Shown: piece by piece, positions 1-64,000 of the stretch
Layout of the letters: each line of letters starts with the position of its first letter
How positions within the stretch are numbered: position 1 is the first letter of the stretch
Origin: Aurantiochytrium sp. KH105
Lineage: Eukaryota; Sar; Bigyra; Thraustochytrida; Thraustochytriidae
Length of the DNA: 64,000 nucleotides
Direction: 5' to 3'
NCBI GenBank assembly: GCA_003116975.1
Contig: BGKB01000218.1
Span: 1 to 64,000, forward strand
The notes under the pieces: model-generated
The model's input: only the letters and a program-made list of their open reading frames with translations
Told to the model about the DNA's origin: nothing
The model's database searches: none
Position numbers and translations under genes: made by a program

Positions 1-71
1 GCTTACGTCTACGAATTCACTTTCGAGCGGAATCCCAGTCGATGTGCTGCAAAAGAAACGAACGTATCACT

Positions 72-1904
72 TCAATCGAAAGATCGCATAGCCGATTTGT
101 ACCATCCCTCACTGGCGATAGGATGAAAACTGCCCGTGAGCATTCCTTGGCCTCCTGGGTTCTCTCGTACCCACTCCACCTTTCGAGGGATCGTAAGAAT
201 GCAGCTTCCTATGTCATCGGTAAAATCGAGAACTTCTTGGAGATCAGATGAGTGTCCATTGATGTGGCCCAAGTATCGCATGGGCTTGTCTCCCAGAGTG
301 TCGCATGCATCGGGATCATAGTCGCTAGAGTCGATGGCTTGCTTTACTTCTGCAGATACCTTTCGACTGTCACGAAAGGCAACCTCGAGTCGCAGCAAGC
401 GCGCAAGACCGATACATTCGCCAACTGGCTTGACGAGGAAATCCCACGATATATCATTTCGATCAAAGCCTGGAACAGCCACCCGAAATCCTCGTTTGCC
501 ATATTTTGCAAGTCGGCTTTCGTATGTTGGACTCCGGCGTGCCACGTCAATGAGATTGAATCCGCGCGAGATCGCACGAATCGCGCGAGGCAAAGCCCAT
601 ACAGTTGAACCATCGTATCCTACACAGCAGCAATCGATGTCGAAGCCCATGAGGATCTCAGCTGGACTCTCGTAGAGTCGGAGAATGATCTGCACAGCTG
701 GAGTGCGGTATTCCTCATCCACGTCACTGTCATACCGATTGTTCGACGAAAAAGTGATTGCATGCTTTGTTCGCTTCACGCGAAAGCCGCCAAGCTGATC
801 CGCTATCTCTTTCACTTTAGCGTTGGCTTCTTCCTCGGTTTTGAGTCCATAGATAAAGAGGTCGAGATCAGTGTGGCACAAAGTGGATCTTTTCTCGGCT
901 GAATCCGAACCAGGGCATCCCTGGTGCCAGTCACTCATTGCGCGTATATACTCCTGAGAAGTCGCCGGAGCGCACTTGTTGATTCTACCAGGAGTACGTT
1001 GTAGCGCTGCAAGGACGCTGCCTCCTGCAAGAAACACATTTTCCCATGACAACTCCTCAAAGACTGAATCAGTGACAAATTTGAAGTTCTCGTCGAAAGC
1101 AAAACGCGTTTCCTCAATTGGCATGCCCTCGCCATTTCCTCCGAACGCATCGTGCCCTCCAAAGAGAAGGGTGTAGGGGGATTGAAGATCAGCGTCTGGT
1201 TGGCGTCGAAATTTGTCCACGTTAAGACCACCATTCCCATAGACGTCGATCATCGACCAATATTTCCCGTTCGTTTTCGTGCATGCAGCTCGGTTCTTGA
1301 CGAAGAACTGGCGCTGCTCATTCTCCTTCGCGCGGTGTGCGGCATCCTCGGCCGTGAGCCATCGATTGGGCTCTGCGTCAGGGTCTAGCTTTTGGAGTAA
1401 GCTCTTGATCATCAGGAAGTCAGCAGTCTTGATGAGCCTGCGTCTCTCGTTCTTAGAAAGTGGTCCAGGCACGGTGCCATTTTCGAGAAAGTCAAGAATC
1501 CAGCCAAAGGCCTCTGGGTCGCACTTTGGGAATTCTGTGACTGGCTTGAATCGACCGGAAAACGCTGTACACAATGCGGAATCTGGGTCGCGTCGAAGCG
1601 TCTCGACATGCGCCGTGAAAACCACCTCTTCTGCACCAACTTTAATCGTGACGGTATTCTCTGCCAGAGCGTATAGCGCCTCCATTTGCGCAATTTGGTC
1701 ATCGAGTTGTTTTCGTTTCTGCACGAGTTTTGCATGTTGTTCTTTGATCTCCTCCGTGGCGTCCCCAAGAGACCGGACGAGCTCTTGGTTATGCTCCATG
1801 GCTAACAAGCTCTGCGCGAGCAGCGCATCGAAGTGCGTCTTCTTTTCGTTGTCCTCAGAAGTCGACGCAGCGTCGGGAGGTGGAGACAGCTTTCGTTCAG
1901 ACAT
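72..1904 (-). CDS. BTB (T1/KCTD-type) protein with nucleotidyltransferase-like C-terminal half
   Basis: 610 residues from the ATG at 1904; the frame stays open to 1991 but only with a TTG start. Residues about 25-75 form a probable coiled coil. Residues about 83-170 look like a T1/KCTD-type BTB domain, which usually mediates oligomerisation or cullin-3 binding. The C-terminal half has FLAGGSVL near residue 290, TDLDLFIYG near 343 and FDIDCCCVGYDG near 418. This matches the order GG[GS], hDhDh and a third Asp of the nucleotidyltransferase fold (seen). A conserved-looking block RRSPTYESRLAKYGKRGF follows. That it transfers nucleotides is inference; the substrate is unknown. It is the last gene on the minus strand at the left edge and lies 342 bp from its neighbour. 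Confidence 0.72.
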   Translation of the reverse strand: MSERKLSPPPDAASTSEDNEKKTHFDALLAQSLLAMEHNQELVRSLGDATEEIKEQHAKLVQKRKQLDDQIAQMEALYALAENTVTIKVGAEEVVFTAHVETLRRDPDSALCTAFSGRFKPVTEFPKCDPEAFGWILDFLENGTVPGPLSKNERRRLIKTADFLMIKSLLQKLDPDAEPNRWLTAEDAAHRAKENEQRQFFVKNRAACTKTNGKYWSMIDVYGNGGLNVDKFRRQPDADLQSPYTLLFGGHDAFGGNGEGMPIEETRFAFDENFKFVTDSVFEELSWENVFLAGGSVLAALQRTPGRINKCAPATSQEYIRAMSDWHQGCPGSDSAEKRSTLCHTDLDLFIYGLKTEEEANAKVKEIADQLGGFRVKRTKHAITFSSNNRYDSDVDEEYRTPAVQIILRLYESPAEILMGFDIDCCCVGYDGSTVWALPRAIRAISRGFNLIDVARRSPTYESRLAKYGKRGFRVAVPGFDRNDISWDFLVKPVGECIGLARLLRLEVAFRDSRKVSAEVKQAIDSSDYDPDACDTLGDKPMRYLGHINGHSSDLQEVLDFTDDIGSCILTIPRKVEWVRENPGGQGMLTGSFHPIASEGWYKSAMRSFD

Positions 1905-2246
1905 TGCGCCGCGATAGGGCTTCCGCTCGTCAGCCGTCTGACTTGTCGGGACGCCTCGCCTCTCCACTACCTCAAAAAATGTGAGCTGCAATCAAATCGA
2001 GAATCACACAATCTTTTGCTGTGAAACCGTCTCGAAACCACATTCTGAATGTAACGGTGTAACAGTGTCCAGGGCAACAAAGCTCGGTCGATACAAGCGT
2101 GCAAGAGCAAACCACTTTCTGGGAGCGCCGCAAGGATGCACGAAGCCATATTTTCGCTAATGCAAATGCGAATTGAATGCTTTGCAAGGTAATCAAACTT
2201 GTGGTTGACTATTCACTTTTTCGTTCCAGTGCGAAGACTAACTTGG
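1905..2246. other. Intergenic, no gene seen
   Basis: A 342-bp gap between two minus-strand genes: the 5' flank of the BTB gene and the 3' flank of the hydrolase. It is more AT-rich than the coding DNA. No RNA gene or repeat is recognisable. Confidence 0.6.
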
Positions 2247-3443
2247 CTAAAGTTCGATATTGTGGAGTTCGATCTTGAGACCATCGTGGGGAATTTGGAC
2301 GTCGATTCCCTTCGTTTCCTTGAGGTTGGCCAGCATTGCGTTGTCGCGGTCGTGCTCAAAGTTGTGTGAGACGCCTATGAGAAAGGATTTTGCGGGGCGG
2401 AGCTCTTCGATGATTTCGAGACTCTGCTCGAGACTGAGGTGAGTTGGGTACTTGCGTTTCTTGTGGAGGGTGTCGATCACAAGGTATTCGATATCCCACT
2501 TGCGAAGTTGTTTCATGATTTTGGGTGGAATCTCAGAAACGTCACTAAGGTAAACAAACTTGCGGTTTGATTTCCCAAAAGCAAAGCCAAGCGAAAGGTA
2601 ATTGGCGCCGTGATAAACAGGAAGCGGCGTAATATCCAGGCCGGCGACGGAGAACGGGCTGAGTGCGTCGTCAAGAGACGGTGTTGACATGACCTTGTAC
2701 TTTAGCGTGGCAATGAACGTCTTGACCTCATCTTGCATCGCATCGACCTTGCTCGGATCCTGGTCGGCAAGGTGCGCAAGTGGACCTATAAAGTCGGGTG
2801 CAGGGTCGCGCACTAAGTAGGGAAAGGCACGCTTGATCATATTGTACGTGTGAAGCGAAGTATACACCTCGACCGGGTTTCCGGGCTTGGCGACGAGGCG
2901 TAGATCATCTAGACCAAAGACGGCGTCAGCATGGTCGTGGGTGATGACGACAGCGTCAAGTCTAGGGATGCCGTGCCGAGGGTACCATGTGAGGGCGGTT
3001 TCGCGAAAGGTCTTGCCGCAATCTATCTGTACAAAGTGTCTTTGCGCGCCTACTCTATCGTGCTGAGGCTCGTCATCGGTTTTGGTGCTCGTAGAATGAG
3101 CGTCGAAGCAAATGAGCATGGACGGGTTTCCGCGCACGTTCTTGTTGACCTCGGGAGGACCGTCTCGCAGCGCCTTTTGACAGGTTTCGCAGCCCCCGAC
3201 CTCGTTGAAACTCGGCTGCAAGCCCAAGACGCAGTTTAGGTGCGGGTTGACGGAGCTCGTGCCCGTACCCATGAACACCACACAGGGTGGGGCGCCGGTT
3301 TCTCCGGCGCGTTTGTCCTCTCGCATCTGCATTTGCGCCCGAGCGGCATTCTCGTCGCCGCGAAAGCCTGCTACAGCCGCGAGTCCGAGCGCCGCGCCGG
3401 CCCCCAGGCACCTCGCCAGTCGCGTGGTGTGCGAAGCTGCCAT
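2247..3443 (-). CDS. Metallo-beta-lactamase-fold hydrolase (PhnP/RNase Z-like group)
   Basis: 398 residues. The fold begins with GTGTSS near residue 58, followed by a Cys-containing segment (GGCETCQ). The metal site motif THDHADAVFGLDD lies near residues 168-180. YLSDVSEIPP and the late GVSHNFEHD supply the further ligands expected of this fold. The layout matches fungal and protist MBL-fold proteins related to PhnP (cyclic phosphodiesterase) and to the uncharacterised fission yeast hydrolase C777.06c. The N-terminus has a hydrophobic stretch, LGAGAALGLAAVAGF, that could be a signal peptide or organelle-targeting sequence. The exact substrate cannot be read from the sequence; phosphodiester hydrolysis is the family expectation. 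The ATG at 3443 faces the ALKBH6 gene across 478 bp. Confidence 0.85.
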   Translation of the reverse strand: MAASHTTRLARCLGAGAALGLAAVAGFRGDENAARAQMQMREDKRAGETGAPPCVVFMGTGTSSVNPHLNCVLGLQPSFNEVGGCETCQKALRDGPPEVNKNVRGNPSMLICFDAHSTSTKTDDEPQHDRVGAQRHFVQIDCGKTFRETALTWYPRHGIPRLDAVVITHDHADAVFGLDDLRLVAKPGNPVEVYTSLHTYNMIKRAFPYLVRDPAPDFIGPLAHLADQDPSKVDAMQDEVKTFIATLKYKVMSTPSLDDALSPFSVAGLDITPLPVYHGANYLSLGFAFGKSNRKFVYLSDVSEIPPKIMKQLRKWDIEYLVIDTLHKKRKYPTHLSLEQSLEIIEELRPAKSFLIGVSHNFEHDRDNAMLANLKETKGIDVQIPHDGLKIELHNIEL

Positions 3444-5068
<1,625 letters not shown>

Positions 5069-5094
5069 ATAGTATTGTAACAGTCATGTATTGG

Positions 5095-5838
5095 TCAGAG
5101 GTCTCCAAAATTGCGAAAGTGTGCAATCGATAGAAAGACAATGCCCACCACATAGACGATGAGCAAAGCGAGAAGCGCAATAAAGGTGTTGAACATCCGA
5201 ATAGTGTACTTGCCGATGCACTTGCCCGTCCAGGGACAGTGGTGGTCGAGATCTTGGATGCATACCCCGCAGGCGAGACAATGAATCGTCCCCGGGGGAC
5301 GCAGCACCTGGCAAATATTGCACGGCAGGTCCGCAGAGCCCTCTTCATTGGCGGCGGCGAGACCATCGACCTGACGCGGCACAATGCCTGGGTCGCTGCA
5401 GCTCGTGACCAAGAAGGCCGCCAGTACAAGCGCTGCAATCAATATGCCCACGACGCCAGCCGCGGGGTGCAGTGGGAAGGCTACAAAGGTAAGCCAGATT
5501 CCCGTGCACGAGGAGATGAGCAGGACGGTGACGACTGCGCACGCCCAGTCGGGTCCGAGCAGCATGGTCTTTGGGAACCTGCCTTTGCGCTGGCCGACGC
5601 CAATCTCGCCGTACAGCAGCGTACATTTTCCTGCTTGCAGCGGCTGCGCGCACGTGCAACAGACGGCGCAACAGCAGCAGCGCTTGTCGCGCAGTCGGAG
5701 TTGGAGGCGCGGGGTCCGCCGTCTCGCGACGGCGGCTCCTCCTTCCTCGATGCTCATCTCGCGGCGGCGGTCGACGTGGCCCTCGCTCGGGACGAGCGTC
5801 GCGTTCCCCGCGTCGTGCACGGCCGCGGCGCCCAGCAT
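5095..5838 (-). CDS. DHHC-type protein S-palmitoyltransferase
   Basis: 247 residues. Two hydrophobic helices (ACAVVTVLLISSCTGIWLTF and a following GVVGILIAALVLAAFLV) precede the cysteine-rich domain with CNICQ, HCLACGVC and DHHCPWTGKCIG. At least one long hydrophobic segment follows. This is the zf-DHHC fold; the DHHC cysteine carries the acyl chain during transfer to substrate cysteines on endomembranes. The protein is short and ends soon after the third/fourth membrane segment, so the C-terminal TTxE/PaCCT region of many family members is not visible. Its start is 216 bp from the divergent WD40 gene, so the two probably share a promoter. Confidence 0.88.
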   Translation of the reverse strand: MLGAAAVHDAGNATLVPSEGHVDRRREMSIEEGGAAVARRRTPRLQLRLRDKRCCCCAVCCTCAQPLQAGKCTLLYGEIGVGQRKGRFPKTMLLGPDWACAVVTVLLISSCTGIWLTFVAFPLHPAAGVVGILIAALVLAAFLVTSCSDPGIVPRQVDGLAAANEEGSADLPCNICQVLRPPGTIHCLACGVCIQDLDHHCPWTGKCIGKYTIRMFNTFIALLALLIVYVVGIVFLSIAHFRNFGDL

Positions 5839-6054
5839 GCCGCCCGCGTCGATCAGGTTCTGGGCGTCGCCTCGCGGTCTGTACTCCTCACGCGGCGCTC
5901 CTCAGGCTCCTGCTGCTTCACAACGTTCCTGAGAACGAGAACGAGAACAAGAACAAGGAGGACAGACTCGGAACACGAGCACGAGGTCGAGGACGAGGAC
6001 CAAGACCAAGACGAAGACGAAGACCGAGACCGCTGGCGCGGCGACGACGCCGCG
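5839..6054. promoter_or_regulatory. Bidirectional promoter region with (GAGAAC)n/(GACGAG)n repeats
   Basis: A 216-bp gap between divergent starts. It contains purine-rich short repeats (GAGAACGAGAACAAG from about 5931, then GACGAGGACCAAGACCAAGAC to 6025). These are open in several frames and explain the spurious Arg/Glu-rich reading frames here. Confidence 0.5.
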
Positions 6055-7514
6055 ATGGCAACGAACGCAAGCGGCGCACCGACGGGGCCGCTCCCGGCGC
6101 AGACACGGGAGTATCGGGGCCACGAAGCGCGCATGTTTTGGTGCGATCTCCGTGAGTTAGTTAAGGTTGTTTGTTGACGGCGGCGCCGACGACGACCTGG
6201 ACGCGGAGCCCGGCGTGGCCTGGCGTGGGGAATTGCCGCGCGATGGGTTTGGGGTGTCTGCGGCGGGCGACTGACGCTGGATGCGTGGCGCTAACTTTCT
6301 AACTTTTGCTGTTCTTGCCTTGCTTGTTTCACGATCGGATAGTTGAGAGTGACAACGTCGAGAACGAGTCGCTCGTGGCGACGGCCTGTGAGGACGGCAC
6401 GATTGGAGTATGGAGAGATGGCGAAGATCGTGCGCAGCGAACACACATATTCTTCAAAGCACACGACGATGAAAGTCTCCGCGTGCTCTGGGACAATGGA
6501 CAACCCGCAGCAGCGGGCAAGCGCATCATGCACTCTGGTGGGGCCAGAGGCGATGTCAAGACTTGGGTCGTTGACATGGATGCGCAGCAAGAAAAGGTCG
6601 GTTTACTACACGAGACACATTGCGTGGACTCGTCGCGTAGTGAGCAGAATGATGGGCAAGTCTATGGTTTATTGCAATTCGAACAGCGCGAGGAGCTCGC
6701 TGTGGCGCACGATGACCGAATCACCGTGCTGCACAAGAATGGCCTTCAAGAACTGCTTTCATGGCGCTATGGGAGTCGCGGATCTGTGACGGCGGGAGGC
6801 AGCCGAAATCCACACAACATGGCCTACGTCTTTGACTCAACCGTTCACGAAACATGTGTCTTTGCAGGGCTTTCTGACGGCTCGGTTCGCGGCCGCGATT
6901 TGCGTTCTCCCTTGTATGACACACTATGTATTGATGATGCTCACGACTCGCATGTCACGTGTTGTGCGGTGTCAGGATCTGGGACCTACATTCTCAGTGG
7001 CAGTGGGAGAGGTGGCACTGCTCTCTATGACCGGCGCGCCACAGAGAATGGACCTTTGTGGCGCAAGTTGCCGAGTGACGGGGAGACACCGCGACCCATC
7101 TACGGTGGTACCTTTTGGCCGCAGCGTGATGACCTCATGATGACTTGGTCGAGTAGCGGGGATTTGTGTTTCATGGACGCGAAGGGCCGTTCGCGACTCT
7201 TTTCACCTCACTTCAAGACACGAACACAGAGGGGCCAAAAGTACCCGATCTTTTCTCTGTCCATGTCTGCGCAATGGAGTCGACTCGTGTTGTGCGGAGG
7301 AACAACCCCTTCGGAACCGCCGGTGGGCGCCCCTCGGAATGCAGGTAGGAAGCGGTCTCGATCTGTGTCTAACTCTGGCTTGCGACGCGCTCCGACGCTT
7401 GCTGAGGGTGCTCTTCCCGTGCGCGCCGACCCTCTGGATCATTCCGTGCCGTGGCTTTCCATGAGACTTGAAGCGACGTCAGTCACGGAGTTAATTGATT
7501 CTGGCGCCCAATGA
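6055..7514 (+). CDS. WD40-repeat protein, two exons
   Basis: Exon 1 6055-6151 (MATNASG... FWCDL) and exon 2 6343-7514 join in frame, with donor C|GTGAG and acceptor GGATAG|, to give 422 residues. Exon 2 has WD-type strands: LVATACEDGTIGVW, DVKTWVV, FAGLSDGSVRGRDLRS, TCCAVSGSGTYILSGSGRGGTALYDRR and MMTWSSSGDLCFMD. These fit a beta-propeller scaffold. No closer family is recognisable and no partner can be named. The last 13 codons and the stop lie inside the first copy of a 166-167-bp tandem repeat that continues downstream, so the 3' end of the gene has been re-copied there. It is divergent from the DHHC gene. Confidence 0.8.
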
Positions 7515-7970
7515 AGAAAGCAGAATTTGTGTATTGCATGGCTGAGAAAAGGGCAGTTTCATCGTGCATTGCTGTTGATCCTCTTGCAAGAAGCACCAGC
7601 GTGTGAGGAAAGAAAGGGGAAAATGGAGGGAAGAGCGAACCGACGTCAGTCACGGAGTTTATTGATTCTGGCGCCCAATGAAGAAAGCAGACTTGTGAAT
7701 TGCATGGCTGAGAAAAGAGCACTTTCATCGCGCATTGCTGTTGCTCCTCTTGCAAGAAGCGCCAGCGTGTGAGGAAAGAAAAAGGAAAATGGAAGGAAGA
7801 GCGAAGAGACGTTGGTCACGTAGTTTATTGATTCTGGCGCCCAATGAAGAAAGCAGAACTTGTGTATTGCATGGCTAAGAAAAGAGCAGTTTTATCGCGC
7901 ATTGCTGTTGCTCCTTTTGCAAGAAGCACCAGCGTGTAAGGAAAGAAAAAGGAAAATGGAGGGAAGAGCG
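7475..7970. repeat. Three tandem copies of a 166-167-bp unit derived from the WD40 gene 3' end
   Basis: Copies begin at 7475, 7642 and 7808 with GACGTCAGTCACGGAG or a close variant. Each then reads TTGATTCTGGCGCCCAATGA, so the final codons and stop of the WD40 gene are repeated twice downstream. Further shared blocks include GCATGGCTGAGAAAAG and AAGAAGCACCAGCGTGTGAG. The copies differ by scattered substitutions. The array ends abruptly where the damaged sequence starts at 7971, so more copies may be missing. Confidence 0.9.
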
Positions 7971-8115
7971 CCCCCCCCCCCCCCCCCCCCCCCCCCCCNA
8001 AAAAAAAGAAATTTTTTCCCGCCTGTGTTTGTCCCTTTTTCAAAAAAAACCCCCGGGGTAAGAAAAAAAAAAAAAAAAAGGGGGGAAAGGGCCCCCCCCC
8101 CCCCCCCCCCCCCCT
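7971..8115. other. Probable assembly artefact (homopolymer runs and an N)
   Basis: A run of C (with an N near 7999), then A, T, C, A, G and C homopolymers, with almost no complex sequence. This looks like a low-quality gap fill at the end of a tandem repeat, not biology. Reading frames through it encode poly-Pro/Gly and should be ignored. Confidence 0.85.
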
Positions 8116-9568
8116 TTTTCCTGCAATTTGCCAATCAATCACCAGGCCAGCTCCGTTATCCTTCCATCTATAATCATTCCTTTCTGTCTTCCTTCCCCGA
8201 ATGGCTCAGGCTTCGTCTATTCGTTTCTTTCAACTATTCGAGCTCGGCCGAAAGTGGACTCGGACTCGAACCGTTCGTTTTTTGTCTTATTTTTCGTTTT
8301 TCCGTTCCACTTCGTTCGTTCTTCCTTACTCAATCATCCCTCATGGCCCCCGCCCCCGTCCACTACACCCCCCATGTTCCCTTCCCCACAGATCGCTTCT
8401 CAAGAGCGCAGCCTACCCCCTTTCCCTCCGCCCCTTTCGGTTCACATCGGGCCGCCGAGCGGGCAGGGCGCGAGTTCCGCCGTCGACCGCCGGCGGTCCA
8501 TCGCGGGGTCCATCTGCGTTCGAGTTCTCCCCTGGCCAGCCAGCCCCGCACGCACCGCGACTCTGGCGCCGGCGCCGGCCTCGGCGCCGCCCCGTCCGCC
8601 TGGATCAGGCCAGCACGCCGAGCAGGCCCGCCGCGACAGGCCCCTCTGGTCTCGTCCCGCCCCGTCTCGCGGCAGCAGCAGCCGCCAAAGCTCTGCGTTA
8701 CGGGTGACTAACCACCTTTCCTCTCCAGCTGGTCCCAGCTCGCGGCCTCTCCCAGCCGCCTGCCTGCTGCAGCTGCCCTGCTGCCTCGGCCCGACTCCGG
8801 CCGTCCATCCGCATCAGCCAGCATCATCGTCTCCGTCCATCCGCATCCGCATCATCCTCATCCTGGCCATGCACGCAGCGCCGGGCGGCCAGAGAACGGA
8901 AGCGCGCGAGCGAGCGCGAGAGGGAGAACAGCCGGACTTGAAAGGGAAGAAAGAGCTCGAACTCGAAAGAAAGAAAGAAAGAAACAAGCGAAGCGCGTCT
9001 CGAAGGCCTGCTGCTCTGGTCCGAGCAGCTGGTCTGAAGCGGGAAACGCGGCGCGACGCAGGCGCGGCAGTCGCGCTTCGCCCCGCCTCGTCGGCCGAGC
9101 AGCGAGCGAGCTGGCCGAGGCCGGTCGCGGCGCTGCGCTGCTCTTCCCCTCCCCTCGGCGGCGAGCGGGCGCGGGGGCGCGACGCGCAGGAGAGAGATTC
9201 GTTGCGGCGCGGGATCGACGCGTGCGGCGCGGGAGAGAGATTGATTCGATCGCCTGCCGCGCGCGAAGGCGGCGGGCGAAGCGCGCGGGGCCGCGAGGCG
9301 AGGGCGGAGACCCGCGCGAGGCGGCGAGGCGGGAGGCCGCGGCAGACCCGCGCGAGGCGGCGCGCAGGGCCGATCGCGCGGCGCCGCGAGGCGGGTCGCG
9401 AGGCGGGCGGAGGGGGCGAGGAGAGCAGGAGAGCGGGCGCGCAAAGCGGGAAGACACGCGCCCCGCGGAGCGAGCGGCTTCGCGAGCTTGCGCATGTCCG
9501 CCGCCGCGGCGTGCAGAGGCCGCAGACGGCCAAGGCGCGAGGGCGCCGGGGAGGAGGAGGAGGAGAAG
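8116..9568. other. GC-rich 5' flank of the cyclin gene
   Basis: 1.45 kb with no supported gene. The left part is pyrimidine-rich (TTCC/TTCG); the right part is extremely GC-rich with GCGCGAGGCG-type repeats near 9270-9420. Several long open frames exist on both strands, but they encode only Arg/Ala/Pro-rich low-complexity sequence. A 5' UTR and promoter are the likely content. Confidence 0.5.
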
Positions 9569-10918
9569 ATGAGCCAGGCGGGCCGGGAGCAGGAGCAGCA
9601 GCAGCAGCAGCTCGGGCGGAAGCAGCGCCTGCTCACAGAGCGCGGCGGCGCCCTCCGGGAAAAACGGCAGCTCCCGCAAAAGCAGCTGCACAAGCACACG
9701 CAGCTGCTGGTGCTGGGGGGCGGCAGGAGCTTGCGGAGGTCGGCGACGGCGACGAGCCTGCGCAGACGCTCGAGTCTGGTCGAGGTGTTTGCCGAGCCAG
9801 ATCCGGAAGCAGGGGTGAAGAATGAGGGCCCGGCGGCGCACCATCGACGCGACGTCGGCACCAAATCGTCGCAGCTGCGAGCGCCCTTCGCGTCGTGCGC
9901 CAGGAAGACCGGCAGCAAAACACAAGACAGCGACGGAGAGGAAGAAACCAAGGACAAGGAGGAGGACGAGGGAGACGAAGAAGAGAACGACGATTTCGAA
10001 GACGATGATGCGCGGTCGGCGGCCTCGTCGAACTTCTACTCCATTTCTGGCGAAGAATCAGCAGACTCAATAGCAGAGCTCTGGAGCCCGCTCGCCGTTC
10101 GCTACCATCGTCTCTCGAGTGACAACCTCGGCCTCGTAGTCTCCATCGCGCAGGGCGGTCTCCAGAGGATACGCAGGGAGGCGCAGTCCGCGCAAGTCTC
10201 CCTCCGCGACGTTGTCGATCTCTTCGGAAAGTCCATCGCCAACATGGCACGGATCGCCGACGGCCAAGTAAGACCGCCAAACGCAATCACAAGCTTTGAC
10301 GGCGTCTCGGTCCCTTCCATCACAATGTCAGACTACATCTGGCGCATCGTGCAGTCCCTTAACGCCCAAGCTGACCCGGCGCATTTTGCCTCGGACGGCT
10401 CGGAGCTCTCAGAGCTTGCTCGGTGCACCTCTCCACGCCGACGCGCCAGTACGGACAGTCTCGACGTGCACCCAAGTCCCGGCGAGACTGCCCTCGAGGG
10501 CGAGCATAGTGCCATGGGTCGAGGTCTCCGCTGTCTGTTGTTGGCCTTGGTCTACATTGATCGTGCGTACACGCGTCACCCCGATGCCTTTTGCATCAGG
10601 AGCGTGTCCATGCACCGCATCGTCCTCACGGCCATGTATCTTGCCGCCAAGTTCACGGACGATACGCTACCACATTCGCACTGGACATTTGCACGACTTG
10701 GCGGGATTTCCTGCAGCGAGCTACGTTCGCTCGAGGTTTGCTTCTGCCATCTCGTCGACTATCGTCTCTACGTGACCGAGGCCGAGTTTCAGGCACTCTG
10801 CATGGAGCAGCTCCGCTGCGCCGTGCGCAACGCTCGAGAGCTTCGTCAAGCGCGCCAGGCGGCAAAGAATGGCCCCTCGCTTCGTCGCAACTCCCGCAGC
10901 GCTGCAACGATGGCATGA
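9569..10918 (+). CDS. PHO80/cyclin P (U)-type cyclin
   Basis: 449 residues from the ATG at 9569; an in-frame upstream region from 9488 adds only low-complexity sequence. The N-terminal third is low complexity (polyGln, then acidic). The cyclin box lies in the second half: SITMSDYIWRI, then a Ser-rich insertion of about 50 residues, then LLLALVYIDRAYTRH, SMHRIVLTAMYLAAKFTDD, HWTFARLGGISCSELRSLE and CHLVDYRLYVTEAEF. This is the PHO80-like signature (RLGGIS..EL..LE). Such cyclins bind CDKs of the Pho85/CDK5 type in nutrient (for example phosphate) or cell-cycle control. The insertion between the first two cyclin-box helices is unusual. Confidence 0.88.
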   Translation: MSQAGREQEQQQQQLGRKQRLLTERGGALREKRQLPQKQLHKHTQLLVLGGGRSLRRSATATSLRRRSSLVEVFAEPDPEAGVKNEGPAAHHRRDVGTKSSQLRAPFASCARKTGSKTQDSDGEEETKDKEEDEGDEEENDDFEDDDARSAASSNFYSISGEESADSIAELWSPLAVRYHRLSSDNLGLVVSIAQGGLQRIRREAQSAQVSLRDVVDLFGKSIANMARIADGQVRPPNAITSFDGVSVPSITMSDYIWRIVQSLNAQADPAHFASDGSELSELARCTSPRRRASTDSLDVHPSPGETALEGEHSAMGRGLRCLLLALVYIDRAYTRHPDAFCIRSVSMHRIVLTAMYLAAKFTDDTLPHSHWTFARLGGISCSELRSLEVCFCHLVDYRLYVTEAEFQALCMEQLRCAVRNARELRQARQAAKNGPSLRRNSRSAATMA

Positions 10919-11255
10919 TGATTGTTGTTGATCACCATGCAAGGTGGCTTTCAAGAAACAAAAAACCAAAATTGCAACACGGGCTCAACTCCTTTTCGTT
11001 GATGCTCGTCTCGGAATCATATGTATGCTACACGAAATATCTTTTTGTTGGGGGGTCTTTGATGACATGAACTTGAGTGAGTTGTGCCTGAAATATTCAA
11101 AGTTGAGCATCTCGGAAAATATCAAGAACGCGACCCAGATGGTAGACCAAGAAATGAAACGCCGTACGTTCAAAGGAACGTTCGTTCATCTTCCACTCGA
11201 TTGGAAATGGAAACATCTTCTTCTCCCTTCTCGACGGACTTTCAACAGCTTTCGC
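10919..11255. other. Convergent 3' flank, no gene seen
   Basis: 337 bp between the stop of the cyclin gene (+) and the stop of the SEL1L3-like gene (-). It is AT-richer and holds both 3' UTRs. No distinct element is recognised. Confidence 0.5.
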
Positions 11256-14200
11256 TCACGCCGTTCGCCGGCCAAAAAAGGTATCGGAGAGCTCCACGAG
11301 TCGCTGAATCCATCCTTCGAGTCCAGGGTAACGTTCCCTGGCCCAGACGCGCCAGCGAGCCATTCGAAGTGCTACAATGGCCCCGTCTGCTTCACTGCTT
11401 TGTTTCTCCAATGCAGAAAAGAAAGCTTCAGCGCGGTCCAAATGCTTTGACGCGCGCGCTGTGTCGCCCAGCTCGAGAGCCTCCATGGCGAGGTTGTAGC
11501 TCGCTTGAGCCCGATACGTCGGCTGCAAGGTCCAGTCCCCAATCGTAGATGCCGCAGCCCAGGCACGTCGCGCACCTTCAAGGTCGCCCTCCGCGTGCCT
11601 AAGATCGGCATACAATAAAGTCTGCAGCGGGGGCATGGGTCGATCCACGCGAGCAAAGAGTGCACCATGCGGAACGCGCGGTAGTCTCTTCAAAGGCGTT
11701 GACAGCAACCAAAGGGCATTCTCTGCGCCGCGTGAATACCCAATAAGGCCCCCAAGCAAGTAATGAAAGAGACTATTCTCATAGTCGCCGTCCAAATACG
11801 CATCAAAGCCCTGGCGCAGGCGTCGGCCCCAAGAGCCTCGCAACGCCGACTTTCGTAGATAGTGCGATGCATCCTCGCACGAAGACGACGTCAGCGAAGA
11901 GACTGCAAGCAGCTGGCCCAAGGCGTGCGCCGCAGGTACGCTCTCGAAATTGTCAGCAGCCATCCGAAGATACCTGCTGGCCTTTTCCACATCACGGAGC
12001 GTGGGCTCGTGCAGGTAAATGTGTGCTGCATTGTAAAGCGAGTCACCATCTCGCAGGTTGCGCTCAAAGAATTCAAGCGCCTTGCTGGCATTCTTGGCAA
12101 TATCCCCGTGCCCAAAAAAGTAAATGTAACCGAGGCCATTCAAGGCCGCGAGCTGGTCATCGTCTGCTGCCGCGCGAGTGTACCGCTCAATGGCCGCAGT
12201 CAGGTTCTTTTCTTGAACGCCTTCGCCCTTGAGAAGCATGTTTCCGCAGGCTGTCATGGCCCCAGCGTGACCAGCATCTGCGGCGCGCTCAAAGTAGCGA
12301 AATGCACGCTCGTGGTCGCGCCCGAGGCCTCTGGAACCCCAATAATACCAGTTGCCGACAGCGACCATGGCGTCCGTGTCGCCCACCTCGGCTTGCCCGA
12401 TAAAGTACTGTATATTGAGATCATCCTCGCCCTTTTCGCCCGCGTCCTCGACGTAATCGTGCAAAACTTGCATTTCAACCAAGGGTTGCTGGCCCCGCGT
12501 CGTGTGCTCCGCCAAAGATCGTGCCGAGGCATCGCTGTAGTATGCGAGCGCGGCGCGGCAGTGCCTTGCACGTCGCCATTTGTCTGCCAAGGCGAGCTTG
12601 GCCTCCACGGATCCGCTCTCTACGACGGCGCGACGCATCGCCTGCGCTGGCGTCTCTTTTCCTTGCGATAGCAATACTTGATCAGATGAAAAGAAACGCT
12701 GCAGCCATGGTCGCGCTGCCCACACAAACGCAGCTTCTTCATGGCCCTGAGCCGCGGCTTGTGCAAGCATGGTGGCGTCCACGTGGGGAGCACTCTCCAT
12801 GGCGCGATGAAAGACCTCTGCAAGGTTCTCCTCGGAATCTTCATCGGCAATCGGGTCTGTCAGGGCTTGGTCCAAATCGTCCTCGTCTGCTTCCTCATCG
12901 GCGTCATTATTTGCTTGGCAGCTTTCCTCCTCGTCCTTCGATGTCAGCGCTTGCTCTGCTTGCTTTTGGTCCTTGGGTTGAAAAAAGGTCGTGAGCGATG
13001 CGGTATCGGGAACAAAGCTTGCGTCCATATCGTCGAGCACCTCTGTATGTTCGAGCGCGCGGTCAAAGACCTGCAGGTGGCGGACAAGACCATGCAAGCT
13101 CGAGCCCCAGGCATCGTTGGCAAAGTAGAGTTCTCCTGGCCCAGAAAGAACCGAGGCCACCGGCTCGTCGAGACGAAGAACACGATCACCATTTTGATAG
13201 ACGGAAATAGTAAAACGACCCGTGCTCGTATCATTCCGGACAATCATGGCCACGTGCACCCATTGACCAAGGGGAAGCAAGGTCTCTGCATCGTGACCAT
13301 AGTCAGCACGCTCTCTCGTGCTCACACGTAGCGCAAGCCTGCTCGATCCGGGCAAAAGCCACAATGATGGCGTACGAAGACCCGACTCGTGTCCCTGTCC
13401 CATGCCATGATACAAGATTGCACGCAGGCTCTCCGTCGATTGACGCGGATCCGCGGCAAGCCAAAAGGATAGAGACCAGCTCGTCTGAACAAAGTCATCA
13501 CTCCAGTGCAACAAAGGCGTCCTGCCACTAAGTCGTGGAAGCTTGAGCGTGCTTGCGTGAAGCGCGAGCATTTCTTCGAGAACGAAAACAGGCGGACTTG
13601 GTATGACCCCGGCGTCCTGTGCAACTCCAGGACGCTGAAAGAGAATATCCAGACCACCGGCGCGGGAGGCACCCGGGTCATTGCAGTCCATAAACGTGTA
13701 TGTTGCCGTTTGCGCAACAGGTTCGTCAGGACTGCTTACAAGGACATCGAATCGAACGCGAGACGCAAAACCGATGCGAATGCGGTGCGTGCCACGAAAG
13801 ACGATGGTCTCGTCAGCTCGTCCTTTGCGAAGTTCCATACGTTGTAACGCGGTGATTGGTGTCCTCGGGCGCGGATAACGTCGCACCTCGACAAAGAAAT
13901 GTTCGTCTGTGAGCTCGTTTGTATCCTTGTCATCGGCTTCGAGACATTCGACGGAAAGTTGTCGCGGCGAGATCCATTCGCCGCGAAGCTTGGCCCCAAG
14001 CGATCGCGAAAACGAGAGGACTTTTAGGATCTCGTCACGTGTCGCGACGGGCGGACGGTTTGTGTCGCGGTCAAAGTCAAAAATGTAGAGTCCAGATTCT
14101 GGCATGCGGGCCGCCACAAGTCGCGGCCAGAGTTCACCGTGAGCGCCCGCAGTTTCGAGCGAGGCGTCCCACGCATCGAGGGATTCGTACCCAATGGCTG

Positions 14201-14657
14201 GAATCGGTGCCTCGAAAGCTTCGAGTTTGTCGGCCAAGAGGCGGCGCTGTTCCTCCCAAGGGACGAGACTTGCATCTTGCGGCTCGCGCGTGTCCGGTTC
14301 AAGGTCATCATCGAGTAGCACGCGACGCATAATCTCTCCCGTGTCTGCATCCACAATGGCGAGTCCCCAGAGCGCGTGCACGCCGGCGATGCGCGGGAGC
14401 GGGACGCGCACATGGATCTGGACCTCGTCCAAAACACAGCACGCCCCGGGGTCCTCGCATCCCCGAACCTCGATGCTCCCGAGCTCTTTCGCGCCTTTGC
14501 CCGCAGAGGGCAAGAGCGCCACCGCCGCGAAGACCGCCACCATTGCCATCGCCGCCACTGCGCCAAAGGTCCTCGTCCCGCGGCTTCCTCGCGTCATGGG
14601 GCGCGGTCGTCGCCTCGCCGCCGTTGGCGTCCCATGCGCACCATGGGGGCCGCGCAT
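11256..14657 (-). CDS. SEL1L3-like protein: membrane/signal segment, LamG-like domain, Sel1 repeats
   Basis: 1,133 residues from the ATG at 14657; a second ATG at 14597 (MTRGSRGTR) would shorten it by 20. A hydrophobic segment (FGAVAAMAMVAVFAAVALLP) near the N-terminus looks like a signal peptide or anchor. Residues about 380-540 contain a concanavalin/LamG-like beta-sandwich (SWSLSFWLAADPR, WVHVAMIVRNDTSTG, YFANDAWGSSLHGLVRHLQV). Residues about 700-920 hold Sel1/TPR-like repeats such as AMVAVGNWYYWGSRGLGRD and AGAMTACGNMLLKGEGVQ. LamG plus Sel1 repeats is the arrangement I associate with animal SEL1L3; SEL1L/Hrd3 proper acts in ER-associated degradation. A role in the secretory pathway is inferred. 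The frame stays open upstream to 15530, but that part is the antisense of the next gene and is rejected. Confidence 0.8.
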   Translation of the reverse strand: MRGPHGAHGTPTAARRRPRPMTRGSRGTRTFGAVAAMAMVAVFAAVALLPSAGKGAKELGSIEVRGCEDPGACCVLDEVQIHVRVPLPRIAGVHALWGLAIVDADTGEIMRRVLLDDDLEPDTREPQDASLVPWEEQRRLLADKLEAFEAPIPAIGYESLDAWDASLETAGAHGELWPRLVAARMPESGLYIFDFDRDTNRPPVATRDEILKVLSFSRSLGAKLRGEWISPRQLSVECLEADDKDTNELTDEHFFVEVRRYPRPRTPITALQRMELRKGRADETIVFRGTHRIRIGFASRVRFDVLVSSPDEPVAQTATYTFMDCNDPGASRAGGLDILFQRPGVAQDAGVIPSPPVFVLEEMLALHASTLKLPRLSGRTPLLHWSDDFVQTSWSLSFWLAADPRQSTESLRAILYHGMGQGHESGLRTPSLWLLPGSSRLALRVSTRERADYGHDAETLLPLGQWVHVAMIVRNDTSTGRFTISVYQNGDRVLRLDEPVASVLSGPGELYFANDAWGSSLHGLVRHLQVFDRALEHTEVLDDMDASFVPDTASLTTFFQPKDQKQAEQALTSKDEEESCQANNDADEEADEDDLDQALTDPIADEDSEENLAEVFHRAMESAPHVDATMLAQAAAQGHEEAAFVWAARPWLQRFFSSDQVLLSQGKETPAQAMRRAVVESGSVEAKLALADKWRRARHCRAALAYYSDASARSLAEHTTRGQQPLVEMQVLHDYVEDAGEKGEDDLNIQYFIGQAEVGDTDAMVAVGNWYYWGSRGLGRDHERAFRYFERAADAGHAGAMTACGNMLLKGEGVQEKNLTAAIERYTRAAADDDQLAALNGLGYIYFFGHGDIAKNASKALEFFERNLRDGDSLYNAAHIYLHEPTLRDVEKASRYLRMAADNFESVPAAHALGQLLAVSSLTSSSCEDASHYLRKSALRGSWGRRLRQGFDAYLDGDYENSLFHYLLGGLIGYSRGAENALWLLSTPLKRLPRVPHGALFARVDRPMPPLQTLLYADLRHAEGDLEGARRAWAAASTIGDWTLQPTYRAQASYNLAMEALELGDTARASKHLDRAEAFFSALEKQSSEADGAIVALRMARWRVWARERYPGLEGWIQRLVELSDTFFGRRTA

Positions 14658-14880
14658 GGTCGCGCCGACTCCGACAGCGGCGCGGGGCGCGGGGCCGGCG
14701 CGCGGGAGGGATTGGCGCTGGCGGCCGCGCTCGTGCGATCCTGCGCGCGGAGTGAGCGTGTCTTGGCGGGGGCGCGGCGCCCTCGGCTCAGATGGATGGA
14801 GCATGCGGTTTTGAACGATCGGTTTTGAATTTGCACGAACCATCGCAGCCAGATCGCGAACGGGTGCGGCGGGCGCGAGC
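14658..14880. promoter_or_regulatory. Head-to-head promoter region
   Basis: 223 bp separate the start of the SEL1L3-like gene (-) from the divergent gene at 14881 (+), so a shared promoter is likely. No TATA motif is clear. Confidence 0.4.
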
Positions 14881-15987
14881 ATGGCGGGCGAGACGGCGAC
14901 GACGCGCGTGGCGGCGGCGGTGGTAGCGGCGGCGGCGGCTGAGAATGACGGCTCGACGCCTCTGGTGGTGCGCGGACGCCAGCTGCCGCTGCAGTTTGAT
15001 GGCATCGAGGATGAGGTGAACTTTTTGGGGGTACTCTCGGCGCTTGACTTTGGCAGCGGGTTCGCGCGCGAGCTGGAGCAGGCGGGCCAGGAGGGAGCGC
15101 CGCAGCGGCCGTTTGAAGAGGTTGTGCTCTTTGGCGTCATGCACATGTACATTTCCGGTGCAGCAATTGATGCAGATGGCCTGCGTGCCGTGAGCGCCTT
15201 TGGCATCGAGCAACACTTTGGCATCTCTAGTACCGTGGAAGAGGAGGCGCTCGGCGGCGCCATTCGCGCAAGCGTGCCGGGGCCGCTCAAGCCGCTTGTC
15301 GACCTCATGGTCAAGACACTCAACTCGCTCGGTGCCAAGCTCGTGGATCTCGGCAGCAAGTCGCTCGGCCACTTTCTCGTTGAAAAGTGCAGAGAGGAGG
15401 GTCCCGATCTCGATGCCGCTGCCGCTGTGCAACTGCTCGCAGACACCTTTGGCAGCGTCTTTGAAGATCGCATTTCTGCCCAAGTGGCGGCCGACGCAGG
15501 CGCCGAAGGATCGCTCTTGCTGGGACGCAAGGCGGTTCGCTTTTTGGAGCGCGTCGATGATCGTTTTTTCGAAGAGACAGCCCCGGGAGAACAGGCCGAA
15601 AGTCTGCGCTATCTCCTCAAGGATATCGCAGCCAAGCTGCCGGTCAAGGTCGATGCTGAGCTTATCAGTGGCATGCATGCGCTCGGACTTGTTTTTGCCA
15701 CGGACGAAACGGAAGACCCGCTCGAGGGCACCGTCGTGCTTGATGTGAGCAGTCCGGAGGATGCAGCACGTGAACAACGTATGCGCGCGCAGGCTTGGAT
15801 GCATGCCAAGGCTTTGCTTGCAGAGCCAAGTATTGGTGAAGAGCGCATTACCGCTCGGCAGCTCGATGCGTTATTGCGTCGTTCCGCAGAGGGCCACGCA
15901 GATGGCGAATCTGAAACAGAGGAGAAGGAGGGCAAGACCGAGGCTAGCAAGCTCGAGCTTATCGTGCGGGGCACGAACCACTATTAG
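14881..15987 (+). CDS. Conserved eukaryotic protein, family not firmly recognised
   Basis: 368 residues. The N-terminus is Ala-rich. It then reads LPLQFDGIEDEVNFLGVL, SALDFGSGFARELEQAG and VLFGVMHMYISG. This resembles a plant/fungal family with a conserved NFL..L..L[DN]FGSG[FY] motif, which may be related to the helical queuosine-salvage (DUF2419) fold. That link is from memory and weak. The rest is mostly helical with a Glu-rich hydrophilic tail. No catalytic motif or membrane segment is seen. It lies head to head with the SEL1L3-like gene and its 3' end converges on an MDR oxidoreductase gene. Confidence 0.7.
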   Translation: MAGETATTRVAAAVVAAAAAENDGSTPLVVRGRQLPLQFDGIEDEVNFLGVLSALDFGSGFARELEQAGQEGAPQRPFEEVVLFGVMHMYISGAAIDADGLRAVSAFGIEQHFGISSTVEEEALGGAIRASVPGPLKPLVDLMVKTLNSLGAKLVDLGSKSLGHFLVEKCREEGPDLDAAAAVQLLADTFGSVFEDRISAQVAADAGAEGSLLLGRKAVRFLERVDDRFFEETAPGEQAESLRYLLKDIAAKLPVKVDAELISGMHALGLVFATDETEDPLEGTVVLDVSSPEDAAREQRMRAQAWMHAKALLAEPSIGEERITARQLDALLRRSAEGHADGESETEEKEGKTEASKLELIVRGTNHY

Positions 15988-16210
15988 GTAGAAATCGTAT
16001 CACAAGCATCACGAGAGAACCTTTGATGTGACCTGGATTGACCGCAATTCCTTTCTTTTTTCTTCGCACGTGTTTGGATCCTTTGATGAATTCCACGTGC
16101 GCCATGTTACTTTGTGTTGCATGACGGCGATAGAGATTGGAAGTATCCTTTTTTCCCAAAGTGAAATCGAGTGTGCAAATACATGTATTGTGAACAAGTT
16201 TAGAATCCTA

Positions 16211-17257
16211 CTACTTGGCCACGTCTGCTTCCGAAATTTCGATAACAATTTTACCCTTGGCGCGGTGCTGCTCGAGTCGGATAGCTGCGTCTTTCACACT
16301 CTTCTCGGTGAAAGGAAATGGTCCACTTGGGTCAAGCACCGGAGTGAATTTGCCAGCTTCGACGGCGGCCATTACGGTCCCGAGCGCCTCACTCGAAACG
16401 TCAATGTCAATCGTAGAAAGAGTGGGGGCATTCCGTCGCATCTTTTGCCGCACAATGCGACCCATGACACCAAGAGCCAGAGCGGCAGTCTCGAAAAAGC
16501 TGCCTGCACTACTATGAAGGCCCGCAGGATTGACGGTGACGAAACGTCCACGCTGGTTCTTGCGAAAAACTTGGTGGCAGTTGGTCATGGCCGCATCGTC
16601 GCCAATGCAGTCAATGACCACATCCATGTCCGTGAGAACCTCCCACCAGTTCTCCTTGGTGTAGTCTACGACATGATCGGCGCCTAGCTCGCTCACAAAG
16701 TCAGCATTCCGCGAAGTGGTTGCCACAAAGGAGGCGCCGGCGCTCTTGGCGAGCTGGAGCGCAATCGTGCCAATGCCGCCAGATCCCCCGAGAACCAAGA
16801 CACGTTCTCCTTGTTGAATCTTTGCCTTCTCAAACGCCGCCATTGCCGTCATGCCTGCCGTAGGGAGCGCGGCTGCTTCGACGGCCGAAAGACGCTTGGG
16901 TTTGAGGACTGCGCGCGCCGGATCGACAAGTGCGATCTCGGCCAAGCCTTGTTGAGAGTCGAACTCGACCTCGGCGACGATCTCGTCGCCGACCTTGAAG
17001 TTTCCGGCGCACTTGGGGCCGACCTCCTCGACGACGCCGCAAATGTCCCCCGCTAGGACGTACGGAAATTTCTGTTTGGCCAGGAGCATTCTGGCCCGGC
17101 CGGAAAAGACAAAGGCGTCTCCCGCGTTGAGCGCGCCCGCGCGCACACGCACCAGCATCTTGTCTTGCTCGCAAGTGGGCGCAGCGAAGTCTGAGACCAT
17201 GGCGACTACATTCTCTGCCTTGCCATAGGCCTTTACCACTGCCGCTCTCATCATCAT
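16211..17257 (-). CDS. MDR-family NAD(P)H:quinone oxidoreductase-like protein (copy A)
   Basis: 348 residues from the MMMRAAVV start at 17257; the open frame extends 114 codons further upstream but without family similarity. N-terminal GroES-like domain: VRVRAGALNAGDAFVFSGRA, FPYVLAGDICGVVEEVG. Nucleotide-binding site: LVLGGSGGIGTIALQLAKSAG near residue 160. FVATTSRNADFVSELGADHV and VVIDCIGDDA follow. No catalytic or structural zinc cysteines are visible, so it fits the zinc-free quinone oxidoreductase/zeta-crystallin side of the MDR superfamily. It should reduce quinones or enones with NAD(P)H; the substrate is unknown. A paralogue lies directly upstream on the same strand (18007-19149), so this is a tandem duplication. 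Confidence 0.9.
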   Translation of the reverse strand: MMMRAAVVKAYGKAENVVAMVSDFAAPTCEQDKMLVRVRAGALNAGDAFVFSGRARMLLAKQKFPYVLAGDICGVVEEVGPKCAGNFKVGDEIVAEVEFDSQQGLAEIALVDPARAVLKPKRLSAVEAAALPTAGMTAMAAFEKAKIQQGERVLVLGGSGGIGTIALQLAKSAGASFVATTSRNADFVSELGADHVVDYTKENWWEVLTDMDVVIDCIGDDAAMTNCHQVFRKNQRGRFVTVNPAGLHSSAGSFFETAALALGVMGRIVRQKMRRNAPTLSTIDIDVSSEALGTVMAAVEAGKFTPVLDPSGPFPFTEKSVKDAAIRLEQHRAKGKIVIEISEADVAK

Positions 17258-18006
17258 TTTCGTCTCTGGCTGCCCTGCTTCTCGTGCTTTTGCCTTCTTG
17301 CTTCTTGCGCGTCTTTGTGCTTTGTGCTCGTTTAGGTTCTGCTCGCCAAGAAAGTCCAGATCCTCTCGATGCACAAGCACGAGGCGACTGTGATTGATCG
17401 ACCTTCCATCACTGGCCAGGGAAGGGGAGCGAGCTGTGCCAACATGAGCGCGCGACTGTTGCGCACTCTGATGTCGCGGCCGCCGCGCGCACGGGCCCAG
17501 TAGGACCTGCCTAGCACCCTCTACCAGTGGTAGGTGCCCTGGGAGGCTGAAGCAGGTTCCCACGAACTTGCCAATCCCGGCCCGAGCCAGCGTGGACAAC
17601 GCGTGCGTGGTAATAATGAGCCAGCAACAGCCAGCATCAATGATGCCGTACGAGCTGGCTTGGCGTTTTTTGGGGGAGAGGAGGGGGGGGAGGGGAAGCC
17701 GTCTCGTCTATCGGAGAGACGCTCCGTGCTTTTATTTTTGCTTGTGGTTTTGCTTGTGACTATACTATGGTGTGAGTGGGCCGGAAGCGAATGTGCGACA
17801 AGACCGAAGACCAGGGACAAGACGAAGGGCATTCGGCGAGGAATGGCACGATGCTGTCGTACGGTCAAGGCGGCGATGCAGCACAGAGCAAGGTTGGATC
17901 AAAAGGGAAGTGGAAAAATGACAATGAGAAAACATGTACATTGGTGATGACGATTCTGTGCGGCGGGTCTGCCTGGAAAGGATATTGAGCTTGTATTTTA
18001 CGTTGA
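17258..18006. other. Spacer between tandem MDR genes
   Basis: 749 bp. It contains a short inverted repeat at about 17514-17537 (GCACC...GGTGC around TACC/GGTA) and a G-run near 17670-17700. No gene is supported; the 5' UTR and promoter of copy A are expected here. Confidence 0.45.
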
Positions 18007-19149
18007 TTATTCATTGGGCTCGCCGTCATCGACGAGCTTGGCGATTGGAAAGGCCACAGAGGACCCGGTCTTGGCATGGACGGCGTCATTTTCGACGTCC
18101 TCGTCCTCATCGACGGCCTCTCCCTCCTCGTCAGCGACACGGATCACGAGCTTGCCCTTGCTCGCGTGCGCGTGAAGGATATTGGCTGCCTCAATGACGC
18201 TCGCCTCGTCAAATGCAAAAGGGCAACGCTCATCGAGGACAGGGCGAAGGCGACCGTGCTCCACAGCGTGCTGGACCTCCTTCATGCGTTGGTCCGTAAC
18301 CTTGAAATGCACAACGTCCATCTTGAAGCTGCGTGACCAGCGTTGCTTGCAGCTCGTCTTGATGAAGCCTCCGACGGCACGAAATGCGTCCCATTTGGTT
18401 GTAATTTCCATGTCGATTCCAAAGGGATTGAGAGAGACCAGACGTCCAGAACGCGCAGTAAAGACGTCCATGCAGTGCTGCATAGTGCTCGCACCGCCAA
18501 CAGCGTCAATGATGACATTAATGCTGTCGACCTGGGTCCACCACTCAACCTGCGTGTAGTCGATGACCATGTCTGCACCAACGCTCATGACGAGGTCTGA
18601 ATTCTGCGAGGTGGCGGCCACGAAACCCACGCCAGCGTCTTTGAGAAGCTGGATAACTGCAAGACCGACCCCTGTGGACCCACCAAGCACCAAGACACGC
18701 TCCTCAGGGCTCACCTTGCTCTGTGCCAACGCTTGGAGCGCCGTGAGGCCGACGGTCGGCAGACTCGCAGCTTCGAGCGCAGTGAGACCCTGTGGGGCAA
18801 GAGCTGCACGCTTTGGGGAGACGAGCGCAAATTCTCCCATGCCGTGCTTGTCGTCGAAGTCGACCGAGGCCATGATCCTGTCACCGACGTTGAAATGCCT
18901 GCATAAGCCGCCAGTCTCCTCGACGATGCCACAAATGTCACCGCCGAGTGCGTAAGGGAACTTGACATTGTTCATGAGTCCTCGCGCGCGACCAGACAGG
19001 ATGATGTCGTCCGCAGCGTTAAGTGAGACCGCCAGTACGCGCACCACCATCATGGATGAGCATCGGCCCAGGGTAGGCTTGGGGAAATCGTCCACGACGC
19101 GCAGAACCGCATCCGGTGCGCCATGTTCCTGGACCACGGCGGCGCGCAT
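18007..19149 (-). CDS. MDR-family quinone oxidoreductase-like protein (copy B)
   Basis: 380 residues, paralogous to the gene at 16211-17257: MRAAVV start, VRVLAVSLNAADDIILSGRA, FPYALGGDICGIVEETG, LVLGGSTGVGLAVIQLLKDAG, ADMVIDYTQVEWW. The zinc-ligand cysteines of alcohol dehydrogenases are absent. Compared with copy A it has an extra acidic C-terminal tail (DEEGEAVDEDEDVEND...). It is probably an NAD(P)H-dependent reductase of quinones or activated double bonds; specificity cannot be read. Divergence from copy A is clear at the protein level, so the duplication is not recent. Confidence 0.9.
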   Translation of the reverse strand: MRAAVVQEHGAPDAVLRVVDDFPKPTLGRCSSMMVVRVLAVSLNAADDIILSGRARGLMNNVKFPYALGGDICGIVEETGGLCRHFNVGDRIMASVDFDDKHGMGEFALVSPKRAALAPQGLTALEAASLPTVGLTALQALAQSKVSPEERVLVLGGSTGVGLAVIQLLKDAGVGFVAATSQNSDLVMSVGADMVIDYTQVEWWTQVDSINVIIDAVGGASTMQHCMDVFTARSGRLVSLNPFGIDMEITTKWDAFRAVGGFIKTSCKQRWSRSFKMDVVHFKVTDQRMKEVQHAVEHGRLRPVLDERCPFAFDEASVIEAANILHAHASKGKLVIRVADEEGEAVDEDEDVENDAVHAKTGSSVAFPIAKLVDDGEPNE

Positions 19150-20390
19150 CGTTCTTGCTTCGATAATCTCCTCTTCTTCTTCTTCTTCTTCTTCTTTTAT
19201 GTTGCTTTAGCTTTAGTTTCCGCTTGCTCGCTCGTTGCAGCTCTGGGAGGCTTCCTGCGACATCTCGCCGCAGCGAGCATGCCTCCACGCTGGACCGTTT
19301 GCGAAATCGCCCTCGAGTCAGGTTGCGCAGCGGCGGCGCCACATCAATCAGCCTGGGTCAAGTGCATCATCGCGACATCGCGCCATCGCGCTATTGCGCA
19401 CACTCACATTTTCCAGCGTCTCTTCTTCTTCTTCGACAGACAGATAGACGACAGTGTGACAGTGGGGGGCGGGAAAGTGCTTTGCGCAATCGGGGCATCC
19501 AAGGCCGGCCCGGAATTGCGACGGCCCGGGACGAGCGGAATCTGCGCATGAGGCACGTGCCGCGACGCTAGATGCGGCTGATAGGTGGGCCTGAAGCTGG
19601 TGTGTAGTAAGGTGGGTAGCGATGGCTGGTGAGAAGGAGGCAATGATGGACAAGGGACGAACAACCACGTTGATGTTGTGTAGTACAACGAGCGTTGGTG
19701 GCACAGACGAGCGTTGGTGGCGCAGATTTTTTTCGTCTTACATAAGAGAATGACCGCCTTGGCACGAGTCTCGTGTCGCGAAAGAAAAGAAGACCTGCTG
19801 TGGACAAAGAAGGCCTATTCTTCGAATGATCGGCACATCTTTCAATGGCTAAAGATGCAGTGACTGATACGCCTAGGGTAAAGGAAAAAGCTTGGTCCAG
19901 GCAACAAACCAGTCGTTGTTCTCTCTCGGTCTTGGTCTCGGTTATTGCCCGTGTCTGTCACTCGCCGCCACTGCAGAAAAAAAGTAAATGTTTGTCTTAC
20001 CAAAGCCTCTCTCGCAAGCGACTGCATGCCACGCAGGTCGCTTCGGCTCGGAGGCTGCTCGTCTCTCCTTTCCGCGTGGCCTTGTTCCTTTCCCGCGTAG
20101 CATCGTCAACGAGTCCTTTCAATGTGCTCCTTGGCACCACCGTGACCGTGTCCTATCTTTTTCCCAGGATAGCGTTTTGCTCTCACAGGGCTGGCCCAAA
20201 AACTGATCTCAGCAAGACCGGGATCGAGCGAGCGAGCGCGCGCGCGCGGGAGGAGACGGGCTGCGTCGCGCGGGAACTGCGAGAGACCAGAACTCCGACG
20301 CAGGCGGCACACTGCGCGTTTTCGCAGACCAAGAGACAAGCGAGACGTGACGAGACGAGACGAGACGAGGCGAGACGAGACGAGACGAAG
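19150..20390. other. Divergent intergenic region with TTC and CGAGA microsatellites
   Basis: 1.24 kb between copy B (-) and the hydratase (+). A (TTC)n run lies at about 19172-19197, immediately upstream of copy B. A (CGAGA)n run at about 20346-20389 ends at the hydratase ATG and is probably in its 5' UTR. The open frame that extends the hydratase leftward to 19845 has no similarity to the family. No other gene is seen. Confidence 0.5.
20346..20389. repeat. (CGAGA)n microsatellite in the 5' UTR
   Basis: About eight units of CGAGA/CGAGG directly before the hydratase start codon; one base separates the run from the ATG. Confidence 0.8.
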
Positions 20391-21206
20391 ATGGCGACGC
20401 GCAAGGCAGCGCTCGACACCGTCCGCGTAGCCTTTGGCAGCGATGGGTTCGCGACGCTGACCATGACGCGACCCAAGGTGCATAACGCGCTTTCGGACGG
20501 CATGATTGCCGCAATGCGCGAAAGGCTGGCAGAAGTTCGCAAGGAGGCGCCCCGCGGACTCTTTATTCGCGCCGAAGGGAAAAGCTTCTCGGCAGGCGCA
20601 GACCTGGACTGGATGAAGCGCGCGGCAACGTACTCCAAGGAAGAGAATGTGGCCGATGCCATGGAGCTCAGCGGTATGCTTCACGACTTGGCGACCCTGC
20701 CTCTACCGACGGTGGCGCTCGTTCAAGGCGCAGCCATTGGCGGCGGCGTGGGCATCGTTTCAGCTTGTGACCTCGCGGTCGGCGTCTCGTCCGCCAAATT
20801 CATGCTTTCCGAAGTGAAGCTTGGTCTTATTCCGGCAACGATTTCGCCTTATGTTGTGCAGCGCATTGGCGCGCAGCAAAGCCGTCGTTTTTTCCTTACG
20901 GCGGAGCGTATCGACGCGCTTGAGGCGCGCCGGATTGGGCTTTTGCACGAGGTCGTCGAGGACAGCAACGCTCTGGACACTTTTGAGAAGTGGGCCAAGG
21001 ACCATTTCTCTGTCAACGCGCCGCAGGCCATGGCTACCTCGAAGGCTCTTATCGATGTTGTAGCGCACAAGGATATCACGCCCGAGCTGCGTCTTGAGAC
21101 GGCCAAGATGCTCGCAGACCAGCGCGACTCGGATGAGTGCCGCGAGGGCATCGCTGCCTTTTTCGAGAAGCGGGATGGTCCTTTTGTCCTCCCCGAGTCC
21201 AAGTAG
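20391..21206 (+). CDS. Enoyl-CoA hydratase/isomerase family, LiuC/methylglutaconyl-CoA hydratase-like
   Basis: 271 residues from the ATG at 20391, a usual crotonase length. Motifs: MTRPKVHNALSDGM, the oxyanion-hole segments KSFSAGADLDWMKR and VQGAAIGGGVGIVSACDLA, then FMLSEVKLGLIPATISPYVV. AGADLDWMK and SEVKLGLIPA.ISPYV are the pattern of bacterial LiuC-type 3-methylglutaconyl-CoA / carboxygeranoyl-CoA hydratases. The first catalytic Glu of animal AUH (GGGLELA) is Gly here, as in my recollection of the bacterial subgroup. The expected role is leucine or isoprenoid breakdown. There is no convincing mitochondrial presequence. The bacterial flavour could mean ancient transfer, but this is unproven. 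Confidence 0.87.
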   Translation: MATRKAALDTVRVAFGSDGFATLTMTRPKVHNALSDGMIAAMRERLAEVRKEAPRGLFIRAEGKSFSAGADLDWMKRAATYSKEENVADAMELSGMLHDLATLPLPTVALVQGAAIGGGVGIVSACDLAVGVSSAKFMLSEVKLGLIPATISPYVVQRIGAQQSRRFFLTAERIDALEARRIGLLHEVVEDSNALDTFEKWAKDHFSVNAPQAMATSKALIDVVAHKDITPELRLETAKMLADQRDSDECREGIAAFFEKRDGPFVLPESK

Positions 21207-21826
21207 ATTTTTCTCCTTCCTTCTCCCTTGTCCCCAGACGCTAAAGTATAAGTATTCGCCAGCAAAAGAGGTTGTTATTGTCTCGAGCTGACTTTGATCA
21301 ACACACCAAAGCACACGCACAATGGACAACGATTGTTAGTTCTGATTCATCATGTTTTGCTGCAAAGCGCTATTCCCGCTTCCTCTCTTTCTCTCTGCCC
21401 AGCCCCAACCAGATGCAAGCCAAAACAGCTGCCTGCCAGCTGCCGCTGCTGAGCAAGCAAGACATCCATCCCCCAACAGACAAAGCGTTGCGGTGTCGCG
21501 TGCCGCCCCGCCCAAAATGCGTTGCGCAGAGCTGCCGCTGTTATTACTAGAGGCGGTGCGTGGAGGCGCGTGTATACGATAGGGGCTACGTTGGCGATTG
21601 GCTGGTGCGAGGCGGCCTCGGAACTCGAAGAAGAAGAAGAAGCAAAGAAGGAAAGGCGGAGAAAGAAGGAGGGCGCGGAGAAGTCTCCGCGGGTGGCGGC
21701 GAGCGCGGCGCGGGAAAGCGCAGTAGCGCGGACGCGGGCGAGCGCGCGGGCGAGCGAACCGAGCCGAGCCGAGCCGAGCGCGCAGGGCGCGAGCGCGAGC
21801 GCGGCGACGACAGACAGACAGGCAAG
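21207..21826. other. Intergenic and NSA2 5' flank
   Basis: 620 bp. A GAAGAAGAAG-type purine run near 21627-21665 and four GAGCC units at 21761-21780 precede NSA2. The open frame upstream of the NSA2 ATG is low complexity. No gene is seen. Confidence 0.5.
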
Positions 21827-22609
21827 ATGCCCCAAAATGAGCACATGGAGCTCCACAAGAAGCGGTATGGGCGCCGCTTCGACGCGGAGGAGCGCGAGCG
21901 CAAGCGGGACGCGCGCGAGGCCCACCGGAGCTCCAAGTATGCCCAGAAGGTTCACGGCTTCAAGGCTAAGCTGTACAACCAGAAGCGCTTCAAGGAGAAG
22001 GCCGAGATGCGCAAGACTATTGCCATGCACGACGAGCGCAAAAACAAGCATGCCAAGGAGGAGGAGGTGCAAAAGGGCGCGCTCCCCGCGTACCTGCTTG
22101 ATCGCGAGGGCACGAACCGCGCCAAGGTGCTGAGCAACTCTGTCAAGCAGAAGCGCAAGGAAAAGGCCGGCAAGTGGGAGGTCCCCATTCCCAAGGTCAA
22201 GCCTCTTGCCGATAGCGAGGTCTTCCAGGTGATGCGCACCGGTAAGCGCAAGAACAAGGCTTGGAAGCGTCGTGTCAACCTTCCCGTCTTTGTGGACCCA
22301 TCCTACACGCGCAAGCCGCCAAAGTACGAAAAGTTTATTCGCCCGACCGGTCTCCGGTTCAAGAAGGCAAACGTGACGCATCCGGAGCTCAAGGCCACCT
22401 TTCAGCTCGAGATTCTCGGCGTCAAGAAGAACCCGCACTCGACCACCTACACTGCGCTTGGCGTGCTTTCCAAGGGAACGGTCATCGAGGTCGCGACGCA
22501 CGAGCTTGGTCTCGTCACGACCTCTGGCAAGGTGGTGACGGGCTCGTATGCCCAGGTCACTAACAACCCGGAGCTCGATGGCTGCATCAATGCCGTCCTG
22601 CTCGTGTAA
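21827..22609 (+). CDS. NSA2: Ribosome biogenesis protein NSA2 (TINP1)
   Basis: 260 residues from [15 protein letters not shown], the same length as human NSA2. The highly basic N-terminal half ([34 protein letters not shown]) and the C-terminal eS8-like barrel ([56 protein letters not shown]) are diagnostic. NSA2 is a nuclear assembly factor of the pre-60S subunit needed for 27S pre-rRNA processing. The frame extends upstream to 21560, but only through Arg/Gly/Glu-rich 5' UTR sequence. Confidence 0.97.
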
Positions 22610-22802
22610 GTCATTTACAGAGAGTGTAGCGCGAGTCTATGTGTTCATAATAGAATAATAGTTTTCTTCTTTTTTGATTGATGGATGCGGAAGTTTGCCT
22701 TCCCAGTTGGGACGTACGTGATTCATGTCGTGCTTGGATGGTGTACCGATGGCAGTTTCAAGTTACATAGTTGGGCATTCGATACATCAAGCTTAATCAA
22801 TG

Positions 22803-23825
22803 TTATGCTGGGATGGCACCGTTGGCCACGTCGTGGCGGACATTGGTGTCGAGCTGGCCGAGCTCAAGCGCGCGATAAAAGGCCCAGTGCTTGAGAAGGA
22901 GCGCGCGCAGGCGATTGTGAATGCGTGCCAAAATATATCCAATGCCGATACCCGTGGCTCCAAGGTGAAAAGGTAGCTTGAGCTTTGTATGCGGCGTGCG
23001 GAGAAAAAATGGAAACATGTAAAATTCCATCACGGCCTTGAGTATGGCAATGGCTGGCGATGGTCGGTCATGAAGGGCTTCGAGACCTGGCAATTGAACT
23101 GGCAAAACTTCTGCGAGACCGTCTGTGAAGAGCCACAAGGTGCATCCGTAGCTGCCGAGCTTGGAAAGTCCCAAAATGAAAAGCGCAAGGCGAGACAGTT
23201 TGTGCGGGTCACCCCCGACAATAAAAAGATTAATGTCCTGGAGAATGCTCTCGCTCATGAGGCTGCCAAAGACGCGTTTTCGCCACGGTTGGGCGTACAC
23301 GTTGGTGGAGCCATGTACGTACAGATCGTCGCGGCGGACATGTCGTGAAATATACAGTGCCATCCCGGAGAGTGGCACGAGCGACATGGCGCTGCATGTC
23401 CAGAGTCCCAAATCACAAAGGAACTTGCGCGTGAGCATGCGCATGCAAAGTCTTTGCGCAAGCGACAAAATGGAAACAGTCCCGCTCGCGTGACCGCCTT
23501 CCCGTCCAAGGTCGGCATTAGAACCCTGGAGTCGAAAGGGTGTCTGGCACAACTGGCAGCGAAGGCGGCGGTCATTGTCGAGATTGAGCATGCGCCATTG
23601 ATCGAGGCACGAGGCGTGCACGAAGCGGACCGTGCCTGCGCACTCGCAGGGCGCAATGAGGGGCTCCTCGCCCGCAAGGCTGCCCTGGTAGCAGAACCGG
23701 CACAGCGGCCCATCTTCATCATCTTCTTCTTCTTCTTCTTCAGCTTCCTCCTCATGGTCTGTCTCTTGCAGATCAAGCTGCGAGTCTTCTTGCGGACGCG
23801 GACGTCTGCCGCGTGCTGGGTTCAT
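22803..23825 (-). CDS. RING-CH (MARCH-type) membrane E3 ubiquitin ligase
   Basis: 340 residues from the ATG at 23825 (MNPARGRRP). An acidic run of Glu/Asp is followed at residues about 40-95 by a C4HC3 RING-CH finger: CRFC, CEC, HASCLDQW, CQLC. Several hydrophobic segments follow (LGLWTCSAMSLVPLSGMALY, LALFILGLSKLGSYGCTLWL and others), giving a multi-pass membrane protein. MARCH-type ligases ubiquitinate membrane proteins for endocytosis or ERAD; the target here is unknown. A possible GTG-initiated extension to 23945 is not favoured. It is divergent from the kelch gene across 1.57 kb. Confidence 0.88.
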   Translation of the reverse strand: MNPARGRRPRPQEDSQLDLQETDHEEEAEEEEEEDDEDGPLCRFCYQGSLAGEEPLIAPCECAGTVRFVHASCLDQWRMLNLDNDRRLRCQLCQTPFRLQGSNADLGREGGHASGTVSILSLAQRLCMRMLTRKFLCDLGLWTCSAMSLVPLSGMALYISRHVRRDDLYVHGSTNVYAQPWRKRVFGSLMSESILQDINLFIVGGDPHKLSRLALFILGLSKLGSYGCTLWLFTDGLAEVLPVQLPGLEALHDRPSPAIAILKAVMEFYMFPFFLRTPHTKLKLPFHLGATGIGIGYILARIHNRLRALLLKHWAFYRALELGQLDTNVRHDVANGAIPA

Positions 23826-25390
23826 CTTCGCGCGTCTCGCGCCGAGGGGCGAGCAAGCTCCGCCTCGAACGCCCTTTTGCAATCTGCCCTTCACTGACGG
23901 TGAGGTCGGCGGTCCTAAACGACGCTGCCAGGGCTTCGCTCGCACGACGAAACGTGTGGCTCTTTCTCGCGCGCCACGCTGTGCTGGGCTCTCTACGTGC
24001 GACGGCGCGGCTACGTCGCGCGAGCACGGAGACCTGGTGAAAGTTCTTCAGACCGAGAGGAATCGATGACCACGGCTTCGGGACTCCAAATGCAAAGTCG
24101 GTCGAAAAAAAGCTGGTCAAGGATTCTTCTTCTCCCAGTCGTGAAGAAAATCGTTGGAAAAACGATTGGCGTTTCGAAGAGGATGAATGCCCTGGCCTGT
24201 AGGAACTTCGTTGGGCTTTTCCGATGAGCACGAGTTTTGGCCATGGTCGTGGAAATTGGCAGCGATCAGTGAAACACAAGAATCTCTACGTTTCATTTCG
24301 GTATCGCATCCTGTCTTGTCTTGGCTCGTGGCGTCGCAAGTTTAAGGAATCGACTCTATGCAGCTGTCAAAAACCACACACTGCATCACAAGAAGGCTTT
24401 TCGGTTTCGAAGTACGCACTACGAAACCTTGTTCATGGACGTTGGCTAAATTAAGATTTCACTGGCGAGCGTCTATCGAGCTTGAGAAAAGCGACAAGCG
24501 CAGGCAAAGTCCTCTTACTTTGAAACCGACAATTGACACGTGTATGCGATGGACCTATAGAGGTGTGATCGAGCTCACAGTCAGTATACCCATGCAAAAC
24601 CCGCTGCTTGTGATTTTCTGTTCCCCCACCTGAATTCATCATCGTTCAAGCTTACTGTCGGATGGCGGATCAGCAACGCGATGTCACACGTGGCCCATGT
24701 TATACCCAATAGATACTGCCAGACCGCGAAGACCTGATTTGCGTGACATTCGCGGCAGTTGCTGGCAAGATGGAACGTCCACCCTGAACTCTTTTCCCTC
24801 TTCTCTTCCTCTTTTCCGTGTTCCTTCTTTCCGCTCCCGCGCCTCGACCCAGCCCAGACCCGAGCACCGCGAGCGCCCCGTTCCGCGTCCGCGCTCCGCC
24901 GCGCCGCGGCACGACCCTCCCTCCCTCCCTCCCTCGCTCGGCCGCCCCGCCCCTCGTTTTACCCGCCGCGGCAGCAAGTGGAGAATGCGCGGAGCGCGCA
25001 AGTGCGGAATGCGCGCGGGCACAGTGCAGCAAAGAAAACGAAGGCGCGGTGTGCCCGATCCTCCCTCCCTCCGGGTCCCGCTGCGCAGAGCGGGGCGGCG
25101 AAGAGCGGCGCAGCAGAGCCGAGTCGAGGCGGGCGCGCGAGTCGAGCGGGGCCGCGAGCGCGGACGCGCAGGGCGCGGAGACGCAGACGCCGCAGACGCC
25201 GACGAGGCCGCGCGAGGCAGCAGCGAGGCGGCGCGGGCTCGGATCGAGACCGGCGAGCCCAGCCAGCCCGGCAGAGATCTGATCATCAGACGCGTCGTCC
25301 GCCCGAGGCGCCGGACGCGCGGGGCGGGCGGGGCGCGCGCGGAGGGGAGGCAGGGCGGCGCGCGGGCGAGGGAGAGGCGCGGGAGAGAAG
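23826..25390. other. Long divergent intergenic region, no gene seen
   Basis: 1.57 kb between the RING-CH gene (-) and the kelch-BTB gene (+). The left 900 bp is mixed composition with no coding signal. The right 650 bp is very GC-rich, including a CCCTCCCTCC patch near 24914-24935, and is probably the kelch promoter and 5' UTR. Long frames on both strands there encode only Arg/Ala/Ser-rich sequence. Confidence 0.5.
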
Positions 25391-27520
25391 ATGCTCCCGG
25401 CGTCGATGGCGATGCAGAAGCGCGTGGAGAGGCGCACGGTCTGGCGAGAAGTGGTGTCCACAACGTCCGGCCCCAGCTACAAGAACCACACGGCGACGCT
25501 CGTGGGAAGCAAGATCCTGGTCTTTGGCGGGTACGACGGACGCGGAAACCACAACAACGTGTTCGAATTCGACTGTCTGAAACGAAGCTGGAGAAGGGCG
25601 GACGTGGTCGGCGAACCTCCGAAGGGCCGCAATGGACACACGGCAACTTTTGCCGAAAACAAGATCTTCATTGTGGGCGGATGGCTTGGATCGGGCCCGC
25701 TCGCTGCGTCAGACCTGCACATTCTGGAGACCTTTGGCGGGATGCTGCGCTGGCGAGAGGCGCCCTCACGCGGCAAGGCGCCGGGGCCATGCAACATGCA
25801 CACGACAGACTATGTTGCCAAAAGGCGTTCGCTCTTTGTCTTTCGTGGGGGTGACGGCAAGCAGTACCTGAACGACTTGCACTTGCTCAACATCGACACC
25901 CTCGAATGGTCCAAGCCCGACGTGACGGGGCAAAAGCCCGATGCGCGCGCCAACCACAGCTCCGCTCTGGTTGGCGAGAAGCTGTACATTTTTGGCGGCT
26001 GGGACGGCCGACAGCGCCTCAACGACATTCACATTCTCGACACGGAAACCTTGGTATGGAGCTCTCCCAAGATTCACGGCCACGCGCCCTCGCCGCGAGC
26101 CGGTATGACGTTCACCTGCATGCGCGACAAGATCTACCTCTTCGGTGGCTCGGGTCCACAGGCTCTGTGCTACAAAGATCTTCAGGTCTTTGATCCTCAA
26201 ACAAACACGTGGCTACTCGTCACCGAAGGGCGCGATGACGCCAGAGACATGGCCGTCGAGATCGAAAAAGCGTACCCAAACATGCATCGCGGCGAGCAAA
26301 AGGGCTTGAGCGGTGCAACTGCGACGAGTGGGGGCAGCGGCTACGGGGCCAGCGGCTACGGGGCCAGCGGCTACGGCGCGAGCCTCTCGAACTGGGCCAA
26401 ACATGATGACAGCAACGACTCGCTGCCTGGGCTTTCGGTCGTGGCAGACGACGGGAAGAGCTACCCGGATGGTTCGTCAAGCCGCGATTTCTCCCCGGCA
26501 ACGCAAGAACGTTCCCATTATCGCCATCATCAGCAGCATCATCATCAACAGCAACAGCAGCAGCAACAACAGCGAGAGCAACACATGTCCGCCTCGCCAT
26601 CAAGCTGTAAGATGCGACAGAGTAGCGAAAATCCGAATTCCGTCTCTTTGCACGCCGACATGTATGTTGTGGGCAAAGGTCCCTCCGAACGAGCAGGCCA
26701 CACAGCCACTATTGTGGGGAACAAACTCATCATTTTTGGCGGCAGTTGCGTCGACGAATATCTGCAGGATATGGCAATGCTCGAGGTGGATGAGGCGCCC
26801 GTTGTGCTCGTCGAGAAGAATGGCGGGCCCTTGAATCGACTGCAGAACAAATTGCGCTCGTTTTTGGACTCGCCCTTGTTTTCTGACGTGACGTTCATCG
26901 TCGAGGGCAGGAAACTACGCGCAAGCAAACTGGCGCTGGCGCTCACGAGCGAGCGTTTCGAGAAGATGTTTTGCCCACGGGAAGACGGTACGCACTTTAA
27001 GGAGGCCGAGGAACGCGACATTTGCATCAATGATGTCCCGTACGATGTTTTTCGGCTTATGATCGAGTATTTGTACACGGGCGAACTGAAGCTACCCTTT
27101 TCGAACGCGCAAGTGCTTGGCACGGCCCAGGATGGCCAGTTATTGGACCGGTCCCATCCACATGGTCTTGCCAAGATGTACGTGGACGGAGCTATGCACT
27201 CGTCAATTATGACTGAAGCCGGTGAAGAACCCGACGTTTCGCGTGATTTGGACAAGATGCGTTTTCTGCAGAACATGCTTGTGTGTGCGGACCGCTTCAT
27301 GCTGGACCATCTCAAGCAACTGTGCGAGCGCGAGCTGGCCAGCTTCCTTTCGGTGTCCACCGTGAACGAGCTCGAGTACACGGCGCTCGAGACCAATGCG
27401 GCACAGCTTCACCTTGTTTGCAAGCATTTCCAGCGTCAGATTGAACCATCCTTTTCGTGGATGGCTGACCTGGGAGAAGGGTGCTTGAGCCCGCTGGCCC
27501 CGGAGACGAACTTGATGTGA
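25391..27520 (+). CDS. Kelch-repeat BTB protein
   Basis: 709 residues. Residues about 25-280 carry kelch blades: KILVFGGYDGRGNHNNVFEF, KIFIVGGWLGSGPLAASDLH, LFVFRGGDGKQYLNDLHLL, LYIFGGWDGRQRLNDIHIL and IYLFGGSGPQ. A spacer contains three GYGAS units (about 315-330) and a His/Gln tract (about 376-395). A last blade, RAGHTATIVGNKLIIFGGS, lies near residue 433. A BTB domain follows from about residue 496 (SDVTFIVEGRKLRASKLALA) with an insertion before the C-terminal helices. The order kelch then BTB is that of LZTR1/RCBTB-like cullin-3 adaptors, the reverse of the animal KLHL family. A cullin-3 substrate-adaptor role is inferred; no partner is evident. Confidence 0.9.
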   Translation: MLPASMAMQKRVERRTVWREVVSTTSGPSYKNHTATLVGSKILVFGGYDGRGNHNNVFEFDCLKRSWRRADVVGEPPKGRNGHTATFAENKIFIVGGWLGSGPLAASDLHILETFGGMLRWREAPSRGKAPGPCNMHTTDYVAKRRSLFVFRGGDGKQYLNDLHLLNIDTLEWSKPDVTGQKPDARANHSSALVGEKLYIFGGWDGRQRLNDIHILDTETLVWSSPKIHGHAPSPRAGMTFTCMRDKIYLFGGSGPQALCYKDLQVFDPQTNTWLLVTEGRDDARDMAVEIEKAYPNMHRGEQKGLSGATATSGGSGYGASGYGASGYGASLSNWAKHDDSNDSLPGLSVVADDGKSYPDGSSSRDFSPATQERSHYRHHQQHHHQQQQQQQQQREQHMSASPSSCKMRQSSENPNSVSLHADMYVVGKGPSERAGHTATIVGNKLIIFGGSCVDEYLQDMAMLEVDEAPVVLVEKNGGPLNRLQNKLRSFLDSPLFSDVTFIVEGRKLRASKLALALTSERFEKMFCPREDGTHFKEAEERDICINDVPYDVFRLMIEYLYTGELKLPFSNAQVLGTAQDGQLLDRSHPHGLAKMYVDGAMHSSIMTEAGEEPDVSRDLDKMRFLQNMLVCADRFMLDHLKQLCERELASFLSVSTVNELEYTALETNAAQLHLVCKHFQRQIEPSFSWMADLGEGCLSPLAPETNLM

Positions 27521-28430
27521 ATGGAAAAAGAGAAAGGAAGACTCACAGAGTCACGTCACTCAACAAAGTCACGTATGGCGAGCCACATGCCATCCGATGA
27601 TGATCAATGAACAAAAGACGAAGAAGAAGAAGAAGAAGAAGAAAAACGAGTACGACAACCAGAGGAAGAGCGAACGAAGAGTTGGGTTTTTTGTATGAAA
27701 ACAAGCAAGTTCAGGCGAGCAAAATGCGCCTTTACCCCCCCTGTAACATCATTTGCGACCGTGCGCCTGCGGTCGACTTCCTTTTTATTCCATTTCTTTC
27801 TGGCCACCACGCAAACTTTTGACCTTAAAAACTTCAGGAATAAGACTTTTATCGAGTATTCTTGAATATAAAATCTTGCAGCTTCGTTCCCTCGATTTCC
27901 CTTTGTGAAAAGTGCAGCAGAAGACCAGCATACCACCGTGAATTGTCAGAGCGACGACAAAGCACTCTTAGAAAAAATGCAGCAGAAGTCCAATTGCTCC
28001 CCCCCTAAAGACAAAAAACAAAAAAGTGACTGTGAGACAAGTAGAATAGCCGCAGTCGTGTCCTACATACTCCCCCGCATGCTTGATGACTTCGCCAAAA
28101 GCGTACAAATCGCGGCTTCAGTCAGGCAAGTCTTTTTTTGTCAGCATTGGTATACATACGTATAACAAGTGCGAGGAAAAGCCAAAATGGCCGGGCTCCG
28201 CAACGGAGACTCGCGGTTGATCACACTGTGGCCAGCTTGTAGAAACAGCATGGCCGAAACTTGCAAAGAAGACACTGCTAAAAATCTGGAAACGAGCACG
28301 ACACACGGCCGGTATACCGCTAGCGTATAAATGAAATGAAAAATGAAAGTTAAGGTAAAAAGAGTTGGAGGTGGTAGAGGAGGTTATGATCGTTGATGTA
28401 GATGGTTGGATTGCATGGGATGCGTATACT
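27521..28430. other. Convergent intergenic, no gene seen
   Basis: 910 bp between the stops of the kelch gene (+) and citrate synthase (-). It contains a (GAA)n run at about 27620-27643 and AT-rich 3' UTR-like sequence near 27830-27880. Confidence 0.5.
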
Positions 28431-29813
28431 TTACTTGACGTTCTTGACGATCCAGTCCGAGGTGATGGACTTGGGGCGCTCGAGCGGGAAGCCGAGGGCG
28501 CGGTCGAGAAGAAGCTGGGCGAGAGCACCGTAGGCGCGGGAAACAGCAAAGAGGACAGTGTAAAAGTTCTCCTCCTTGAAGCCGTAGTGCTGGAGGAGGA
28601 CGCCGCTGTGGGAGTCGACGTTGGGCCAGGGGTTCTTGGTCTTACCGTGCTCGAGGAGAACGTCAGGCATGACCTTGTAGATAGTAGACACAATGTGGAA
28701 GAGATCGTCATCCGGCATAAACTTGAGGGCAAACTCGCGCTGCGCAGTGTAGCGGGGGTCAGTCTTGCGCAGGACGGCATGGCCGTAGCCGGGGATGACA
28801 CGGCCAGCGTTAAGGGTGTCCCATGCGAACTCGCGGATGGTCTCTTCGTTAACAGGCTTGCCCTCCTTCTGGAAGTGGGCCTGGAGGTCGAGGATCCAGC
28901 GGAGGACCTCCTGGTTGGCGAGGCCGTGGAGGGGGCCGGCCAGGGCGTTGAAGCCACTGGCGATAGCAAGGTACGGGTCGCTCAGGGTGGAGCCCACAAG
29001 GTGGGTAGTGTGTGCACTGGCGTTGCCGCCCTCGTGGTCGCTGTGGATGACAAGGTAGAGGCGCATGAGCTCGTCGAACTCGGGGTCAGAGTAGCCGAGC
29101 ATGCGGCAAAAGTTGGCGCTGTAGTCGAGCGACTTGTCGTAGGGGGCGACCTTGCCGTCGTAGTAGGTGCAGCGGTAGATGAGCGCGGCGATCTCGGGGA
29201 GCTTGGCAATGACGTTGACAATGTCCTCGTACGCGGCCTCCCAGTACTTGGTCTTGTTGAGGCCCTTGGTGTACTCCTTGGCGAAGACGGACTCGGTCTG
29301 GAGCGCGGTCACGGCGGTGGAGAGCTGGGTCATGGGGTGCATGTCCTTGGGGAAGCTGCGGATCATGGGCTCAATGTGGTCCGGGAGCTTGGCGCGCTCG
29401 TGAAGCTCGTTGGTGAGGGCGGTGGCCTGCTCGGGGGTGGGGCACTCGCCGGTGGTGAGGAGCCAGAAGAGGGCCTCAGGGCCGGGCTCGCCGCCCTTCT
29501 CGCCGCTGGCGGGGGGCAGCTCCTTCTGGAGGTCGGGGATGGTGCGGCCGCGGAAGCGGATGCCCTCCTCGGCATCGAGGAGCGAAGTCTCCCAGATCAT
29601 GCACTTGACGCCGCGGGCGCCACCGAGGGCCTGCTCGACGGTCACCTCGCCGAGGCTCTTGGAGCCGTACTCAGCCTTGAGCTTCTTGAACTTTTCCTGC
29701 TCCTTGGGGACGACCTCGGTGAGCTTGTCCTTGAGGGCGCTGGTGGCGAGGCCGCGCTGGGCGGCACTCGACGCGACCATGCGGGCGCGGAACACCTGCA
29801 TCGTGCTCAGCAT
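28431..29813 (-). CDS. CS: Citrate synthase, mitochondrial
   Basis: 460 residues. The N-terminus ([20 protein letters not shown]) is a basic, Ser/Ala-rich presequence. The enzyme core includes [27 protein letters not shown] and [15 protein letters not shown], and the catalytic blocks [11 protein letters not shown] (about 257), PLHGLANQE (about 297), [13 protein letters not shown] (about 345) and [10 protein letters not shown] (about 400). It condenses oxaloacetate and acetyl-CoA to citrate in the mitochondrial matrix. Length and motifs match eukaryotic type-I enzymes. The strong G/C-ending codon use in its frame suggests high expression. Its upstream side is the 4.5-kb repeat-rich region. Confidence 0.98.
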
Positions 29814-31050
29814 TGTTCTGGCGTTGGTTTTTATCTGCTCGCTGTTGCTTCTTCTGTTGGTGATTGATTGATTGATTGATCGGTTCGCCGTTCGCGGATT
29901 GGATTTCGTTCGTTCGTTTGTCAGTCAGTCATTTGTTCATGCGATTCATTCAAGATCAATCAGTCGGGTCCCTCTCGTCAAGTTGTGTTTGCGAAGGCTC
30001 GGCTCCGCGCGCTCTTCGCGCAGGCAGGCAGGCAGGCAGACACGCACGCTCGCAAGCACGCTCGCAAGCACGCAGTAGCAGCAGCAGCAGCAGCCTGCCT
30101 CATATCTATCTGTCTATCTTTTCTGGCTGCTTGGCTGGCTGCTTGCCTCTGGCTGCATTGCGACGCTCAGGCCGCGTCCAGACGGGCCTGCGCGGCGCAG
30201 CGCAGCGCAGCGCAGCGCAGCGCGGCGCGGCGAGGCGAGGCGAGGACCTGCGTGCGAGCGCGTCGCGGCGCGGTGCGGCGCGGCGCAAGGGAGGAGGCGA
30301 TGTGCGCGGGCATGGCGCGGCGGCGACGTACCTTGGGTCGCGGGCGGGATTTGGATTTTGAATTTGAATTTGCATTCGAATTCGAACGATTTCTTTTCAT
30401 CCCCGAAAAACTTTGCAATGCAGGCCTCGGTATTTCCCCGCCTCTGCCCACACCTTCTCTCGGCTCATCCTTACATACCCTTCACCGCGCCGCCCGCGCC
30501 CCTGTCTGCGGCGCTTCAGCGTGCCTCTGCGCTACCCTCTTAGCGGGGACATAGTCCCATCGTCCGCGCCTGCAACGCGCAGGGTCCGCGCGCGCGAGGG
30601 GGGCGGCGCGGCCCAGTGGCGGGGATAAACGCAGAGCGCGCGCAAGTTTCGCCGGGGCCTCGGGAAAGAAGGGAAAGAAACCAAGAAAGAAAGGATTCGG
30701 AAAAGGCAAGAAGCAGGCGCAGCGAAGAGCGCCAGGAAGGGAGAGAGGGCGAGAGGGGGGAAGAGGAAGGAAGGAAGGATTTGAAATGAAGGGCAAGGAA
30801 GCAGGAGGAAGGAAGGGGAGGAAGGCAAGGGAAGGAAGGAAGGGAGGGAGGGCAGGAACCAGTGACGAGGAGGAGCAGGACGATGATGATGATCATGCAG
30901 AGGAAGAATGAAGGCAGCGGCAGCAGCGGCGGCAGCGCGAGGAGGAAAGCCGCCAGGAATGGAATGGAATGGAATGACCAGCAGCAGCCGCGCTTGGCGG
31001 GCGACAGCGAAGCGGTTTCTTCGTCTGCAGCTGCTCGATCCGATCGATCG

Positions 31051-31080
31051 GATCCGATCCGATCCGATCCGATCCGATCC
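31051..31080. repeat. (GATCC)6 microsatellite
   Basis: Six perfect GATCC units, preceded by imperfect CGATC units from 31036. Confidence 0.9.
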
Positions 31081-32199
31081 GGCATGGAGATGAATGGAAT
31101 GGAATGGAGTGGAGTGGAATGAAATGACCCGAGGACCACGCGTTCGTTGCGCGGATGGTCGAGAGCGGCGACCTTGCAGGCACGCTCGCACGCTCGCACG
31201 CTCGCACGCGGACGGAGAATCAGCTCACGCGCTGAGCGCGAGACGCACTGCGCGGCCAGCCAGCCAGAACAGGCCTCTCTCTGAGCAAAGCCCTGCAGAA
31301 GAATTTGACAAGAGCAGTGATCGAGCCCTCTGCGAAGACCTCGTTACCGCTGCTGGCTGCTGCTGGCTGGTGCGGCGCGCCGACGCGGCGAGGGGCTGGC
31401 CGGATGGCTGGCTGTGCACCTGCTGCTGCAGCAGCTCGCACGAGTTCGGGTTCGTGGTGAGCAGGTTCCGCCAAGCAAGCAAGCAAGCACGCCTGCTGAG
31501 CTAAGCTAAGCTGAGCTGAGCTGAGCTGAGGCCGCTGACCGCTCGCAGCTTCCGCTCCTCCTGCTCCTGCTCGCTCGCACCGGTGCTGGTGCGCTTCGGG
31601 TGGTGGTCAGCACCTGCAGCTGCAGGCAGCTAGCTAGCTAGCTAGCTCGTTGGCCACCGCGACATCAGCCACACCAGCTGCAGCAGCAGTGGCTTTCTTC
31701 TTCTCCTTCTTCTTCTTCTTTTTTCATCATTTCGACGAAAACTTGTGCGTAGCGCGGCTCAATACTCACGGCGCAGCAACGCTTGACCGGCCAGAGCGAC
31801 CGCGTCGCATCGCAGTGGCAAGTTGTTGGTTCCACGATCGCGGATCCGTCCTCGCTGCTGCTATTACTTTTTACGGTGGGCTTCCGTCTGCTGCTGGCTG
31901 ATGCCGGCGCCACGCCTCCGGCGCCGCCCCGACGAGTGGTCCTGCGAGCCTGTCGCCGCGCACACTCCCGAGCCAACATCGTCGAGCCGAGCCGTGCCCG
32001 AGCCGACCGAGCCGTGTCGACTTGCGCCATTCCGTCCGCACGCTGCTGCTGCTCTTGCTGCTGCTGCGGCGGCGGCAACTCTGCGTCAAGGAGAGGAGAG
32101 GAGAGGAGAGAGCTCGACCCCGCCACCAGCCCCTGCGAGGCCAAAAGGATCACACACCCCGAGCATGCATCTGCATGTGAAGCAAGCAGTGCATGCACT

Positions 32200-32295
32200 G
32201 CGAGCAAATGCAATGCGATGTAGTGCAATAGTGCAGTGCAATGCGATGTGACGCGATGCAGTGCAATGCAATGTAGTGCAGTGCAATGCAATGTA
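32200..32295. repeat. ATGCA/GTGCA degenerate short repeat
   Basis: Alternating GTGCAATGC, GATGTAGTGC and GATGTGACGC units in about 95 bp; cryptic simple sequence with no gene. Confidence 0.8.
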
Positions 32296-33096
32296 CAACA
32301 CCGTGGGCGTTGCAATGCACAGCGATCGCTTGCACCCGTGCACTTCTTCATGATGACGAGCGGGGGGACCTGCTCGCTGCAGCAGCTTGCAGTTGCAGTT
32401 GCTGGCTGACTGGCTGGCTGGCTGGATGGCTGGCTGGCCGCCAGGACTTACTTTTTAGCCATCCCATCCACCCGTGCAAGGACAGCTGCCGCGAGGCCGG
32501 AGGCTTTTTTGGGGGCAAACCGAGGAGCGATGATAGTAAAAGAGCGGCGTCCTCCACGATCCCCGCCTCTTCATTCGCTCCTCGCTCGGTCGCTGCGGCA
32601 CGGCTCGCGTCCTTCCTCTCCTCCTTCCGTCGCCTGCCGCTGCTCGCACGTATCGCAGTCGCCGGTCGACGCCGGAGACCGCGGCCTGGAAAAAGAAAGC
32701 CCGCAAGTAACCCGAGGCTGGAGCCGCCGCTGGAGCCGCTGCTGCTGCTGCTGTTCGAGGATACGTAGCAGCCATCGCCTCTGCCAGCCACAGCTGCAGC
32801 ACGCCGCGGAAGAGAAGGACAGGCGAGCAGAGGAAAGCGAGAAGAAGGAAAGAAGGAAATCGCCCTGCACGCCCGAGAAATCTTCGACGCGGACGACGCG
32901 GAGCGGCATGTCGCGCCGCAAACTCCGCGGCTGCGAGGAGGCAGGCAGGCAGGCCGGCAGGCAGGCCGAGCGTCGTCGCGGCAGGGCCGTGCGTGGGCGC
33001 CGGACGTGCCTCGCACTATTGCAGCTGCCACGCTGGGTCGCGGCAGCTCACGGCGCCGGGCGCGGGCCAGGAGCCAAACGAGGTCGTCTCGAGGGT

Positions 33097-33131
<35 letters not shown>

Positions 33132-33133
33132 CG
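33097..33133. repeat. (GCAC)n microsatellite
   Basis: About nine perfect GCAC units. Confidence 0.9.
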
Positions 33134-34382
33134 AGCAGGCAGCGAGCGAAAGAGCGTGGCGGCGTGTCCCGGAGCGGCCACAGGCTCGCTTCCTGTGGCG
33201 GGAATCGCGAGAGGCAAGAGCCAAACAAAGGTGGCCAGCCTAATTTTAACCCAGAGGACAAAATCTACATCTCCCCGGCCCGGCGACCAGTGCGGCCTTT
33301 CTCCGCGGTCAGCAGCAGCTGCAGCAAGAGCAGAGCAGCTTGCAGAACAAAGCGATCAAGTTGTTGGCAGCTATGCATACAGCACGGGCGGGCCAGAAAG
33401 GATGTATGTCACGAGAGAGCGTTGAAACAATAAGGGCCCGTTGGACCGCTCCCTCGCGACAGCGAAAAGCGTACGACGTTTCCCCGCGTCGGTCACCAGT
33501 ATCGCCAGCGCAGTGGCCGGTGGAGGGTCCTTGGCTTCACTCTCAACGCTTGCACTGACCGAGCCCACGGCATGGCATGGCTGTCAGTGCACGACGCAGC
33601 TGGCAGCCGCATGTGGCCGGTGAGAAGCTTCGGGGCGTTGATTGAACCCGCGAATGGACCTGTGAGCCCGCCGCAGCCGGCTGGAAGCCTCGGAAGCCAC
33701 GACACCGAGAATCTCGGATGCGCTTTCCGCGCGCCCGGGTCGTGGTCTCCTGGGTAGGACCATCCGCGAACGAAGGATGTGGCAGTAGCCATGGTGGCTG
33801 CACTGGCCGCCAGCCAACACCCAGGTTGTACTGCTGCAGTGTAGTCGCAGTCGCAGCCGTCAGTCGGTCGTTAGCTCTTGGCCTTCCTCGAGCGTTCCGC
33901 GACGTCCATCCCTGTCGGCAGGGGTGTCCAGCCAGGACGGAAGGCTACGTAGTTCTCCTGCGGGACCCGCGAAAAAAGTGTCAGCAACAGGAGAGGAGAA
34001 TCGCCAGTGGAGAACCTGCAGTGCTGGCATCCTGGGATGGTGACTGACCTGAGAGCGCAACGAATTCTCTTCAGCGAACCGCTACCCACCTCACCAGTGC
34101 TTTCCAAATTCTTTTTACTTGTTTTCTACTCACAGTGGTCAGTGCTAGTCAGTCTGTCAAAGGGTTCTTTTTCGCGGTGCTACGTCTTAGCGCGGCTCAA
34201 GCAAGGTCTTGGTTGGTTGGCAGTGGTAGTCAGCAGTCGTGGTCGGTCGACAACATCGCCGATGCAGCAACAATCAGCTGCAGCTGCAGCAACAGCGAAG
34301 ACCGAGAAACATCGATTACATGCAGCCATCTCTCCATCAATCATACCGTGGCTGTAGCCACGATCGATTTCGGCGCGAACAA

Positions 34383-37300
34383 TCAAAAGTCGGCCTTTGA
34401 TCGGTCGAAAAGCCCGCTACGATCGACTACCACGTCGCGAATGCGTTTCACGAGAGGCTCAAAGCCCGACAATGCGACACCACCGATTTCGCCGCCGCCG
34501 CCGCCGCCGCCAGGGAGAGGAGCATCGACGTTTTCAGGTTCCTCGTCGCTCTCGGGGTCCGGCGGAGGCGTGAAAAACACGCCGGGCTCAATTTCGCACC
34601 TCGACGCTGGGAACTGGCTCAGCACAGGCAACTGCGGGAGCTCCTGGTCGATCTTCATCTTGACAAAGTCGCGGCGTGTCGTCTCGAGGACGATACTCGT
34701 CCCTCGCACGTGATGCAACTCCACCACGTGCGTGCGGTCGTGTTCAATGGCAACTTCCTGCGCTTCCTCGGCGCCGGCCTCGCTTGACCCGCGACCACGC
34801 CCAGTCACCGAGGAAGAAGCATCATCTCTTGCGCCGACCAGCAAGAAGCGTCGGTACGCCAGAAAACGCCGCTCAAAGCGGTCGGAAAAAAGCGCCACCA
34901 CACGGCCCAAATGCTCACGCCCTCGCCGCGGGTTCCACACATGCACCACAGTCTTGGTGTGGCCCGAGAGGGGCAGCTCCCCGTGAAGCACGGCGCTGTT
35001 GAAAAAGTGCAGCGGGGAAACCGGCACGCCCCGCGCAATCACTTCGACACACTCCTCGCAACGCGGCTGGACCATCGCCCAATGTTTCGAGCAGCACGGC
35101 AGACGAATTCCAGCAGGCAGCGCGCTTGGCGGAACGTGGAACAAGGATCCCTGCAAGTCGATCCAGGACCTTGCTGGCACCTCGCCCACCAGCGCTTTGA
35201 GCTGCTCCGGACGAGCGTGCACTGTCTGTTCGTGCGCATGCAGCTCCTTCTTGGTATGGAAACGTTCAGGACACCCTTGTCGCGAGCAGCAAAAGGGGTA
35301 GTAGGCCCGAACTTCCTGGTCCGCGAGCCGCTTCTCCTCGCCAGCGTCATTCAAAGCCTTGATGCCCGCCGCAGCGCGCGCCTGCAGCACGCCTTTGGAC
35401 GACTTGGGGATCCACGGAGCAACGCGCGGCCAATACGCGTGCAGACGATGGTCAACGGCGTGCTCGCCGTTGGCAAGGCGAAACTTGCCCACATGCTCTT
35501 GCTGTACATGCGCTTCAGCATCGCGATCCGTCATAAATGCCTGCCCGCAGCCCGGAAACGTGCACGAGTACTTGCGAATGTCGCGCTCATTGTGCTTGTG
35601 CACGAGCGACGGACGCATCCGCGGCGCCCGCTTCAAATCGTACACATCCTTCACCGCAATGGCTTCCACAAGTGCTTTGCGCTCCTTCTCAGGCAACGTG
35701 TCAAGCTCTAGACTCTGGGTGTGGGGATCAGGTTCAATTTTGGCTTTGAATGCGTCAACATTGCCGCTGCGAAGAAGGCTCTCCGGAGTCGAACGATCGG
35801 GCGGCACAGTCAGTGGCAACGTCACCGAAGCTCGTCTTTTTCGCGTTCCCGCAGCCTCACCCTCCACACCGCCGGCGGTGACGGCTCGTCGACGCTTGCC
35901 CGCAGCGCCTGCAGCGCCTGCAACACCCGCAATCGACGATGGCACACCCGAAGGCACGCCGGATGGACCGCTGTTCGATTTGTAGAATCCAAGCTGCTCC
36001 AACGCTGCGTCCAGCATCTCCGCGCGCGCTGGATCCGCCTCGAGCTGCGACTCCACCTGCGCGCGCATCCTGGCAGACACCGGAAGAAGCTTGTTCAGCG
36101 TGCCAGTGCGTATATCGTATACGAGCTTGCGCCAGTGTCGATCAATAAAGGCAAAGGACTGGAACACATACGCCACAAAGGCAGGCCAATCTTCCAGGAG
36201 CCCGCATGACCTGCTTGAAAGCGCGAGCAACATGTCCACATACAAGGGTGCTGTCTTGGTTTCCATGCGCAGATTATCATTCACGATCAGTGGAACTGGA
36301 TCTGCCACATGAAAGCCCCGCGCAAAGTCGTCCGGGCTCGACCACAACTCGTCCTTTGCGAGCTCCTCGCGGAGTTCTCGGCGTCTGCTCTCAGCCCTCA
36401 CCACGCGCTTCACATAGGCTGGACTCACGCCGTTCTGCAAATGGTCCGGCATTGCGCGACCCTCGCGGGTCCACGGCCGCACCACATGTGCCGCTGTGTG
36501 CGGCCGTGCCGCGCTTTGCAGCAGCAGGCTGCCCAAGGCCTCCGGCCCGCACGTTTCCGCGCGTATCGCTGCTTTTTCCAACTTGGCCTGGTCTTCCTGA
36601 TACGCTGCCGCTTTCGGGTCGAGCACAGGTGTGGGAAGAGGGTTCTGCGCCATGGCAGCCGCCACGCGCCGCGAACCTCTTCGCCTCCGAGACGACAACC
36701 GCGTCGTGGAAGGCCTTGGTCCGTCGAAACGATCATTGGCCGCCCCTGCCGAGGATGCTGCGTCTGCACTGGTCCCCGGCCGAGGGCGCGCTTCCAGGCG
36801 CTCAATCTCACCCACGCCCGGAACGCGGTGCGAGGTCTGCGGACGTGCTGTCCCGGGAAAACTATCACGAGGATTAACACTGTTGTTCCATGCGCCATCT
36901 TGCTTGAGCTCGCGCACAATCTGCTCCGATTCCTTGGCAATGTCGCCAATAATCCGCTCCCCGAGCCGTTGGAACGCTGTTGTTGCGCGGCGTTTCGACA
37001 TGTTCACCGCCGGCAGAACTTCGATCGGCGTTTGCGCCCGTAGCGCACTTTTCATGCTCCTTGCGGCCCCACGGAGTCGCGAGCTCCCCGCAGCCGCCGT
37101 CTGTGCGCGTACCCCGAGGTCGTGCTGTGCGAAATGCATTCGGAATTGACTCGGAGCAAGCCTCGTGCCCTGCACAGTGCGCGGTAGCTCGGCTGGGGCC
37201 GGTGGCGCTAGCATGCGCTTCAGCTCTGCCTTGCTCAAGGCCTCTGACTCGGATCCAGGCGTACGACCCGTGTGAATCTTGGGAATCATACTGTGCATCG

Positions 37301-40286
37301 CCACGTAGTGGCCGCAGCTGCACACCGCTCGTCCGCTGCCGCCATGCGCCCCAGCCTTGTATCGCCTGCAATCGCACTTGAGGCAAGGCCCGTACGAAAC
37401 GCACGTTGGGCAAGCCCACGCGCGGTGCTTTTCGCAAGCGCTTGTTTCCTGTCGCACGTATCGCAAAAAGTTGACATAGTTGACGGAGCCGTCATTGCGG
37501 GCCCACCGTTTCACCACGAGGTCAATTTGTGAATCAGGCATTTGGTACATCATCTGCCGCAGTCCCTTCGCAAATTCGTACCGTCGAATGCGCCCTGTCT
37601 TGCCCGGATCGAATTCCACAAAGGGAAGCTTGCTCCACAGGTGCGCTTGTTGGCCTTCCCCACTCTCGGAACGAGGTGATGATGACGGTGAGGTGTCCGG
37701 TGTCCTTGACCTTGGATCCTCCTCTTCCTCTTCTTTGCGGAATGCTTCCTTCTTGGCGTCGACGCCATCACTCTCTTTCTCCTCTTGGTTCGACGACAAA
37801 CACGATGACGGCGACGGCGACGACGATGTTAACGACGACGACGACGATGATGATGATGATGATGATGATGATGTCACTGAAGAACGACGACTCTGCTTGA
37901 GACGCCGGCGTAATGACGGAGGCGGGCCGCGGCGAATGCCCGCCAAGAGATCTTGCATTCGCACGGCATCACGGTCCATCCAAAAACGGGTCGCCCCGTT
38001 CGTGAGAATGGGGTTTCCATAGTTGGTGCGCGGCAAGTAGCGCTCGTAAGAGGTGCGTGGACGTGCGTCGCCAAGCCAACGCCACGCCTTTTCCACAGCT
38101 TCGCGCTCCATATTCGCTTGAATCCGGACGCGGAAGCCGCGCCACGCTGCCTGTATCAGAACGATGCCGCTTTCGTCAATAACTTCCTTCACAAGCGACC
38201 TTCGAAAGCACAAAAACGACTTGACACGGTACTGGATGATGCTGGCCGCACGATTTGTCCTCCGAATCTCAATCTTGATGTCTCGAATGCGGTTGCGATA
38301 AATTTTAGCTCGCGCTGCGCGCTGGATCTGCGTCGCGCAAGCGTGAACATACTTTTCTTGCTCACGGACTTTGTACGCTCGCCAACGGGCAATGTACCGC
38401 TTCAAGTACCGCACGATGAGCAAATTAGCCCAGACCGCGTCTGCTTTCATGGCACGAAACTCAGCCACCACTTTGCGAGCCACGGTGATCAATCGCGTGG
38501 CAAACCCGCGATAAACACGCTGGATTGTTCGCGCGGCGCGCATGCGTCGCATTTCGCGCCGTGTAATGTGACCCCGTGCGACACGCTGCAAGAGCGCAGT
38601 AGCCTTTCGCTGTGCCGACCGAAACTTGATCACGTGCGCGCGCGCCTGGACTCTGCGCACTGTCTTCTGGATGGTGATAGCGGCAGCCCAGCGAATTTGC
38701 GTCACCACCGCGCGTCGCAGCGAAGCTGCTCGGTTTCGATGAGAAAAGCCGCGAAAAGCGCGCTGGATTCGCGTTGCAAACTCGTGACCAAAAAGAACGC
38801 GTCGCAGCGCTTTGCGTTGTTCGTGCATATGAGCAACAGCCAATTGCATTGTCTTGTGTTTTCGTGTGAATTCGTCAAAATCATCCTTGACGCGCGCAGC
38901 AAAGTCGCGGCTGGCGCGAAGCGGCTGAAAACGTTTGGCCATTTGCAGAAGCGGATTTGGCGCGCGAATGTGTTTTCGTTCGCGCTCAGGCAGCAGCTGG
39001 AATTTGGCATTGCGACGCGACTGCGCACGCTCGGCAATGCCCTCCCATTCAGAGTGCTCGAGGCGGTCTTCGTCCGGGCGAAGCGAATGCACACGCAATG
39101 CCTGTTTTTCTTGTCGCAAGGTTCGCACACCAGGAGGCACCAGCAGGCCGCCAATGTAATTCCAGTCGGCGCGAGTGGCGTCTGGGGGTCTGCCCTTGAT
39201 CACTGTGTAGTGAGACCGACAAAGTCCAAGTTCGTTGGCCTCGTGCAGCTTGACTGATTCGCCCGGGTGCTTCATTTGACAACGCTGCGTATGATAGCCG
39301 CACGCCTTGCTGAAGCGATTGAGCGTCACATTGTCACACACAAGGTGATCGCCATGCGGTGCAATCTGCGTCCATCGGCACTTGACACCCGAGACAGCAG
39401 CGTTCGCCTCCTTGTTTGCGTCTGCGGCGGCTGCAAGTGCCAGCTCCTTGACCTGGGCAATCTTTGTCACAACCTCAGGACGCACCTCGTGCGTTCCTGG
39501 ACATCGATGTCGTTCTAGCCGACGAGGCACCCTTCCTCTGTGCTTTTTATAACATGCATTACACAAGGCGGCGTCGTTGGGGTGCCGGATGCGACTCACA
39601 GCCTGACCGGCATGTGCTTCGGAGTCTGAGCACACTTGAGCATGAAAAGCGCACCATCGAAGTGTACCACCGAGAGGGCCAGAAAAGCGTGGATTCACAC
39701 AGTAATAGTTAACACCGTCAACAGTGTCCTTGTACAAGCACGTGTCAATGCGGAGTTTGAGAGAGTTTTCAGCTCGCTGCCGCTCAAGTTGCGCTTGTTT
39801 TCTTTTTTCCCGCTGGCTCACTGAGTTTTTGGATTGACGCAAGACGGCCTGTTTGCGCTGGCGCGCTCGTACTTTCATATCGTACCGTTTCCGTGCCTCG
39901 CGGTCCTTGTAAAAGAGGGATCTCGTGTCGAGTCGCCAGTCCCAGGCTTCGTTATCCTCATACTCCTTTTTCCATTTGTTGGCGTGCGCAAGCTCGAATT
40001 CCTCATCGTCCTCTGCGATTTCCTCCGCCAGAGAGCGTAATCGTTTGTGTTGCTTGGATAAACCTTGCTGCCGCTCGTTCCAGGCCAATTTTTGCTCTTG
40101 GTCGAGCGCTTTGCGCAAGAGAACGACGAGCTCACCGCGACTTCCTGATGTGTTTTGGAAACCTCGCGCGCGCAAGTGTAAACGGAGGTCGCGCAGGCTT
40201 AGCGTTTGCGGGTCAATGACGCTGCCCCACGGACCGCACTTTTCCACAAAGATGACATTGTCCGCGTCTGCGTCCTCGCCTAGCAT
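34383..40286 (-). CDS. Giant SAP / Cys-His / IQ-motif / C2H2 protein
   Basis: 1,967 residues from the first ATG at 40286; the eight preceding codons need a TTG start and look like exon sequence after a 5' UTR intron. In order: SAP-like helices (SLRDLRLHLRARGFQNTSGS, residues about 25-60); a Lys/Arg-rich coiled region; two related Cys/His blocks (RWCAFHAQVC... LCNACYKKH and ACGYHTQRC... LCRSHY); IQ motifs at about 495-710 (ATRIQRAFRGFSHRN, AITIQKTVRRVQAR, ARTIQRVYRGFATR); a Ser run near 805-830; an EF-hand-like segment (EFDPGKTGRIRRYEFAKG) near 890; a Cys-rich knuckle region (CEKHRAWACPTC) near 950-1000; two C2H2 fingers near 1568 and 1660; and an acidic C-terminus with polyGly. IQ motifs bind calmodulin; SAP and C2H2 bind nucleic acid. 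The combined role is unknown. Confidence 0.8.
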   Translation of the reverse strand: MLGEDADADNVIFVEKCGPWGSVIDPQTLSLRDLRLHLRARGFQNTSGSRGELVVLLRKALDQEQKLAWNERQQGLSKQHKRLRSLAEEIAEDDEEFELAHANKWKKEYEDNEAWDWRLDTRSLFYKDREARKRYDMKVRARQRKQAVLRQSKNSVSQREKRKQAQLERQRAENSLKLRIDTCLYKDTVDGVNYYCVNPRFSGPLGGTLRWCAFHAQVCSDSEAHAGQAVSRIRHPNDAALCNACYKKHRGRVPRRLERHRCPGTHEVRPEVVTKIAQVKELALAAAADANKEANAAVSGVKCRWTQIAPHGDHLVCDNVTLNRFSKACGYHTQRCQMKHPGESVKLHEANELGLCRSHYTVIKGRPPDATRADWNYIGGLLVPPGVRTLRQEKQALRVHSLRPDEDRLEHSEWEGIAERAQSRRNAKFQLLPERERKHIRAPNPLLQMAKRFQPLRASRDFAARVKDDFDEFTRKHKTMQLAVAHMHEQRKALRRVLFGHEFATRIQRAFRGFSHRNRAASLRRAVVTQIRWAAAITIQKTVRRVQARAHVIKFRSAQRKATALLQRVARGHITRREMRRMRAARTIQRVYRGFATRLITVARKVVAEFRAMKADAVWANLLIVRYLKRYIARWRAYKVREQEKYVHACATQIQRAARAKIYRNRIRDIKIEIRRTNRAASIIQYRVKSFLCFRRSLVKEVIDESGIVLIQAAWRGFRVRIQANMEREAVEKAWRWLGDARPRTSYERYLPRTNYGNPILTNGATRFWMDRDAVRMQDLLAGIRRGPPPSLRRRLKQSRRSSVTSSSSSSSSSSSSSLTSSSPSPSSCLSSNQEEKESDGVDAKKEAFRKEEEEEDPRSRTPDTSPSSSPRSESGEGQQAHLWSKLPFVEFDPGKTGRIRRYEFAKGLRQMMYQMPDSQIDLVVKRWARNDGSVNYVNFLRYVRQETSACEKHRAWACPTCVSYGPCLKCDCRRYKAGAHGGSGRAVCSCGHYVAMHSMIPKIHTGRTPGSESEALSKAELKRMLAPPAPAELPRTVQGTRLAPSQFRMHFAQHDLGVRAQTAAAGSSRLRGAARSMKSALRAQTPIEVLPAVNMSKRRATTAFQRLGERIIGDIAKESEQIVRELKQDGAWNNSVNPRDSFPGTARPQTSHRVPGVGEIERLEARPRPGTSADAASSAGAANDRFDGPRPSTTRLSSRRRRGSRRVAAAMAQNPLPTPVLDPKAAAYQEDQAKLEKAAIRAETCGPEALGSLLLQSAARPHTAAHVVRPWTREGRAMPDHLQNGVSPAYVKRVVRAESRRRELREELAKDELWSSPDDFARGFHVADPVPLIVNDNLRMETKTAPLYVDMLLALSSRSCGLLEDWPAFVAYVFQSFAFIDRHWRKLVYDIRTGTLNKLLPVSARMRAQVESQLEADPARAEMLDAALEQLGFYKSNSGPSGVPSGVPSSIAGVAGAAGAAGKRRRAVTAGGVEGEAAGTRKRRASVTLPLTVPPDRSTPESLLRSGNVDAFKAKIEPDPHTQSLELDTLPEKERKALVEAIAVKDVYDLKRAPRMRPSLVHKHNERDIRKYSCTFPGCGQAFMTDRDAEAHVQQEHVGKFRLANGEHAVDHRLHAYWPRVAPWIPKSSKGVLQARAAAGIKALNDAGEEKRLADQEVRAYYPFCCSRQGCPERFHTKKELHAHEQTVHARPEQLKALVGEVPARSWIDLQGSLFHVPPSALPAGIRLPCCSKHWAMVQPRCEECVEVIARGVPVSPLHFFNSAVLHGELPLSGHTKTVVHVWNPRRGREHLGRVVALFSDRFERRFLAYRRFLLVGARDDASSSVTGRGRGSSEAGAEEAQEVAIEHDRTHVVELHHVRGTSIVLETTRRDFVKMKIDQELPQLPVLSQFPASRCEIEPGVFFTPPPDPESDEEPENVDAPLPGGGGGGGEIGGVALSGFEPLVKRIRDVVVDRSGLFDRSKADF

Positions 40287-40300
40287 GCTGTCGTCGCGCA

Positions 40301-40522
40301 CTGCGAGCAAGACAAATCAACGCAATGGCAAAGGTGCGCGTCGCCTTATTGGCAAGCACGCAAGTACGCAAGCAAGCCACCCAATTGGAATAAATAAAAC
40401 AGTGGGCGCAGGATCGCGTGCTCTTTCCGCGGCACTCAGCTGCGCTGCGACGCACTTCGCTACGGCCCGTACGGGCCGTGCGGGCCGGCGCCGCGCCGCG
40501 TCACGCCGACGCCACGGCTTAC
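40301..40522 (-). other. Probable 5' UTR intron of the SAP/IQ gene
   Basis: On the minus strand, CACAAG|GTAAGCC at 40522 and TTGTCTTGCTCGCAG| ending at 40301 form a consensus donor and a pyrimidine-rich acceptor 222 nt apart. The nearby upstream exon sequence (to about 40620) contains no ATG, which supports translation starting at 40286. This is inference; no transcript is available. Confidence 0.5.
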
Positions 40523-41191
40523 CTTGTGACTCTGATATTGTCGAAAGAATCGAGCCGAGACAAGCAAAACGGTGTGTACTCTATGCTAGGCCTATTGCTT
40601 GCAACGGTAGCTGCGGGCTGTCACAACGGACCCTTGCAATCTCTAAAGAAAGCAATAGCGATAGATCCCTTTGCGGTCCGCATCTCTGGGAAAGAGCTTA
40701 GCGCACCTCTGCGTTCGGATAACGCTACTGCCTGGCGACTGCTATCATGGACGGATCATCAGAGAGCGCCCCGCCGTCTTCTCCACGCGAATGGTCTTTC
40801 CTTCGCCACAGGCTGAGGCTGATGAGAACGAACGTTCTTCGACGGTCAAACGGAGAAATCAACACTTACTACGCCGGCAAAACTAATTTAACCGGCGAAG
40901 CTCCTTTGGCAAGCCGGAGAAGAAGCAAAGCCAGACCTACAAGAAGACGGCGACGACGACAAGAAGAAGAAGAAGGAGAAGAAGAAGAAGGAGAAGGAGG
41001 AGGAGGAGGCGAGGCGAGGCGAGGCGACGATACGTCGGAGCTTATCAAGCGATCCGGTGCCGCCCGGGGCGTGGTGTCGCGTGAAAGGGTGCCATCGCGG
41101 CGCCATTACGAGCCAGCCCGCCCCCTGAGCCGGAGAGAGTGTGCGACGTGACCACGGAGGTTGCGTCGAGGGCGTGAACGAGAAGGAAAAG
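40523..41191. promoter_or_regulatory. Divergent promoter region with GAAGAAG/GAGGAG tract
   Basis: The upstream region shared by the SAP/IQ gene (-) and the WBP2-like gene (+). A purine tract of GACGAC, AAGAAG and GAGGAGG units lies at about 40946-41030. No further gene is seen. Confidence 0.45.
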
Positions 41192-41914
41192 ATGGTGCTT
41201 AACCCGTACGTTGCAAGAGGACGAGATCTCAGAAAGAAGAACGCCCTGATCATATTCACTGACAAATGACGGCGAGACAGCCCCATGTATGATGCCCGGA
41301 CGCCCATGTCCAAGGTCGGCGAGCTCTTCTTGGTCCAGCGCGAAGGCGTCTCAGTTGAGATCGCGTGCGATGGGCTTCCCAAGCTCAAGGCATCGAGCGG
41401 AATCCTGTACTTGACGACACTGCGCATCGTCTTTGTGGCCACGCCCCCCAAGGCCCTGGACCACGGTGCCGAGTTCAAGTCCTTTGAGTTTTCACTGAGC
41501 AAGATTGAGGATGAAAAGTTCAACCAACCCATTTTTGGAGCCAATAATCTTGGTGGCACCTTGCACCCAACGCAAGGCATGGGTCTCACCGTGGACGCGC
41601 GATTCAAGCTTTTCTTCAAGCAAGGTGGAGCCGGGACGCTGCTGCCGCTCTTCTTTCGCGCTTTGCTCGACGCGCGTCGCGGAGGTGCGCAGTCGATCGC
41701 CGAGGCTATTCAAGCCGGTCGCTTTGCCAGCATGGCCGTCGCTGACCCGAGCGATCCTTCAGTGGTCTACCTGACGCAGCCTGATATTCCCGTAGCCACT
41801 GAGGTATCTGCGGACGAAGTTGACGCCGAGGACGACCACCCAGACGCTGCTGGGGACGACAAGGGAGCGCGCCGTCGTAACAACGGCGGAGCGAATGGGC
41901 CCACCAACTTGTGA
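41192..41914 (+). CDS. WBP2-like GRAM-domain protein, two exons
   Basis: Exon 1 is only 14 nt (41192-41205, MVLNP). The intron 41206-41280 starts GTACGT and ends GACAG; exon 2 is 41281-41914. The product is 215 residues beginning MVLNPPMYDART. Residues about 15-120 match the GRAM/PH-like fold of WW-domain-binding protein 2: KASSGILYLTTLRIVFVA, FEFSLSKI and EKFNQPIFGANNLGGT. WBP2 proteins bind membranes through GRAM and WW domains through PPxY; I see no PPxY motif in this copy. The acidic tail is low complexity. The tiny first exon explains why a simple frame search starts at the internal ATG 41285. Confidence 0.82.
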
Positions 41915-42542
41915 TTGCCGCGCCTGCTGCTTCTTTTTTCGCTTGACAACTACTTTTCCTTTTTTCCACATCTGCGCGGCGTCAGCGTGTGTCTCGCGTT
42001 TTTTACGGCCGGCATTATGGCCCCCAAAGGCCAAGCCTATCCGCGTTTCCCCCTGCTAACAGTAAATCGATCCTGCAAGATGTTCTCTTGCTCCGTTTCT
42101 CCGCTCGAATCGGCCCTGCACCGCGCTTGCAAGCGAGGGATCTCTGTGCTGCCGCTGGAAGAGAATTCTCGCCCTTCCTCCAGACTCGACGCGACGCGAC
42201 TCGACTCGACTCGACTCGACGCCACGCGACGCGGTCCGGCAATCTTTCGAGGCTGGCTGTGGCGTCTTCGTCGGAGTCGCCCCAAGAAAGCTGACACGGA
42301 CTTTGATTCTTGCGGGAGCGCGGCCGCCAGACCGACCGACCGTGGCGACGGCGAGGCAAGATAAATTGTTTGACCCGTTGGCCTGGCCGGCCCAAGGAAA
42401 TCCCGAGCACTGGCAGGTCTCCATCTCCGGCGCGCGCGACGACGCGGGCGAGAGCGGCGCCCGGCGCGGCCGCAGGCGGGCGGGCAGACAGGCACGGCGC
42501 GAGGCAGACGGGCGAGCGGCCGGTCCCAGCCGCGCAGGGAGG
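41915..42542. other. Intergenic with GACTC/GACGC short repeats
   Basis: 628 bp; a CGACTCGACTCGACTCGAC run at about 42185-42232 precedes the next gene. No gene is seen. Confidence 0.5.
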
Positions 42543-43643
42543 ATGTTCGCATGCCCGAGCGGCGGCAGGCCGCTCGAGGCGCTGGTGCGCGAGCTGCGCC
42601 TGGCCAGCGACCCGGCAGACCCGTGCAGACAGCAGGCGCTGGCGGAGCTCTGCGAGCGCTGGAGCGGCGAGAAGGGGCCCGTGCAGCTGCTGAACGTCTG
42701 GGGCGTGGACCTGACCGCTGAGGAGCTCGACGAGGTCGTCAAGGTGCTGGAAAAGCAGCGTGCGCGCGACCTGATGATTTCCACGCGACTCCCGTGCGAA
42801 GTCTTGCCGACGCTTTTAACGCAGACGGTGCAGTCACTAACCATGGAGCTCGACACGAGCGATCAGGCGCGCATTGTGGTCGACTGGATCCGCCAGAATC
42901 CCAGCGGCCCGCTTGTCAAACTATTCCTCCAGCTTAGTGTTGTGCAGCCCGACGATGCGGCCGCACTCTTTGATGCCGCGCAAACGCACGGGACGCTTCG
43001 AGAGCTATCCATGCCAGACTCTGTCATGATTGGCAACCAGGGGGCTCGTGCCGCAGGGAGGTTGCTCGCACGGAACCCAAACATGAAACGCACTCGGCTC
43101 GAGTACCTGGAGACTGGCTGCCAGCTGCAGTGCGCTGCAGCTCGTGAGTTCCTCAAAGAGTCTGCCCTGGATACTTTACGGCAGCAATCGCGCCAGGGTC
43201 TTGTCTTTACGAGTCTCGGAATTCGCGATTCGACCGTCTTTCCACATTTCGGCATTGAAGACTCGCTCGAGAATCGAAAGCATCGCTTCCGTGTCTTCGC
43301 CGTGGCGCTTGGAGAAACCTCTGGCTGGCCTGGTGCAGAAAGTCGAGGAGAAGCACACGTGCGTCTGCCCTTGGACCAAGTGAGCCACACTGTCGCCACG
43401 CAGATGGGCACTTGTAACGACATGATGCACGATTATTTCGACTTTGTCTCCGAGGAAAGCAGCGAGTTTGGTAGCGACATGGATGATTATGAAGATGTCG
43501 ATGTGGAAGTTGCAGGGGCGGGCAATGACGACGATCACGTTGGAACCGCCGCCGCCGCCGCCTCTGCTGCTGTTGATAATGAACATGTTGTAAGTGGCGG
43601 CGTTGGCGAAGGTGGTGTCCAAGATTCTCGTACGCTACGATGA
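42543..43643 (+). CDS. Unrecognised protein with weak leucine-rich-repeat character
   Basis: 366 residues from MFACPSGGRPL at 42543; the frame extends to 42303 through Arg-rich low-complexity sequence that is not favoured. The region VQLLNVWGVDLTAEELDEVV, VQSLTMELDTSDQARIVVDW, PLVKLFLQLSVVQPDDAAAL and LRELSMPDSVMIGNQGARAAG has the spacing of irregular LRR or armadillo-like repeats. The C-terminal 100 residues are acidic and low complexity (EFGSDMDDYEDVDVEV, then Ala and Gly runs). No family, membrane segment or active site is recognised. Coding reality is supported by length and by compositional change at the frame ends. Its 3' end converges on the ZMYND12-like gene. Confidence 0.65.
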   Translation: MFACPSGGRPLEALVRELRLASDPADPCRQQALAELCERWSGEKGPVQLLNVWGVDLTAEELDEVVKVLEKQRARDLMISTRLPCEVLPTLLTQTVQSLTMELDTSDQARIVVDWIRQNPSGPLVKLFLQLSVVQPDDAAALFDAAQTHGTLRELSMPDSVMIGNQGARAAGRLLARNPNMKRTRLEYLETGCQLQCAAAREFLKESALDTLRQQSRQGLVFTSLGIRDSTVFPHFGIEDSLENRKHRFRVFAVALGETSGWPGAESRGEAHVRLPLDQVSHTVATQMGTCNDMMHDYFDFVSEESSEFGSDMDDYEDVDVEVAGAGNDDDHVGTAAAAASAAVDNEHVVSGGVGEGGVQDSRTLR

Positions 43644-44203
43644 GAGGAGCGATACAGACATTTATGTAGAATAGGCAAGGCCCTGGAAGTTGTTTCTATA
43701 CCGAGCGTGTCTCCAAGAATTAGCGATGCGGACACATGGATATAGATTGTCTTTCCAAGTTGGTTTTTATGTACATGTACATGTTTGTACAAAGTGCGTT
43801 AGCGGTTTCATGCAAAGGAAAAGCAGAAACCCCATGATCATGGCGCTTTCACTTTTTCTTTCCTATGCTACTGCAATGAGAGATCACTACCGCATGATCG
43901 TGCTTTCCGTCCAAACATATTGCTGTTTTTACGGCTGTCTTAGCGACGGCTCATCCGCTATGAGTACGAGACCAATGTAGATGAACCCTCTTCTCGTTGT
44001 TTGCATCGAGGAAGGACACGACAAACAAGTGATGACATGTTTGAGTGAGAAGATTTGGAAGGGAGCAATTGATTCTTTCTCTCTGGCTGATGTTGAACGG
44101 CAAAAAGTGAGATTCTGATTTGTTTGTGTTTAAAATTTTATTTTTGCTTCAGATTCATGCATGATGAGCGAGTATTTTCATCAAAGAAAAAAAAAGATAA
44201 GAC
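43644..44203. other. Convergent intergenic, no gene seen
   Basis: 560 bp, AT-rich, containing a palindromic ATGTACATGTACATGT at 43769-43784. It holds two 3' UTRs. Confidence 0.5.
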
Positions 44204-45322
44204 TCACGCGAGTGCCTCGAGCAAATCTTTGACATCAACTGTCGATGGATGATCGGGCCCAAGATGCGAGACGTAGAGACTATGTGCAGTTGCGATACTT
44301 TGCTTTGCCACATCAAGCTCGCGCTCCATGAGGAGCCTGAGAAGCCCAAGAGTGAAGTGAGCCTCGCCTGTTGCAATGTGATTGTCGCCGAGAAATTGTC
44401 TTCGTACGTCGAGAATCTTTAAAAGCATCTGCATTGCTTCCTCGCATTGCGCTTCGGAAAGCGGATCCGTATCGTCGCCGGACATGCGTACCGCCGAGAG
44501 ATACTTGTACCAAATATCAACAACCTTGTCATAGAGCGCCAGCGCGGCTTCCACACGATGCTGTGCGTCAAAGACGCACGCTAGGTTGAAATACCCAACC
44601 GAGACTTTGACGTGCTCCGGTCCGGACGCGAGGCTCGTCCAGTAAATGTCCTTGGCTAGGTGCTCGGCAGCTTCGGCATGCTTGCCCTCAGCAGCACATA
44701 ATTTACCGAATGTTCGTTCGAGCTGTGCTTTGATTTCGTTCGGACAGTCGGGCGTCTTGAGAACACTCCAATTGGCGAGTCCAAGAAATTCCTGCACCGG
44801 GCGAAAGTTTCGCATGCCGAGATGGCACTGTGCAAGAAGCAGATACGCTGGGACGAGATCAATGGTATCGTCACCATAGACCTCTTTGGAAAAGGAGAGA
44901 CACTGCATGGCACCCGGAATGCTCAGCTCGTACTCGCCCTTGATGAGAAAGCGTTGCGCGATACGCTGAGTGAGATCCACAAGAGCACGCTTGCTCATGA
45001 GAATCGAGTACTCGCGCTTCTGTCGCTCCTCCTCAGAACCGATGATGACAGGTTTGGCACGCAATTGGCTCACCAGTGGCAAGAGCTTGTGCATAATGCC
45101 TTCCCAAGAGAGAATGGCGTCTTCCTTGCTGCCATAGTAGAGCGAAGTGAAAGGAGTAATCATTTTCACGCCTGCTGCCACCCCAGTGAGCTCGCATACA
45201 TACCTGACGCCCTTGGGCGCGGAAAGCGCATTCAGGGTCTCGATGCGGTACCCCTGCACCTTGCTTTGCTGCTCCCACGTCGGGTACAGCTCGGGCTGCT
45301 TGCCCTCCTTCATCTCGCCCAT
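44204..45322 (-). CDS. ZMYND12: ZMYND12-like axonemal TPR protein with degenerate MYND finger
   Basis: 372 residues from MGEMKEGKQ at 45322. After a short N-terminus, the place of the MYND finger is taken by RYVCELTGVAAGVKM and LYYGSKEDAILSWEGIMHKL, which keeps the MYND-like spacing and LYY but only one Cys. The rest matches ZMYND12: GSEEERQKREYS, DLVPAYLLLAQCHLG, FLGLANWSVLKTPDCPN, AAEHLAKDIYWTSLASG and GYFNLACVFDAQHRVEAA. These form TPR-like helices to the C-terminus. In animals and trypanosomes, ZMYND12 acts with TTC29 and DNALI1 in the flagellar axoneme. This implies a flagellated stage in the host. Regulation is not visible; it is divergent from the ubiquitin-like gene across about 1 kb. 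Confidence 0.85.
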   Translation of the reverse strand: MGEMKEGKQPELYPTWEQQSKVQGYRIETLNALSAPKGVRYVCELTGVAAGVKMITPFTSLYYGSKEDAILSWEGIMHKLLPLVSQLRAKPVIIGSEEERQKREYSILMSKRALVDLTQRIAQRFLIKGEYELSIPGAMQCLSFSKEVYGDDTIDLVPAYLLLAQCHLGMRNFRPVQEFLGLANWSVLKTPDCPNEIKAQLERTFGKLCAAEGKHAEAAEHLAKDIYWTSLASGPEHVKVSVGYFNLACVFDAQHRVEAALALYDKVVDIWYKYLSAVRMSGDDTDPLSEAQCEEAMQMLLKILDVRRQFLGDNHIATGEAHFTLGLLRLLMERELDVAKQSIATAHSLYVSHLGPDHPSTVDVKDLLEALA

Positions 45323-46336
45323 GGTGAGTGGTGAACTTGGCCTGTGTCTCCAACCAAGCACGACAACAACGCCGAGAAAGCTCTTTGTTGGTTCGCTTCG
45401 ATCGCAAACGACCGCACGATGAAGCAATCAATCAAATCAGATGAAATGAAATGAAATCAAGCAAGCAAGCGATCAATGAAGCGGACGCTGCACCGATCGA
45501 GAGGCACCGAGGCTTCCGATCGATGCAGGATGCGTCAGCGTGTCTGATCAATCGGATCGAGGGCCTCGCACTCAGACCCGGTGTGTCGCCTATCGAGCAA
45601 GAAGGAGGCCAAGAGGCAGGCAGGCCAGGCCAACTTGCCAAGCAAAGCAAAGCTCCCGTCAAACAAAAGGACGAAGCAAGCAAAAAAAGCACGTGCGAGC
45701 CAACATAAACGCAGCCAATGCAGCCGGTCGCTCAGTCCATGGCTCGCCAAGTATCGCTCGATACCTTCCTTGCTCGAGACAAGCAAAGGACGCCCCCCGC
45801 CCCCTCCCCCAAAAAAGACAGACCAAAAAAGAGATCCGTTGGTCAGGTTCTCCGTCGACCCAGACTGCGAAACCCGTTTTTGCGCGGGCCGTCCCCTGGG
45901 GGAAGCGCCCAGTGGGGCCGGAGGGCGAGTGATCTTCATTTCCTTTCCTTTCTTTTCCTTTCTTTTCCTTTCCTTTCCTTTCAAAGTTCTATTCTTCTTT
46001 CCTTTCCTTTCTATTCTTCTTTTTGCCGGCCCGGGCGCGACAGACGACCAACGAGCCCGGCAAGGCACGGCACGGCACGGCACGGCAAGGCAAGGCAACG
46101 CGCCCCGCCCGCCGCAGCAGCCCCGAGCCCGCGCGCGAGCACGCTCTTGCGCCCACGACCTCTTCCGGAGCGCCGGCCGCGAGCGAGACAGATCGTGAGC
46201 GAACAATCGATCGATCGGGCTCGCGAGCTCGAGCTCGGTATATATCTTTCGGGTGCGCGCGCGCAGACGAGGAGCAGGGAAAGGGGCACTCGCGCAGCAG
46301 CGGCGGCGGCAGCAGCAGTAGACTCGCCACACAAGC
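45323..46336. promoter_or_regulatory. Divergent promoter region with CTTTC and GGCAC repeats
   Basis: 1.0 kb between the ZMYND12-like gene (-) and the tandem ubiquitin-like gene (+). It holds TTTCC/TTTTC repeats at about 45938-46020 and GGCAC/GGCAA repeats at about 46061-46100. Open frames here are low complexity. Confidence 0.5.
46239..46245 (+). promoter_or_regulatory. Possible TATA box
   Basis: TATATAT lies 92 bp before the ATG of the ubiquitin-like precursor in an otherwise very GC-rich region, a plausible core-promoter position. The start site of transcription is not known. Confidence 0.4.
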
Positions 46337-46976
46337 ATGCGCGTCTTTGTTCGATTCGGAGACGCAAAGGTACGTGGACGCAAGACTTGCTCGGGAAAGG
46401 AATCCTTGGAGAACGCGCGCAGTCGAGATGACAGGATAACTAACGACTTGCCACGCTGCGAAAATCGAAAACGATCACTTACGAAAACGTGTCGTCATCT
46501 TTTTTCTGCTCTCTTTTGCTGGGACGCAGGGTCTGGAGGTGAAGACCAGCCCAGAGGCCACGCAGGAGACAATTTTTGAGGCGCTCTCGAACCAGGCTGG
46601 TCTCCCTGCCGATGCCGTGTCAAGCCTCCGGCTGTCGTGTGGACGCGGAGTGCTCGAGGCAGGTTCGTCTCTGAGCGCGCAGGGCGTCGAAGACGGGTCA
46701 ACGCTCGTTCTGGCCCCGCGCGCGCTTGGTGGCATGCAGATCTGGATCAAGACGCTGACCGGTCGCAAGACACCATACAACTTTGAGACCGATGTCAAGG
46801 TGATTGACGTCAAGCACGCGCTTCAAGAAAAGGAAGGTATTCAAGTCGACCAGATCCGCCTCATTTTCTCAGGCAAGCAGCTTGCTGACGACAAGCAGCT
46901 CGGTGACTACAACGTCAGTGCCGGCGCCGTCATTCATATGGTGCTCCAGCTCCGTGGTGGTGCTGCTACCCATTAG
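46337..46976 (+). CDS. Tandem ubiquitin-like precursor (FUBI-like + NEDD8/ubiquitin-like), two exons
   Basis: Exon 1 46337-46369 (MRVFVRFGDAK) and exon 2 46530-46976 join at AAG|GTACGT and GACGCAG|, giving 159 residues. Residues 1-79 form a divergent ubiquitin-like domain ending STLVLAPRALGG; the MxxFVR start and LGG end recall the FUBI domain of FAU. Residues 80-155 are exactly 76 long, begin MQIWIKTLTGR and end MVLQLRGG, followed by AATH. Ubiquitin positions K6, K27, K33 and K48 are kept; K11 is Arg, K29 and K63 are Ala, and residue 72 is Gln. Position 72 separates ubiquitin (Arg) from NEDD8 (Ala), so this looks RUB/NEDD8-like. Cleavage after both Gly-Gly pairs would release two modifiers (inferred). 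Confidence 0.85.
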
Positions 46977-47691
46977 TGGATGTCATGTCACGCTACGTCA
47001 CTTTCGCCCCGCATCCGCTCACGTCCCCGCTCGCGGTGCCCGCCCAACCACGGACAGGGCTTTTCATCTCAACTCACAGTCAGCTCAGCCCACAAACTGC
47101 CTATCCCCGCGATCGACCACTGCCGGCCCCATCCCACCCACCCACCCACCCACCATTACGCACGCACGCACCACTAGGCCTAACTAACCACCAACAACAA
47201 TGACAACAGACAATCAATCACATGCAAGCCAATCTTGTTGCTCGTCGTCACAGCCTTAGCTAGTCCCTACCTTATAAATCGCTTGCGCAACCCGTTTTCA
47301 AGAATAACCGCCTAACGGCTATTTTCTTTCGGAACCCTCATTTCTCTCTCTCTGGCAAGTGGAGGCCCGCTCTCGGGGTGTCTGGGCTCGCTGTATCAAC
47401 TTCGATTATGCATGAACATACAACCATAGCACACGCATTCACTGCTCGCGGGAAGAGTGCAAAAGAGCGCCTGTAACCACCCGCCCCCACTTTGCGCGGC
47501 GTCTGGCCTTTCTCGACATAAAGTCATACTTGTTGTTGGTCTCAGGCAAGCAAACCCTTCGGCAGAACGCAAGGTCCGGGCGGCGACCAAGGCGGTGCGT
47601 CTGCCTCTGCCTTTGCCTCTGCTTTTGAAGCTGCCGTCGCCGCTCGCTTCAGCAGCTGCTGACTCAGCAGCTGTCGCCACCTGTTGAGACG
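46977..47691. other. Intergenic with (CCCA)n, no gene seen
   Basis: 715 bp between two plus-strand genes; (CCCA)n at about 47132-47154 and GCACGCACGCAC just after. No gene is supported. Confidence 0.5.
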
Positions 47692-50600
47692 ATGAAGGAC
47701 GTCGAGATGCTCGAGGCCGAAGCCATGCGCGTGCTTCAGCGCATTCGGGCCATACCCAAGACGCCAATACCAGCAGGCAAAAAGTCCAAGAACAGGACCA
47801 TGACGAACGACTTCCGGCGCAACAGCCTCGAGAATGGCAGCTACGTCGAGGAGGCTCGCGAAGAAGGGAGCTCTGCCCTTGCCCGCGTCAAGATGGGCCT
47901 CGATGCTGAGCAGGCCATCGCCGTGAGGGCATACGTGGATCGCACCTCTGACACGGTCATCCCAGGCGCGTCTTCGCCACCCGCTTTGCGCGAGGAACAC
48001 GTCGCCCGCTTACGCGAGCTAAAAAACTGGGCGCAGGGTCGCAACGAGCAGCTTGACGACCTCATCGATATTGCTGTCAACGCATGTAAAAATGGAGTCG
48101 CCCCGCTAACAGGTGTCCGCTACGGCGCCGCTTTGCTCACACGCGGAGGCTTCGTTTACAGTGGGTGCAATATTGAGAGCAACGAGACTACGCTGAGCAC
48201 GAGCGCGGAAAAGATGGCCATCCTCAAGGCCATCAGCGCAGGTGAGAACGAGTTCGAGTGCATGGTGCTCACGTGGGACCAGACCGAGAACCCTCGCTTC
48301 CCTATGCCCAGCGGCGCTTCGCGACAATACCTGGCCGAGTTTGGCGACTTTGAGGTTGTCCTTGTACGTGCAGACCCAGCGCGCACGCGGAAAGAGCTCA
48401 CCACTGCAGAGCTTTTGCCACAGATGCCTTCGGCGCGGGCAACGCAAGGCGACGGACACTCGCTGGGGTCTCCAGGGATGATTCGAGGACCTCGTGGGCG
48501 CAGCCCGCACTCATCACCACGACGAAGCGCCCTGCGGATCACGGAGAAACTCCGCTCTCCAGGGCCCGCGCACGTACGCAAAGTCTCGGTGCCCGACATC
48601 CACGCAACTCCTGTGCGGGACTGGGCTGTGCGCCATGTGCTCACATGGCTCGACCAGGAATGCGACCTGCCCTCGTACAAGTACAACTTTCAGGAGGCGA
48701 GTGTGAATGGGTCGATGCTCTTGCAACTCGCACCGCAAGATATGCAAGAACTTTTGGGCGTACATCATCCTCTTCATTTGAGTAAATTGCAAAAGGGATT
48801 GCAAGAATTGCGGAGACGCGAAGTCATGGAATCTGGCGTCGAAGAAAATGACATGGCTGGAGTCGTCGATGCTCTGCGCGAGAATGAAATTGTGCTTGTG
48901 GCGCGTCTAAAGGAGGCTTTTGACCAGGCCGACACCCAGGGTCATCGCCTTTGCGGTGTCGAGCAGCTTCATGGTGCTCTGGCGGCCCTAGGCTTCGAGA
49001 TCCCCAAGGTAGAGCTGCAAACTTGGGTGGACAGTTTTGGTCAGGGAGCGCCGGGACTCTCTTTTGCCCAGTTTGTGCAAGCGTTCTTTGCTTCGACGCG
49101 GGCGTCCTCGTCAGAGCTTGGATTGTGCGTGACGAGCCCTCGACGCAGCACGCCCGGAGAGGACAAGAACGATCGGCTCCTTTTGCGCGAGGACGGCCAT
49201 GTTCGCTGCAGAGAGAACCGCGCGTACAGCTCTTGGGTTGAAGAGCAGCGTGCGCAGTCTGCGCAACGAGTGCTGGGGGGCGGCACCGTGGGCAGTGATG
49301 CAGCAGACACCAAATTGCAGCGCGGGCGGAATCATGAACTTGCTCTGTGGCTCAAGGGCGAAGATGGCGCAGAAACAAGCAACCGCGTCAAGTCTTTCAT
49401 GCGCTTGCGCAAACGACCAGCCTTGGCGCTCAACATCTCGCAAGAAGTTGGCACCGAGGATTTTGCCCGACTTAAGCGGATCTTCGACCGCGCTGACCGT
49501 GACCACGTGGGTGAAATCACGCGCCATGAGGCAGCTCGCGCACTCTCGCACACCGGCATGCGTGTGTCTGCAGTAGAGGTAGGCCAGTACTTGCGGCTGC
49601 AAGGACTGGATAGCGCGACGCCTCTTGATCTCTTTGAGTTTGCGCGCGCCTTTGCATACTTTGTCAAGCAGCGGGACATTGCGCTCGCAAGCGAAACGCT
49701 CGAAAACCCGACGTTGGAGACTGTGGGCAGTCGAAACACCGTCGAAATTTCCTCCAGCAATAAACGCTGGCCTGTCGCCTATGACCCTACAGGTTTCTTG
49801 CTTAAAGCACGCAAACATCGTAAACACCATAAACACCGCAAGACGTCCAAGCGGCGTGGGCGATCTCCTCGCTCCAAACGCCGTGCACGTAGGTCACGTT
49901 CGTGGTCCAGCAGTAGCGGGAGCTCTAGCAGCGAGAGCTCTGAGGATAGCAGCAGTGACTCTGCCAGCGATAGCTCGGAGAGCGAGACCGGCAGCTCAGA
50001 AAGCGACTCTGGGTCCAGTGGCCAGAGCAGCGGCTCGGATAGCTCGCGAACGTCCACGTCCGCTTCAGAATCTGATTCTGACTCTGCGTCGACATCTAGT
50101 TCGGCTTCGAGCTCGCGGTCTCATCGTCGCCGCCGCAAAGAATCTCGATCACGCCATGGCAAGAAGTCAAAGACCGAAAAACGCAAACCCGTTGTCATGG
50201 GTCGCCACGTCGTTCGCAAGGTGGAACGCGCGTTTGAAAAGCACCAAAAGAGTGGCAGCCGCGGTCAGCTTGCCATGAATAATGTCCTGATGGCTTTCAA
50301 GTCCATTCCTCGTAGTGGAAGGAGCAAGCCACTCCCTTCCGCGGATGAACTGCGTACCTACTTTCGCAAAGAGGACATTTACTACTATGTGACTCGCAAG
50401 CAGTTTGTGCGCGCATATGCAAGATTGTGCTACGATGTTGTCGACGAAGATTACGAGGTCAAATCAACGTCTCGATCCTCGTCCGCTCGACGACGCCGAG
50501 ATGGGTCTGGCAGCGACAATGCGTCAGGAAGCGACGCAGAGACATGGCGAAAGGGCGACATTGTCGAAGCACGGGCCCGAGGAAGCTCAAGCTGGCGGCG

Positions 50601-53600
50601 TGGCGAGCTGACTCGCGTCAATGCCGACCGCACAGTGAATATTCTCTACGATGACGGCGACACCGAACGCTCTGTTCGTCCGTCACTTCTTCGGCGCTAC
50701 AAGCGGCGTGGGAGGCGACCTGACGTCCCAGAGCTTTCCTCTGGTTCCGACTCTGACGGTGAGGATCGAGGTCGCAAGCGGTCTCGCGATGAAGATGGTA
50801 ATATGCGACGCGGCGATCGCGTAGAGGCGCGCTTTAAAGGCGGCTCGAAGTGGTACAAGGGCCGGGTAACTCGTGTGGGTGCTGGCGGCAGAGCCTTTGA
50901 TATTGATTACGACGACGGCGACAAAGAGCGCAGTGTTCCTGCGTCGAGGGTTCGACGACTCGACAGTGGATCCTCGAGAGATCAAGATGACGATGCTCTT
51001 GCTGAAGGCGACCGCGTCGAAGCACGATTCAAGGGTGGCTCCAAATGGTACAAGGGAAAAATTGTTCGTGTTAACGCGGACGGAAGCTACAATATTGATT
51101 ACGACGATGGTGACCAAGAGCGCCGAGTTGCTGCAAGCAAGGTCCGCAAGCTCGGCGGTAGCAATGGGGGTGGTCGAAGAAGTAGTCCTCGACGTGGTGG
51201 CCGAGACGATATTGATACTGAAGATGATGGTGGTGGCACACACCGCGAAGGCGACCGCGTTGAAGCTCGCTTCAAAGGTGGGTCGAAGTGGTACAAGGGC
51301 AAAATCACACGCGTCAATGCCGATGGCACCTTCAATATTGACTACGATGATGGTGATAAGGAACGTCGCGTTGCTTCGAGCAAGGTGCGCAAGCTTGGAG
51401 GTGGCGGAGGAGGTCGAGGGAGCCCCCGTCGTGGCGGACGTGACGAATTTGATACGGAGGATGATGCCGGTAGCGGTCTTCGCGAGGGTGATCGCGTGGA
51501 AGCTCGCTTCAAGGGTGGGTCGAAATGGTACAAGGGCAAGATCACGCGCGTCAACGCCGACGGTAGCTATAACATCGACTACGACGATGGTGACCAAGAG
51601 CGTCGCGTTGCGTCAAGCAAGGTGCGCAAGCTTGGCGGCGGTGCTGGAAGAGGAAGCCCTCGGCGAGGTGGTCGTGATGAATTTGATACCGAAGACGATG
51701 CCGGTGGCGCTTTACGCGAGGGCGATCGTGCGGAAGCTCGATACAAGGGCGGGTCAAAATGGTATAAGGGCAAGATTTCACGCGTCAACGCCGATGGTAG
51801 CTATAACATCGACTACGACGATGGTGACAAGGAGCGCCGTGTTGCAGCAAGCAAAGTCCGTAAAGTTGGAGGCGGAAGTCGAGGAAGCCCTCGTCGCGGC
51901 ACACGTGATGAATTTGATACTGAAGATGATGCCGGTGGCAGTTTTCGCGAGGGTGATCGTGTGGAAGCTCGGTACAAGGGCGGGTCGAAATGGTACAAGG
52001 GCAAAATTACTCGCGTCAATGCAGATGGCAGCTACAACATCGACTATGACGACGGCGACCAAGAACGTCGTGTCATTCCAAGCAAGGTGCGCAAGCTCGG
52101 CGGCGGTCGAGGTAGCCCTCGGCGAGGTGGCCGCGACGAATTCGACACCGAAGACGACGCAGGTGGCGCTTTGCGTGAAGGTGATCGTGTGGAAGCCCGG
52201 TACAAGGGCGGATCCAAGTACTACAAGGGCAAAATTAGCCGCGTTAATGCCGATGGAAGCTACAACATCGACTATGATGATGGCGACAAGGAACGGCGTG
52301 TTGCTTCGAGCAAAGTTCGCAAGCTTGGTGGAGGTGGACGAAGCAGCCCTCGCCGAGGTGGACGAAGCAGCCCTGGTGGTCGTGGGGACATCGATACAGA
52401 AGACGATGCTGGCGGCATTCTGCGCGAGGGAGATTGCGTGGAAGCTCGGTACAAGGGTGGAGCCAAGTGGTACAAGGGCAAGATCACTCGCGTCAATGCA
52501 GATGGCAGCTACAACATCGACTACGACGACGGCGACCAAGAGCGCCGCGTTGCATCAAGCAAGGTGCGCAAGCTTGGTGGCGGTGCTGGAAGAGGAGGAA
52601 GTCCTCGGCGAGGTGGTCGTGACGAATTTGATACCGAAGACGATGCAGGTGGAGTCTTGCGGGAAGGCGATCGTGTGGAAGCTCGATACAAGGGTGGATC
52701 CAAGTACTACAAGGGCAAGATTAGCCGTATCAACGCTGACGGGAGCTATAATATTGACTATGACGATGGCGACCAAGAGCGCCGCATTGCACCGAGCAAG
52801 GTGCGTAAGCTCGGAGGAAGCCCTCGTCGAGGCGGGCGGCCGAGTTCGGATACCGAAGACGACGCCGGCGGAGTCTTGCGCGAGGGTGATCGTGTGGAAG
52901 CTCGGTACAAGGGCGGCTCCAAGTACTATAAGGGAAAAATTAGCCGCGTTAATGCTGACGGAAGCTACAATATCGACTATGACGATGGCGACCAGGAGCG
53001 ACGTGTTGCGGCGAGCAAGGTGCGCAAGCTTGGAGGGGGTGGAGCGAGAGCAGGAAGTCCTCGTCGAGGCGGGCGTGATGAACTTGATACTGAAGACGAC
53101 GCTGGTGGCGCTTTACGCGAAGGCGATCGCGTGGAAGCTCGATACAAGGGCGGCTTTAAGTGGTACAAGGGCAGAATATCTCGTGTCAACGCTGACGGGA
53201 GCTACAACATCGATTATGACGACGGTGACCAAGAGCGGCGTATTGCACCAAGCAAAGTTCGCAAGCTTGAAGGTAACAAACCTGGGCGAGGCGGGCGCCC
53301 AAGCTCGGATACGGAAGATGACGCCGGTGGCGTCTTACGTGAAGGCGATCGCGTCGAAGCTCGATACAAGGGCGGATCCAAGTACTACAAGGGTAAGATC
53401 AGCCGCGTTAACGCGGACGGTAGCTACAATATTGACTACGATGACGGCGACCAAGAGCGACGTGTCATTCCCAGCAAGGTTCGTAAGCTTGGTGGTGGTG
53501 GAAGAGGAAGTCCTCGGCGAGGTGGTCGTGACGAAATTGATACCGAAGACGATGCCGGTGGAGTCTTACGTGAAGGCGATCGCGTGGAAGCTCGATATAA

Positions 53601-55245
53601 GGGCGGATCCAAGTACTATAAGGGCAAGATTTCAAGGGTCAACGCTGACGGAAGCTATAATATTGACTACGATGACGGCGACCAAGAGCGCCGCATTGCA
53701 CCGAGCAAGGTTCGTAAGCTTGGAGGAAGTCCTCGACGAGGTGGTCGCGACGAGTTTGATACCGAAGACGATGCCAGTGGCGCTTTGCGCGAAGGCGATC
53801 GAGTTGAAGCTCGGTACAAGGGCGGATCTAAGTACTACAAGGGCAAGATTTCCAGGGTCAACGCTGACGGCAGCTACAATATTGACTACGATGACGGTGA
53901 CCAAGAGCGACGTGTCATTCCCAGCAAGGTTCGTAAGCTTGGTGGCGGTGGCGGTGGCGGTGGTGGAAGAGGTAGCCCTCGAAGAGGTGGAGGCGGAAGG
54001 CCGAGTTCGGATACAGAGGGAGATGATGCCGGCGACGTTTTGCGCGAAGGCGATCGTGTCGAAGCTCGGTACAAGGGCGGATCCAAGTATTACAAGGGCC
54101 AAATTTCACGGGTCAACGCTGACGGCAGCTACAATATTGACTACGATGACGGCGATAAAGAACGGCGCGTCATACCAAGCAAGGTGCGCAAACTTGGCGG
54201 CGGCGGCGTGAGAGGTGGCCCACGCCGAGGAGGCCGAGATGACGTTGATACGGAAGACGATGCTGGCGGCGCCTTGCGTGAAGGCGATCGTGTGGAAGCT
54301 CGGTACAAGGGAGGATCCAAGTACTACAAGGGCAAGATTTCTCGTGTCAACGCCGACGGTAGCTACAACATTGACTACGATGACGGCGACCAAGAGCGAC
54401 GCGTCATTCCCAGCAAGGTTCGTAAGCTTGGTGGTGATGGCGGAAGTGGCGATTTTGGACGGGGCAGCCCTCGTCGAGGCGCACGACCGAGTTCAGATAC
54501 GGAAGATGATGCCGGTGGCGTTTTACGCGAAGGCGATCGTGTTGAAGCTCGGTACAAGGGCGGATCCAAGTACTACAAGGGGAAGATTAGCCGTGTCAAC
54601 GCTGACGGCAGCTACAATATTGATTATGATGACGGCGATCAAGAGCGACGCGTTGCATCGAGCAAAGTCCGCAAGCTCGGAGGAAGTCCGCGCCACACTG
54701 GACGGCCGAGCTCGGACACGGAGGATGACTTTGAGGCGAAATTCCGGGAAGGCGACCGTGTGGAGGCTCAATTCAAGGGCGGGGCCAAGTATTACAAGGG
54801 TATCATTACTCGCGTCAACGCCGACGGAAGCTGCAACATTGACTACGACGACGGCGACCAAGAGCGTCGCGTTGCGCCGAGCAAGGTTCGCAGATTGGGC
54901 GATTCAGGGTCAAGTTCGCGACAGTCTGTCCGGCCGAGCTCTGCCAACATGGAGGAGAGCTCGAACTTGCGTGTGGGAGACCGCGTGGAGGCGCGCTTTC
55001 GGGGCCAGGACCAATGGCATCCGGGATCGATTTCCTGTGTGAACCGCAATGGAACGTACGACATTGCCTATGATGATGGCGACGCGGATCAGTCACTGAG
55101 TCGATCATTTATTCGAAAGATCGAGACGAGCCCGAGGTCAGGTTCTCCTCGTCGGTCTGGTCGTGTTGTTCAGAGTCGGACGAGTTTCTCGCGGGACGAT
55201 AGCAGTGCGGGCCGGCAGCTTCGACGCGGCAGGTCAGATCTTTGA
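47692..55245 (+). CDS. Pseudo-cytidine deaminase / SAM / EF-hand-like / 20x Tudor-like repeat protein
   Basis: 2,517 residues in one exon. Residues about 121-245 align with cytidine deaminase: LDDLIDIAVNACKNG, VRYGAALLTRGG and GCNIESNETTLSTSAEKMA. The zinc ligands are lost: the usual CAER is SAEK and PCxxC is PSGAS, while the catalytic Glu remains. A SAM domain follows at about 306-373 (VRDWAVRHVLTWLDQE). Two EF-hand-like pairs sit near 403-470 and 590-660. A basic His/Lys/Arg region and a long Ser/Glu/Asp tract lie at about 703-830. From about 953 to 2475 come 20 repeats with core GDRVEARYKGGSKYYKGKIS and NIDYDDGDQERR, typical of Tudor/Agenet-like barrels. The repeats are joined by SPRRGGR and DTEDDAGG linkers. 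The role is unknown; a multivalent reader or scaffold is inferred. Confidence 0.88.
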   Translation: MKDVEMLEAEAMRVLQRIRAIPKTPIPAGKKSKNRTMTNDFRRNSLENGSYVEEAREEGSSALARVKMGLDAEQAIAVRAYVDRTSDTVIPGASSPPALREEHVARLRELKNWAQGRNEQLDDLIDIAVNACKNGVAPLTGVRYGAALLTRGGFVYSGCNIESNETTLSTSAEKMAILKAISAGENEFECMVLTWDQTENPRFPMPSGASRQYLAEFGDFEVVLVRADPARTRKELTTAELLPQMPSARATQGDGHSLGSPGMIRGPRGRSPHSSPRRSALRITEKLRSPGPAHVRKVSVPDIHATPVRDWAVRHVLTWLDQECDLPSYKYNFQEASVNGSMLLQLAPQDMQELLGVHHPLHLSKLQKGLQELRRREVMESGVEENDMAGVVDALRENEIVLVARLKEAFDQADTQGHRLCGVEQLHGALAALGFEIPKVELQTWVDSFGQGAPGLSFAQFVQAFFASTRASSSELGLCVTSPRRSTPGEDKNDRLLLREDGHVRCRENRAYSSWVEEQRAQSAQRVLGGGTVGSDAADTKLQRGRNHELALWLKGEDGAETSNRVKSFMRLRKRPALALNISQEVGTEDFARLKRIFDRADRDHVGEITRHEAARALSHTGMRVSAVEVGQYLRLQGLDSATPLDLFEFARAFAYFVKQRDIALASETLENPTLETVGSRNTVEISSSNKRWPVAYDPTGFLLKARKHRKHHKHRKTSKRRGRSPRSKRRARRSRSWSSSSGSSSSESSEDSSSDSASDSSESETGSSESDSGSSGQSSGSDSSRTSTSASESDSDSASTSSSASSSRSHRRRRKESRSRHGKKSKTEKRKPVVMGRHVVRKVERAFEKHQKSGSRGQLAMNNVLMAFKSIPRSGRSKPLPSADELRTYFRKEDIYYYVTRKQFVRAYARLCYDVVDEDYEVKSTSRSSSARRRRDGSGSDNASGSDAETWRKGDIVEARARGSSSWRRGELTRVNADRTVNILYDDGDTERSVRPSLLRRYKRRGRRPDVPELSSGSDSDGEDRGRKRSRDEDGNMRRGDRVEARFKGGSKWYKGRVTRVGAGGRAFDIDYDDGDKERSVPASRVRRLDSGSSRDQDDDALAEGDRVEARFKGGSKWYKGKIVRVNADGSYNIDYDDGDQERRVAASKVRKLGGSNGGGRRSSPRRGGRDDIDTEDDGGGTHREGDRVEARFKGGSKWYKGKITRVNADGTFNIDYDDGDKERRVASSKVRKLGGGGGGRGSPRRGGRDEFDTEDDAGSGLREGDRVEARFKGGSKWYKGKITRVNADGSYNIDYDDGDQERRVASSKVRKLGGGAGRGSPRRGGRDEFDTEDDAGGALREGDRAEARYKGGSKWYKGKISRVNADGSYNIDYDDGDKERRVAASKVRKVGGGSRGSPRRGTRDEFDTEDDAGGSFREGDRVEARYKGGSKWYKGKITRVNADGSYNIDYDDGDQERRVIPSKVRKLGGGRGSPRRGGRDEFDTEDDAGGALREGDRVEARYKGGSKYYKGKISRVNADGSYNIDYDDGDKERRVASSKVRKLGGGGRSSPRRGGRSSPGGRGDIDTEDDAGGILREGDCVEARYKGGAKWYKGKITRVNADGSYNIDYDDGDQERRVASSKVRKLGGGAGRGGSPRRGGRDEFDTEDDAGGVLREGDRVEARYKGGSKYYKGKISRINADGSYNIDYDDGDQERRIAPSKVRKLGGSPRRGGRPSSDTEDDAGGVLREGDRVEARYKGGSKYYKGKISRVNADGSYNIDYDDGDQERRVAASKVRKLGGGGARAGSPRRGGRDELDTEDDAGGALREGDRVEARYKGGFKWYKGRISRVNADGSYNIDYDDGDQERRIAPSKVRKLEGNKPGRGGRPSSDTEDDAGGVLREGDRVEARYKGGSKYYKGKISRVNADGSYNIDYDDGDQERRVIPSKVRKLGGGGRGSPRRGGRDEIDTEDDAGGVLREGDRVEARYKGGSKYYKGKISRVNADGSYNIDYDDGDQERRIAPSKVRKLGGSPRRGGRDEFDTEDDASGALREGDRVEARYKGGSKYYKGKISRVNADGSYNIDYDDGDQERRVIPSKVRKLGGGGGGGGGRGSPRRGGGGRPSSDTEGDDAGDVLREGDRVEARYKGGSKYYKGQISRVNADGSYNIDYDDGDKERRVIPSKVRKLGGGGVRGGPRRGGRDDVDTEDDAGGALREGDRVEARYKGGSKYYKGKISRVNADGSYNIDYDDGDQERRVIPSKVRKLGGDGGSGDFGRGSPRRGARPSSDTEDDAGGVLREGDRVEARYKGGSKYYKGKISRVNADGSYNIDYDDGDQERRVASSKVRKLGGSPRHTGRPSSDTEDDFEAKFREGDRVEAQFKGGAKYYKGIITRVNADGSCNIDYDDGDQERRVAPSKVRRLGDSGSSSRQSVRPSSANMEESSNLRVGDRVEARFRGQDQWHPGSISCVNRNGTYDIAYDDGDADQSLSRSFIRKIETSPRSGSPRRSGRVVQSRTSFSRDDSSAGRQLRRGRSDL
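50550..55130 (+). repeat. 20 in-frame tandem Tudor-like coding repeats
   Basis: Units are about 73-85 codons (220-255 bp). By eye, repeats 1, 2 and 20 are the most divergent and the middle ones are nearly identical in the core. Two subtypes alternate: K-W-Y-K-G in repeats 2-7, 9 and 12, and K-Y-Y-K-G in 8, 10, 11 and 13-19. The segment after the core varies among VASSKVRK, VAASKVRK, VIPSKVRK and IAPSKVRK. This suggests stepwise unequal exchange of multi-unit blocks. Because each unit is a multiple of three and free of stops in other frames, long shadow frames appear on both strands. Confidence 0.95.
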
Positions 55246-55497
55246 GCGACTTTATGAGTTGGAGATGGGAGCCTTCGTTCCTAGGCGCATGGTTGCACTC
55301 ACAGTGTACTGAGTAGCCACATTGCGCAAGCCGGCTAGACGCGGCAAGCGAATTCGATCTTTACAAAAGGAATATACTTGATTTGCTTCGCTTTTTTATA
55401 AAATCCACAAGCAAAGAAACAAAAGAACAAACAACCTTGGATACACTCGCTGCCTAGATTGGAGTCGATGCCTGATCACTGTCCGCACGCACGAAGG

Positions 55498-56043
55498 CTA
55501 GCTAACTTTTTGCACGTCCATGTCGACCTCAGTCTCTGAGCCGTCCTCAAAGACGACCTTGACCTTGAGCGTGTCGCCCTCGGGAAAGGCAAATTTGCGC
55601 GCCATGTAGCGCGGGGCGTCGGCCGAGCCTTCGTTCTGGACTTCAACGGTCTGCTCGCCAATCGTGGCTGTCTTGGGCGTGCCGTCGACGTCCTTGAAGA
55701 TAATGTAGTCGCGACCCCCGGGATTCTCGCCCACAAAGGGCATGGAGTTCTGGATGCCCTCGAGGATCATATTTCCCAACTCGGTCCCGAGCGCTCTTGG
55801 CGTTTCCCGCGACGAGTCGGTGGCGTTCGCCGGTGCCGTCGCGAGCAGGATCACAAGCACAAGCGTGAGCAGGAGCAAGAGCAGCGCACGCGGTCCACGC
55901 AGCAGCTCGCGAGCGGCCTTCCGCGCTGGTCTTTCTTCGCCACGGCGTCGCGACTCGTAGAGAGTTCTTGGTCTCCTTGTCCGTCTCGGAGCGTTACGGG
56001 TTTGCCAAGCTTGGACATGTCGCGGCGTCTCGTCCATCGTCAT
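55498..56043 (-). CDS. Small single-pass membrane protein, unrecognised
   Basis: 181 residues from the ATG at 56043 (a second ATG lies two codons later). A very basic N-terminal region of about 50 residues is followed by one hydrophobic segment, ALLLLLLTLVLVILLATA, then a hydrophilic domain of about 110 residues (GRDYIIFKDVDGTPKTATIG, KFAFPEGDTLKVKVVFEDGS) with beta-strand character. The arrangement fits a type-II membrane protein or a long signal-anchor. No family is recognised. The start lies next to the repeat array upstream of the dehydrogenase gene. Confidence 0.65.
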   Translation of the reverse strand: MTMDETPRHVQAWQTRNAPRRTRRPRTLYESRRRGEERPARKAARELLRGPRALLLLLLTLVLVILLATAPANATDSSRETPRALGTELGNMILEGIQNSMPFVGENPGGRDYIIFKDVDGTPKTATIGEQTVEVQNEGSADAPRYMARKFAFPEGDTLKVKVVFEDGSETEVDMDVQKVS

Positions 56044-57264
56044 AGACCGTACGATCTATCCACTTCTCCGTCGCCTCGAACGCACGCAGACTCGGCAGCG
56101 GAAGCCCGGGCGAAGGCGCTCTGCCCCGCGGTGTGGCGGGCGGGGAGTCCAGCGGCGTCGGCGCTCCTGCACGGTCCGGGGGTCTTGGCCTCGCTCTTGA
56201 CTCGCCTCCGACTCGCGGTCCTGGTGGGACGAGTTTTTGGATTCCTGGACACTCCGTGAGGCCCTGCGAGGCAGCGCTTGCTGACGATTGCAGACCGTAT
56301 CTCCGAGCACGCTCGCGGCAGCCCGGCGCGGGGAAGCCGAAGACATGCGGCCTCGGACCTTGACAAGAGAAGGCGGGATGCAGGCAGGCGTGACATGCGC
56401 AGATCAGCACGACTCGACACAACACGACATAACGCAAAGATGATGGACTTGAAAGACGGCGGGCAAACTTGATGAAGAAGGGAAAACAAGTTGAACTTGG
56501 CCAAGGTGGGCGGAGACATCTGGCTCAGGAAGCGCGGCAAGAAGTTAGACGGCATCGCAACACGACACAAAACGACACAACGCAACGCAAGATGATGGGC
56601 ATGAAAGATGGCGGGCAAACTTGATGAAGACGGGAAAACAAGTTGAACTTGGCCAAGGTGGGCGGAGACATCAGGCTCAGAAAGCGCGCCAAGAAGCGAG
56701 ACGGCGTCGCAACACGTCACAACACAAGACAACGCAAGACAACGCAAGATGATGGACATGGAAGACGGCGGTTGTAAATCAACATTGGCTCAGGGAGCGC
56801 GCCAAGAAGCGAGACGGCGTCGCAACACGACACAAGACAACACAAGACAACACAAGACAACACAAGACGACACAACAACACAAGACAAGACAACACAAAA
56901 CAACTTGAACACAACGCAAGATGATGGGCATGAAAGACGGCGGGCAAACTTGATGAAGTCGGGAAATCGACATTGGCCCAGGAAGCGGCCAAGAAGCGAG
57001 ACGGCGTCGCAACACGACACAACACAACACAAGACAACACAAGACAAGACAACACAAAACAACTTGAACACAACGCAAGATGCTGGGCATGAAAGACGGC
57101 GGGCAAACTTGATGAAGTCGGGAAATCGACATTGGCCCAGGAAGCGCGCCAAGAAGCGAGACGGCGGCGCAAGCTGGTGTCCTCGCAATCCTGGAATCCT
57201 CTTGCGGCGGCTCGGAGGCGCGCGAAGGCGGGCGGGTGGAGGCGCGGAGGCAGCGCGCGGGAGG
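56044..57264. other. Divergent intergenic region holding an imperfect repeat array
   Basis: 1.22 kb between the small membrane protein gene (-) and the dehydrogenase (+). The left 400 bp is unremarkable; the rest is the repeat array listed separately. The dehydrogenase frame stays open leftward to 56749 through the repeats, encoding Thr/Gln/Asp-rich low complexity that is not accepted as protein. Confidence 0.55.
56446..57175. repeat. Five imperfect tandem copies of a ~100-160-bp unit with ACAACACAAG spacers
   Basis: Copies start near 56446, 56591, 56748, 56919 and 57078. Shared blocks are GATGATGGGCATGAAAGACG, GCGGGCAAACTTGATGAAG and GCCAAGAAGCGAGACGGCG. Between copies lie runs of GACACAACACAAGACAAC-type sequence of different length. 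The third copy is internally deleted and carries GGCGGTTGTAAATCAAC. The last copy ends about 90 bp before the dehydrogenase ATG. Confidence 0.85.
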
Positions 57265-58647
57265 ATGCTGGGCAGGGCCGCGAGGGCCGCGAGCGCCGCG
57301 CCCGCGGGCGTGCGGGGCGGCGCAGGCCGCGCGCGAGGGCTCCATGCGGGCGGCGGCACGAGCGAGCTGGCGCGCGCGATGCAGGAGGCAGGCGTGAAGC
57401 GCGCGTACGTGGCGTGGCGCGGCGGGCGCGTGGAGGCGAGCCACCCGGTGGTGGAGCCGCTGCGCGAGTTGATGGAGCGGGACGAGGTCGACTACGACGA
57501 GCACGAGGCGGTCTTCCTGGAGGCGCACAAGGACTGCGTGTTTGGGGCCTTTCTCTGGCGCACCGCGCGCGGCCAGGGCTGCGGCGGCATCCGGCTGCGG
57601 CCGTACGAGTCCACCGAGGCGTTCTTGCGGGATGGGCTGCGCCTGGCCATCGGCATGGGCCGGAAATCGGCACTCGCAGGGCTCTGGTGGGGCGGCGGCA
57701 AGGGTGTGATTGCCCGCGGCGAGGACGACGATCTCGTGAACGACCCAGCGAGTCGCGTGGAGCTGCTCCGGGCCTACGGCGCCTTCATCACGAGTCTGCG
57801 CGGCGCCTACGTGGCTGCCGAGGACGCGGGCATTTCGGTCGCGGACATGGACCACGTGTTTGAGACGACGCGCTACACGACGTGCATCAGCCCTTCGCTT
57901 GGAGGCAGTGGCAACCCTAGCGTGCCGACTGCCCTCGGCGTGGTCGCGGGCATGGAGGGCGCGCTCGCACAGCTAGGCATGGGCACGCTTCAGGGCAAGA
58001 CCGTGGCTGTGCAGGGCTGCGGCAATGTCGGTGGCCCGATGATTCGCTATCTTTTGGAGCGTGGCGTTGCAAAGGTTTCCGCCGTCGACATTGACGCTGC
58101 ACGCGTGGCTGCGCTGGAGCAAGAGTGCGCCGACATTGCCGACGGCCGTCTCTCCGCGTCTGTCGATGCTTCTACCGCCATTCTCGCGCAGGAGGCCGAC
58201 ATTGTCTCGCCGTGCGCCTTTGGCGGCGTGCTCAATGCCGACACCGTGCCCAAGATTCGAGCCAAGATCGTCTGCGGCGCGGCAAACAACCAGCTCCTTG
58301 ACCCGACCACGGACTACGGAATGCAAGCTCAGGGTATTACGTATTGCCCGGACTTTGTCGTGAACCGTATGGGCATTGTCAACTGTGCCAACGAGCAGTA
58401 CGGTCGCGTGGGCAATCCGGGTGGCGTCGAGGATCCGCTGGTGTCGCGCCATCTTGGAACGGATTTTGCTAGTTCTATCCCCAACGCTGTCTCCGCGATC
58501 ATTGCACGTGCCGAAGCCGAGGGATCCACGACGAACGAGGTCGCGAATGGGATGGCCAACGAGAGCGCCGCTCAGTTGCACCCGATTCTCGGTCATCGCA
58601 CCAAAGACATTGTGGATCGCCTCATCAAGGACGGCTGGGCAGCGTAG
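57265..58647 (+). CDS. Glu/Leu/Phe/Val dehydrogenase family enzyme, probably leucine dehydrogenase-like, mitochondrial
   Basis: 460 residues from MLGRAARAASAAPAG at 57265. The first 30 residues are Arg/Ala/Gly-rich without acids, a good mitochondrial presequence. Catalytic domain: SALAGLWWGGGKGVI carries the active-site Lys motif and YVAAEDAGISVADMDHV the conserved Asp region. Nucleotide-binding domain: GKTVAVQGCGNVGGPMIRYL (Rossmann GxGxxG), VDIDA, then IVCGAANNQLLD and YCPDFVVNRMGIVNCANE. The AAEDAGI pattern and total size fit amino-acid dehydrogenases of the leucine/valine/phenylalanine type better than glutamate dehydrogenase. The expected reaction is NAD-dependent oxidative deamination to a 2-oxo acid. 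Substrate choice is uncertain. Confidence 0.9.
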   Translation: MLGRAARAASAAPAGVRGGAGRARGLHAGGGTSELARAMQEAGVKRAYVAWRGGRVEASHPVVEPLRELMERDEVDYDEHEAVFLEAHKDCVFGAFLWRTARGQGCGGIRLRPYESTEAFLRDGLRLAIGMGRKSALAGLWWGGGKGVIARGEDDDLVNDPASRVELLRAYGAFITSLRGAYVAAEDAGISVADMDHVFETTRYTTCISPSLGGSGNPSVPTALGVVAGMEGALAQLGMGTLQGKTVAVQGCGNVGGPMIRYLLERGVAKVSAVDIDAARVAALEQECADIADGRLSASVDASTAILAQEADIVSPCAFGGVLNADTVPKIRAKIVCGAANNQLLDPTTDYGMQAQGITYCPDFVVNRMGIVNCANEQYGRVGNPGGVEDPLVSRHLGTDFASSIPNAVSAIIARAEAEGSTTNEVANGMANESAAQLHPILGHRTKDIVDRLIKDGWAA

Positions 58648-58958
58648 GCCTAGGCTCTAGGTCTGGACCTCGGCTGAGTGGCCTCGAGCTGCAGCTTGTT
58701 CGCGCGTTGCAGCCTGGATTTCCTCACGTACAACCCACCACCACTCGCCCAACCGGCCACCTCCCCTGCCACCCCGAGTAGGAAGAGGAAAAGGAGAGGG
58801 GTGGGGCAATTAAAAATATTTTTTTATTTTCTTCTGGTCGACAAAATGGATGCGTATCTTAAGTGGTACTGTACAACTTGTGACATTGATTGTCCATTTC
58901 GCGTGTCTCGGGCGTGGACTGACTTGATCGATGCAAGGTATTGCCGCCAGCCTTGAGG

Positions 58959-59030
<72 letters not shown>

Positions 59031-59091
59031 GAAGATGGGCAAATCCCTATTCCTTGCTTGATCAGGTTGAATAGGTGATCCAGTCGACACG
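58648..59091. promoter_or_regulatory. Intergenic / upstream region of the first AA15-like gene
   Basis: 444 bp: 3' flank of the dehydrogenase, an AT-rich patch (AAAAATATTTTTTTATTTT near 58812), and the (AAGC)17 repeat ending 63 bp before the AA15-like ATG. Confidence 0.5.
58961..59028. repeat. (AAGC)17 perfect microsatellite
   Basis: Seventeen uninterrupted AAGC units just upstream of the first AA15-like gene, probably in its promoter or 5' UTR. Confidence 0.95.
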
Positions 59092-60459
59092 ATGCTTGGA
59101 GCTCGCGGGCGGTCCTCCCAACGTGGCAATGTCAGAGGTTGGCATGCGGATGTCTGGTTGGCGATCGCGCTTGCGATAGCGACTGCTCAATGCGCAAGCG
59201 CAAAGGGATTCATCTCCTTTCCACCCTCGCGCAAGATGATGGTCCTCGAAGCCGGCAACCGGCCGCTGCCCAACAATGCAGGCGGCGCGGAACTCGAGTT
59301 TCACAAGGGCCACGGCCTCTGCGGCGCCCTAGGAAAAGATGCCGACCTCGATGTTAATGCTACAATCTCGCCTAATGCCTTCTTTACCGAAGGAGACGTC
59401 ATTGACGTCGACGTGACACTCGAGTCGCGTCGCAAGGGCCACTTTGAGTTTAGGCTGTGCTCGCTTGACGCCAATGACTTCTCACAGGAGTGCTTGAACG
59501 AGCATGTGCTGAAGTTCGACGCTACTTTTACCGCTGCGAGCTACTCTGGACAAATGGAGGACGCCATGCGGTGGTCTCCGGCAGATCTCTTGGAAAACGA
59601 GGCTTGCAAGAGCGACGACGGCACGCCGTTGGGGTCGTGCTGCAACCATGGAGGGGCGTGTACAGATGGAGCGCATAACAGACACCGCTGGACTGTGCCG
59701 TCATCTGCGGCGGGTCCGATGTACACGATGCGTCTTGTGCTGCCAAGGGGTGTGAGGTGCGAGCATTGCGTTCTTCAATGGTTCTACCAAACAGGCGACG
59801 GCCGTGGCAGCTTTCACGGGTATCCCGAAGGGTTCTGGGACTGCGCCGACGTAGCAATTCGAGAAAAGACTGTCTTGGTTCCAAGTGAAGTGCAGCGGCG
59901 CAAGCTGTTGGCGATACTCCCGGCAAGCGCAAAAGCACGAGAGCTGGGCAGCGATGATAGCGATGTTGAAGTGGGCATCGATTTATCACTTTTAGGCGAA
60001 ACAACATCAGCTCCCACGAACGCGCCTAGCTTTGCATCGACATCCGCTCCGACGACGGATCAAGCGCAAATGCCATCGTCGAACGAAACTTCGATTGATG
60101 ACGAAGTCTCGGATGACGGAAGTGGATCGGTGAACGTTGATGACGATGAAGATAAAAGTGAGGATGATGCTACGAGCTCAGCCGCCACTGTATCTACGGC
60201 GCTTATCGTAGGCGCTTCGGTGTCAGCAGCAGGGGCCGTTCTTATGCTTGTCGCGCTTTTGCGCATGCGCCACAAGAGGTCGCATGGCGTCCTAGAAGCT
60301 ATTCCTGTGTCGTTGCATGCGGAAGGACCAGTCAACGCGTATCCGAGCTCTTTATCAAGGGTACGCGGCTTGTTTTCGAGGTCTCGAGCGACGGACAGAC
60401 ACGCCTTCACGGCCAAGGAAGTCGAGGCGGTTGTGATTGAGAGTCCGGTAGACCATTGA
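59092..60459 (+). CDS. AA15-LPMO-like membrane-anchored protein, copy 1
   Basis: 455 residues. A signal peptide (WLAIALAIATAQCASA) is followed by KGFISFPPSRKMM, where AA15/AA10 lytic polysaccharide monooxygenases begin HGxxxxPPxR. The domain continues with FHKGHGLCG, EFRLCSLDANDFSQECLNEH, an insert GSCCNHGGAC, and CEHCVLQWFYQTGD...FWDCADVAI, the AA15 C-terminal pattern. The N-terminal His of the copper brace is Lys, and the second His position (ANHYG in AA15) reads SRRKG, so oxidation of chitin or cellulose is doubtful; glycan binding is more likely (inferred). An acidic Ser/Thr linker, a membrane helix at about 369-395 and a basic tail ending AKEVEAVVIESPVDH follow. Residues about 36-252 are almost identical to copy 2. 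Confidence 0.85.
   Translation: MLGARGRSSQRGNVRGWHADVWLAIALAIATAQCASAKGFISFPPSRKMMVLEAGNRPLPNNAGGAELEFHKGHGLCGALGKDADLDVNATISPNAFFTEGDVIDVDVTLESRRKGHFEFRLCSLDANDFSQECLNEHVLKFDATFTAASYSGQMEDAMRWSPADLLENEACKSDDGTPLGSCCNHGGACTDGAHNRHRWTVPSSAAGPMYTMRLVLPRGVRCEHCVLQWFYQTGDGRGSFHGYPEGFWDCADVAIREKTVLVPSEVQRRKLLAILPASAKARELGSDDSDVEVGIDLSLLGETTSAPTNAPSFASTSAPTTDQAQMPSSNETSIDDEVSDDGSGSVNVDDDEDKSEDDATSSAATVSTALIVGASVSAAGAVLMLVALLRMRHKRSHGVLEAIPVSLHAEGPVNAYPSSLSRVRGLFSRSRATDRHAFTAKEVEAVVIESPVDH
59198..59848 (+). repeat. Homogenised ectodomain tract, partner of 61086-61736
   Basis: About 650 bp nearly identical to the tract 1,888 bp downstream; I count about eight differences by eye, two of them changing an amino acid (RRKG/HRKG and GDGRGS/GDGLGS). 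Similarity stops sharply in the signal-peptide region and just after the DCAD motif. Confidence 0.85.
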
Positions 60460-61006
60460 AGAATCATCCTTTGACAGGGCAATAAATTGACAATAATTTT
60501 TTTTCTTTTCCTCTTTGCCGCAATGGTTACCTGATCCTCTCTGTGGCGTTTCTCCATTACTCCACGCGACTCTTTGCTTCCTTTCCATTGTCAGCGGCCT
60601 GCACCTGGGACCATTTTATCTTCCTCTGTTCCCTCCTTATAGCTAAAAGGACTTTGTGTTGTTTTTGTTTTACAATCACCGCACCGGACATAGGTAATTG
60701 GCCTATACGTGACTTTGAAAGACCTGTGACCGAAACGGTGTGTACCACACGCGCAAAAGACTGGATTTCGGGTTGGAAGCGGCTGCGGCCGCTTGCGAGA
60801 TTGTGCGAGATTCCGAGATTGTAAGTGGATGAGCGAGCGAGCGAGCGAGCGAGCAAGCAATTCAAGCGCGCAGCCTGGTCCACTTTTGTATGGGTCCGAC
60901 GATTCCTCCGAGCAGCGGGGAACTCGCGTATTTTCGCGTGTTGACCCTGGAGGGAGCGGAGTCGGCAAACCAGCATTGAAGGCTAGGCGAAGGAGAACTG
61001 AGGCAG
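60460..61006. other. Intergenic between AA15-like copies 1 and 2
   Basis: 547 bp, with a (GAGC)n run at about 60831-60853. It bears no visible similarity to the region upstream of copy 1 apart from short repeats. No gene is seen. Confidence 0.5.
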
Positions 61007-62506
61007 ATGCGTCGGCGCCTGCAGCGCGTGCGCGCAGCTGCTAGACTGCTGGGAGTGCTTGCCCTGGCCAGCGCGCATCATGCTAGCGCAAAGGGATTCA
61101 TCTCCTTTCCACCCTCGCGCAAGATGATGGTCCTCGAAGCCGGCAACCGGCCGCTGCCCAACAATGCAGGCGGCGCGGAACTCGAGTTTCACAAGGGCCA
61201 CGGCCTCTGCGGCGCCCTAGGAAAAGATGCCGACCTCGATGTTAATGCTACAATCTCGCCTAATGCCTTCTTTACCGAAGGAGACGTCATTGACGTCGAC
61301 GTGACACTCGAGTCGCATCGCAAGGGCCACTTTGAGTTTAGGCTGTGCTCGCTTGACGCCAATGACTTCTCACAGGAGTGCTTGAACGAGCATGTGCTGA
61401 AGTTCGACGCTACTTTTACCGCTGCGAGCTACTCTGGACAAATGGAGGACGCCATGCGGTGGTCTCCGGCAGATCTCTTGGAAAACGAGGCTTGCAAGAG
61501 CGACGACGGCACGCCGTTGGGGTCGTGCTGCAACCATGGAGGGGCGTGTACAGATGGAGCGCATAACAGACACCGCTGGACTGTGCCGTCGTCTGCGGCG
61601 GGTCCGATGTACACGATGCGTCTCGTGCTGCCAAGGGGTGTGAGGTGCGAGCATTGCGTTCTTCAATGGTTCTATCAAACAGGCGACGGACTTGGTAGCT
61701 TTCACGGGTATCCCGAAGGTTTCTGGGACTGCGCCGATATTACCATCGCTCGAAAAGAAGACTTGCCAGACTCGATCGAGGCAGGACAGATGAAAAGACG
61801 CTTAACTTTTGAGGACCAGTTTGCTCGAAGAAGGACCGAAACCGGTTGCTGGTCTGCAGTTGGTGATGACCACACATTTTGCAGGACATATAAATGCAGA
61901 CAAAATTACATTAATGATGGGCTCTGCACGACAGATAATCCTTATGATGAGCAAGAAAGCTCTGAAGCCCCAACGGCATCGCCAACAGCGGATAGCACTT
62001 CGGAAGGGAATGGAAGTGAAGGAGAAAATTCCCAAGGACCAACTTCGCCGCCATTAACGCCAGCGCCGACGATTGAACACAATTCTACAGAGAATAATGG
62101 TGAACAAGAAGAATCGGGGGTACCAACCCCAGCGCCAACGCTTGCTGGAAAAGTCAATGATGAAGATTCTGGTAAAAACAGCGATCAAGACGAGGAGGAC
62201 TTTGAATCAGATGATCGTCAGGACTCGTCAAAATCCATGATTCTCGGGGCGTCGGCTGCAGCAGTTGGGGCTGTAGCAGTTGCTGCCAGTGTGTTCTATG
62301 TGTATCGAAACAAGCACACCCATGTGCGAGAAGCTTTACCGGTTGCAATGCACGCAGTCGATGTCAACGATGACGACGCACCTCCGAAGAGTGGAGCCTT
62401 GGGCAAACTTCGGCGAAGTCTTTTTAGAACACCACGCAGCGATGCACAGAACGTCTTTATGGCCAAAGAGGTCGAAGCTGTTGTCGTAGCAAGTCCCGTG
62501 CCGTGA
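61007..62506 (+). CDS. AA15-LPMO-like membrane-anchored protein, copy 2
   Basis: 499 residues. The signal peptide (LLGVLALASAHHASA) differs from copy 1, but from KGFISFPPSRK to WDCAD the two ectodomains are almost the same. The mature start again lacks the His1 of LPMOs; an HH pair sits four residues before KG, but it is too far from PPSR to act as the canonical N-terminal ligand. The site equivalent to the second copper His reads SHRKG. The stalk differs from copy 1: it has an extra Cys-containing segment (TGCWSAVGDDHTFC, YKCRQNYINDGLC) and PT/TPAPT repeats. A membrane helix lies at about 410-437 (SMILGASAAAVGAVAVAAS). The tail ends AKEVEAVVVASPVP, as in copy 1. A cell-surface glycan-binding role is inferred. 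Confidence 0.85.
   Translation: MRRRLQRVRAAARLLGVLALASAHHASAKGFISFPPSRKMMVLEAGNRPLPNNAGGAELEFHKGHGLCGALGKDADLDVNATISPNAFFTEGDVIDVDVTLESHRKGHFEFRLCSLDANDFSQECLNEHVLKFDATFTAASYSGQMEDAMRWSPADLLENEACKSDDGTPLGSCCNHGGACTDGAHNRHRWTVPSSAAGPMYTMRLVLPRGVRCEHCVLQWFYQTGDGLGSFHGYPEGFWDCADITIARKEDLPDSIEAGQMKRRLTFEDQFARRRTETGCWSAVGDDHTFCRTYKCRQNYINDGLCTTDNPYDEQESSEAPTASPTADSTSEGNGSEGENSQGPTSPPLTPAPTIEHNSTENNGEQEESGVPTPAPTLAGKVNDEDSGKNSDQDEEDFESDDRQDSSKSMILGASAAAVGAVAVAASVFYVYRNKHTHVREALPVAMHAVDVNDDDAPPKSGALGKLRRSLFRTPRSDAQNVFMAKEVEAVVVASPVP
61086..61736 (+). repeat. Homogenised ectodomain tract, partner of 59198-59848
   Basis: Second member of the near-identical pair; the flanking signal-peptide and stalk coding sequences are diverged, which points to gene conversion or strong selection rather than a simple recent duplication. 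Confidence 0.85.
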
Positions 62507-63020
62507 GACACTAGGCCTACTATCGTACGTATACCATCATGTTCATAAGCTCAAAATCAATGTTGCAGTTATTATCGGTGGGTGCCCCTACTTGTCTGTC
62601 TGTGTGAATGATTATCGGTCGCGAAAAAATCCGGAGGGAGCGCCTTGGCCGTTCCCTCGCTCGGGGCACAAGCCTCGTGTGTCGCGCAGGCAAATCCAAG
62701 TAAGACAAGCTAGCTGTCTAGCACACGCAGGCTGGCTGATGTGAGTCCATTTTTATCCTTTTTTCTTCTTCTTTTCTAGCTGCGGTATGGCAACTTTCTT
62801 TCGTTTGGCTGCTTTTGCAACTTCCGCTTCCAAGCCACAATGATGCGGCGGCCTTAGCGCAACATTCACGCGCTCGCGCGCTCGGACGATGGCAGCTACG
62901 GCGCAAACAGGAAACGCCCCTGGGCTAGGTCTTCACCGCCGTCGCAGTCGCCGCAGCCGCACGCGGTTCTGCGCACGCGCTGCAGACGGGCAGCCTGGCA
63001 AGCACTCCGCGGGTGAGGAG
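62507..63020. other. Intergenic between AA15-like copies 2 and 3
   Basis: 514 bp, with a short TTTTTTCTTCTTCTTTTC tract near 62759-62776. No gene is seen. Confidence 0.5.
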
Positions 63021-64000
63021 ATGGCGATGTCGGCGAAGGCAATACGTCCCGTGGGGGCGACGAACTCGAAGACTTTGGCCGTGGTGGCTGCGCTCGTGCT
63101 GAGCGCAGCAGTAGGCGCGCGAGGCGAAGGGTTTTTGCTGTTTCCACCTTCGCGGAATCTTGTATACAATGGCGGCTCGCGAGGTGAGAACGGAATTGAC
63201 GACATGGATGCCGGAGGCGCTCAGGCGGAATTCTCAAATGGCCATGGGTTGTGCGGAGACCAAAGTTGGCGACGCGAGATGCAATCGCCGAATGAATTCG
63301 GCGGCGGATTACCTCTCGTCACGTACGCGGAAAATAGCACGATCGAGATCAATGTGACGATCACCACACACCGTAAGGGCTACTTTGAGTTCAGGCTCTG
63401 CGACCTCGACGACGACGGTCTCGATCTGAACGAAGCTATTACGCAAAGCTGTTTGAACGAATACGTGCTCGAGTTCGACATTGAGTACACGGAATCAAGC
63501 TATAAGGATCAGATGGAAGATGGCCGGACTTCGCCGGCAGATTACAAAGGCAGCGGAGGTCTGTCATCCTCCTCGGAAGCGTACAAGTGCAGAAACTTGT
63601 ACGCTTCCCCAACAGGCAGTTGCTGCAACAATGACGGAGATTGCTCGCAACCGAATAGCAACAAGGAACGCTGGGTTGTACCGCTTGCTGAGGCTGGGCC
63701 AGTTTACACTATGCGATACAGTCTTCCAGAAGGCGTAACCTGCGATCGCTGCGTGCTCCAATGGTACTATCAGACCGGCGACGATGAGATTGCATACGAT
63801 GCTCCGAACGGGCTTGCAACGTTTCTCTACCCCGCAGGAACATGGAATTGCGCTGATATCGCGATCGTTCCAGAGAGCGCAAATATCTCCACTCCTGTCA
63901 ACGTGAGTAATTTCTACAAGAGTGTCCTCCTTTCGGGGGAGGAAGAATCAATTGAGATTGCTAGCGGACAAGAAAGTTGCCAGTCCGCAACTGGTGACGA
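63021..64000 (+). CDS. AA15-LPMO-like protein, copy 3 (partial, runs off the window)
   Basis: An open frame from ATG 63021 (MAMSAKAIRPVGATNSKTLA) continues without stop to the last base, about 326 codons. A signal peptide (LAVVAALVLSAAVGARG) precedes EGFLLFPPSRN, so His1 is Glu-Gly here. It aligns through FSNGHGLCG, THRKGYFEFRLCDLDDD, CLNEYVLEFDIEYTESSY, GSCCNNDGDC and CDRCVLQWYYQTGDD to WNCADIAIV. It is clearly diverged from copies 1 and 2 and has an insertion (DLDDDGLDLNEAITQ). The stalk begins at the window end, including ESCQSATGDD, similar to the Cys segment of copy 2. The membrane helix and tail are expected beyond 64000. Confidence 0.85.
   Translation, partial: MAMSAKAIRPVGATNSKTLAVVAALVLSAAVGARGEGFLLFPPSRNLVYNGGSRGENGIDDMDAGGAQAEFSNGHGLCGDQSWRREMQSPNEFGGGLPLVTYAENSTIEINVTITTHRKGYFEFRLCDLDDDGLDLNEAITQSCLNEYVLEFDIEYTESSYKDQMEDGRTSPADYKGSGGLSSSSEAYKCRNLYASPTGSCCNNDGDCSQPNSNKERWVVPLAEAGPVYTMRYSLPEGVTCDRCVLQWYYQTGDDEIAYDAPNGLATFLYPAGTWNCADIAIVPESANISTPVNVSNFYKSVLLSGEEESIEIASGQESCQSATGD

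Follow-up and report, generated by a model that had tools for sequence, protein, structure and literature searches.

An LPMO_10/AA15 annotation is usually taken to mean an enzyme. Three tandem genes at the end of the analyzed window (the whole 64,000-nucleotide stretch formed by positions 1 to 64,000 of contig BGKB01000218.1 of Aurantiochytrium sp. KH105) carry AA15-like heads, and they raise the question of what such a head does once its copper ligands are gone. A second haplotype, on contig C8, is syntenic with all three genes, and its frames are open. The features of the cluster are collected in Table 1. On inspection, the likely start of gene 3 is M45 or M47 of its open reading frame rather than the first ATG.

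Table 1. Features of the AA15-like gene cluster
Feature	Position	Strand	Remarks
Gene 1	59092..60459	+	ORF of 455 aa; LPMO_10 40.7 bits; allele C8:586451-587818
Gene 1, parts			Signal peptide, AA15-like head without brace, Ser/Thr/Asp-rich stalk, one TM helix, 65-residue tail
Gene 1 mature head	59203..59859	+	Alignment in 5msz numbering
Putative gene-conversion tract	Gene 1, 59197..59831 (gene 2 equivalent, 61085-61719)	+	No locus-specific site; 21 haplotype-shared sites
Gene 1 membrane helix	60205..60261	+	Kyte-Doolittle 2.37, then RMRHKR; hydropathy peak at residues 372-390
Gene 1 tail motif	60412..60450	+	AKEVEAVVIESPV
Gene 2	61007..62506	+	ORF of 499 aa; LPMO_10 41.7 bits; architecture of gene 1 plus a Cys-rich module in the stalk; allele on C8
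Gene 2 mature head	61091..61747	+	Alignment in 5msz numbering
Gene 2 small Cys module	61847..61927	+	Shared with gene 3 (protein search)
Gene 2 membrane helix	62240..62296	+	Kyte-Doolittle 2.10, basic residues next
Gene 2 tail motif	62462..62500	+	AKEVEAVVVASPV
Gene 3	62889..64000 in the window, ending at 64736 on contig C218	+	ORF of 615 aa, read whole beyond the window; LPMO_10 41.2 bits (whole gene, 34.4)
Gene 3 mature head	63126..63866	+	Alignment in 5msz numbering

By sequence homology, the heads belong to AA15/LPMO_10. All three genes scored above the Pfam LPMO_10 cut-off of 23 bits, and when gene 2 was compared to the PDB at E values of up to 10, the sole sequence match was 5msz, the AA15 of Thermobia (E 2.2e-14). 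A profile of seven sequences matched 5msz at E 5.6e-26 and had one other, insignificant match (E 0.98). Across the seven aligned heads, 51 columns are invariant, ten of them Cys, which suggests that the fold of the head has been kept. The AF2 model obtained with the three window heads as input was mostly strands and too uncertain for comparison (pLDDT 37.9, pTM 0.38). NCBIfam searches returned sub-threshold matches only, and in the viral and prokaryotic collections none of the 83 and 23 pattern matches, respectively, was confirmed by tblastn.

The original prediction held that the N-terminal copper His had been lost in all three genes, and this was borne out. Signal-peptide cleavage is judged by the (-3,-1) rule, which the residues before position 1 fit; with the site assigned by this rule, mature position 1 is Lys in genes 1 and 2, Glu in gene 3 (63126), and Arg in a fourth membrane paralogue of the same genome. 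In genes 1 to 3 this position shares its alignment column with the His of an intact, secreted paralogue. An alternative cleavage of gene 2 after ...ASA would yield an N-terminal His-His but is judged unlikely, since that site lies just after the hydrophobic core, with five residues still to go before the domain begins. The column of the second ligand, His91 of TdAA15A (numbering checked on A89, H91, and Y184), is Arg in 8/8 membrane-type sequences, and His occupies neither this column nor position 1 in any of them (0/8). Heads from different loci already agree at one-third to one-half of their positions, so the invariance of this Arg is by itself weak evidence. For the second His site, the prediction had given RRKG or HRKG; the loss of His91 stood in all genes, and RRKG proved to be particular to gene 1 of the window haplotype, its C8 allele reading HRKG. 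A His directly precedes the Arg in 7/8 membrane-type sequences, R standing there in window-haplotype gene 1 only. The axial residue is Phe in genes 1 and 2; in gene 3, as in the fourth membrane paralogue, it is Thr.

The cluster therefore has neither the mature N-terminal His nor the second copper His of an AA15 enzyme, nor the His-brace copper site of X325/Bim1. That the proteins are non-catalytic, as predicted, has good sequence support in the replacement of both brace histidines in 8/8 sequences and in the presence of an intact-brace paralogue in the same genome, and the heads are presumably free of copper. Copper could in principle be held by substitute ligands, such as the His before the Arg or the N-terminal amine, in which case the proteins would be unusual enzymes or copper handlers resembling X325/Bim1. 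The seven sequences with that His would suit such a site, and single His-to-Ala variants of the LPMO CWR-1 are reported to bind copper still (PMC9550227). However, both columns here are Lys/Glu/Arg, gene 3 and the fourth paralogue have Thr as the axial residue, and X325 proteins themselves are described as retaining the His brace (PMC7924993); a substitute copper site is very improbable.

Five LPMO_10 loci were found in the genome (ten sequences in two haplotypes), one secreted and four membrane-anchored. Loss of the brace, as predicted, extends to all three genes of the cluster but not to the whole genome: the secreted paralogue keeps His1, His91, and the axial Phe in 2/2 alleles. No TM segment was found in this paralogue (whole C81 protein; first 790 residues of the C10 allele). 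Its C-terminal domain looks GH19/lysozyme-like by eye, but there was no such Pfam match and endolysin hits in the PDB (E 0.7) and in PHROG (E 0.4) fell short of significance, so that we give the domain no name. In the fourth membrane paralogue, the tail is a different one and the head is under less constraint (dN/dS 0.37). In the best tree, gene 3 groups with the intact paralogue (support 68) and then with the fourth paralogue (60), and genes 1 and 2 stand apart. On the question of one brace loss or several, the alternative topologies (a single membrane clade, AU p 0.30; genes 1 to 3 as a clade, AU p 0.15) stand beside this best tree (AU p 0.81).

Between alleles, the heads of genes 1, 2, and 3 have dN/dS values of 0.14, 0.14, and 0.20 (Fisher p 1.7e-6, 2.4e-7, and 2.3e-5, respectively), and the stalks have values of 0.37 to 0.70; two neighbor genes are at 0.13 to 0.14 and a third is at 0.35. 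By this measure, the heads are under purifying selection. These values bear on the explanation that the genes are decaying copies in which the brace was lost through drift toward pseudogenes. Decay would account for the missing catalytic residues and might be read into the near-identity of two of the head copies, but genes 1 to 3 are open in both haplotypes, the heads are constrained (dN/dS 0.14 to 0.20; p 2e-7 to 2e-5), and the tails are conserved, so that this explanation, already disfavored, is scarcely credible.

The predicted type-I membrane topology has good sequence support, as the hydropathy analysis gives each membrane-type sequence (8/8) a single TM segment besides the signal peptide, followed by basic residues. 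Together with the cleavage motifs, this is the pattern of a type-I single-pass protein. A conserved tail had also been predicted, and gene 3, whose TM helix and tail motif lie beyond the window end, carries the expected motif (AKEIETVVIASPV). The tails of genes 1 to 3 have a juxtamembrane EA[LI]P and a terminal AKE[VI]E[AT]VV..SPV in common. Pairwise identities of the terminal 13-mers are 11/13, 10/13, and 10/13, reached by 0 of 2000, 600, and 600 shuffles, respectively, and the tails of the three genes are otherwise 42 to 51% identical in DNA. Between alleles, the gene 1 tail is weakly constrained (dN/dS 0.61). The motif is absent, by inspection, from the fourth membrane paralogue, and a protein search of the genome found it in no further gene. 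Of the seven matches in that search, two were to gene 2, two to gene 1, and one to gene 3 (its C8 copy, at E 0.69, with the C218 copy absent from the matches listed). The remaining two, both in one Ser-rich protein, were attributed to chance.

The tails are also where the proteins can be weighed as membrane-anchored adhesins or wall tethers, which would bind glycans for attachment and use the tail for anchoring to the cortex or for sorting, with no inward signal. The anatomy fits this equally well. The Ser/Thr/Asp-rich stalks are under relaxed constraint, the tails have no Pfam domain above cut-off, and the Cys module resembles those of the intact secreted paralogue, which has two look-alikes by a pattern drawn from these same sequences. 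Conservation of the 13-residue and juxtamembrane motifs in otherwise diverged tails would nevertheless lead one to expect a specific partner, and simple tethering does not need two different tails on one head. We regard tethers without signaling as possible but rather unlikely.

Within either haplotype, genes 1 and 2 have heads 98% identical to each other, with 21 haplotype-specific sites in common (C218 derived at 7, C8 derived at 8, and 6 unpolarized), whereas the stalks and tails of the two genes are 41 to 51% identical. Taken together, these values indicate that the head has undergone gene conversion in each of the two haplotypes. Near-identical, converted heads on diverged tails, the arrangement that marks paired receptors, are thus seen in genes 1 and 2 of this one diploid genome. 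Because head identity appears to be kept by conversion on different stalks and tails, genes 1 and 2 probably have one ligand and two outputs. Head conversion can also be a mechanical effect of tandem copies rather than a selected one.

Eight haplotype-specific amino acid differences are common to both heads and might point to protein-protein recognition, as in the AA11 protein CWR-1; the head would then be a self/non-self or mating tag, with glycan binding vestigial. A published LPMO domain is reported to work in allorecognition with its His mutated (PMC9550227), and two N-terminal positions are non-aromatic in genes 1 and 2. The allelic divergence of the heads (dS 0.11 to 0.15) is, however, like that of the three neighbors (0.05 to 0.12) and in this one diploid genome offers no indication of either diversifying or balancing selection, which leaves a recognition tag improbable.

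The two non-aromatic positions correspond to W14 and Y18 of TdAA15A, and Tyr19 and Tyr26 are binding-face residues in a model of AaAA15A from the crayfish-plague oomycete (PMC8393829); a chitin-binding face is therefore not assured. The genome has three GH18 matches and no Chitin_synth_2 match (control positive in bacteria only), a hint that chitin may be foreign material for the host. The Chitin_synth_1 model gave no match and, with no control positive, is uninformative. Some thraustochytrids are described as producing no chitinase (PMC6050695).

The original prediction also stated that no such system had been described. In the literature listings covered, no paper was found that joins all of these features, but single features have been described already. 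An AA9 without a histidine brace, with Arg in place of His1, was reportedly described by Frandsen in 2019; like the cluster, it would have an LPMO fold without the brace, but it is a secreted fungal protein with no known membrane helix or tail. Membrane-spanning AA15s include insect group II LPMO15-2, with a predicted C-terminal span (PMC9156745), and GPI-anchored AA15s are known (PMC8615602). Both combine an AA15 domain with a membrane anchor, but the passages concerned present them as catalytic domains and mention neither a tail motif nor head conversion. TdAA15A (5msz) and AaAA15A (PMC8393829) have homologous heads, with Cys positions, CVLQW and NCAD blocks, and the column of the mature N terminus in common; the cluster differs in its loss of His1 (Lys/Glu/Arg) and His91 (Arg), its membrane anchor, and its conserved tail. 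Every full-length AA15 of A. astaci is described as retaining both His (PMC8393829). The LPMO domain of Neurospora CWR-1 has a catalysis-independent recognition role, but CWR-1 is an active chitin PMO with its brace kept and has as its partner another protein, the multi-span CWR-2 (PMC9550227), unlike the brace-less, AA15-like heads here. X325/Bim1 proteins have an LPMO-like fold, as the heads here probably do, and no polysaccharide-degrading activity is reported as detected in them, but they keep a His-brace copper site and have a copper-uptake role (PMC7924993). Vertebrate paired receptors such as CD300A/CD300C (PMC12447643) have similar outer domains, gene conversion, and diverged signaling parts; they differ in having immunoglobulin-family heads and opposing outputs, whereas the tails of the cluster share a motif.

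Our best reading, to which we assign a probability of roughly 0.6, is that the cluster encodes brace-less, AA15-derived binding heads on type-I membrane proteins whose tail docks a cytoplasmic partner. Rather than catalyzing, the proteins would serve as receptors or adhesins at the cell surface, and genes 1 and 2 would be similar to paired receptors. The outer domain would descend from an AA15 LPMO turned from copper enzyme into binding head, with charged side chains in place of the two copper histidines (Lys/Glu/Arg at position 1, Arg at the second ligand). Raised above the cell surface by the stalk, the head would most likely bind a polysaccharide or glycoprotein, carried by food particles or by the wall of the cell itself, and the short conserved tail would dock its partner for signaling, endocytosis, or anchoring. 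In genes 1 and 2, one head would be presented on different stalks and tails, with identity maintained by within-haplotype conversion. Ligand class, signaling, and localization are what we infer here, and the labels "glycan receptor" and "signaling or sorting motif" of the original prediction are best taken in the same sense. A more elaborate version, which we offer tentatively as a doubtful extension, is a protist paired-receptor system on a retired polysaccharide monooxygenase: ongoing conversion would keep one sensor head, with fixed cationic side chains in place of the copper charge, identical on two receptors whose stalks and tails differ; a diverged third member would adjoin them, and one glycan cue would be passed into more than one intracellular route.

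To our knowledge, little has been established about how protists sense particulate food through receptors at their surface. One intact secreted AA15 beside a larger membrane-anchored, brace-less set would mean that an LPMO fold can be put to lasting new use as a head for binding or sensing. Should the signaling be borne out, the cluster would represent LPMO-derived glycan receptors in a protist, and also an example from outside the animals of receptors paired through gene conversion.

The three tandem genes of the cluster each match Pfam LPMO_10 above the cut-off, and TdAA15A (PDB 5msz) was the sole significant sequence relative in the PDB, with either gene 2 or the family profile as the query. 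Copper-site columns were read only after a residue-number check of the 5msz alignment against Ala89, His91, and Tyr184, the TdAA15A residues named in PMC9156745. In this alignment, position 1 is Lys in genes 1 and 2 and Glu in gene 3, which bears out the original prediction that the N-terminal copper histidine is lost in all three, and the column of His91, the other copper-holding (brace) histidine, is Arg throughout. The axial column, the third copper-site residue, is Phe, Phe, and Thr, respectively; the residue preceding the column-91 Arg of gene 1 is Arg on the contig under study (C218) and His in its allele on C8, the contig bearing the second haplotype of the cluster. Across seven aligned heads, 51 columns are invariant, including 10 Cys, on which basis the LPMO fold seems to be kept. 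AlphaFold2 (AF2), run on a three-sequence alignment, gave a model too poor to show the geometry of the site (pLDDT 37.9).

The eukaryotic assembly (76 Mb, 367 contigs) looks diploid: a second copy, at 91 to 98% identity depending on the segment, lies on another contig for every one of the five LPMO_10 loci and for all three compared neighbour genes. The frames of genes 1 to 3 are open on both C218 and C8, in identical order. A whole-genome search for LPMO_10 returned at least 10 matches, representing five loci in two haplotypes, with genes 1 to 3 accounting for six; when the genome was queried with the intact head as a protein sequence, the same ten places were found.

Features of the cluster, its neighbours, and the other LPMO_10 loci (L013 and L043 are extracted pieces of contigs with their own numbering)
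Feature	Coordinates	Strand	Remark
Gene 1	59092-60459	+	ORF
Gene 2	61007-62506	+	ORF
Gene 3	62889-64736	+	ORF, runs beyond window end
Glu/Leu-dehydrogenase-like gene	57265-58647		Flanks cluster on gene 1 side
ABC-F-like gene	65355-67724		Flanks cluster on gene 3 side; named by inspection
Fourth membrane-type paralogue	L013:820-2301 (contig C128)	-	
Intact-brace secreted AA15	L043:599-3151 (contig C81)		

Both brace columns are Arg in the fourth locus (C128/C134), which likewise encodes a signal peptide and a membrane helix; its long tail, of about 190 residues with two similar stretches LPRG[IL]MPEVEI, is unlike those of genes 1 to 3. The fifth (C81/C10) starts with HGYL past a cleavage site; its second site reads AHHWG and its axial site FWNCAD, and it is termed intact as judged by these residues. 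It has two small Cys modules and a C-terminal domain at its end, and no membrane helix was found in it. By eye, that domain resembled GH19/lysozyme-type enzymes, but no Pfam family matched significantly. The genome-wide comparison therefore places brace loss, with both histidines absent, in 8/8 membrane-type sequences and retention of both in 2/2 secreted ones.

Several repeats lie on the gene 1 side of the cluster. A perfect CAAG microsatellite of 17.5 copies (58960-59029) lies directly upstream of gene 1, and minisatellites of 152 and 159 bases with many ACAAC-like repeats (56419-57172) lie upstream of the Glu/Leu dehydrogenase gene. A tandem array at 51004-54892 (about 16 copies of a 219- to 237-base unit) reads like Tudor/agenet repeats, and a related array on C8 (580930-583119) scores strongly for Tudor_5 in nine stretches. 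Elsewhere, PUFA-synthase-like matches occur on separate contigs, the best at 930 bits, below the 1010-bit cut-off, with weaker ones in 11/14 control genomes; they are consistent with a labyrinthulomycete source, though no proof of it. On contigs C27 and C56, at about 295000-315000, very long open frames (5708 and 5831 aa) match ketosynthases at several places and probably encode a large polyketide synthase.

Head identity between genes 1 and 2 is 97.9% on C218 and 98.3% on C8, compared with allelic identities of 96.0% and 95.3%; the stalks and membrane-plus-tail parts of the two genes share 41 to 51% DNA identity, and for most of these parts synonymous change is saturated or cannot be estimated. 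Site patterns were scored in both haplotypes over an alignment that begins 300 bases ahead of each start and ends at the stop. Sites splitting the two loci in both haplotypes number 363 overall and 0 within 59197-59831 (gene 1 coordinates), the interval that holds all 21 sites common to both genes within a haplotype; the slightly wider 59195-59850 also holds three edge locus-specific sites, one cross-pattern site, and eleven other variable sites. In principle, the assembly could have merged the two heads and so produced their identity. With gene 3 as the outgroup, 8 of the shared sites are derived in C8, 7 in C218, and 6 are unpolarised; both haplotypes have therefore undergone gene conversion, along a tract that starts at the cleavage site of the signal peptide and stops close to the end of the head.

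Between alleles, dN/dS (NG86) of the head is 0.141, 0.144, and 0.201 for genes 1, 2, and 3 (Fisher tests, P = 1.7e-6, 2.4e-7, and 2.3e-5), against 0.108 for the intact paralogue, 0.372 for the fourth (P = 0.032), and 0.137, 0.132, and 0.350 for neighbour genes. Stalks range from 0.37 to 0.70, and membrane-plus-tail parts give 0.61, 0.105, and 0.121. YN00, where computable, runs higher (0.20 to 0.24 for the heads of genes 1 to 3, 0.61 to 1.06 for the stalks). The heads of genes 1 to 3 are therefore maintained proteins, and the gene 1 tail is the weak point of the case for constraint.

Signal peptide aside, each membrane-type protein has one strong hydrophobic segment followed by basic residues. 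Two blocks recur in the tails of genes 1 to 3, EA[IL]P next to the membrane and AKE[VI]E[AT]VV[VI].SPV at the end; the 13-residue identities of 11, 10, and 10 were matched by 0/2000, 0/600, and 0/600 shuffles. Tail conservation had been proposed earlier, to be judged in homologues, and the gene 3 tail, outside the window, carries it. Searching with the gene 2 tail, which would miss short motifs inside unrelated proteins, gave seven matches: genes 1 and 2 in both haplotypes, gene 3 (C8 copy only, weakly, E = 0.69), and two by chance. The shared tail speaks for a putative common membrane-anchored ancestor of genes 1 to 3. In the best head tree, gene 3 groups with the intact paralogue (support 68), an arrangement that would imply several brace losses, each arriving at Arg; the AU test does not reject one clade of all membrane forms (P = 0.30).

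The original prediction knew of no described system of this form. This holds for the combination of a brace-less membrane AA15, a conserved tail, and converted heads, which appears to be new; each single feature has precedent. An AA9 protein without the brace has reportedly been described. Insect LPMO15-2 is a membrane-spanning AA15 (PMC9156745), other AA15s are GPI anchored (PMC8615602), and X325 proteins (PMC7924993) and CWR-1 provide further ingredients. Among the titles and abstract openings listed from open-access papers on AA15s and other LPMOs (brace-less, membrane-anchored, labyrinthulomycete, or subject to gene conversion), X325 proteins, and thraustochytrid CAZymes, no brace-less membrane AA15 receptor was found.

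Most likely, the former copper site would serve as a charged binding patch on the conserved head; the stalk would present this head, and the tail would engage a partner. Recognition that does not depend on catalysis has a published case among LPMO domains in CWR-1 (PMC9550227). Chitin may be foreign material to this organism, as hinted by three GH18 matches in the genome and by a Chitin_synth_2 search that found no match there and whose control matches were confined to bacteria. Labyrinthulomycete secretomes are reported with chitinases (PMC10101102); some thraustochytrids are said to make none (PMC6050695). The ligand may be a foreign glycan such as chitin; in view of the Lys/Arg patch, a sulfated or acidic glycan is just as likely. 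One head on two tails suggests that genes 1 and 2 may turn a single ligand into two or more outputs, as in the vertebrate paired receptors that gene conversion keeps alike (PMC12447643).
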